From: a virus
IMG/VR virus record: IMGVR_UViG_3300012920_008883
Location: 1 to 30,228 of that record
Length of the DNA: 30,228 nucleotides
Reading direction: 5' to 3' (one strand)
Below, piece after piece: positions 1 to 30,228 of the stretch (positions within the stretch are counted from its first letter, which is position 1; every line of letters begins with the position of its first letter). A model generated the notes under the pieces. The model was not told the origin of the DNA. It searched no databases and saw only the letters and a list, made by a program, of their open reading frames with translations. The translations under genes were made by a program, and so were the position numbers.

Positions 1-1065
1 ATATCTGCGAAAGAAATAAGTAGAGTTATTGATTCGATCGAAGACAACTTAAATGGTGATATTTTAGATTCAGATTCTACAGACCTTAAAGACACCTACA
101 ATATAATTAAAGGTTTAGAAAACAGATCATACAAAGGTAGAGATGCTATACGTGTACTTATTAAGAATTACCCAAAAATCAAGGGTAAAGAATTAGGTAG
201 TCATATATTAGAACTTGAGAACTTAGATTTTGAGGCGTTAGAACTTAGAGATGAACTTTTAAGTTTACTCGGATACTCGGTAGAAAGAGGTGGTAGTGAT
301 GATTCATCTAATCAAAAGGGTGATTCTGATGGTGGTGATGGAAATCCAAAAACAGGTTTATCACATATCACGGTTGTATGGGATGATAAAGATAGTGGTG
401 GAAAAGGAAAAGGTATCAAGTATGTACCATGTGATAGTTTCCCATTCAAGATCGGATGTATTAGTGACAAAATTAAAGATGTCCAAAGATGTGCAGGTGA
501 TCTAAAAGTAGATGGTTATTATGGACCAAAAACTGACGCAAGACTTGCTAAGGTCATAATCGGTTATTCTAAAACAATTACAAAAAAGAGTTATGATAAG
601 ATAACAAAAGAATGTAAGGGTAAGAAGTCTGATGATGTTCTTAAGTTGAAAGCCGTCGATCCTGTAGGAAAAAGAGAAAAAGTAAGTACTATTACACCAT
701 TACCAATTAAACCAATTGAATTACCAAAATTAGATATTGAAAAAATGATTAAGGTTCATGGTCCTGAGAAGTTAGAAAATTATATCGAAAAGACTATTGA
801 CGGTAAAAAAATAAAAGATATCGTTGATAATGAAGTAAAATTCAGAGGTGGAAGGTTTGTATTGAAATTGAAAGAAGAACTAACTGAGAAACAGTTAAAG
901 GCGATAAATTACTATTTCGCATCAAAAGGGTTTAGTTTAGAGAGAAAGAAAGAAACCCTTAAAAAAGGAAAGTATGTTTGGAAGGCGGAGACATCAACCG
1001 CAAGAAGAATTGCAAGAAAAGAATTAGGAATTGAAAAACTAAAAGATAAACAACAAAAAAATTAA
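1..1065 (+). CDS. Unknown protein with peptidoglycan-binding-like segment (5' partial)
   Basis: The frame is open from base 1 to the TAA at 1063-1065 (354 residues visible), so the start lies outside the window. A TTG at 646 is only an internal codon. Residues about 140-190 contain CISDKIKDVQRC followed by DGYYGPKTDARL, which resembles the helix and DGxxGPxT turn of peptidoglycan-binding type 1 domains. Before it is a Gly/Ser/Asp-rich linker (SDDSSNQKGDSDGGDG), and the C-terminal third is Lys/Glu-rich. The next gene starts 2 bases after the stop, so the two are in one operon. A virion or cell-wall-associated role fits the context but is inference, and no enzyme motif is visible. I am sure of the frame and only moderately sure of the domain. 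Confidence 0.75.
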   Translation: MSAKEISRVIDSIEDNLNGDILDSDSTDLKDTYNIIKGLENRSYKGRDAIRVLIKNYPKIKGKELGSHILELENLDFEALELRDELLSLLGYSVERGGSDDSSNQKGDSDGGDGNPKTGLSHITVVWDDKDSGGKGKGIKYVPCDSFPFKIGCISDKIKDVQRCAGDLKVDGYYGPKTDARLAKVIIGYSKTITKKSYDKITKECKGKKSDDVLKLKAVDPVGKREKVSTITPLPIKPIELPKLDIEKMIKVHGPEKLENYIEKTIDGKKIKDIVDNEVKFRGGRFVLKLKEELTEKQLKAINYYFASKGFSLERKKETLKKGKYVWKAETSTARRIARKELGIEKLKDKQQKN

Positions 1066-1067
1066 AT

Positions 1068-1475
1068 ATGAGTAGAGAAGTAACAAAGGAAGAAATTTTA
1101 GCCAAAATAAAGATTGACGAGATTCGTGCTAAGAGTACGGCTAAAGAAATCGCTTCCCGACACTTGGGTAAACATGCAATAAATTATATTACAGTACTAG
1201 TTGTGATTGGTGTTGTAAGTTCTACCGCATTAGAAGGTGGTGCACTTACCGCTGTTATTGGTTTGGTATCTACCGCCGCTATGGCACTGATAGGTATTTT
1301 ACAACACATAGTTGGTGCTAAAGAAAAGGAAGAGAAACCTGAATTAGAAATTATAAGAAATCTTATAAATCAATTAGGTGAGAAAAAAGAAATCCCAATG
1401 CAAGTAGATGTTACAGATACTGATGTCACAGTACAAAAAGGTGACAGTAAAGTAACTGCAAGTAAAAAGAAATAA
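1068..1475 (+). CDS. Small membrane protein, holin-like
   Basis: This 135-residue protein has a charged N-terminus (about 35 residues), then two hydrophobic stretches at about 39-60 and 63-86 joined by a short Glu/Gly turn, then a long charged tail. That layout, two membrane segments with a charged cytoplasmic tail, matches many phage holins. It starts 2 bases after the upstream stop and is followed 19 bases later by another gene, so it is co-transcribed. A second holin-like gene (5258-5491) sits directly before the endolysin and is the better lysis holin. This one may be an antiholin, a second holin or a virion membrane protein. No family was recognised with certainty. Confidence 0.6.
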   Translation: MSREVTKEEILAKIKIDEIRAKSTAKEIASRHLGKHAINYITVLVVIGVVSSTALEGGALTAVIGLVSTAAMALIGILQHIVGAKEKEEKPELEIIRNLINQLGEKKEIPMQVDVTDTDVTVQKGDSKVTASKKK

Positions 1476-1494
1476 ACATAACAAGATAATCAAA

Positions 1495-2145
1495 ATGAAA
1501 ATTAACGTAGATAAACTAGTTAAAGAGACCTTAAATGAAAGGTACGAACTGAATAATAAATTCAAAATCATTTTGGAGAATGAAAAGTCTACCGATGATG
1601 ATAAGTTTGATGATGTTGTAGACGCACTTGCCGATTTAGAAGGTATGGGTAAGACTGATGATGAGATAGAAGGTTCTTTGGATGAAGGTATAACTGATTT
1701 CTTATCTCAATACATTTCACCAGGTGGTGATAATTCATCTGATTCTCAGGGTAATAGTTTAACCAAGGGTGATTTGAAAAATAAAGTCAGTAGTGGTTTG
1801 ATGTCACAAATACGTGAGTATATCATTAGAAAACTATTAGGTATGGTAGGATTTACAGGTAATTTACGTGACGCAGTCGCGGCATCACTTGCAGATCTAA
1901 ACTTAGGTGATGTATTAGTTGTATTCAAAGGACAAGAAAGTTGTAAAAAACATGGAGACAAATTGGCCGATGCATTTATGGAAGGATTATTTGTTTATGT
2001 TTCGGGTGGTGCAGAAAAAAATTCTGCGGCGGCCAACTTCCTAAGACAGGTTGGTGGTGAGTATTTAAAAGGTACTAACTTTGGAGAAATGTTAGCGGAT
2101 TCTATCTGTAGTATGAACCTTAGAAGTAAGTTGAAAGTTAATTAA
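1495..2145 (+). CDS. Unknown phage protein
   Basis: This 216-residue protein is the last gene of the plus-strand operon and is followed by a clear terminator. The N-terminus (MKINVDKLVKETLNERYEL) is basic and amphipathic and contains LNE, which fits the (L/I)xE rule for cleavage by T4-type gp21 protease. An acidic, Ser/Gly-rich linker follows (about 75-95). The C-terminal half is rich in Ala, Gly and Leu and looks helical, but it has no membrane-length hydrophobic run and no catalytic motif that I recognise. A packaged or internal virion protein is possible. It may also be a baseplate or tail accessory, because it shares an operon with a peptidoglycan-binding-like protein. Confidence 0.65.
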   Translation: MKINVDKLVKETLNERYELNNKFKIILENEKSTDDDKFDDVVDALADLEGMGKTDDEIEGSLDEGITDFLSQYISPGGDNSSDSQGNSLTKGDLKNKVSSGLMSQIREYIIRKLLGMVGFTGNLRDAVAASLADLNLGDVLVVFKGQESCKKHGDKLADAFMEGLFVYVSGGAEKNSAAANFLRQVGGEYLKGTNFGEMLADSICSMNLRSKLKVN

Positions 2146-2177
2146 CAATAACTCAAAAATCTGTTCAAAAAAATGTT

Positions 2178-2208
2178 AAATACCCTGTTAATTCAGGGTA
2201 TTTTTTTT
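2178..2208 (+). terminator. Intrinsic terminator after the 1-2145 operon
   Basis: A 10-bp stem (AAATACCCTG / CAGGGTATTT) with a 6-base loop is followed by a run of T on the plus strand, 33 bases after the stop at 2145. Confidence 0.9.
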
Positions 2209-2217
2209 ATCTAAAAG

Positions 2218-2226
2218 ATATTTATA
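2218..2226 (+). promoter_or_regulatory. Promoter-like motif ATATTTATA
   Basis: This copy of the recurrent TATTTAT(A/T) motif lies just past a plus-strand terminator and ahead of the gene-free stretch 2227-2340. If it is a promoter, the transcript would be a small non-coding RNA covering element E1. Confidence 0.45.
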
Positions 2227-2249
2227 ATAAGAGATTGGGATTTTGGTCG

Positions 2250-2328
2250 ATCCACAATTGATAAACGAGAACAAAAGAAAAGGAGGTGTAATCTAATATC
2301 TCGGCAAGGAGGTCATATGACCTCTTTG
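2250..2328. repeat. Intergenic element E1 with terminal palindrome
   Basis: This gene-free stretch contains TGATAAACGAGAA, GAAAAGG and TCGGCAAGGAGG in order. The same blocks recur in the same order and strand at 6447-6493 (E2). It ends in a 16-base perfect palindrome (GAGGTCATATGACCTC, 2309-2324), extendable to 2306-2327 with one G-U pair, followed by a T-rich stretch. CGAGA (2266-2270) can also pair with TCTCG (2299-2303). It lies between a plus-strand terminator and the minus-strand tmRNA terminator. It could be a small RNA, a convergent-junction element or a protein-binding site. Confidence 0.5.
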
Positions 2329-2344
2329 TTGTTTTATATAGGTT

Positions 2345-2377
2345 AAAAAAAAAGAACCATCTTTCGACAGTTCTTTT
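2345..2377 (-). terminator. Intrinsic terminator of tmRNA
   Basis: On the minus strand, AAGAACTGTC and GATGGTTCTT form a 10-bp stem (with G-U pairs) capped by a GAAA tetraloop and followed by a run of T. It starts a few bases after the tmRNA 3' end. Confidence 0.92.
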
Positions 2378-2379
2378 AG

Positions 2380-2787
2380 TGGAGGTGGAGGGTTTCGAAC
2401 CCTCGTCTTGCTCGTCCCAACCATAGAGGACTACACGTTTAGGATAGTATTTTCAAACACTCCAAAATATTAAGTTTAGTAGATGTGAGTTTAAACAACC
2501 GAACTTACAAATGTCGTCTTATGACGGAGTCTCACTGTCCTATACACTATCTGGTAGTATTATCACCTTTTTAGGAGTTTCTGTTTCTAGGTGTTTCACT
2601 CTCTAACCCATTGTAGGAGTAACCTTAGGCTACCGCTACTTTAGAATCAACAGATACAAGACCCATTAATTCCATCTGTGAATAAACGTCTCCGTTTAAA
2701 AATAATCTCCATAGATTTAAGTGATAGGAAATATCTCACTACGTGCCCTGTTATAATTGACTACGCCAATCAATTCCAGTCACCCCC
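2380..2787 (-). ncRNA. ssrA: Transfer-messenger RNA (tmRNA) with an unusual tag
   Basis: The two ends form a tRNA-like half. The 5' GGGGGTG (2787-2781) pairs with the 3' CACCTCC (2387-2381), with A at 2380 as discriminator. Next to the 3' strand is a 5-bp T-arm (GAGGG TTCGAAA CCCTC). The 5' sequence GGGGGTGACTGGAATTGATTGGCG resembles bacterial tmRNA, particularly Bacteroidota. CCA is not encoded. A reading frame within it, probably resuming at GGA (2693-2691), runs 22 codons to a TAA at 2627-2625. It begins GDVYSQMELM and ends VSVDSKVAVA. Usual bacterial tags are often about 10 residues and end in ALAA, so both length and ending are unusual. The role is to rescue stalled ribosomes and tag incomplete proteins for proteolysis. 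A strong terminator follows, and a small basic protein gene ends 2 bases upstream, so the two are likely co-transcribed. Confidence 0.92.
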
Positions 2788-2789
2788 AA

Positions 2790-2969
2790 TTATTTTACCT
2801 CTTTTATGAGATCTTTTGTTGGTTTCTTAGGTGATTTTGGTTTAGAACCACCACCTGAAGTCTTTTTTCTTGGTTTTCTTTTTGGTTTTGGTTTAGAAAC
2901 CACTACAGGTTTCACCTCTTCCTTCTTGATACCAAGGAGTTTCTTAAAAAATTCAATAATTTTTTTCAT
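2790..2969 (-). CDS. Tiny highly basic protein upstream of tmRNA
   Basis: The minus strand carries ATG (2969-2967) to TAA (2792-2790), giving 59 residues. It starts MKKIIEFFKKLLGIKKEE, an amphipathic basic helix, and continues into a Lys/Pro tail (SKPKPKRKPRKK, then SKPKSPKKPTK) ending KDLIKEVK. Lys and Arg make up over a third of the protein, and tails like this occur in histone-like and RNA-binding proteins. A TATTTATC promoter-like motif sits about 19 bases before the start, and the stop is 2 bases from the tmRNA 5' end, which supports a real transcribed gene. The plus-strand frame over the same bases (2806-3006) is its Phe/Pro-rich shadow. Function is unknown: nucleic-acid binding or a packaged protein are guesses. 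Confidence 0.7.
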   Translation of the reverse strand: MKKIIEFFKKLLGIKKEEVKPVVVSKPKPKRKPRKKTSGGGSKPKSPKKPTKDLIKEVK

Positions 2970-2987
2970 AATATTAGTTTGTTTACA

Positions 2988-2995
2988 GATAAATA
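2988..2995 (-). promoter_or_regulatory. Promoter-like motif TATTTATC (minus strand)
   Basis: On the minus strand this reads CAGTATATTTATC and lies about 19 bases before the start of the tiny basic protein at 2969, between two co-directional minus-strand genes. Confidence 0.5.
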
Positions 2996-3023
2996 TACTG
3001 TTATAAGTGATAAAAGTAAATCT

Positions 3024-3701
3024 TTATTCTGTCGATTGACAGTTTAACGGAAAATGTTTTTCATATAACGCTTCAAAAAATAGTTTGTTTTTTAACCATT
3101 TTTTATCAGTTTCACCAATAGATTTGTGATATAGTTTAATTTTAGTTGTAACACCTATCTTTATGTTTTCCATATAATTTAGAAGACATATTGGTAGATC
3201 GTAAAAATGGAATCCTTCGAATTGAGAATCAAATTTATGTTTAATTCTTTTTTTATGTACCATCATAAATAACCCGTCTATCACTACAACATCTTTGATA
3301 GTATCACCAAAAGATTTGGAATATTTAGAAATGTATCTTTTAGGTCCATTGATGTGACCAACCTGACCTTGCATTGAATCTCTGTCTTGCCACCATTGAC
3401 CTGAAATAAGATTATCAGTCCCTGCGATCCCTAAAATACCATATTCAGGATTCTTATTAAATAACTTTAATATTTTAGGTGTAAGATTTTTAGTTTCAAA
3501 TTCTAAATCATCGTGAATGAATACGACTACGTCATTTGATGATTTCTCTAATCCTTCATTATAAATTTCAGTCAAAGATCTTTCACCATTATTCTCATAC
3601 ACCAAATATTCATTCTTTGGATGTGAGAAAAACTTCTTCACGTGTTTTAAATAATCCTGATCTATTTTTCTTGTTGAGTAAACTACAGTGATTGTATTCA
3701 T
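3024..3701 (-). CDS. Glycosyltransferase-like protein (GT-A fold)
   Basis: This 225-residue protein begins with a beta-strand of the GT-A type (NTITVVYSTRK) and has VVVFIHDDLEF at about 58-68. HDD is in the place of the metal- and nucleotide-sugar-binding DxD motif. Later landmarks are GIAGTDN, a Trp-rich loop (GQWWQDRD), VVVIDGLFMMV (about 138-148) and FEGFHFYDLPIC, all seen in a family of short glycosyltransferase-like proteins from phages and bacteria. It probably transfers a sugar to phage DNA, a virion protein or a host surface glycan. The acceptor cannot be read from the sequence. It lies in the minus-strand cluster with a sugar-isomerase-type cupin, which supports a sugar-related role. 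Confidence 0.75.
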   Translation of the reverse strand: MNTITVVYSTRKIDQDYLKHVKKFFSHPKNEYLVYENNGERSLTEIYNEGLEKSSNDVVVFIHDDLEFETKNLTPKILKLFNKNPEYGILGIAGTDNLISGQWWQDRDSMQGQVGHINGPKRYISKYSKSFGDTIKDVVVIDGLFMMVHKKRIKHKFDSQFEGFHFYDLPICLLNYMENIKIGVTTKIKLYHKSIGETDKKWLKNKLFFEALYEKHFPLNCQSTE

Positions 3702-3728
3702 GTAGTAATAGTAAAGAAAAAACTATAA

Positions 3729-3917
3729 TTAGTCAACTTCTTTTTTCTCCTTGATGATTTTTTCCAATTCCTCTTGTGTAAAAGTTACTGCAAGGGACAT
3801 ATCCCATTTTTTATCAGATTCCTTAAATCTTTTGTCTACTCTTTTCCTCAGTGTAGACACAATTCCGAGGTCATGTGCTCGATGATATAACTCTTCGTAA
3901 AAATCACTATTTGTCAT
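3729..3917 (-). CDS. Small unknown protein
   Basis: This 62-residue charged protein (MTNSDFYEELYHRAHDLGI at the start, TQEELEKIIKEKKEVD at the end) is predicted to be mostly helical. It lies 27 bases before the glycosyltransferase-like gene on the same strand. A promoter-like motif (TATTTATA on the minus strand, 3946-3939) is about 21 bases before the ATG, which supports it as a real gene. No family was recognised. Confidence 0.6.
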   Translation of the reverse strand: MTNSDFYEELYHRAHDLGIVSTLRKRVDKRFKESDKKWDMSLAVTFTQEELEKIIKEKKEVD

Positions 3918-3938
3918 TGAACTTATTTTTGGGTACTC

Positions 3939-3946
3939 TATAAATA
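3939..3946 (-). promoter_or_regulatory. Promoter-like motif TATTTATA (minus strand)
   Basis: An exact copy of the recurrent motif on the coding strand, about 21 bases before the start at 3917 and between two co-directional minus genes. Confidence 0.5.
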
Positions 3947-3955
3947 GTATAAAGT

Positions 3956-4333
3956 TTAAACTCTATCGTAATCGTCTTCTATTCTAATAATATCATCTTC
4001 ACCAAAATAATCACCTGTTTGAACCTCAATGAATTCAACAACTTCATCTGTTTCATTCATTGCCCTATGTCTACACCCCAAAGGTATCTTTATACTTTCA
4101 CCATAAGATCTAAATGTCTTTTGATCATCTAAAATTATAGTTAGATCACCTTTAATTACTGTCCAAGACTCTCTTCTTTTTAAATGGTATTGATATGAGA
4201 GTTTAGAATTAGGGTTTATTCTGATATGTTTTACTTTAACATTTTCATTTTCAAATAAAACTACATAATCACCCCACGGACAATCAACTTTATTTTTGTC
4301 TAAACCTTTCCACCATGTATCTATCATATCCAT
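3956..4333 (-). CDS. Cupin of the type II mannose-6-phosphate isomerase family
   Basis: This 125-residue protein matches the C-terminal cupin domain of bifunctional ManC/AlgA-type enzymes. It has CPWGDY at 18-23, SKLSYQYHLKRRESWTVIKG at 43-62 (metal ligands likely H50 and E55), IPLGCRHRA (H89) and a typical ending GDYFGEDDIIRIEDDYDRV. It would interconvert mannose-6-phosphate and fructose-6-phosphate, or bind a related sugar, in the cytoplasm. The frame stays open to 4435 but runs through a tRNA-like gene, so I start it at ATG 4333 (a second ATG at 4327 is possible). A GTATATTTAT motif is directly next to this start. It stands alone, without the nucleotidyltransferase half of ManC. Confidence 0.82.
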   Translation of the reverse strand: MDMIDTWWKGLDKNKVDCPWGDYVVLFENENVKVKHIRINPNSKLSYQYHLKRRESWTVIKGDLTIILDDQKTFRSYGESIKIPLGCRHRAMNETDEVVEFIEVQTGDYFGEDDIIRIEDDYDRV

Positions 4334-4347
4334 AAATATACCTTGGG

Positions 4348-4424
4348 TTGGGAAGGTGGGGATTGAACCCACATGTAACCAATTACTCTTTCTACTGCGT
4401 ATAAGACAGAGGAGATACTTCCCA
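4348..4424 (-). tRNA. Non-canonical tRNA-like gene (possible anticodon TAT)
   Basis: The ends form a perfect 7-bp acceptor stem (TGGGAAG / CTTCCCA) with A as discriminator, and a perfect 5-bp T-arm (GTGGG TTCAATC CCCAC) is present. The middle 45 bases do not fold as a normal D-arm plus anticodon arm. The best anticodon-like hairpin is CTGT CTTATAC GCAG, which would give anticodon TAT (Ile, AUA). It lies only 8 bases after the acceptor strand, leaving no room for a D-arm. A second hairpin (GTAA TTGG TTAC) follows it where a variable arm would be. It lies among normal tRNA genes. It could be a degenerate tRNA, a D-armless tRNA or a tRNA mimic. Confidence 0.5.
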
Positions 4425-4430
4425 ATATAG

Positions 4431-4504
4431 TACACCCGAAAGGATTCGAACCTTTGACCGTCTGCTTAGAAGGCAGATGCTCTATCCAACTGAGCTACGG
4501 GTGC
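4431..4504 (-). tRNA. tRNA-Arg (anticodon TCT)
   Basis: A complete cloverleaf: acceptor GCACCCG / CGGGTGT, D-arm GCTC AGTTGGATA GAGC, anticodon arm TCTGC CTTCTAA GCAGA, T-arm AAAGG TTCGAAT CCTTT, discriminator A. CCA is not encoded. It reads AGA, the Arg codon favoured in this AT-rich sequence. Confidence 0.96.
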
Positions 4505-4509
4505 ATTTG

Positions 4510-4595
4510 TACCGAAGGACGGGCTCGAACCGTCACGGACATTACTGTCCAAGGGATTTTAAGTCCCTCGTGTCTACCAATTCCACCACTTCGGC
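4510..4595 (-). tRNA. tRNA-Leu (anticodon TAA)
   Basis: An 86-base class II tRNA with a long variable arm (GGACAGTAATGTCC region). Acceptor GCCGAAG / CTTCGGT, anticodon arm AGGGA CTTAAAA TCCCT, T-arm GACGG TTCGAGC CCGTC. CCA is not encoded. It reads TTA, a very common codon here. Confidence 0.96.
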
Positions 4596-4652
4596 ATGGT
4601 GTAAATGTATGAACCAAATAATTTAAAATCAACCCCCTTACCCCATATAAAC

Positions 4653-4680
4653 AAAAAAACCCCACATTTCTGTGGGGTTT
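4653..4680 (-). terminator. Intrinsic terminator after the 4708-5031 gene
   Basis: A 10-bp stem (AAACCCCACA / TGTGGGGTTT) with a 4-base loop is followed by a T run on the minus strand. It lies 28 bases past the stop of the membrane protein gene and separates it from the tRNA trio. Confidence 0.85.
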
Positions 4681-4707
4681 ACTATCATTCTTTAACGTTT
4701 ATTTTGA

Positions 4708-5031
4708 CTAATCAGTCAATACTTGTTTAGATGTTTTTACGGGTTCACACCCATCTTTATCGAGCTTAGTTATCCTATTCTCGAATTTATCAAACCTACT
4801 ATCGATATGTCGATATAGGTCATCTACTCTGTCTTGGAGGTCCTTAACCTCTTGATCCACTCTAAGGTGAATCTCTCTTTGATTATTATCTAAATCTAAT
4901 TGTGTTCCATTTATGACTTCCTCGAAATCATTAGAACGTTGTTTAACCTTAACTATACCCACTATAGCGTACCCTAAACCGAATACACCAATTGCTGTAA
5001 GCATACCTAAAACGAATTCTAAATTTTCCAT
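4708..5031 (-). CDS. Membrane-anchored coiled-coil protein
   Basis: This 107-residue protein has an N-terminal hydrophobic segment (about 5-28, FVLGMLTAIGVFGLGYAIVG) followed by a long charged region with heptad-like spacing (LDLDNNQREIHLRVDQEV, then LQDRVDDLYRHIDSRF). This predicts one membrane anchor with a coiled-coil outside. It lies between tRNA-Glu and tRNA-Leu on the same strand and has its own terminator. Nearness to the holin-like and endolysin genes suggests a spanin-like or antiholin role, but that is only positional. No family was recognised. Confidence 0.65.
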   Translation of the reverse strand: MENLEFVLGMLTAIGVFGLGYAIVGIVKVKQRSNDFEEVINGTQLDLDNNQREIHLRVDQEVKDLQDRVDDLYRHIDSRFDKFENRITKLDKDGCEPVKTSKQVLTD

Positions 5032-5074
5032 AATTTTAAATTTTAATTTAGTTTATGTCAAAGAACGATAGTTG

Positions 5075-5146
5075 TACTCGGTAGGGGAATCGAACCCCTC
5101 TTGCCAGGATGAAAACCTGAAGTCCTAACCGATAGACGAACCGAGC
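5075..5146 (-). tRNA. tRNA-Glu (anticodon TTC)
   Basis: A complete cloverleaf: acceptor GCTCGGT / ACCGAGT, anticodon loop TTTTCAT giving TTC, T-arm AGGGG TTCGATT CCCCT, discriminator A, CCA not encoded. It reads GAA, a heavily used codon in the acidic virion proteins of this phage. Confidence 0.96.
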
Positions 5147-5206
5147 ATGAAACTTACAAATAAATAATAGATAAAATAATTTAGATAATCAATCCCGTAG
5201 TTTGGA

Positions 5207-5215
5207 GTATTTATA
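5207..5215 (+). promoter_or_regulatory. Promoter-like motif GTATTTATA
   Basis: The motif lies 42 bases before the holin-like gene. This region is divergent: on the other strand it reads TATAAATAC ahead of tRNA-Glu, so this copy could act in either direction. Confidence 0.45.
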
Positions 5216-5257
5216 TAACAAGGGTGTATTACCCATTATTTAGTAAAATTTGAAATT

Positions 5258-5491
5258 ATGGCATTTAAAGACTTATTTAAAGATGAAAACGACATTAACG
5301 AGAAATCGGTAGTTGGTTTCGCATCATTTGCAATCATGACATTGTTCGCGATTGCAGATTTACTTACAGGGTACTTCGGAAAAGACTTAGTAATTAACGA
5401 GTTTATCTACAATTCATTTGTGGTGATAACATTAGGTTCTTTTGGTATCGCTGAAGTTGGTAAAATCTTCGGTAAAAAAGGACAGGAGTAA
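5258..5491 (+). CDS. Holin-like protein
   Basis: This 77-residue protein has a charged N-terminus (MAFKDLFKDENDINEKS), two hydrophobic segments (about 19-40 and 50-67) and a short basic C-terminus (KIFGKKGQE). Size and layout fit a class II phage holin, and it lies 11 bases before the amidase endolysin gene, the usual lysis-cassette order. It would form pores in the inner membrane that release the endolysin to the cell wall. The call rests on topology and position rather than on family sequence identity. Confidence 0.75.
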   Translation: MAFKDLFKDENDINEKSVVGFASFAIMTLFAIADLLTGYFGKDLVINEFIYNSFVVITLGSFGIAEVGKIFGKKGQE

Positions 5492-5502
5492 AAAAATAAA
5501 CA

Positions 5503-6384
5503 ATGATATTAAAAATTGGATCAAGAGGAAAAGAAGTCAAAGAACTTCAAGAATTTCTTGAAATCGGAGCGGATGGTATCTTCGGTTCAGGAACTGCGTC
5601 TTCAGTTAAGAAATGGCAGTCCGAAAATGGTTTGGTTGCTGACGGTATTGTCGGTCCTGCCACTTGGGACGCTATGGGTCTTGCTACTACTGACAATTCA
5701 GAAAAGACGTATGAAACAGAAAATGGATTAATAATAAATCGACACTTTTTACCTGTGGGTGAGTATAAACAAGGACCTACAAGTAAGGAATATGTTTTTA
5801 TACATCACACAGCGGGGTGGCATAATCCATATAATTGTATAGATCAATGGGCGAGAGATAGTAGAGGTGCGGTAGCCACTGAGTTTGTATTGGGTGGACC
5901 TTCAGTAAAAGGTAATGACACTAAGTACGATGGGGAAATGGTACAATGTATTCCCGAAGGTGGTTATGGTTGGCATTTAGGAAAAAACGGATCTCAACGT
6001 ATGCACACTCACTCAGTTGGTATTGAGGTTTGTAATTTTGGTTGGGTGAAGGATGGTAAAACATATGCAGGTACAAGAGTACACGAAAGTCAATTAGTTA
6101 CACTTGATCAAGAGTTTAGAGGACACAAAACATGGCATCGTTATTCTGACGCACAAATAGAATCACTAAGAAAATGGATTTTATGGATTGCGGAAAGAGA
6201 TTCTATAGATGTTCGTAAAGGATTACCTGAATTAATTAAGAAGATTGGTGTGTCTGCATTTGAATTTAATGAAGATGCATACTACGGAAGAATTAAAGGT
6301 TTATGGACACACACTAATACTCGTAAAGACAAAGTTGATATGTTCCCACAGAAAGAATTAGTGGACATGTTAGTTAGTTTATAA
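5503..6384 (+). CDS. Endolysin: peptidoglycan-binding domain plus N-acetylmuramoyl-L-alanine amidase
   Basis: This 293-residue protein has an N-terminal peptidoglycan-binding type 1 domain (about 4-58, with GADGIFGSGTASSVKKWQ and DGIVGPATWDAM) followed by an amidase type 2 domain (about 90-235). VFIHHTAGWHNP (H101/H102), GYGWHLG (H148) and HSVGIEVCNFG give the zinc-ligand pattern of the family. It would cut the amide bond between N-acetylmuramic acid and L-alanine in peptidoglycan at lysis. No signal peptide is seen, so it should depend on the holin-like protein just upstream. A short terminator follows. Confidence 0.93.
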   Translation: MILKIGSRGKEVKELQEFLEIGADGIFGSGTASSVKKWQSENGLVADGIVGPATWDAMGLATTDNSEKTYETENGLIINRHFLPVGEYKQGPTSKEYVFIHHTAGWHNPYNCIDQWARDSRGAVATEFVLGGPSVKGNDTKYDGEMVQCIPEGGYGWHLGKNGSQRMHTHSVGIEVCNFGWVKDGKTYAGTRVHESQLVTLDQEFRGHKTWHRYSDAQIESLRKWILWIAERDSIDVRKGLPELIKKIGVSAFEFNEDAYYGRIKGLWTHTNTRKDKVDMFPQKELVDMLVSL

Positions 6385-6394
6385 GACAAAAAAT

Positions 6395-6423
6395 AAACCC
6401 CAACAAGGATTGCTGGGGTTTTA
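6395..6423 (+). terminator. Terminator after the lysis cassette
   Basis: An 8-bp stem (AAACCCCA / TGGGGTTT) with an 11-base loop, 10 bases past the endolysin stop. The T tract is short, so efficiency is uncertain. Confidence 0.65.
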
Positions 6424-6446
6424 GGTCTTCAATGGTTTCAACACCA

Positions 6447-6493
6447 CTGATTAACGAGAAAAACGAAAAGGTTATCGGCAAAGAGAACCTCTG
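6447..6493. repeat. Intergenic element E2, similar to E1
   Basis: It contains TGATTAACGAGAA, GAAAAGG and TCGGCAAAGAG in the same order as E1 (2250-2328), about 4.2 kb away. Like E1 it lies between the terminator of a plus-strand operon and the 3' end of a minus-strand gene (clpC). On the minus strand, AGGTT and AACCT can form a stem followed by a T-rich stretch, so E2 may also act as the clpC terminator. It is shorter than E1 and lacks E1's large palindrome. Confidence 0.5.
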
Positions 6494-6535
6494 ATGTATA
6501 AATATATATAAAAATCAAAAAAGTTACGATATCTC

Positions 6536-8554
6536 CTAAATTAGAGGTAAATTTCCTAAAAAAGTTAAAGAATCGTTTTCGTATTTGATCTCCACCGCTT
6601 TGTTTTCTACTATATGACCTAATAAAATTTGATCACTTATGAAGTCTTCACACATATTTTGTATGATTCTTCTAATTGGTCTTGCACCATATTCCTCCTC
6701 GGAGTTTCTTGAAAGGATTTCCTTATATACCGATGGATGGAATTTAATATTATAATTCTTATCTCTTAATCTACTCTTCAATTTATTCATCTCGATAGTA
6801 ACAATCTTCTTCAGAGACTTATTATCTAATTTATTGAATACAATTATATCGTCAACTCTATTCAAAAACTCAGGAGAAAATTGTTGTTTAAGAGATTTTC
6901 TAATTATGGAGTCTTTTACCTTTTCTCTATTACTCTCATCCGCAAAACCTACACCACCACCAAAATCAGAAACTTTTTTAGCACCGATATTAGATGTCAT
7001 AATTATTAAGGTATTCGTGAAGTTTACTTTTCTACCAAAAGAATCGGTTAAATGTCCCTCATCTAATATTTGGAGTAATAAGTTAAAAACATCTCTATGT
7101 GCCTTTTCTATTTCATCAAATAAGATTACAGAAAAAGGGTTGTTTTTAATTTTTTCAGTTAGTTGACCACCCTCATCATAACCAACGTAACCTGGTGGAG
7201 AACCAATTAACTTTGATACATTATGTTTCTCCATAAACTCACTCATATCAACCCTGATTATCTTTTCAGGATCGTTGAATAACGTTTCCGCCAAAGTTTT
7301 TGCCAAATAGGTTTTTCCAACACCTGTTGAACCTAAGAACATAAATGAACCAATTGGTTTGTTTGATCCTCTTACACCAACTCTATTTCTTCTTATCGCT
7401 TTAGAAATTGTTGCAATTGCGTCCTCCTGTCCTATTACTTTTTTAGTAATAACATTCTCTAAATTTAGTAGATTTTTAGATTCTTTAGTATCGAGTTTGT
7501 TGATAGGTACACCAACTGTGTCACTTATCATTTCATAAACATCATCAATACTGATAGGTTTCTTATTTTGTTTTTGTTCCTCATTCCACTTTCTTTTCTC
7601 GTTTTCTAACTTTTTAAGAACATTTTTTTCTTGATCTCTAAGATTTGCCGCCAATTCATAATTCTGATCTTTGACTACTTCAAGTTTCTGAATTTTAATG
7701 TCGTCCGCATTTTTTTTCAGTTTTTCAATTGACTCAGGAACTTTTACTGTAATTTTCTTTTCAGACCCCAATTCGTCTAATATGTCAATTGCCTTATCAG
7801 GGAATTGTTTATCAGTAATGTATCTCTTTGATAACTTGACTATGGTTTCAACAACACCTTTAGTATATAATACCCTATGATAATCCTCATAAGATAATTT
7901 TAAGTTCTTTAATATCTCAGTAGTTTCATCAGGTGTTGGTTCTCTAAGAATAATTTTTTGAAATCTTCTAACCAAGGCACCGTCCTTTTCGATATTCTTT
8001 TTGAACTCATCAAAAGTGGTTGCACCAATACATTGAATTTCACCTCGAGCTAACGCGGGTTTAAGTATGTTGGCCGCATCCATTGAACCTGACGCATTAC
8101 CTGCACCAACCATTGTATGTAATTCATCAATGAAGACAATTACATTCGGTGCGTCTTCTAATTCACTTAGTATTGCCTTGATTCTTTCTTCAAACTGTCC
8201 TCTATATTTTGTTCCTGCAACTAATGCCGTTAGATCAAGTGCCATAATTCTCTTATCCAACAAATTAGTTGGACAGGTACCTTCTGTGATCATAATTGCC
8301 AATTTTTCAACAAGTGCAGATTTACCAACACCCGCCTCACCGACAATAACAACGTTGTTTTTCTTTTTTCTTGATAGGATTCTTGCGATTCTCATCACCT
8401 CTTTATCTCTACCTATAATTGGGTCAATTAAACCCTCACTTGCAAGTTTTGTTAGGTCTCTTGAAAAATTATCGAGTACAGGTGTATTACTGTTTTTCTT
8501 ACCTTTTCTTTGACTTTGACCTTCATCCTTGTCTTCATAAAAATCTATGGACAT
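6536..8554 (-). CDS. clpC: ClpC-type AAA+ protein unfoldase without N-domain
   Basis: This 672-residue protein has two AAA+ modules. The first has Walker A GEAGVGKS (72-79) and Walker B VIVFIDELHT (138-147), the second Walker A GSTGVGKT (408-415), Walker B VILFDEIEKAH (476-486) and SPPGYVGYDEGG pore-loop sequence. A UVR-like helix (about 288-312) in the middle region points to ClpC rather than ClpA. The Clp N-terminal repeat domain (about 140 residues in ClpC) is absent and replaced by about 35 charged residues. The loop at 535-537 reads VGF, the ClpP-docking tripeptide position in ClpC, so it could hand substrates to host ClpP. It would unfold proteins using ATP in the cytoplasm. It is transcribed divergently from hsp20 and lies near the tmRNA gene. 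Confidence 0.95.
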   Translation of the reverse strand: MSIDFYEDKDEGQSQRKGKKNSNTPVLDNFSRDLTKLASEGLIDPIIGRDKEVMRIARILSRKKKNNVVIVGEAGVGKSALVEKLAIMITEGTCPTNLLDKRIMALDLTALVAGTKYRGQFEERIKAILSELEDAPNVIVFIDELHTMVGAGNASGSMDAANILKPALARGEIQCIGATTFDEFKKNIEKDGALVRRFQKIILREPTPDETTEILKNLKLSYEDYHRVLYTKGVVETIVKLSKRYITDKQFPDKAIDILDELGSEKKITVKVPESIEKLKKNADDIKIQKLEVVKDQNYELAANLRDQEKNVLKKLENEKRKWNEEQKQNKKPISIDDVYEMISDTVGVPINKLDTKESKNLLNLENVITKKVIGQEDAIATISKAIRRNRVGVRGSNKPIGSFMFLGSTGVGKTYLAKTLAETLFNDPEKIIRVDMSEFMEKHNVSKLIGSPPGYVGYDEGGQLTEKIKNNPFSVILFDEIEKAHRDVFNLLLQILDEGHLTDSFGRKVNFTNTLIIMTSNIGAKKVSDFGGGVGFADESNREKVKDSIIRKSLKQQFSPEFLNRVDDIIVFNKLDNKSLKKIVTIEMNKLKSRLRDKNYNIKFHPSVYKEILSRNSEEEYGARPIRRIIQNMCEDFISDQILLGHIVENKAVEIKYENDSLTFLGNLPLI

Positions 8555-8735
8555 ACTTTTTCAGTTTTTAAAAATATACATAAAATTATACCAAATGTCA
8601 ACCTCGACATATATCTAATTGTGTGATGTCAATATGTCATATATAATAATTATATTTGTGACAAAATAACATGTTTTATCAATTGGTACGTATTTGGTAC
8701 CATAAGTTATAAATAAACAATTAAAATTTAAACAC
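8555..8735. promoter_or_regulatory. Divergent clpC/hsp20 control region
   Basis: This is a 181-base AT-rich gap between two divergent chaperone genes. It holds ATGTCAA at 8595-8601 and again at 8626-8632 (31-base spacing), a GACAT at 8606-8610 that makes an inverted repeat with the first copy, and a second inverted repeat TGGTAC-N7-GTACCA at 8684-8702. TATATTTG at 8651-8658 fits the Bacteroidota -7 consensus TAnnTTTG, but I find no well-spaced TTG for the -33 box. TATAAATA at 8708-8715 is the classic T4 late box, about 20 bases before hsp20. Confidence 0.5.
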
Positions 8736-9104
8736 ATGTTATTATTTAAAAAAGACCCATTTTTTAATTTGGTTGGAGAGTTCCTAAATGACCATAATGT
8801 ATCCTACAGAGGATCAATAAATGTTCTAAAGAATGTTACAGAAAACGAATATGAATTAGAGTTCGTTTTACCTGGCCTTTCTAAAGAAGATGTTAATGTG
8901 GTTGTTGAAGACAATAAACTAAAAGTATCTTATAAAGACGAAGAAAACGAAAATTCTTATGTGGGATCATTTGAAAGAACTTATGAATTACCCGAAGATG
9001 TAAATCAAACAAAGATTAGTGCTAAGTCAGAAGACGGTATTCTAAAGATTACAATACCGAAGATGAAGAAGTCATCTAAACAACGAACTATCTCAATCAA
9101 ATAA
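8736..9104 (+). CDS. hsp20: Small heat shock protein (Hsp20/alpha-crystallin)
   Basis: This 122-residue protein is mostly an alpha-crystallin domain (about 22-112). It has EYELEFVLPGLSKEDVNV, the signature AKSEDGILKITIPK (AxxxGxLxxxxPK) and a C-terminal I-x-I motif (TISIK) used in oligomer assembly. It holds unfolding proteins in a refoldable state without ATP. Hsp20 genes are common in marine T4-like phages, where a role in head assembly or in infected-cell stress has been proposed. Here it is alone on its transcript, followed by a strong terminator and divergent from clpC, so the two may be co-regulated. Confidence 0.95.
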   Translation: MLLFKKDPFFNLVGEFLNDHNVSYRGSINVLKNVTENEYELEFVLPGLSKEDVNVVVEDNKLKVSYKDEENENSYVGSFERTYELPEDVNQTKISAKSEDGILKITIPKMKKSSKQRTISIK

Positions 9105-9106
9105 AT

Positions 9107-9137
9107 TAAACCCCCTTAATTGGGGGTTTATTTTTTT
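9107..9137 (+). terminator. Intrinsic terminator of hsp20
   Basis: TAAACCCCC / GGGGGTTTA stem with a 6-base loop followed by a T run, directly after the hsp20 stop. Confidence 0.92.
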
Positions 9138-9142
9138 ACAGA

Positions 9143-9150
9143 TATTTATT
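9143..9150 (+). promoter_or_regulatory. Promoter-like motif TATTTATT
   Basis: It lies just past the hsp20 terminator and 65 bases before the KTSC gene, between co-directional plus genes. Confidence 0.4.
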
Positions 9151-9215
9151 TAGTACATCAGACTAACTTGATTTTGTCTTGAATAATTGTTATAATTAAT
9201 ATAAAATAGAATAGT

Positions 9216-9461
9216 ATGGCAATTACATCAGAAAAAATCGAAGGGAAAAATATTCTCGTAGAAATTCAATCATCGAATTTACAGTCTGCGTCTTATAATA
9301 CTGAAGACGAAACATTACAGGTCACTTTTAAGAGTGGTGGTGTTTATGAGTATTATAAAGTTCCGTGGCAAAAGTTCACAAAACTTAGAATGGCGGAATC
9401 GCAAGGTAGGTTTTTCAATTTAAATATATCGAAGACCTATGAGTATAAGAAAGTGAAATAA
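9216..9461 (+). CDS. KTSC domain protein
   Basis: This 81-residue protein matches the KTSC domain almost from end to end: SSNLQSASYNTEDETLQVTF, GGVYEYYKVPWQKFTKL, then AESQGRFFNLNI and a closing SKTYEYKKVK. The domain was named for its fusion to some lysyl-tRNA synthetases and is common as a stand-alone phage protein; its biochemical role is not established. Its TAA overlaps the next ATG (TAATG at 9459-9463), which indicates translational coupling to the nucleotidyltransferase gene. Confidence 0.85.
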   Translation: MAITSEKIEGKNILVEIQSSNLQSASYNTEDETLQVTFKSGGVYEYYKVPWQKFTKLRMAESQGRFFNLNISKTYEYKKVK

Positions 9462-10228
9462 TGAACAACACCATTGTTGATGAACTGATTGAAGAGATTG
9501 GAAATAATCAAGAGATAGTTAAATCTTTTGAGATAAGAACTTCACTATCAGAAGACATTTTTGAAAATAAAGATGGTAAATTTTCTATGCATGATGAGAT
9601 CAGAGATAGACTTATTGAGGTCACTGAGAAATTCATGGACTTTTTAGATATTGAATTCTTTATTCACGACATCATTCTTACAGGTTCCCTATCAAATTAT
9701 AATTGGTCAAAATATTCAGACGTTGATTTACACATTTTAATTGACTACAATGAAACAGACTACAATTTAGACCTACTAAAAGGTTTCTTCGATAGTAAGA
9801 GAAGTTTGTGGAACAAACAACACGAAATTTTAATAAAAGGATTTGATTGTGAAATTTATGTTCAAGACGTAAATGAGAAACATACCGCTTCAGGTATATA
9901 TTCAGTATTAAATGATAATTGGTTAATTGAACCTAAAAAAACAATACAATCTATTGATAAGGATATGATCATAAAAAAGGCATCAATATTCGAAGATAAA
10001 ATCGACGAAATAGAAGAAAACTTCTCTAAAGGAGAGGATGTAAGTGAGGATATTCTTAAAACAAAAAGAAAGTTAAAAAAGTTTAGACAGAGTGGTTTAG
10101 ATAAAGGAGGAGAGTTTTCTTATGAAAATCTCGCTTTCAAATTATTAAGGAGAAATGGATATATAGGTAAGTTATTAGACATCCAAACTAAAACCACCGA
10201 TAAGAAATTATCTATAGCACAACAATAA
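9461..10228 (+). CDS. Nucleotidyltransferase-like protein (Pol beta superfamily)
   Basis: This 255-residue protein has the Pol beta-type active site: ILTGSLSNYNWSKYSDVDLH with GS at 75-76 and the metal-binding DxD at D87/D89. The third acidic residue is probably in the strand at EIYVQDV (about 131-137). The C-terminal third is helical and Lys/Glu-rich (KRKLKKFRQSGL). It would transfer a nucleotide to an RNA, protein or small molecule. The substrate is not evident, and similarity to MNT-type AMPylators or antibiotic nucleotidyltransferases is fold-level only. It is start/stop coupled to the upstream KTSC protein, suggesting that the two products work together. Confidence 0.82.
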   Translation: MNNTIVDELIEEIGNNQEIVKSFEIRTSLSEDIFENKDGKFSMHDEIRDRLIEVTEKFMDFLDIEFFIHDIILTGSLSNYNWSKYSDVDLHILIDYNETDYNLDLLKGFFDSKRSLWNKQHEILIKGFDCEIYVQDVNEKHTASGIYSVLNDNWLIEPKKTIQSIDKDMIIKKASIFEDKIDEIEENFSKGEDVSEDILKTKRKLKKFRQSGLDKGGEFSYENLAFKLLRRNGYIGKLLDIQTKTTDKKLSIAQQ

Positions 10229-10253
10229 ACGATATTTTTTTCTCGATATTGTT

Positions 10254-10262
10254 GTATTTATA
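10254..10262 (+). promoter_or_regulatory. Promoter-like motif GTATTTATA
   Basis: It lies 34 bases before the start at 10297, between co-directional plus genes, and marks the start of the operon 10297-13646. Confidence 0.5.
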
Positions 10263-10296
10263 GAATAAGAATAAGTTATTAACAAATATTTGTAAT

Positions 10297-11340
10297 ATGT
10301 CAGATCTTAAACCATTAGGTAGTGAAAGATTATCTGGTGACGATAAAATAAAAAGAATTATGGAGATCGCCAATTATGGTAGATCAACTAATCCTGTCAC
10401 CGAAAATAAAAACTCCTCTATTGAATTCTCAAAAGAATCAGATAACGGTACATATGGTATCGTAAGAGAGAAAGATGGATACTACGTAAAGAAAGGACTT
10501 AATGAAAGTACCTTAGATTACATTGGTGGTATCTTCATGAAGAATAAAAATCGTTTTAGTTCATACGCAGAAGCGTTAAAGAGATTAGAATTGATTAGTG
10601 GTCAAGAATCACTTAATGAGGCGAAAAAATACGTTTTAAAATCAAAGAGTAAACCTGAGGAAGCGGTAGCACCTGAGGCACCAATAGAAGATATTCCTGC
10701 ACCTGTTGCAGAACCTGAAGTTGGTCCTGAACCTGAAGACGCACCTGTTGATGATTTACCTCCTGCAGATGCGGGTATTGAAGGTGATGATGAATTAGGT
10801 GGTGAAGAAGATGGTAAAAGATCAGACTACATGGCCGAAGTACAAAAATTCTCAGGAAAATTAGGACAAGCGTTAAGAGACGTTAAAGAGAGAATGGAAA
10901 GTGACGACATCAAATATGTTATTAATATGGTTCTCTCAGCAGTAAATCTTGATTCACTTGATGAGGATGACAGAGAAGAGATTGCAGAAAAATTCGAACC
11001 AAAAGACGAAGATTTCAGTGGTGATGTCGGACCAAGTGATGATGAGTTACCATCTGTAGATGATGAACTACCTTCTGATGACGGTGGAGAAGAAGAAGTG
11101 GATGAAATCATGGATAAACTTGAGAGTTTTGTTAACGACGAACCTATTATTCAAAAAGAAGAATTACCTGAGGATAAAAAATCCATCGAAGACTACGCAG
11201 ATTTAAGTGTTAAACACGAAGAAGAAGTAGGTGAAGGTGATACTAACGAAATAGAAGAAATTGGTGAAATAGATTTGGATGAGCTTAAGTCGGAAATCAA
11301 CAAACACGTTGACGAGACTATAAGCAAATACTTCGAATAA
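10297..11340 (+). CDS. Large acidic protein, probable virion or assembly protein
   Basis: This 347-residue protein has an N-terminal 110 residues of mixed composition (with GTYGIVREKDGYYVKKG and YAEALKRLELISGQESLNEA), then a Pro/Glu/Ala linker (about 130-170), a short helical domain (about 178-228, SDYMAEVQKFSGKLGQALRD) and a strongly acidic C-terminus. Acidic linkers of this sort occur in prohead-core and scaffold-type proteins, and the gene is the first in an operon just upstream of the terminase. No family was recognised. The stop at 11340 is 1 base from the next ATG. Confidence 0.7.
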   Translation: MSDLKPLGSERLSGDDKIKRIMEIANYGRSTNPVTENKNSSIEFSKESDNGTYGIVREKDGYYVKKGLNESTLDYIGGIFMKNKNRFSSYAEALKRLELISGQESLNEAKKYVLKSKSKPEEAVAPEAPIEDIPAPVAEPEVGPEPEDAPVDDLPPADAGIEGDDELGGEEDGKRSDYMAEVQKFSGKLGQALRDVKERMESDDIKYVINMVLSAVNLDSLDEDDREEIAEKFEPKDEDFSGDVGPSDDELPSVDDELPSDDGGEEEVDEIMDKLESFVNDEPIIQKEELPEDKKSIEDYADLSVKHEEEVGEGDTNEIEEIGEIDLDELKSEINKHVDETISKYFE

Positions 11341-11341
11341 A

Positions 11342-11746
11342 ATGAGACTAATCTATATCAATGAGATTGGATCTGACTATAAGGGACAGAAACAATATGA
11401 GTTCATTTTCAGTAAACATACTGAGTTTGATATAGATGAATGGTATCACATTCCTGCATCGTCTTATCCTGATTCACTATCCCCCGATTTAGAATATGTT
11501 GACTTAGTTGGTGTATTAAAGAACACTAACATTGATTTGGACCTTGTACAGAAGTCTGATTATTTTGGTATAATCGACGCTGTTGATGGGGTCATATCTT
11601 TAGGTTGGGAGAAATTTGATGAGGAAGGTGAAGAAGAAAGACTCACATTCTCATTTTCAGAAGAAATAGATAGTGTAAAAGACAAATTACAAAGTAGAGG
11701 GTATAACCTTATAAACGAAGAACTAAAATATAATTTAGGGGTATGA
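11342..11746 (+). CDS. Unknown protein, upstream partner in a coupled trio
   Basis: This 134-residue protein has a mixed alpha/beta look (MRLIYINEIGSDYKGQKQYE, DEWYHIPASSYPDSLSPD, DGVISLGWEKFDEEGEEERL). Its stop overlaps the next start by 4 bases (ATGA at 11743-11746), so translation is coupled. It is preceded within 1 base by the acidic protein gene. I recognise no motif or family. Position inside the late operon before the terminase suggests a structural or assembly role. Confidence 0.65.
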   Translation: MRLIYINEIGSDYKGQKQYEFIFSKHTEFDIDEWYHIPASSYPDSLSPDLEYVDLVGVLKNTNIDLDLVQKSDYFGIIDAVDGVISLGWEKFDEEGEEERLTFSFSEEIDSVKDKLQSRGYNLINEELKYNLGV

Positions 11747-12333
11747 AAAATAGAAAACAAATTATTAATAAACTCGTAAATGAGGGTTTATCAGAGAAAT
11801 TTTTAAGTGGTTTGAATGACAAACAGTTAACCGAATTGTCCGAAAGACTTGTTTCAGAACAAACTCTGAATATTCCTAAAGATGATAATCAAGCCATAGA
11901 AAAGGCGAAGAATGACAATAAAACATTTGTAACTTATGAAGAAGATCAAACAGACATTGATGAAGAAAGCGATTGTGATGAGTGCCAAGAAAGTGTTGAA
12001 GAAGATCAAGAAGAAATTAACGAATGGGTTGAAGGGTTAGTAAAAGAAAAGTACTATCCTGGTATAACAACCAAAGAGGAGATTTTTGAAATGATCGGTG
12101 CACTATCTGACTCAGCAGACCGTTTAGTAGATGCACAGAGTATGTTCGATGTAGACGAACAACAACCTGCACCAACTAAACCTGATGTAGACACACCAAC
12201 GAGGGAGAAACCAAGTAAACCAAGTAGAGAAAATCCTTTCAAACCAAAACATAAACCAAAACCAAAAGCAAGATTACCTAAAGTATTATCATTTGACGCA
12301 ATTGGTATCAATTTAAAACAAGCGGCAGAATGA
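11743..12333 (+). CDS. Unknown acidic protein with Pro/Lys-rich tail
   Basis: This 196-residue protein starts MKNRKQIINKLVNEGLSEKF, a basic amphipathic helix with LSE, a possible gp21-type cleavage signal. The centre is acidic and holds a CDEC pair (about 79-82). The C-terminus changes to a Pro/Lys-rich stretch (KPSKPSRENPFKPKHKPKPK) and ends KVLSFDAIGINLKQAAE. It overlaps both neighbours by 4 bases (ATGA), the middle of a translationally coupled trio. It looks like a core or internal head protein. No family was recognised. Confidence 0.65.
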   Translation: MKNRKQIINKLVNEGLSEKFLSGLNDKQLTELSERLVSEQTLNIPKDDNQAIEKAKNDNKTFVTYEEDQTDIDEESDCDECQESVEEDQEEINEWVEGLVKEKYYPGITTKEEIFEMIGALSDSADRLVDAQSMFDVDEQQPAPTKPDVDTPTREKPSKPSRENPFKPKHKPKPKARLPKVLSFDAIGINLKQAAE

Positions 12334-13646
12334 TAACAAAGAAGAACTTATTAGAGACAATTAAAAAACTTAAAGAGGCACCAATAGACTATGGTGATGG
12401 TCCTGAAAGAATTGAGAAAGGTATTGAAGATAAATTAAGAGATAAAGAAACACCTTTTAAAGACAACCCATCTTTTCCTGAAGAAGAGCCAGATGGATTA
12501 CCATCTAATTGGGAAGAACTATTAGCATCGAAAAGATTTAAAGATGTTGTACAAAAAGTTAAAAGGTATACAGGATTTGAGGGAGACGTAAGTAGTCAAG
12601 CATCCTTAATGTCATTACAACAAACATTAATGGGTACTCTTAGGTCTGTTATGTCTTTTGAAGTAGAAAATAAAGAATATTTAGAAAACTTAGCGATAGA
12701 ATTAGTAAAGAAAGAAATGGCACTTCCTGAAGGTCAATTACAATTTGATGCTAAGATAGTTCCATTGGGTGGTATTGATCCTGAAGGTTTCCAAATGCAA
12801 GGTGAAGATCCAAATGAAGAGGAAGTAGAACAACAATTTGGTGTTGATACTGAAAGTGCGGAGGATGATGTTGAGGAGTTTATCACTGCGATGGAAAAAT
12901 TCGATGCTGAGACCGCTAAAAGAAGATTCATAAACGCATTAATTCAAGGCGCATCTAAAAAAGGACATTACATGTTTGAATTAGTTGCAAATGAGTTAAC
13001 TGAGAGAAACCCTAACATTGTTAATCAATATGGTGTTTTAATGTCTGTAAATGATTTGATGTATTGGATATTACCTGACGGTGTTATTGAGGGTCAATTT
13101 GGACAAGGTGGTTTTGCAGGAAAAGAAGAGATTGATACTGAAACTGACCCACCAACTGTAAAGGCAAGGGCAGTCTTTTTTCCCGCACTTGTACATGAAT
13201 TAATCAAAGGTGTAATGGAAATTTTAGGTACACAAGGTTTACCTGATGACCCAAGATCTGCAGAAATGGTAATGAGTAAAACAGATACAATACCATCAGA
13301 GATTTGGGATTTAAGATTAGGACCGATTATTTGGGAAAAATTCTATGAGTCATACCCAAACAAATTATTTGATGAGGATTTAAGATATATACAAAACTAC
13401 TTATTCTCAAGGTTCTCCGCATTGAACACACAAGAATTCTTCAAAGTTGCAAAAGAAATACTTAGAGGAAGTGAACTTGGTAAAGACATTGTAAATAAAA
13501 TGGTCAATCAAATTATCGAAGACTTAAAAAGAGAAGATTATGAAGAAGATGAATATAATCGAGAAATTGGTAATGATGATGACGATGGGTTAAGTGGTTT
13601 GTTAGGGTCTTTAGGTATAACCTTAGGACCTGAAGACGACAACTAA
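12330..13646 (+). CDS. Unknown large protein, last of the coupled trio
   Basis: This 438-residue protein begins MITKKNLLETIKKLKEAP, a basic helix with LLE and LKE, like its upstream neighbour. A folded, mostly helical body (about 70-420) follows, containing LPSNWEELLASKRFKDVVQK, ERNPNIVNQYGVLMSVNDLM and PALVHELIKGVMEILGTQGL, and it ends in an Asp-rich tail. No enzymatic motif or membrane segment is visible. It is the final gene before a terminator and the terminase promoter-like motif. A virion structural role is likely from context, and homologues in marine T4-like phages would be expected. Confidence 0.7.
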   Translation: MITKKNLLETIKKLKEAPIDYGDGPERIEKGIEDKLRDKETPFKDNPSFPEEEPDGLPSNWEELLASKRFKDVVQKVKRYTGFEGDVSSQASLMSLQQTLMGTLRSVMSFEVENKEYLENLAIELVKKEMALPEGQLQFDAKIVPLGGIDPEGFQMQGEDPNEEEVEQQFGVDTESAEDDVEEFITAMEKFDAETAKRRFINALIQGASKKGHYMFELVANELTERNPNIVNQYGVLMSVNDLMYWILPDGVIEGQFGQGGFAGKEEIDTETDPPTVKARAVFFPALVHELIKGVMEILGTQGLPDDPRSAEMVMSKTDTIPSEIWDLRLGPIIWEKFYESYPNKLFDEDLRYIQNYLFSRFSALNTQEFFKVAKEILRGSELGKDIVNKMVNQIIEDLKREDYEEDEYNREIGNDDDDGLSGLLGSLGITLGPEDDN

Positions 13647-13662
13647 TCTACACGAATTATAG

Positions 13663-13688
13663 AAAGTGGTCATAGGACCACTTTTTTT
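13663..13688 (+). terminator. Intrinsic terminator before the terminase gene
   Basis: AAAGTGGTC / GACCACTTT stem with ATAG loop and a T run. The T run abuts the GTATTTATA motif at 13689, so an operon end and a probable new start are only one base apart. Confidence 0.92.
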
Positions 13689-13697
13689 GTATTTATA
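13689..13697 (+). promoter_or_regulatory. Promoter-like motif GTATTTATA before terminase
   Basis: It follows a terminator directly and ends 4 bases before the first ATG (13702). If this is a -10 box, a transcript would begin at or after that ATG, which favours a leaderless message or use of the second ATG (13747). Confidence 0.5.
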
Positions 13698-13701
13698 GGA
13701 T

Positions 13702-15489
13702 ATGGATAAACATAAATTGATACAGTTAAAGGAGTACGCCAAGATTATGAAGGATACTCCGTACGCACTAAAAACGTATTTGACTACATATGACAATACA
13801 AAAAAGACATATGTTCCATTAGAACTATTTCCTGATCAAGTCCAACTTATTGAAGATTACGATAATTTTAATGAAAATATTACTCGTAAATATAGACAGG
13901 CGGGTGTATCAACTGTTACTGCAGCATGGTTATCTAAAAGAATACAAACGGCAAAACCTGACAATCCTGAAAGAATTCTAATTATTGCGAACAAGAGAGA
14001 TACCGCAATTGAGATGGCTAACAAAGTAAGAAGTTTCTTAGAACAATGGCCTGAGTGGATCAATGTTGGTTTCTCCGCAGATAAAAACTCTGAAAGTCGT
14101 TACAGAATGAACAATGGTTGTGAGGTAAAGGCGGTCGCAACATCCGCAGACGCATTACGTGGTTATACACCCACAGTACTTGTGTTTGATGAAGCGGCAT
14201 ATATTGAAGCGGGAGAAGATTTTTGGGCTGCGTGTATGGCCTCGTTATCTACGGGTGGTAAAGTTATTTTGATTTCAACACCTAACGGACATGACCCAAT
14301 ATACTACGGTGTTTATGATCAGGCACTAAGAGGTATGAACGACTTCAAAATTACAGACTTAAGGTGGTTTAAAGATCCTCGATATGCAAGTGACTTGAAG
14401 TGGATACGAGTTGATGATATTATTCATTATATGTTGAATAGAGAACAATATAATGATGATGAAATAATTTTAGAACAGGGTTGGGAAGGTTATGAAGATT
14501 TACTCGAACAAGGATATAAACCCTATTCTCATTGGTTTGAGAATATGGCAAAAAAATTCAAATATGATAAAAGAAAAATCGCACAGGAATTGGAGTGTGA
14601 CTTCCTCGGGTCTGGTGATGGTGTTATCCCAAACAGTGTACAGGACAACATAAGGAAAACTATGATTAAGGACCCTATCGAAAAATATATGCAGGGTACC
14701 TTTTGGTTATGGAAAGAACCTATCGAAGGTCATAGGTATATTATGGGTGTTGATGTTTCTCGAGGTGATAGTGCCGATTCATCTTCAATATGTGTAATTG
14801 ATTTTGATGAAAACGAACAAGTTGCAGAATATGTCGGTAAGATACCCCCCGATGATTTAGCATCAATAGTATATAAGTGGGGTACTTTGTATAAGGCATT
14901 TGTTGCCACAGATATAACAGGTGGAATGGGTATTGCAACATCTCGTAAATTACAAGAGATGGGTTACAAAGACCAATATATTGACGGGGTAAATTCAAAC
15001 AACATTTGGAAGTATAACAAAAAGGTACAAGAAAAGATACCTGGTATTAATTTCAACAATAAAAGAACACAGATAGTTGCCGCATTTGAGGAGAGACTAA
15101 GACATGGTTTTATTGTGAGATCTTCAAGACTACTTAATGAATTAAACACATTTGTTTATATCAATGGTAGACCTAACCACATGAAAGGTGCACATGATGA
15201 CGCTATTATGGCGATGGCTATCGCTATGTATGTAGGTGACATTTGTTTCACTCAATTAAAAAGGAACGATACCGCAAATAAGGCGATGTTAGATTCTTGG
15301 GTATTATCTGAAAGAACATATGAAACTAAGAAATCTTTTTATTCTCATGGAACTGCGTTTGACGCAATTGGTTCTATGAAAACCGACCAAGGAACAATAC
15401 CTATGAATCCTAATGGTGATGGTAACTTGACTCTTGATCAGTACAAAGAATATATGTGGTTATTCGGTAATAGAAATAAACAGGTTTAA
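13702..15489 (+). CDS. Terminase large subunit (gp17-like)
   Basis: This 595-residue DNA-packaging motor has an N-terminal ATPase with an atypical Walker A, RKYRQAGVSTV (62-72). The usual Lys before Ser/Thr is missing, but K63 sits where lambda gpA has its offset catalytic Lys. Walker B is TVLVFDEAAYI (DE 163-164) and the coupling motif ILISTPNG. The C-terminal nuclease has YIMGVDVSRGD (D351), VATDITGG (D404) and GAHDDAIMAM (D499/D500). It would cut concatemers and pump DNA into the prohead through the portal encoded next. Start choice is uncertain: ATG 13702 lies almost inside the promoter-like motif, while ATG 13747 has AAAGGAG 12 bases upstream. The second choice would lose only 15 residues outside the ATPase core. 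Confidence 0.95.
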   Translation: MDKHKLIQLKEYAKIMKDTPYALKTYLTTYDNTKKTYVPLELFPDQVQLIEDYDNFNENITRKYRQAGVSTVTAAWLSKRIQTAKPDNPERILIIANKRDTAIEMANKVRSFLEQWPEWINVGFSADKNSESRYRMNNGCEVKAVATSADALRGYTPTVLVFDEAAYIEAGEDFWAACMASLSTGGKVILISTPNGHDPIYYGVYDQALRGMNDFKITDLRWFKDPRYASDLKWIRVDDIIHYMLNREQYNDDEIILEQGWEGYEDLLEQGYKPYSHWFENMAKKFKYDKRKIAQELECDFLGSGDGVIPNSVQDNIRKTMIKDPIEKYMQGTFWLWKEPIEGHRYIMGVDVSRGDSADSSSICVIDFDENEQVAEYVGKIPPDDLASIVYKWGTLYKAFVATDITGGMGIATSRKLQEMGYKDQYIDGVNSNNIWKYNKKVQEKIPGINFNNKRTQIVAAFEERLRHGFIVRSSRLLNELNTFVYINGRPNHMKGAHDDAIMAMAIAMYVGDICFTQLKRNDTANKAMLDSWVLSERTYETKKSFYSHGTAFDAIGSMKTDQGTIPMNPNGDGNLTLDQYKEYMWLFGNRNKQV

Positions 15490-15524
15490 AAATTGAAAAA
15501 TTTTTCTTATATTATAATGTATAA

Positions 15525-15532
15525 TATTTATT
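15525..15532 (+). promoter_or_regulatory. Promoter-like motif TATTTATT before the portal gene
   Basis: It lies 3 bases before the portal ATG, in an AT-rich gap that also has two TATAAT-like boxes (15514-15524 region). The close spacing suggests a leaderless message or chance in an AT-rich gap. Confidence 0.3.
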
Positions 15533-15535
15533 AAT

Positions 15536-17368
15536 ATGGCCAAACAAAATCTAACAGTATATCAAAGACTTACAAAGGTGTTCGGGTTTACCGCAGAGAA
15601 ACCTTCTACACCACAATATAAGTTTGATAGAGATCAAATTCTTAAAACAGACAGTAGAGAAGATTTTGAGAGAGAGATGTTGCAACAACAACAATCTCAA
15701 TATATAACTGATAAGTGGACAAAACTTGATCAGTCACTTTACAATCAATCAGTATACTACGAACCAAATAGATTGGCTGCGTATTATGATTATGAATCAA
15801 TGGAATTCACTCCTGAGATTTCTGCGGCATTAGATATATATTCTGAAGAGTCAACAACACTTTCAGAAAAAGGTGAAATACTAACAATATATTCAGAATC
15901 GAAAAGAGTAAAAAATATTTTATCAGATCTATTTTATAACATATTAGATATCAACACCAATTTACAAATGTGGTGTCGTGGTACTTCAAAATATGGTGAC
16001 AACTTTGTTTATTTGAAAATAGATCCAAGTAAAGGTGTTATTGGTTGTCAACAACTACCAAACATCGAAATAGAGAGACAAGAGGGAGCAGCATCACAGG
16101 TACATAAGTCAGAACAACCTTCAGGTGTACAATTACCAAGTAGAGAACTTAGGTTCACATGGAAAAACAAAGATATGGAATTCCAAGCTTGGGAGGTGGC
16201 ACACTTTAGACTTTTAGGTGATGATAGAAAATTACCTTACGGTACTTCAATGTTAGACAAAGTTAGACGTATATGGAAACAGTTACTTCTTGCGGAAGAT
16301 GCGATGTTAATATATAGAACGTCAAGGGCACCCGAAAGAAGAGTATTCAAGGTCTTTGTTGGTAACATGGATGATAAGGATATCGAATCTTATGTACAAA
16401 GAATTGCAAACAAGTTTAAGAGAGATACGATAGTAGATCCAAAAAATGGTCAGGTCGATATGAGATACAATCAAATGGCTGTAGATCAAGATTATTTTAT
16501 CCCTGTTAGAGACCCATCACAGTCATCACCTATTGAGACTTTACCAGGAGCACAGAATTTAGGTGAGATTGCGGATATAGAATATATCCAAAAGAAATTA
16601 TTGGCAGCACTAAGAATACCTAAGGCTTTCTTAGGTTTTGAAGAAATAGTCGGTGAGGGTAAAAGTCTTGCATTAATGGACATTCGTTTTGCAAGAACAA
16701 TCAATAGAATACAAAAATCATTAATTCAAGAACTTAATAAGATCGCATTAGTACACTTGTATCTATTAGGTTTGGAAGATGAGTTAGATAATTTCACATT
16801 ATCATTAACAAACCCATCTGCACAATCTGATCTTTTAAGAATTGAACAATGGAAAGAAAAAATAACTTTATATAAAGATGCGACTTCAGATCAATCACAA
16901 ATAGGTATCCAACCTGTTTCACATACATGGGCTAAAAAGAATATCCTTGGTATGAGTGATAATGATGTAGTACTTGATTTACAACAACAACGTCTTGAAA
17001 GAGCGTTGGGTGCAGAATTAGGTATTACTCAGAATATCATCAAAAGAACAGGAGTGTTCGATGAAGTTGATAAGAAGTATGGAATACCTGAAGAGGAAAG
17101 ACAGGCGATGGATGATTCAGGTCAAGCCGCACCCGCAGATGGTGGGGGAGGTGGAGATGACTTCTTAGGAGGAGGAGGTGGAGATAGTGCACCACCACCA
17201 CCGCCAGATGACGCACCTTTAAGTGAAGGTCAAAAAACAAAAAAGACTAAAATATTAGGTGAGTTAGGTGATGAAAAATTAGATTTTGATGATCTTTTTG
17301 ATTCCGAGAAGGCACAACGTAATATTTATGAAATAGAGAATAAACTCAAAGACATTATAAATGAGTAA
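15536..17368 (+). CDS. Portal vertex protein (gp20-like)
   Basis: This 610-residue protein matches T4-type portal proteins. It has an early YYDYESMEFTPEISAALDIY motif (about 82-101, T4-like E-x-x-P-E-I), SKYGDNFVYLKI, a central region with KLPYGTSMLDKVRRIWKQLL and LLAEDAMLIYRTSRAPERRV, and ALRIPKAFLGFEEIVGEG followed by LALMDIRFARTINRIQ. These belong to the wing, stem and crown order of the family. Twelve copies would form the ring through which DNA enters. The C-terminus adds a Gly-rich, Pro-rich linker (about 533-565) and an acidic helix. It follows terminase as in T4 and is 2 bases from the next gene. Confidence 0.93.
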   Translation: MAKQNLTVYQRLTKVFGFTAEKPSTPQYKFDRDQILKTDSREDFEREMLQQQQSQYITDKWTKLDQSLYNQSVYYEPNRLAAYYDYESMEFTPEISAALDIYSEESTTLSEKGEILTIYSESKRVKNILSDLFYNILDINTNLQMWCRGTSKYGDNFVYLKIDPSKGVIGCQQLPNIEIERQEGAASQVHKSEQPSGVQLPSRELRFTWKNKDMEFQAWEVAHFRLLGDDRKLPYGTSMLDKVRRIWKQLLLAEDAMLIYRTSRAPERRVFKVFVGNMDDKDIESYVQRIANKFKRDTIVDPKNGQVDMRYNQMAVDQDYFIPVRDPSQSSPIETLPGAQNLGEIADIEYIQKKLLAALRIPKAFLGFEEIVGEGKSLALMDIRFARTINRIQKSLIQELNKIALVHLYLLGLEDELDNFTLSLTNPSAQSDLLRIEQWKEKITLYKDATSDQSQIGIQPVSHTWAKKNILGMSDNDVVLDLQQQRLERALGAELGITQNIIKRTGVFDEVDKKYGIPEEERQAMDDSGQAAPADGGGGGDDFLGGGGGDSAPPPPPDDAPLSEGQKTKKTKILGELGDEKLDFDDLFDSEKAQRNIYEIENKLKDIINE

Positions 17369-17370
17369 TT

Positions 17371-18114
17371 ATGGAGACATTCGGTACAATTAAAAACAAA
17401 ATATTAATAAAACTCACCGAGAGTTATGGTGATAATAAATTCAAAGAACACCTAAATAAGGTTTTTAGACCTATTATGGAAAATGAGTCTCTTAAAGAAT
17501 TGTATTCTTTATATGAAGAGATTGAGACAATGTCTTTTGAGGATAAAGAGACTGCAACAATATACGTGGATGAAATATCTAAAGTATTAAATACAAGATA
17601 CAATCAGATGACTGACACATTCCACACAAGATTATTAAATACAATAAATGAACATTTAAAGGATGTTGAGTGTAAACCAAATGAATTATATGAACACTTA
17701 GACACCCTATTAATTCCTGATTCTTTAACGAACATTTCAAAAAAGGTTGTGGCGAAGAAAAAACTTGTAGAACATCTTACAAGTCCAAAGACGATAGAAA
17801 ACGTTACGTTTAAGTCAGTGAATGAAAACTTATTGAATTCAGTTTTAGTAAATAACTTTAACGTCTCATACGACGAACAGTTAACAGAAAATGAAAAGGA
17901 GAAATTGAAGGATTACATGTCTTTAAGTAGAGAGGACATCCAAGTAAAATTTTCTGAACTAAAAGAATCGGTCTATGAAAAGTTAGATACCCTTGTTGAG
18001 GGTGAGAAAGATTTCACTGAGAAATCAAAGCAAGTCAAAAAAGAGGTTGGGGAAATGGAAGTGACCCGTTACAACCTATTTAGATTAGAAGATCTATCAA
18101 ACGGTCTAACTTAA
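17371..18114 (+). CDS. Unknown head protein at the gp67/gp68 position
   Basis: This 247-residue, Glu/Lys-rich, mostly helical protein starts METFGTIKNKILIKLTESYG; LTE at 15-17 fits the (L/I)xE cleavage rule. It lies between the portal and prohead protease genes, where T4 has the prohead-core genes 67 and 68. It may therefore be a core component digested by gp21. Sequence alone does not prove this: no family motif is recognised, and T4 gp67/gp68 are shorter. Another possibility is a neck or completion protein. Confidence 0.65.
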   Translation: METFGTIKNKILIKLTESYGDNKFKEHLNKVFRPIMENESLKELYSLYEEIETMSFEDKETATIYVDEISKVLNTRYNQMTDTFHTRLLNTINEHLKDVECKPNELYEHLDTLLIPDSLTNISKKVVAKKKLVEHLTSPKTIENVTFKSVNENLLNSVLVNNFNVSYDEQLTENEKEKLKDYMSLSREDIQVKFSELKESVYEKLDTLVEGEKDFTEKSKQVKKEVGEMEVTRYNLFRLEDLSNGLT

Positions 18115-18121
18115 ATTAATT

Positions 18122-18150
18122 AAAGTGTCCAATCGGACACTTTTTTTTTT
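18122..18150 (+). terminator. Intrinsic terminator between portal operon and bS21
   Basis: AAAGTGTCC / GGACACTTT stem with AATC loop and ten T. The T run overlaps the minus-strand bS21 stop codon; the hairpin could also serve that strand, although the T tract there is weaker. Confidence 0.92.
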
Positions 18151-18346
18151 ACTTCTCTTCTTGGGTCCTAATTTTTTGGATGTAGATTGCCTTTTGTTTT
18201 TGAAGTCTTTTTTTTACGGAGGGTTTTGTGTATTGTTTACCTTCTCTTAATTTGTTAATTTGTTTTGTTCGCCTAACTTTTTTTCTGAGTCTTTTTATCG
18301 CTGACTCAATTCCACCTTTATCTTTATTTACTTTTATTATTAACAT
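18149..18346 (-). CDS. rpsU: Ribosomal protein bS21
   Basis: This 65-residue basic protein matches bS21 throughout: MLIIKVNKDKGGIESAIKRL at the N-terminus, a long basic helix, then QYTKPSVKKRLQKQKAIYIQ and KIRTQEEK. The KPSV...KAxYIQKxR ending resembles Bacteroidota bS21 more than the Arg/Ala-rich proteobacterial form. bS21 binds the 30S platform near the anti-Shine-Dalgarno end of 16S rRNA. In Flavobacteria, bS21 with bS6 and bS18 helps bury the anti-Shine-Dalgarno. A phage copy could replace the host protein and change which messages are started. It is inserted on the opposite strand between head genes, with its own promoter-like motif. Confidence 0.9.
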   Translation of the reverse strand: MLIIKVNKDKGGIESAIKRLRKKVRRTKQINKLREGKQYTKPSVKKRLQKQKAIYIQKIRTQEEK

Positions 18347-18374
18347 ACTAGAATATATAATAAATATACTAGAA
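18345..18374 (-). promoter_or_regulatory. bS21 promoter region with paired direct repeats
   Basis: ATACTAGAA occurs at 18345-18353 and at 18366-18374, exactly 21 bases apart, flanking a minus-strand TATTTATT motif (18366-18359). The first copy overlaps the bS21 start codon. The two-helical-turn spacing resembles an operator for a dimeric repressor. Confidence 0.4.
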
Positions 18375-18442
18375 AAATTTGATATAATAAATTATTTTCC
18401 GTATTATTTTATTACACCATAAAAGAGATAAGATGGAAAAAA

Positions 18443-18868
18443 ATGAAATTAGGGAGATTCATCCCATTAGGAAACTACAGGGATGTTAAAATAGGTTATG
18501 GTACGATTAACCATAGAGATTTAAAAACAATATATCTGAAATTAAATTCGTGGTTAGAACCACAAGATTCTGATATTAATTATGATTCGATAGTAAAACT
18601 TTCGAGAACTAAAATTAGAAAACTAATATATAATTTAGGTTTTGATATTTTTAGACCTGAAAGTATTGTTGATTTAGATATAAGAACAAAAGGTATTAGT
18701 AAGGAAAAAAGATCTTTCATGGATTTAGAGATTACATTATACGTTCTTAAAGACATCAATATTAAAAGTGATCAACTAAAACAAGACATAAATTCTTTGA
18801 TAAGAGAGATAGTTGATACTTGTCTAAACGACGAATTATTGTTTAATTTCAACAAAAAGAAAAAATAA
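18443..18868 (+). CDS. Unknown protein between bS21 and prohead protease
   Basis: This 141-residue protein starts MKLGRFIPLGNYRDVKIGYG, has a beta-strand-rich N-terminus, then LSRTKIRKLIYNLGFDIFRP and a C-terminal half with DLEITLYVLKDINIKSDQLK, ending in a Lys-rich tail. No clear motif is recognised. It is divergent from bS21 and starts 42 bases before the promoter-like motif of the prohead protease gene ends its downstream gap. Possible roles include a baseplate or head accessory. Confidence 0.65.
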   Translation: MKLGRFIPLGNYRDVKIGYGTINHRDLKTIYLKLNSWLEPQDSDINYDSIVKLSRTKIRKLIYNLGFDIFRPESIVDLDIRTKGISKEKRSFMDLEITLYVLKDINIKSDQLKQDINSLIREIVDTCLNDELLFNFNKKKK

Positions 18869-18881
18869 CTTAGATATTGAT

Positions 18882-18890
18882 GTATTTATA
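18882..18890 (+). promoter_or_regulatory. Promoter-like motif GTATTTATA before prohead protease
   Basis: An exact copy, 19 bases before the ATG at 18910, between co-directional plus genes. Confidence 0.55.
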
Positions 18891-18909
18891 GTAATAAAAC
18901 TATAGATAC

Positions 18910-19593
18910 ATGAAGGTACTAGGACCAAACGAAACAGGTAAAGGAATTCTCATAGAGTATGACGCAGGTCATATATCACCTGAGGAGAATAAAAAGGTAA
19001 TACGAGAAATGAAGGGAATTGATTTCTCTGAAGATATCGTTCTTTACGCAGTTCTACAGAAATTCGACACACCAAATAAAAATGGTAGAATATATCCTGA
19101 AAAACTTCTTAAGAGAGAAGTTGAAAAATATCAGGATGTTATTGGTAAAGGTTCCGCACTTAATGAACTAAACCACCCTTCATCATCACTAATAGATTTA
19201 GATAGAGTTTCCCATACAATTGAAGAAACGTGGTGGGACGGTAAAATATTAATGGGTAAGATAAAATTACTCTTATCCCCTGGTTGGAAGAAATCAGGTA
19301 TTGTAAGTACGAAAGGTGACCAAGCCGCAATGTTACTTATGAACGGTGTAACCCTCGGTATATCCTCAAGAGGGGTAGGATCACTTAAATCAGAAAAAGG
19401 ACAAAATATAGTTCAGGGTGACTTTGAGTTAGTCTGTTTTGACTTAGTTTCATCACCATCTACTCCAGGTGCATACATTTTTAAAGACCTCGAAGATAGA
19501 GATCAGTATGAAGAATCTATTGAAGAACAACCTGTTGTTGATGAGAAAATCTCAAGGTTAATGGGTAAGTTAGACAATTTCTTATCGAGATAG
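18910..19593 (+). CDS. Prohead maturation protease (gp21-like)
   Basis: This 227-residue protein has family landmarks of T4 gp21: KNGRIYPEKLLKREVEKYQ (58-76), ELNHP with the likely catalytic His89, GISSRGVGSL with Ser152/Ser153 as nucleophile candidates, and VCFDLVSSPSTPGAYIF with Asp178. It would process scaffold and capsid precursors inside the prohead, usually after (L/I)xE. It lies directly before the scaffold and major capsid genes, and the capsid protein has a fitting site (INE before Ala61). A promoter-like motif lies 19 bases upstream. Confidence 0.93.
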   Translation: MKVLGPNETGKGILIEYDAGHISPEENKKVIREMKGIDFSEDIVLYAVLQKFDTPNKNGRIYPEKLLKREVEKYQDVIGKGSALNELNHPSSSLIDLDRVSHTIEETWWDGKILMGKIKLLLSPGWKKSGIVSTKGDQAAMLLMNGVTLGISSRGVGSLKSEKGQNIVQGDFELVCFDLVSSPSTPGAYIFKDLEDRDQYEESIEEQPVVDEKISRLMGKLDNFLSR

Positions 19594-19646
19594 TAAATTT
19601 TTCTTTGATTCGAATATCACTAAACTCATTTTTTCTGAATTACGAA

Positions 19647-19655
19647 GTATTTATT
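19647..19655 (+). promoter_or_regulatory. Promoter-like motif GTATTTATT before the scaffold gene
   Basis: It lies 22 bases before the ATG at 19678, between co-directional plus genes. Confidence 0.5.
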
Positions 19656-19677
19656 AGTAAATCATATTATAAAACAA

Positions 19678-21102
19678 ATGAAAAAATCCATTTTAGAACA
19701 AGCATTGCTACAAGTCCAAGACTTGGAAGAGGCAGTTAAGCAAAACGCAAAAGGTATACTTGCTTCAACTATGAAGGAAGAACTAAACGAAGTGCTTAAT
19801 GAAACTATGGAAGAAGAGGTAGTTGAGGGTAACGAAACTCCTATTACAGAAGACGAACAAGATATACCAATCTCGGAACAATTTGATGACGAGGAAGGGA
19901 ATGAAGACGAAGCTTCGATAAATGACGAACCATCAGACGAAGAAGATCCTGATTTAGAAGATGAGGGTTCTGCGGAATCAGACGAACTTGATATAGATGA
20001 TATTGATAGTGAAGAAGAAGACGAAGAATCAGCAATGGATGATGAAGGAGACGATGATGTCTTAGATATGACCGACGCTTCTGACGACGAAGTTCTTAAG
20101 GTATTCAAATCAATGAAACCTGAGGATGGAATTGTTGTAAAGAAGGACGGTGATAACGTCGAATTAGAAGACGGAGACGACGAATACATTATTAAACTTG
20201 ATAGTGAAGAAGGTGAAGTCGATGAAGAAACCAATGAAGGCGACACTCATGAAATGGGTGAAGTTGAAATGGAAGAAGAAACCAACGAAGGTGACGCTCA
20301 CGAATATGGTGAGGGTGACATGGAAGAAGAGGTTTCAGAAGAAACTGAAGAGGAAGTGGCTGAAGAAGAAGTATCTGAGGAAGTATCCGAAGAAACTAAC
20401 GAAGAAGTTGCAGAAGAAGAAGTTTCAGAAATCGATGACACTGTATACGAAATTGAGTTAGATGACGTAGCCGAAGAGGAAGTCTCTGAAGAGGTTGCAG
20501 AAGGTGACACTCACGAAATGGGTGAGGGTGACGATGATGTAGCTGAAGAAGTTTCCGAAGAAGAGGTATCTGAAGAAGAAGTCTCTGAAGAGGAAGAAAC
20601 TCATGAAGAAGACGTAGACGAAGCAGCAAGAACAACTTCAAACGTTCACGGTGATAAAGGTGGTCAAAACAGAGCAGGTATTAAAGGTAAGACTAAATAC
20701 AAGGCAGGTGCCATCAACGAAGAGGTTGAAACTTTAAAGAAACAAAACACTGAATATAAAAAGGCGTTAGTTTTATTTAAAGAGAAACTTAATGAAGTCG
20801 CTGTGTTTAACGCTAATTTGGCGTACGCTACGAGATTGTTCACTGAACACTCTACTACTCGTCAAGAGAAATTAAACATTTTGAAGAGATTTGACTCAGT
20901 CACTTCTTTAACAGAATCGAAGAGTACATACAAAACAATTAAAACAGAATTGGATTCTTCGAAGAACGTTACAGAATCTGTAGTCGATAAGATCGCTTCA
21001 ACCCCGACAACATCTTCATCTCAAGAAGTACTTTCAGAAACGAAAGCTTACGAAAGTCCTCAGTTCAAGAGAATGAAAGATTTAATGTCAAAATTAAAAT
21101 AA
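19678..21102 (+). CDS. Prohead core scaffold protein (gp22-like), repeat-expanded
   Basis: This 474-residue protein is much longer than T4 gp22 (about 270). Residues 1-50 are helical (MKKSILEQALLQVQDLEEAV). Residues about 50-320 are extremely acidic, with repeated EEEVSEE, EEVAEEE and EGDTHEMGE units. The C-terminal domain (about 345-474) has ETLKKQNTEYKKALVLFKEK, NEVAVFNANLAYATRLFTEH and ILKRFDSVTSLTESKSTYKT, the usual gp22 pattern. It would form the inner core on which capsid protein assembles and then be digested by the gp21-like protease. Position before the capsid gene supports this. The acidic repeats are probably length-variable between relatives. Confidence 0.88.
   Translation: MKKSILEQALLQVQDLEEAVKQNAKGILASTMKEELNEVLNETMEEEVVEGNETPITEDEQDIPISEQFDDEEGNEDEASINDEPSDEEDPDLEDEGSAESDELDIDDIDSEEEDEESAMDDEGDDDVLDMTDASDDEVLKVFKSMKPEDGIVVKKDGDNVELEDGDDEYIIKLDSEEGEVDEETNEGDTHEMGEVEMEEETNEGDAHEYGEGDMEEEVSEETEEEVAEEEVSEEVSEETNEEVAEEEVSEIDDTVYEIELDDVAEEEVSEEVAEGDTHEMGEGDDDVAEEVSEEEVSEEEVSEEEETHEEDVDEAARTTSNVHGDKGGQNRAGIKGKTKYKAGAINEEVETLKKQNTEYKKALVLFKEKLNEVAVFNANLAYATRLFTEHSTTRQEKLNILKRFDSVTSLTESKSTYKTIKTELDSSKNVTESVVDKIASTPTTSSSQEVLSETKAYESPQFKRMKDLMSKLK
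20218..20610 (+). repeat. Low-complexity Glu/Val/Ser repeat tract inside the scaffold gene
   Basis: DNA units of GAAGAAG/GAAGTATCTGAAGAA type encode tandem EEVSEE and EEVAEE blocks, with two GEGD and two GDTHEMGE blocks interspersed. All units stay in frame. Such tracts change length by slippage or recombination. Confidence 0.8.
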
Positions 21103-21133
21103 TAAATAACACAATTAAAAAACTCAATTAAAA

Positions 21134-22849
21134 ATGGGAGCATTATTAGAAAGTGGTATGGTTGGTAACATCGGGTTAAAACACCTAAGAGTTATCAAAG
21201 AAGATACCATCAAAAAATGGGATGACCTCGGGTTCTTAGAAGGACTTGAAGGACACCAAAAAGACAATATCGCCCAATTATATGAGAACCAAGCTTCACA
21301 CTTGATTAACGAAGCTGCAGTATCTGATTCATCAGGATCATTTGAAACTGTAGTATTCCCAATCATTAGAAGAGTATTCTCTAAATTGTTAGCGAACGAC
21401 ATTGTATCTGTACAAGCAATGAATTTACCAATCGGTAAACTGTTCTACTTTGTACCAAAAATTCAAGATAGAAACGTAAACGGTACAGTACAAAGTCATA
21501 ACGAACCATTTGGTATGCCAGGTAACACTGACGCATCTGACAAAGGTTATGGAGCAAACCAAAGAAACCTTTATGATAGATTCTACGAAGAAGGTGACGA
21601 GGCAAGTGAAGGATTATTCGACTACTCTAAAGGAGAATTCGATGTAATCACTTTAACTTCTCACGCATTTGTTACTTTCGCAGACGGTATTGCAACTGAA
21701 TCAGCAGTAGCATTAGCGGCGGATCAGGCTAACGTAATTATTGTTGCTAGTGGTTTCACTAAAGCAGGTCAAGGAAAAATCTCAGGTCCTAACGGTAACG
21801 AAATGGATTCTGAAGAATTCCTAGCTTCTTTAGAAGTTAAAAAAGGTAATGCATCATTACCATTTAACATTGTAACTCAAAAATACGGTAAAGGTATTGT
21901 TGAGTACGGTGGAAAAGGAACAGGTATTACAGGTAAATTCCCTGACATCTGTGACGAAGAAGGAAAAATCTTCATAAACGTAGACTTACAGACTTATTCT
22001 GCGACTGCAGGTTTTGCAGACAGTGGACAAGGTGATGCACCAGGTGACTTTACTCTTGAGTACAGACAGTATTCTTCTCTTGAATTCGAAGATGCTATCG
22101 GTGAGGTATCTTTTGATTTAGAATCAGTAACAGTTTCTGTAACTGAAAGAAAATTAAGAGCTAGCTGGTCTCCTGAACTTGCACAAGACGTGTCTGCTTT
22201 CCACAACATCGACGCTGAGGCTGAGTTAACAGCATTGTTATCTGAGCAAATCGCGGCTGAGGTTGATAGAGAGATCTTAAGAGACTTAAGAAAAGGTGCA
22301 GCTTGGAACTTAAAGTGGGACTACAATGAGTGGAAATATGGTGGAGCGAACAACGCTACATTACAAGGTTACACTCAAAAGGATTGGAACCAAACGTTAA
22401 TTACTAAAATTAACCAATTATCGGCTCAAATCCATAAAACTACACTTAGAGGTGGTGCTAACTGGATCGTTGTTTCTTCAGAAGTTTCTGCAGTATTCGA
22501 TGACTTAGAGTACTTCCACGTATCTAACGCAGGTGCAGAACAAGATCAGTACAATATGGGTATTGAGAAAGTTGGTACTTTAGCAGGAAGATATCAAGTG
22601 TATAGAGATCCTTACTTCCCAGCAGGGAAAGTATTAGTAGGACACAAAGGTAAGTCGTTATTGGACGCAGGGTACATTTACGCACCGTACGTACCGTTAC
22701 AACTTACTCCTACAATGTATAACCCATTCAACTTTACACCAATCAAAGGTATCATGACCAGATACGCTAAGAAAATGGTCAACAACAGATACTTTGGTGT
22801 AATCAATGTACAAGGTTTACAAACTTTCAACTTGGATACTTTAAGATAA
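21134..22849 (+). CDS. Major capsid protein (gp23-like)
   Basis: This 571-residue protein aligns with T4 gp23 landmarks: VVFPIIRRVFSKLLANDIVS followed by VQAMNLPIGKLFYFVPKI (about 72-109), a central insertion-type region, AEAELTALLSEQIAAEVDRE (about 360-379) and the C-terminal GRYQVYRDPYFPAGKVLVGH. The N-terminus would be removed by the gp21-like protease, most likely at HLINE/AAVSD after residue 60, which matches the T4 rule and position (65 in T4). It forms the capsid hexamers. It is followed by a strong terminator. Codon use is more GC-rich and regular than in its neighbours, as expected for a highly expressed gene. Confidence 0.96.
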   Translation: MGALLESGMVGNIGLKHLRVIKEDTIKKWDDLGFLEGLEGHQKDNIAQLYENQASHLINEAAVSDSSGSFETVVFPIIRRVFSKLLANDIVSVQAMNLPIGKLFYFVPKIQDRNVNGTVQSHNEPFGMPGNTDASDKGYGANQRNLYDRFYEEGDEASEGLFDYSKGEFDVITLTSHAFVTFADGIATESAVALAADQANVIIVASGFTKAGQGKISGPNGNEMDSEEFLASLEVKKGNASLPFNIVTQKYGKGIVEYGGKGTGITGKFPDICDEEGKIFINVDLQTYSATAGFADSGQGDAPGDFTLEYRQYSSLEFEDAIGEVSFDLESVTVSVTERKLRASWSPELAQDVSAFHNIDAEAELTALLSEQIAAEVDREILRDLRKGAAWNLKWDYNEWKYGGANNATLQGYTQKDWNQTLITKINQLSAQIHKTTLRGGANWIVVSSEVSAVFDDLEYFHVSNAGAEQDQYNMGIEKVGTLAGRYQVYRDPYFPAGKVLVGHKGKSLLDAGYIYAPYVPLQLTPTMYNPFNFTPIKGIMTRYAKKMVNNRYFGVINVQGLQTFNLDTLR

Positions 22850-22878
22850 TATTTCTTAAAATTATTCAAAATACTAAG

Positions 22879-22904
22879 AAAGGGGACATTGTCCCCTTTT
22901 TTTT
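22879..22904 (+). terminator. Intrinsic terminator after the major capsid gene
   Basis: AAAGGGGAC / GTCCCCTTT stem with ATT loop followed by a T run, 30 bases past the stop. Confidence 0.93.
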
Positions 22905-22932
22905 ATGCCCTATTTTTCGTATACTATATCAT

Positions 22933-23373
22933 ATGTTGTGGAAAGAATATTTTATTAGTATTGCAGAACAAGTAAAGGAGAAGTCTAAAGACATTAAAAC
23001 ACAAATTGGTTGTGTTATCGTCGGTGAAGACAAAGAAATCCTTACAACGGGTTATAATTCATTTCCAAGAGGTCTAAATGATCACAAAATTTCAAGACAA
23101 GAAAGACCCGAGAAATATTATTGGTTTGAACATGCGGAAAGAAACGCAATATATAATGCGGCGAGAATTGGTGTATCCCTGAAGAAATCGACTGCATATC
23201 TTACTTCGGGGTTACCATGTATGGATTGTGCACGTGCTTTAGTACAATCAGGAGTAATAAAAATAGTTTGTAAAGAACACTGTACTACTAAGAATTTAAG
23301 TAAGTGGAGAGAGAACCAAGAACGTTCTATTACTTTACTTCGTGAGTGTGGGGTAGAAGTCGAGTTTTATTAA
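22933..23373 (+). CDS. Deoxycytidylate (dCMP) deaminase
   Basis: This 146-residue protein has the zinc deaminase motifs HAERNAIYNAA (H67, E69) and GLPCMDCARALVQSG (C96, C99). QIGCVIVGEDKEILTTGYNS and a short PRG loop are typical of dCMP deaminases, including T4 Cd. It would turn dCMP into dUMP, feeding thymidylate synthesis for an AT-rich genome. It is a lone plus-strand gene after the capsid terminator. Its 3' end overlaps the 3' end of the convergent gene at 23330 by 44 bases. Confidence 0.92.
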   Translation: MLWKEYFISIAEQVKEKSKDIKTQIGCVIVGEDKEILTTGYNSFPRGLNDHKISRQERPEKYYWFEHAERNAIYNAARIGVSLKKSTAYLTSGLPCMDCARALVQSGVIKIVCKEHCTTKNLSKWRENQERSITLLRECGVEVEFY

Positions 23374-23641
23374 TTTTTTTTACCTTAACCTTTAAATCAC
23401 CCGTACCCTTAAGTATTCTATGATATTGACCCTCAGGTATTATAATTGTAAGATCTTTTGTGATTTGTATAGGTAATTCATTATCCATTTGGAATTTCCA
23501 ATCAGTATCATGTAAAAAAGTAACTTCTCTATCTTCGTTGTCGAAGTGCCACTTTAATTCTGATTCATTTAAATTTTCAGAAAATATTCTTGTACTGTAA
23601 TTGTCTGATAATACTTCTCTAAATGGTAATGATTTTTTCAC
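23330..23641 (-). CDS. Small conserved cupin-like phage protein
   Basis: This 103-residue protein has ESELKWHFDNEDREVTFLHD, DWKFQMDNELPIQITKDLTI and IIPEGQYHRILKGTGDL, a beta-rich layout similar to small cupin-like proteins common in T4-like marine phages. WH and YH could be metal or ligand contacts. The start follows directly on the previous gene (4-base ATGA overlap with 23638). Its C-terminal end overlaps the convergent dCMP deaminase gene by 44 bases. Function is unknown. Confidence 0.65.
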   Translation of the reverse strand: MKKSLPFREVLSDNYSTRIFSENLNESELKWHFDNEDREVTFLHDTDWKFQMDNELPIQITKDLTIIIPEGQYHRILKGTGDLKVKVKKINKTRLLPHTHEVK

Positions 23642-23865
23642 AGTTTTTGATTTTTAGATTTGAATCTTGTTGATTCTGAAAGTTTACGGTGTTTTGTTTT
23701 TCTACCTTTAACCCTTTCCCTCCATAATTTAAACGAAGATGATTTTAGGTTGGATCTCATTATTTCTCTGACATCATTCTCTTTCAAACCAAATTGATAC
23801 TCTATTGCATCAAATGGTGTTCTATCTTCCCATGCCATTTCGATAATTCTATCAACGTTTTCCAT
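23638..23865 (-). CDS. DUF2805 / TIGR03643 family protein
   Basis: This 75-residue protein matches the family closely: MENVDRIIEMAWEDRTPFDA, IEYQFGLKENDVREIMRSNL, then SSSFKLWRERVKGRKTKHRK. It looks like a helix-turn-helix with a basic tail, so nucleic-acid binding is plausible, but no biochemical role is established. The family is common in Bacteroidota and Cyanobacteria and in their phages. It overlaps the upstream gene by 14 bases and the downstream gene by 4. Confidence 0.85.
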   Translation of the reverse strand: MENVDRIIEMAWEDRTPFDAIEYQFGLKENDVREIMRSNLKSSSFKLWRERVKGRKTKHRKLSESTRFKSKNQKL

Positions 23866-24328
23866 GTGGGATTTTTTTTGAATTATGATCTTTTAAAATA
23901 TTCACTATTTTATTATACGACTCTCTGTCATAGATGTAAAATTCCCTTAAGGAGTTATTAGTTAATAAAAGTGGTCCCTTACCATCTTCGTAACTATCAA
24001 AATCTTTAGATATTTCACCTTCTTGGTATCTAACCGAACAATATACCTCATAACTTAGAGGGACTAATTCATCATAGTCTTGATCATAATATTCTGAGTA
24101 ATATTCACCGTAATAGTAATCATCTTCTATTTCATCATCGATACATAGATATAATTCAGAGGTTCCCTTTAATTGAAGGACCGTCCAACCATATTCTTTG
24201 TCACGACCAATAAAATCAAATAGATTTTCAACATCATCTAAACCTGAGTCCCTAAAACCTTCTCTTTCGGGGTCGGGGTAATCGGGCGGCGATAAATAGT
24301 CATACTCAATGAGATCAAGTAATTTCAT
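23852..24328 (-). CDS. Unknown acidic Tyr-rich protein
   Basis: This 158-residue protein has an N-terminus MKLLDLIEYDYLSPPDYPDP, a central acidic Tyr-rich stretch (DDYYYGEYYSEYYDQDYDEL, about 75-94) and an end with FYIYDRESYNKIVNILKDHN. No recognised domain. It starts 1 base from the stop of the upstream Lys/Cys-rich protein and overlaps the next gene by 14 bases, so it is in the same operon. Confidence 0.6.
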   Translation of the reverse strand: MKLLDLIEYDYLSPPDYPDPEREGFRDSGLDDVENLFDFIGRDKEYGWTVLQLKGTSELYLCIDDEIEDDYYYGEYYSEYYDQDYDELVPLSYEVYCSVRYQEGEISKDFDSYEDGKGPLLLTNNSLREFYIYDRESYNKIVNILKDHNSKKIPHGKR

Positions 24329-24329
24329 A

Positions 24330-25421
24330 CTACCAAGGATTAGAAGATTTTATACCTAATGCTTTACGGTATCTTGCAATATTACAACTCCAATATCCTG
24401 CTTTGGTACGATCTTTCTTTTCACTACACTTATGTCGTGCTCTAAATGATCTTGCGGCAGCGGCGTTGTTATTTCTTACTTTTAAGTTTGGATCACCAAA
24501 AGTCACTTTTTTAATTGTTCCCTTAGGTGTTTTTACATATACTGCGAATTTCTTTGGACCGCCAGATGTTCTAAATGGTTTATTTAACTTAACATTTCTA
24601 CCTCTATGTTTGGCCTCAAGTAAGTGTTCATCTTGATTTTCTATAAAAGGAATATCTAAATATACCTCCTCACCTTCATACATTCCTGTTTTTCCAATAT
24701 CAGTTTTAATTAGGTCTAAATCAATTCCTGAGACTTCTAAGACATTATCTTCCACTAACTGACGTACTTCATTGTAAATGTTAAAGAACTCGTTAGAATA
24801 GATCCTATACACGTTCTCAACGATTGGTAGGTTATTGTCCATATGATATTGTAACCCCTCACTTAATATCTTTGATTCGTTAACCAAATTAAGTTTAGGT
24901 TTTTGTATGTTCAATTTTTGTTGTTCTAAATTGTTAAAAACTAATGAGATAATTCTTCTCTCATCAATACTTGTGTATGTTGGTGTGTTTCCTTTTCCTA
25001 CTTTGTTACTTTTCCTTTCCGCACGTCTTTTTTGTCTCGTCATTTTTTTCTTTTGTTTCTTACTGTAAGAACCTGAAGTTTTAGGTGTTTTCTTACTGAC
25101 TTTTTTTGACGGTCTACATTTAGGGTAACCTTTTCTTTTTTTATCACCGTCCGCGTCTTTACGACCACATGGTGGATGTTTACCATCAATTTTTCTTGAA
25201 ACGTCAACCCATTTTTCCTTAAACCATCTTCCAAGGTCTTCTTTCAGAACCTCCCCACTTTCAAGACACTCGTTAATGTATTGTTGGTCTTCTTTACTTA
25301 CTCGTATTTTTTGAATGTAAAGATCTGTATTGTCTTTCCCACATTTGTGGCATACGTATGGATCATCACCACCTTTGGATAAATCCCAATTCCAATCACA
25401 ACCTTTACACTGTACTTTCAT
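24330..25421 (-). CDS. Zinc-ribbon, Lys/Cys-rich multidomain phage protein
   Basis: This 363-residue protein has several parts. A short zinc ribbon (C5/C8 and C24/C27, VQCKGCDW and YVCHKCGKDN) is followed by a basic module, RWFKEKWVDVSRKIDGKHPP with CGRKDADGDKKRKGYPKC, which resembles DUF5872-type domains. After a Lys/Arg-rich linker (KKQKKKMTRQKRRAERKSNK) and a middle region comes a C-terminal module with RNVKLNKPFRTSGGPKKFAV, VTFGDPNLKVR and RARHKCSEKKDRTKAGYWSC. These modules recur in marine T4-like phages. DNA or RNA binding is plausible from the basic Cys-rich character; no enzyme function can be assigned. It shares base 25421 with the upstream gene (coupled TAATG). Confidence 0.75.
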   Translation of the reverse strand: MKVQCKGCDWNWDLSKGGDDPYVCHKCGKDNTDLYIQKIRVSKEDQQYINECLESGEVLKEDLGRWFKEKWVDVSRKIDGKHPPCGRKDADGDKKRKGYPKCRPSKKVSKKTPKTSGSYSKKQKKKMTRQKRRAERKSNKVGKGNTPTYTSIDERRIISLVFNNLEQQKLNIQKPKLNLVNESKILSEGLQYHMDNNLPIVENVYRIYSNEFFNIYNEVRQLVEDNVLEVSGIDLDLIKTDIGKTGMYEGEEVYLDIPFIENQDEHLLEAKHRGRNVKLNKPFRTSGGPKKFAVYVKTPKGTIKKVTFGDPNLKVRNNNAAAARSFRARHKCSEKKDRTKAGYWSCNIARYRKALGIKSSNPW

Positions 25422-25897
25422 TACTTCTTTTTCTTTCTACAATAAGAACCCGAACAACGTTTCTTACCGTCTAATCCTTTAATTTTTCCTTTACACACTT
25501 GTACTGCGTAACCATTAGCGTATGCACTTGGGTAAACATCAAATTTAGATTTTGCTGCGGATATACCTCTTGAACACAAAGTATTCTTCTTCTTTTTCTT
25601 TTTCTTCTTACCCTCGTGTATCTCATCATGAACATCATCTTCAGTCTTGTTCATAAGAAAATCTAATACTTGATCCATATTTTCTTTAGCAACACTAACG
25701 TGGTCATCAGCCCAATCGTGACCATTTATTAGAATATGATCAATAACTCTTTTATCTAAATTTAATAATATCTCACATTGTCTGTGAATTTGTTTTAGAT
25801 TACTAAAGAACATATAATTAGGTGTTGATCCACCTTCAGTAGTAATTCCTTCCTTTAATTGTTTTAAATGATTCTTAATTATTTTGTCTAAGTCCAT
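25421..25897 (-). CDS. Lys-rich protein with C-terminal DUF5872-like module
   Basis: I start this 158-residue protein at MDLDKIIKNHLKQLKEGITT (ATG 25897). The open frame reaches 25966, but that would overlap the upstream gene, and a GTATTTATT motif lies 4 bases before 25897. The N-terminal half is helical with a His-rich part (INGHDWADDHVSV). A nine-Lys run (about 105-113) leads to TLCSRGISAAKSKFDVYPSA, YANGYAVQVCKGKIKGLDGK and a Cys/Lys end. The C-terminal module is common in large phages and resembles modules in the next gene. LKE at 14-16 fits the gp21 cleavage rule. Function unknown. Confidence 0.72.
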   Translation of the reverse strand: MDLDKIIKNHLKQLKEGITTEGGSTPNYMFFSNLKQIHRQCEILLNLDKRVIDHILINGHDWADDHVSVAKENMDQVLDFLMNKTEDDVHDEIHEGKKKKKKKKNTLCSRGISAAKSKFDVYPSAYANGYAVQVCKGKIKGLDGKKRCSGSYCRKKKK

Positions 25898-25900
25898 AAT

Positions 25901-25909
25901 AATAAATAC
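25901..25909 (-). promoter_or_regulatory. Promoter-like motif GTATTTATT (minus strand)
   Basis: It ends 3 bases before the chosen ATG at 25897 and lies between two co-directional minus genes. If a promoter, it would drive 25897 to 23330 with little or no leader. Confidence 0.4.
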
Positions 25910-25910
25910 T

Positions 25911-27284
25911 TTATTTTTCTGATACAATCTCGAAAGTGATTTCATCTTTATATGAAATCTCTTCATTGTGTTTTATACCTCTTATTTCGATAAAATATTC
26001 TCTTGGAATAAGAATAGATGTGTCAATTACAAAACTGTTTTCATTGGTTACATCTAAATATGTCCAATCGAATACATTTACGTGGGTAGAACCTTCTTTT
26101 ATGTATATTCTATAGAATACTTCATCAAAAAGAACGTCGTTCGATTCTGATATTGTTCTAAATCTCGCAGTAATCTTTCTAACTTCACCTGATTTAATCT
26201 TTTCATTCTGTTGAATTCCTGAATACTGTACTATGTACTTTTTAAGTTCTGTTAGATTTTCACCAAGACTAAATTTAGATGAGTATGGTTTTGGTATGAA
26301 TTTTTGTGTAATGTCAGGGAATGTGTTTCCTTCAACAGTAATACCTTTCCATACATCATAGAAAAATCTTTTCCCATCACAAACTAATCCATTAATACCA
26401 AAAGTTACTCTATAAACACCTTTTCTTACTTTATCAACTGTCAAGTTTGTCAGACCGTTGATTGGTGTCTGTGTTGAATCAAGAATATCTACAGACGGAA
26501 TGTTATCTAAGTCAAAGAAATTAGTTTCTTTATTTACATAAAGAAATAAGTTTTGATTTGTTTTTTCAATGAAATTTTGTCTGTCGTCTAATATTCTATC
26601 TTCAAAAGTCGTTTGTACAAAAGGTTCAAAGAATGTCTGTGTATATTTTGTAAAGAACGCCACAGATTGATCTACTTCTTGTTCTATTGTTTCATATAAA
26701 GGATCAAACGCGATACCTAAACCGTAATTTACGGTATTACCCGTGAGTACATCATTAACATATGAAGTGATATCCATCTCAAGATTTTCGTTTCCATTAT
26801 CGAATTGTTGTGAGGATAATATGGTTGGGTTATTTGTATACACACCATCATAAGACCAAGAATCTAACGTAGTTCTATTGAACCAGTTTGAAGGTCTTAC
26901 ATCAAACGTATCATTTCCTGTTGTAAAGTCGAACCCCGAATCTTCATAATCAAATCCGACACCCTCATCCCAATATTCTGTTATTTGAAATAAGATTAAT
27001 TTAAACGATGATGTTCTTTCTCTACCCGTACCTCTTTTAGCACCAAGAAAAGTTTCATCACCGAATATGGTATTTGTCATGTGGAGTACATGTTTAGTAT
27101 TACTATCTAAAACGTACGTACCATCAGTGACCTTTGATTTTAGATCATCAAAGTTTACAGTAAATAAGAATTTAGAGAATCCCGACCCGTAGAAAATTTC
27201 TGTAGATGGGTTCTTTGCGGTGTTAACCTTTTTATTCTTAATTATTGTATTATTTTTATCAAAATATGAACGAAAGTATGACAT
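25911..27284 (-). CDS. Virion structural protein with DNRLRE-like jelly-roll domain
   Basis: This 457-residue protein is beta-rich. Residues about 35-225 follow a DNRLRE-type layout: STEIFYGSGFSKFLFTVNFD, LILFQITEYWDEGVGFDYED, WFNRTTLDSWSYDG and ENLEMDITSYVNDVLTGNTV followed by NYGLGIAFDP. That fold occurs in cell-surface and phage structural proteins. The second half looks like repeated beta-sandwiches (KGVYRVTFGINGLVCDGKRF, VRKITARFRTISES). A tail or baseplate surface protein is likely from the neighbouring baseplate genes. A TATTTATA motif lies about 18 bases before the start. Confidence 0.75.
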   Translation of the reverse strand: MSYFRSYFDKNNTIIKNKKVNTAKNPSTEIFYGSGFSKFLFTVNFDDLKSKVTDGTYVLDSNTKHVLHMTNTIFGDETFLGAKRGTGRERTSSFKLILFQITEYWDEGVGFDYEDSGFDFTTGNDTFDVRPSNWFNRTTLDSWSYDGVYTNNPTILSSQQFDNGNENLEMDITSYVNDVLTGNTVNYGLGIAFDPLYETIEQEVDQSVAFFTKYTQTFFEPFVQTTFEDRILDDRQNFIEKTNQNLFLYVNKETNFFDLDNIPSVDILDSTQTPINGLTNLTVDKVRKGVYRVTFGINGLVCDGKRFFYDVWKGITVEGNTFPDITQKFIPKPYSSKFSLGENLTELKKYIVQYSGIQQNEKIKSGEVRKITARFRTISESNDVLFDEVFYRIYIKEGSTHVNVFDWTYLDVTNENSFVIDTSILIPREYFIEIRGIKHNEEISYKDEITFEIVSEK

Positions 27285-27302
27285 CTTTAAAAACTCTTTC
27301 TA

Positions 27303-27310
27303 TATAAATA
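27303..27310 (-). promoter_or_regulatory. Promoter-like motif TATTTATA (minus strand)
   Basis: An exact copy on the coding strand, 18 bases before the ATG at 27284, in a 30-base gap between co-directional minus genes. Confidence 0.5.
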
Positions 27311-27314
27311 TCTA

Positions 27315-28805
27315 TTAGTTTATTCTAATCGATTTATTTAGTATATCATTTTCAAGAGTTTGGTAAAGATTCATTAATTTATCCCAATCAGGATAACCAT
27401 TTTTGACCATAGGTTTGGTCGGATTATGAGCGTGACCCGCTACTACTCTAACTAACTGATCTATAAATGCGAGTAAAGTCTCACCCCTAACTGTAGCATA
27501 AGTATTGGGTTCAATTTTAGTTAGTAAATCTTCTTGAGTAAACTCATACTTGTTTAATTTATCGAATGGTACCGACTTTGTACCAACTTCATTAGTGTCT
27601 GTCGATATAAAATATATCTTATCTGACGATAATGTACCAAAAGATTGTTCTTGTCTGTTAGATATGGTCTTTAGACGTTTTACCTTCCTTTTTTTCTCTT
27701 TTTCTTTGGGTATTGGTTCATTTAAATCAAAAATTAGTCCCGCACCATTGAAAACTTCTGCAGTACAACCATCAGGTTTGATATTACTTAAGAAAGTTTC
27801 ATCGTTAAGTCCTTGGTATGGTCTAAAAAAGAAAGGATGTAATTTCTTGTCAGGTAATCTACCGTCAAACGAACTCAAAGATTCATTACTTAATCTACAA
27901 ATCGTATTTCTTATAGTAACATACGCTTCCTCATATGAACTTACACTTTGTGTAAAGGTTGGTGTTGATGTAGTATCATCAATGTTAACTAATTTTGTCG
28001 CTGTCGAATATGAAGATATTGGTCTTGCGGTTTTTGAATTAAAAACACTCGTAAGAAATACATCACCATAAACGTCTTTTACTTCGTAAACATACCAATA
28101 TATTGACGATGGACTACTCACACTATCAACCATATATTCGACAACGTACTGTAATTTTTTAATTGGTAGTTCTTTAGTTACTTCCTCTACTTCTTCAAAC
28201 ATTTGTTTGACACCGAATTTTTTCAATGATAATAGAGAGATTTTATCAGACATGATAGGGAAGTTGACTATATCAACTTTTTCCTTATCACTTGCCGCAT
28301 CTTTACTAAGTAATTTACCACCCCTTAAGTTAATCCCATCTTGAGTGAATAATATGTCTGAACCATATTTACCATAAATTGCATAGTCCTCTTTTTTTGC
28401 AATACTTCCTTCAGACTTTTCTTTGACATACACACCGTCTTTGGTGAATATATCTTTCATTTTTTTTACTACATTACCATATGAGGTATTTTCTACTTGT
28501 CTCGTCCCTATTTGAGAATTAAAATCATGTGTTGTTGTAAATGGACCCGAAATGTATTCTCTATTTATTAGTGGATTATCAGGATCATATGTAAGTAATT
28601 TTACTGTTTGTCCTAATTCAGGTACAAAATTTAAGTTAGTTGGTAGAAAGGGATTCGCAACAAAAGGATCTTTTTCACTCCACAAATCATAGTCAATTGC
28701 GCGTTCAACATCACCTGTCATCATCCCTTTAGGTTTGATACGTACTCTACCTATACCTTTTGGATCACCATTATCAGTGACTATCGCTAAAGAGATTATT
28801 GACAT
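27315..28805 (-). CDS. Baseplate hub/spike OB-fold protein (gp5/VgrG-like N-terminus)
   Basis: This 496-residue protein starts with the OB-fold seen in T4 gp5, VgrG and related phage spike proteins: SIISLAIVTDNGDPKGIGRV and RIKPKG (1-27), WSEKDPFVANPFLPTNLNFV and PELGQTVKLLTYDPDNPLIN (about 42-81). The rest is not similar to the T4 gp5 lysozyme domain, and no catalytic Glu motif is seen. A later segment has GETLLAFIDQLVRVVAGHAH with NPTKPMVKNG, as in other baseplate proteins. It would sit in the central baseplate and help puncture the host envelope. Start and stop overlap by one base with the upstream gene at 28805. Confidence 0.82.
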   Translation of the reverse strand: MSIISLAIVTDNGDPKGIGRVRIKPKGMMTGDVERAIDYDLWSEKDPFVANPFLPTNLNFVPELGQTVKLLTYDPDNPLINREYISGPFTTTHDFNSQIGTRQVENTSYGNVVKKMKDIFTKDGVYVKEKSEGSIAKKEDYAIYGKYGSDILFTQDGINLRGGKLLSKDAASDKEKVDIVNFPIMSDKISLLSLKKFGVKQMFEEVEEVTKELPIKKLQYVVEYMVDSVSSPSSIYWYVYEVKDVYGDVFLTSVFNSKTARPISSYSTATKLVNIDDTTSTPTFTQSVSSYEEAYVTIRNTICRLSNESLSSFDGRLPDKKLHPFFFRPYQGLNDETFLSNIKPDGCTAEVFNGAGLIFDLNEPIPKEKEKKRKVKRLKTISNRQEQSFGTLSSDKIYFISTDTNEVGTKSVPFDKLNKYEFTQEDLLTKIEPNTYATVRGETLLAFIDQLVRVVAGHAHNPTKPMVKNGYPDWDKLMNLYQTLENDILNKSIRIN

Positions 28806-29002
28806 TATTTATATCTTTTTGAAAGTTCTTCGTTTATTAAATTATAGGACGATTCTATTTTGTCCAAATATCTTGTAAGTGTTACTATTTGATCTTTTGT
28901 TTTTTCAAACTCCACATATAAGAATTTTTCACATTCACCTAAATCCTTATTGGATTTGTCTTGGGGGTTTTCTACAACATCTTGAATTTTTTTTACATCC
29001 AT
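28805..29002 (-). CDS. Small coiled-coil protein
   Basis: This 65-residue acidic/helical protein (MDVKKIQDVVENPQDKSNKD, then LGECEKFLYVEFEKTKDQIV, TLTRYLDKIESSYNLINEEL) has heptad-like spacing of Leu/Val/Ile. It lies between two baseplate-type genes with a 2-base gap upstream and a 1-base overlap downstream, so it is translated with them. Possibly a small baseplate or chaperone component. No family was recognised. Confidence 0.65.
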   Translation of the reverse strand: MDVKKIQDVVENPQDKSNKDLGECEKFLYVEFEKTKDQIVTLTRYLDKIESSYNLINEELSKRYK

Positions 29003-29004
29003 AA

Positions 29005-30228
29005 TTATAAAATTTTACCTGCACTATTAATAATACCTGGTGGAATAACTATCGGCCCAACAGGTGTTGGTACGGTTATCATTTTATTTCCTACTTTAAC
29101 AAAAGAGTTAGTATCAATTTCTTCTTGATTTCCATCAATAATACTTTTTACCATTGTAACCATTTCATTCGGTTCACCATAAACAGGTCCCGTATTTAGA
29201 CCTGACGCTGACATTCTTTCGGTTGCGTTCATAAACGCTCTATCTGCACTATAACCAGGTAAGAAATCAGAGAGTCCTAATAAGACTCCTGGTATGTTTA
29301 CACTTGGACCACCGACCCTTAATGCTGTATTGATTAAGTCTATCACGGCACTGAATAAATCCGCACAACTTTTTATACCCATCGCCAATATTCTTCTTAT
29401 AAGACTAATTAATGACGTTAATATGGTTACATATCTTTTGTATTTATTCAACAATATTTTTGCAACAATTGCCGTTACAAACGCCAATAAATCTCTCTTG
29501 ATCAGTTGCCAAAATTCCTCTATAAATTTCCAAAATACGTTTTTGATTATCTTGTAGAATAGTTTGTAGAACTGTTTCAATAGATCTTTAACAGTACCTG
29601 CAAAGTTTGATAATTGTTTCCATGCAATAACTAAGGGTAAAAATATCTTAGGACCTAAATACGCACTTACAATTGCTTTCGGGACATTTAAAATAAAAAG
29701 GTTTATCAGTTCAAGATTTATATTATCAATTAATTTTGGATCACTATCTGAATTCAATAATGCGTTTCTTGCCGCATCTTCTAATGTATTATTTACTAAT
29801 TGATCTAAATTTCCATTTTGAGATAGAATTACAAAATCTTCAAAATTTGAAGAGGAAGATGGTACTTCAAAATTACCACAATCCACAAACCTTAAAACTT
29901 TTCTAAATCTAGCGTCCTCATCATCTAAATCAATTCCTTCCACGTCTGCAAAATCAAAGTAAGACTCTACATCTAAATCATTTTCTGAGAATTGTTGACT
30001 TGTGGTTTGTATTAGATTACTTTGTTCTTCCTGACCACATATTTTAAATAATTTATTACATAGTCTATTAAGATCGTTAATCGCCTCATCAAATATTTGT
30101 GGGTTTTCACCATCACCTTGAAGAGTCATTAACATACTTGTTTTGATAATGTAACTTAAATCAGGACTTTCTATTGAGTCGTAGTACTGTGATACAAAAT
30201 CACCAACCTTAGGTATACTATTACCCCC
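29005..30228 (-). CDS. Large virion/baseplate protein (5' partial)
   Basis: The frame is open through the right edge of the window: 407 residues are visible, including 31 codons upstream of the ATG at 30135, so the true start lies outside. The N-terminal visible part is acidic (DLDVESYFDFADVEGIDLDD). The centre (about 180-300) is a series of long hydrophobic/aromatic helices (LLKQFYKLFYKIIKNVFWKF, LLAFVTAIVAKILLNKYKRY). The C-terminus is Pro/Gly-rich (TVPTPVGPIVIPPGIINSAG). It is upstream of the gp5-like gene in the same operon, which suggests a tail or baseplate protein that contacts membrane or DNA. No specific family is recognised. Confidence 0.7.
   Translation of the reverse strand, partial: GGNSIPKVGDFVSQYYDSIESPDLSYIIKTSMLMTLQGDGENPQIFDEAINDLNRLCNKLFKICGQEEQSNLIQTTSQQFSENDLDVESYFDFADVEGIDLDDEDARFRKVLRFVDCGNFEVPSSSSNFEDFVILSQNGNLDQLVNNTLEDAARNALLNSDSDPKLIDNINLELINLFILNVPKAIVSAYLGPKIFLPLVIAWKQLSNFAGTVKDLLKQFYKLFYKIIKNVFWKFIEEFWQLIKRDLLAFVTAIVAKILLNKYKRYVTILTSLISLIRRILAMGIKSCADLFSAVIDLINTALRVGGPSVNIPGVLLGLSDFLPGYSADRAFMNATERMSASGLNTGPVYGEPNEMVTMVKSIIDGNQEEIDTNSFVKVGNKMITVPTPVGPIVIPPGIINSAGKIL

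Follow-up and report, generated by a model that had tools for sequence, protein, structure and literature searches.

The tmRNA gene and the phage that carries it

The 30,228-base stretch of DNA analysed here, an IMG/VR virus record called the window below, carries a single tmRNA gene, which lies on the minus strand, and three tRNA genes. An earlier note, made from the sequence alone, had taken this DNA to be that of a phage and linked it to Bacteroidota. Genes of T4-like type for terminase, portal, prohead protease and gp23 are found in the window and identify its source as a T4-like phage, probably a jumbo phage. The portal resembles those of Flavobacterium phages, with its best single match in a phage recorded from Microcystis. 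Relatives of the window encode a Bacteroidota-type ClpP, which shares the stretch PYILEERQxNxTxxDVFSRLMMxRII with the Bacteroides ClpP compared. The ClpP type and the likeness to Flavobacterium phage portals argue strongly for Bacteroidota as the likely host group, in agreement with the earlier note.

The tmRNA gene (ssrA; 2377..2787, minus strand) is of the one-piece type. A covariance-model search, which the earlier note had proposed as a check, was made with Rfam RF00023; the window matched the whole model (1-374) at 2787-2377 with 66.1 bits, above the curated cut-off of 47 bits, and ARAGORN placed the gene at 2379-2787. The acceptor stem is composed of GGGGGUG (2781..2787, minus strand) and CACCUCC, which is followed by the discriminator A and CUA (2377..2387, minus strand); seven of seven positions are paired, including the alanine identity pair G3-U70. 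The T-arm, GAGGG-UUCGAAA-CCCUC (2388..2404, minus strand), is intact as well, and so both tRNA-like ends and the T-arm are present as previously described. Helix P2 is intact, and the pseudoknot PK1 (2706..2740, minus strand) is formed by stem 1, AGUGA/UCACU, and stem 2, UUUCC/GGAGA. The GAAA-loop terminator mentioned in the earlier note was located at 2377-2350 (minus strand) as an intrinsic terminator with a 12-pair stem and a T run. The window gene reads CUA where a CCA end would stand, whereas relatives encode CCA, CUA, CAA and other 3' ends; lacking an encoded CCA, the window tmRNA would need CCA addition.

Among 15 related phage tmRNAs, the 27 pairs of the acceptor, T-arm, P2 and PK1 helices were 98.3% paired, and nine helix pairs were changed on both sides, which was matched by none of 500 shuffles; slid controls likewise fell far below the real pairing and covariation. 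Such compensatory changes were found in the T-arm and in PK1 (CG to GC and AU to UA), and G3-U70 was invariant in all 15. On sequence grounds, the window gene is confirmed as a real tmRNA gene. We infer that its product would be active, that is, alanylated, bound by SmpB and tagging stalled chains.

Two observations concern the tmRNA genes of relatives. In one of them (G023; L070:14803-15229) the T-stem is intact, but the T-loop is a non-canonical GGCGGTG rather than TTCGAAT, and this gene scores below the Rfam threshold. The genes at L013:15527-15928 and L007:16258-16659 are nearly identical in their second halves and differ in PK1 and the tag; the tmRNA genes of these phages therefore look mosaic. 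Beside the window gene, a lysine-rich open frame of 59 aa (2790-2969, minus strand), found next to the tmRNA in eight related loci, stops 3 bases before it. Further along lies a glycosyltransferase-like gene (3024..3701, minus strand; PF13712), a conserved neighbour whose homologues accompany the tmRNA in 54 of the 74 tag loci and for which no functional link is claimed.

The tag reading frame and its relatives

The earlier note had counted a tag of 22 codons from a resume codon GGA at 2693, and comparison with relatives yields exactly this peptide. The frame (2625..2693, minus strand) begins with GGA at 2693-2691, encodes GDVYSQMELMGLVSVDSKVAVA and ends with TAA at 2627-2625; it is conserved in about 70 IMG/VR contigs, and its resume codon is homologous in position to those of Bacteroidota tmRNAs. 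ARAGORN, however, calls an 8-residue tag, VDSKVAVA, with resumption at gene position 137 instead of position 95, where GGA lies. In E. coli, 12 nt separate PK1 from the resume codon, and a critical A precedes that codon by four bases (PMC2481249). GGA sits 11-12 nt downstream of PK1 in the window tmRNA, and an A stands at -4 of this placement in all 48 distinct phage sequences and all 49 Bacteroidota tmRNAs, although the site chosen by ARAGORN likewise has an A at -4 and that criterion alone is not decisive. The spacing from PK1 and the conservation are what favour GGA. The short tag would begin about 53 nt past PK1, relatives conserve the frame upstream of VDSKVAVA, and the resume codons of Bacteroidota tmRNAs (gene position 91-113, mainly 94-102) match the position of GGA. 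Moreover, ARAGORN itself reports the full tag of 20-21 aa in many relatives. We therefore rejected its call for the window, and it is highly improbable that the true tag is the 8-residue peptide. Automatic tmRNA tag calls can be too short, since the first 14 residues are missed here.

The long tag in these contigs occurs as 34 distinct peptides of 20-22 aa, for example GNVYNNMEIAGLLATSKVAA, DNVYNTMEIAGLLATSKVAA, GNVYKNMEIAGLLATSNVAVA, DNVYNVMEACGLIATSTVAVA and GNVYSQMEVLGLVSTTSTVEVA, with the consensus GNVYxxMExxGLLATSKVA(V)A. In the nearest relatives of the window it reads G[DN]VYSQMELMGLVSVDSKVAVA or ends in KVAVS. A DNA search for DSKVAVA followed by a stop codon found six viral contigs, five of which have a related tmRNA; the remaining one, L083, has none and was discarded. 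Further relatives were obtained with a nucleotide profile built from the window tmRNA and with the Rfam model on contigs chosen for their ClpC gene, and a 17-base pattern taken from the alignment gave 89 IMG/VR stretches, which are mostly tmRNAs with the same long frame.

Where identical peptides are encoded, the coding differences fall at third codon positions, save one first-position change in a leucine codon that is also synonymous. These differences include codons 1, 4, 6, 9, 10, 12 and 13, upstream of the short tag called by ARAGORN. In close pairs, the tag differences at codon positions 1, 2 and 3 numbered 307, 71 and 753, respectively. The tag peptide is under purifying selection, in an open frame closed by a stop codon, and its first half (V-Y, M-E, G) is constrained as strongly as its end. 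In the larger set, the invariance of V3, Y4, M7 and G11 is in part a product of the search pattern, but the 15 aligned tmRNAs (14 found via the Rfam model and G023 via the nucleotide profile, on contigs mostly chosen for ClpC) show it independently of that pattern. A hydrophobic core, M-E-I-A-G-L-L-A, is conserved.

Host tags and phage tags compared

The window tmRNA shares with those of Bacteroidota the tRNA-like domain (TLD), G3-U70, P2, PK1, the A at -4 and the resume position, and the context TTTAAAC/GGC is common to the phage tmRNAs and several Bacteroidota hosts. The RF00023 scores differ, being 60-88 bits in the phages and 147-205 bits in the Bacteroidota matches listed. The tags differ as well: the phage tags have 20-22 aa and end in VAA or AVA, whereas 47 of the 49 Bacteroidota tmRNAs that were read encode tags of 9-10 aa, mostly ending in ALAA, AMAA, SLAA or RLAA, and the two exceptions have 12 aa and 19 aa. 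The 19-aa tag ANNTPVYAMNSVPVYSLAA of one Bacteroidota genome (L333:184-581) looks like a duplicated tag. A pattern search for the phage tag motif in 395 Bacteroidota genomes gave a single match, in G151, which encodes ENVYRLMEDEG, does not resemble the phage tag and was rejected; the motif is absent from these genomes.

The comparison with host and phage tags that the earlier note had called for thus upholds a tag that is long and unlike those of hosts. Its other statements on the tag need qualification. The window tag does start with G, but the idea that a host-type start has been kept is weak because G begins just 24 of the 49 Bacteroidota tags, the rest beginning with A or D. The degradation end was said to have diverged. 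It does differ from that of hosts, reading AVA in the window and VAA, EVA, SVA, AVS or VNA in relatives, and the window tag carries no ClpX-type C-terminal degron (LAA/ALAA or a close variant). It has not been lost, however, since Ala is the last residue in 33 of the 34 distinct tags and ten end in KVAA. As to the suggestion that the tag could protect proteins, with the Ala ending kept it more probably still marks them for degradation. Host ClpX may still recognise the C-terminus, VAA or AVA.

Phage-encoded tmRNAs with their own tag are already known (PMC4131195; PMC9004378), from mycobacteriophages, Streptomyces phages, Bacillus phage G, Melnitz, crAss-like phages and Cellulophaga phages. Their annotated tags include ANSKFAFALAA and AADVAADYAAVGA, and none in 50,697 INPHARED phage records fits the present family; neither the tag nor the window tmRNA gave a match in these records, and no isolate with the tag was found among them. 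Two cultured Cellulophaga phages (Callevirus), Calle_1 (L379:372-731) and phi38:1 (L378:372-731), have a tmRNA tag of 22 aa according to ARAGORN, AQIEANMEAVNAILNLEVAVGV; read from a TTTAAAC-GGA motif, as we read the sequence, it would have 30 aa, GNNTNAVNAQIEANMEAVNAILNLEVAVGV, ending in LEVAVGV. The tmRNAs of Chryseobacterium phage MA9V-3 (L372:648-1006) and of five crAss-like phages (L373-L377) are marked by ARAGORN as permuted (two-piece), with tags that include GNVIDINKYVAKLEVAA and GNNFVTDYTQLAVA. Two-piece tmRNA has been reported for Alphaproteobacteria, Betaproteobacteria and Cyanobacteria (PMC9004378).

ClpC, ClpP and the possible fate of tagged proteins

About 3.7 kb from the tmRNA gene, the window encodes a ClpC-like AAA+ unfoldase of 672 aa (6536..8554, minus strand), assigned by Pfam, by alignment with Staphylococcus aureus ClpC and by family comparison. 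Like the ClpC proteins of S. aureus and Bacillus subtilis, it has two AAA+ modules, a middle domain and a ClpP-docking tripeptide. In the window protein the middle domain is a UVR domain, the pore loops read GTKYRG and GYVGY, and the tripeptide, of the form [LIVMF]GF, is VGF. It differs from the bacterial proteins in the N-domain of about 140 residues. The best solved relative, S. aureus ClpC, is aligned over residues 152-798, and because the alignment begins at residue 152, the window ClpC lacks this domain. The N-domain is missing in all 78 phage ClpC proteins, which have 625-689 aa, whereas most bacterial ClpC exceed 800 aa. All 78 have retained the pore loops, and 76 of them the ClpP-docking tripeptide. 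When contigs were picked by the tag alone, 28 of 36 encoded a ClpC without N-domain, and the eight without a ClpC match, one of them of 131 kb, are all fragments. Among 14 viral contigs whose tags are short and host-like, none encoded ClpC; these contigs are small and could derive from a prophage or from the host itself. In one contig (G054:C1:43586-47340), the ClpC gene is split into two open frames, which cover query residues 1-417 and 414-654 and lie about 1.8 kb apart; an intron, an intein or some other insertion may have come between them. A gene for an Hsp20 small heat-shock protein (8736..9104, plus strand; PF00011, 5.9e-21) adjoins the window ClpC gene, and in 12 related loci a homologue is found close to the tmRNA; only possibly is it part of the same proteostasis set.

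Of the six tag contigs with a length of 160 kb or more, five encode a ClpP of the Bacteroidota type. It was found neither in the window nor in any of 43 tag contigs below 160 kb, as expected if the ClpP gene lies far from the tmRNA gene. A 176-kb contig (G003), whose ClpC is 88% identical to that of the window, encodes ClpP and ends just short of the expected tmRNA site; SmpB was sought in this contig and not found. The catalytic residues of ClpP are kept in the phage relatives. SmpB is encoded in only five of 49 tag contigs, which suggests that most members would use host SmpB. A 311-kb contig (G046) encodes tmRNA, SmpB, ClpC and ClpP together, although by gene content a pathway encoded entirely by the phage is not the rule.

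From these findings we propose, with about even confidence, that the window encodes a working tmRNA of a T4-like Bacteroidota phage and that its long tag most likely feeds proteins to the phage ClpC, acting with phage or host ClpP. During infection, many messages would be cut and ribosomes would stall. The phage tmRNA would enter the stalled ribosomes with SmpB, usually that of the host, and would add Ala and the encoded 22 residues, GDVYSQMELMGLVSVDSKVAVA, to the truncated proteins. The phage ClpC would then recognise the long tag, unfold the tagged proteins and pass them to phage (or host) ClpP. The N-domain of ClpC is the site through which host adaptors act, and its absence would release the phage ClpC from them. 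The phage would gain ribosome rescue and recycling of amino acids while host messages are destroyed, independently of host ClpX. The earlier note had supposed that host proteases may read the tag differently, and the ClpC without N-domain and the ClpP encoded together with it favour this idea.

The link of ClpC and ClpP with the tag family is a co-occurrence of genes, known from sequence, and it may merely reflect the shared ancestry of one phage clade. Common ancestry would fit an ordinary phage tmRNA, whose Ala-ending tag host ClpXP reads, whose length is neutral or mildly useful, and beside which ClpC serves refolding or remodelling. The Ala and KVAA endings counted above are in keeping with such a tmRNA. 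So is the even longer tag of the Callevirus phages: neither the window ClpC nor a phage ClpP has a match in Calle_1, so that a long tag does not require a phage ClpC and ClpP, and a host protease may read it there. Reading of the last residues by ClpX does not, however, explain why the first half of the tag is constrained, and the hosts retain tags of 9-10 aa; we regard this explanation as rather unlikely, though it is the strongest of the alternatives.

The tag could also be a switch of specificity, to another host protease (Lon or FtsH) or to an adaptor that binds its conserved first half, in place of the phage ClpC. The hydrophobic core is compatible with such a switch, and a precedent exists in Mesoplasma florum, which has no ClpXP and in which Lon reads a long divergent tag (PMC8138137). 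No adaptor-like gene was recognised beside the tmRNA in the tag loci, however, where the glycosyltransferase and other genes have no clear link to it, and it is phage ClpC and ClpP that co-occur with the tag; a switch of this kind seems improbable. More improbable still is that the tag stabilises or relocates proteins, or that the tmRNA is a decoy sequestering host SmpB. A tmRNA consisting only of the TLD is known from phage DS6A, and molecules of this kind are able to inhibit tmRNA (PMC4131195), but here the tmRNA is complete, with its resume determinants and coding frame conserved, and the Ala-ended tag has been retained.

Compared with Mesoplasma florum, in which a long divergent tag is linked with a change of protease (PMC8138137), the gene content of the present phages suggests such a link, with phage ClpC and ClpP in place of Lon as the candidate reader. 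More broadly, we suggest, somewhat more tentatively than for the window itself, that a family of jumbo phages of Bacteroidota has an insulated pathway in which proteins carrying the phage tmRNA tag are destroyed by a ClpC devoid of the adaptor domain and by phage ClpP, with SmpB added in some phages. Phage tmRNAs, phage SmpB (PMC4131195, PMC9004378, PMC7162821) and, in Mesoplasma, a long tag with another protease (PMC8138137) are known already. In the part of the study of huge phages by Al-Shayeb et al. (2020) that was covered here (PMC7162821), tmRNA and SmpB are reported, without mention of a long tag family or of a link to ClpC and ClpP. A conserved family of phage tags of 20-22 aa linked with ClpP and a ClpC without N-domain was not found in the literature searched, and the earlier note had missed both the family and this link.

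In the present phages, the tag is long, phage-specific and conserved over its full length, and the genomes that carry it also encode its probable reader. If the proposal is true, this system would be a viral counterpart of the co-evolution of tag and protease in Mesoplasma, and would provide an orthogonal degron-protease pair that might be put to practical use.
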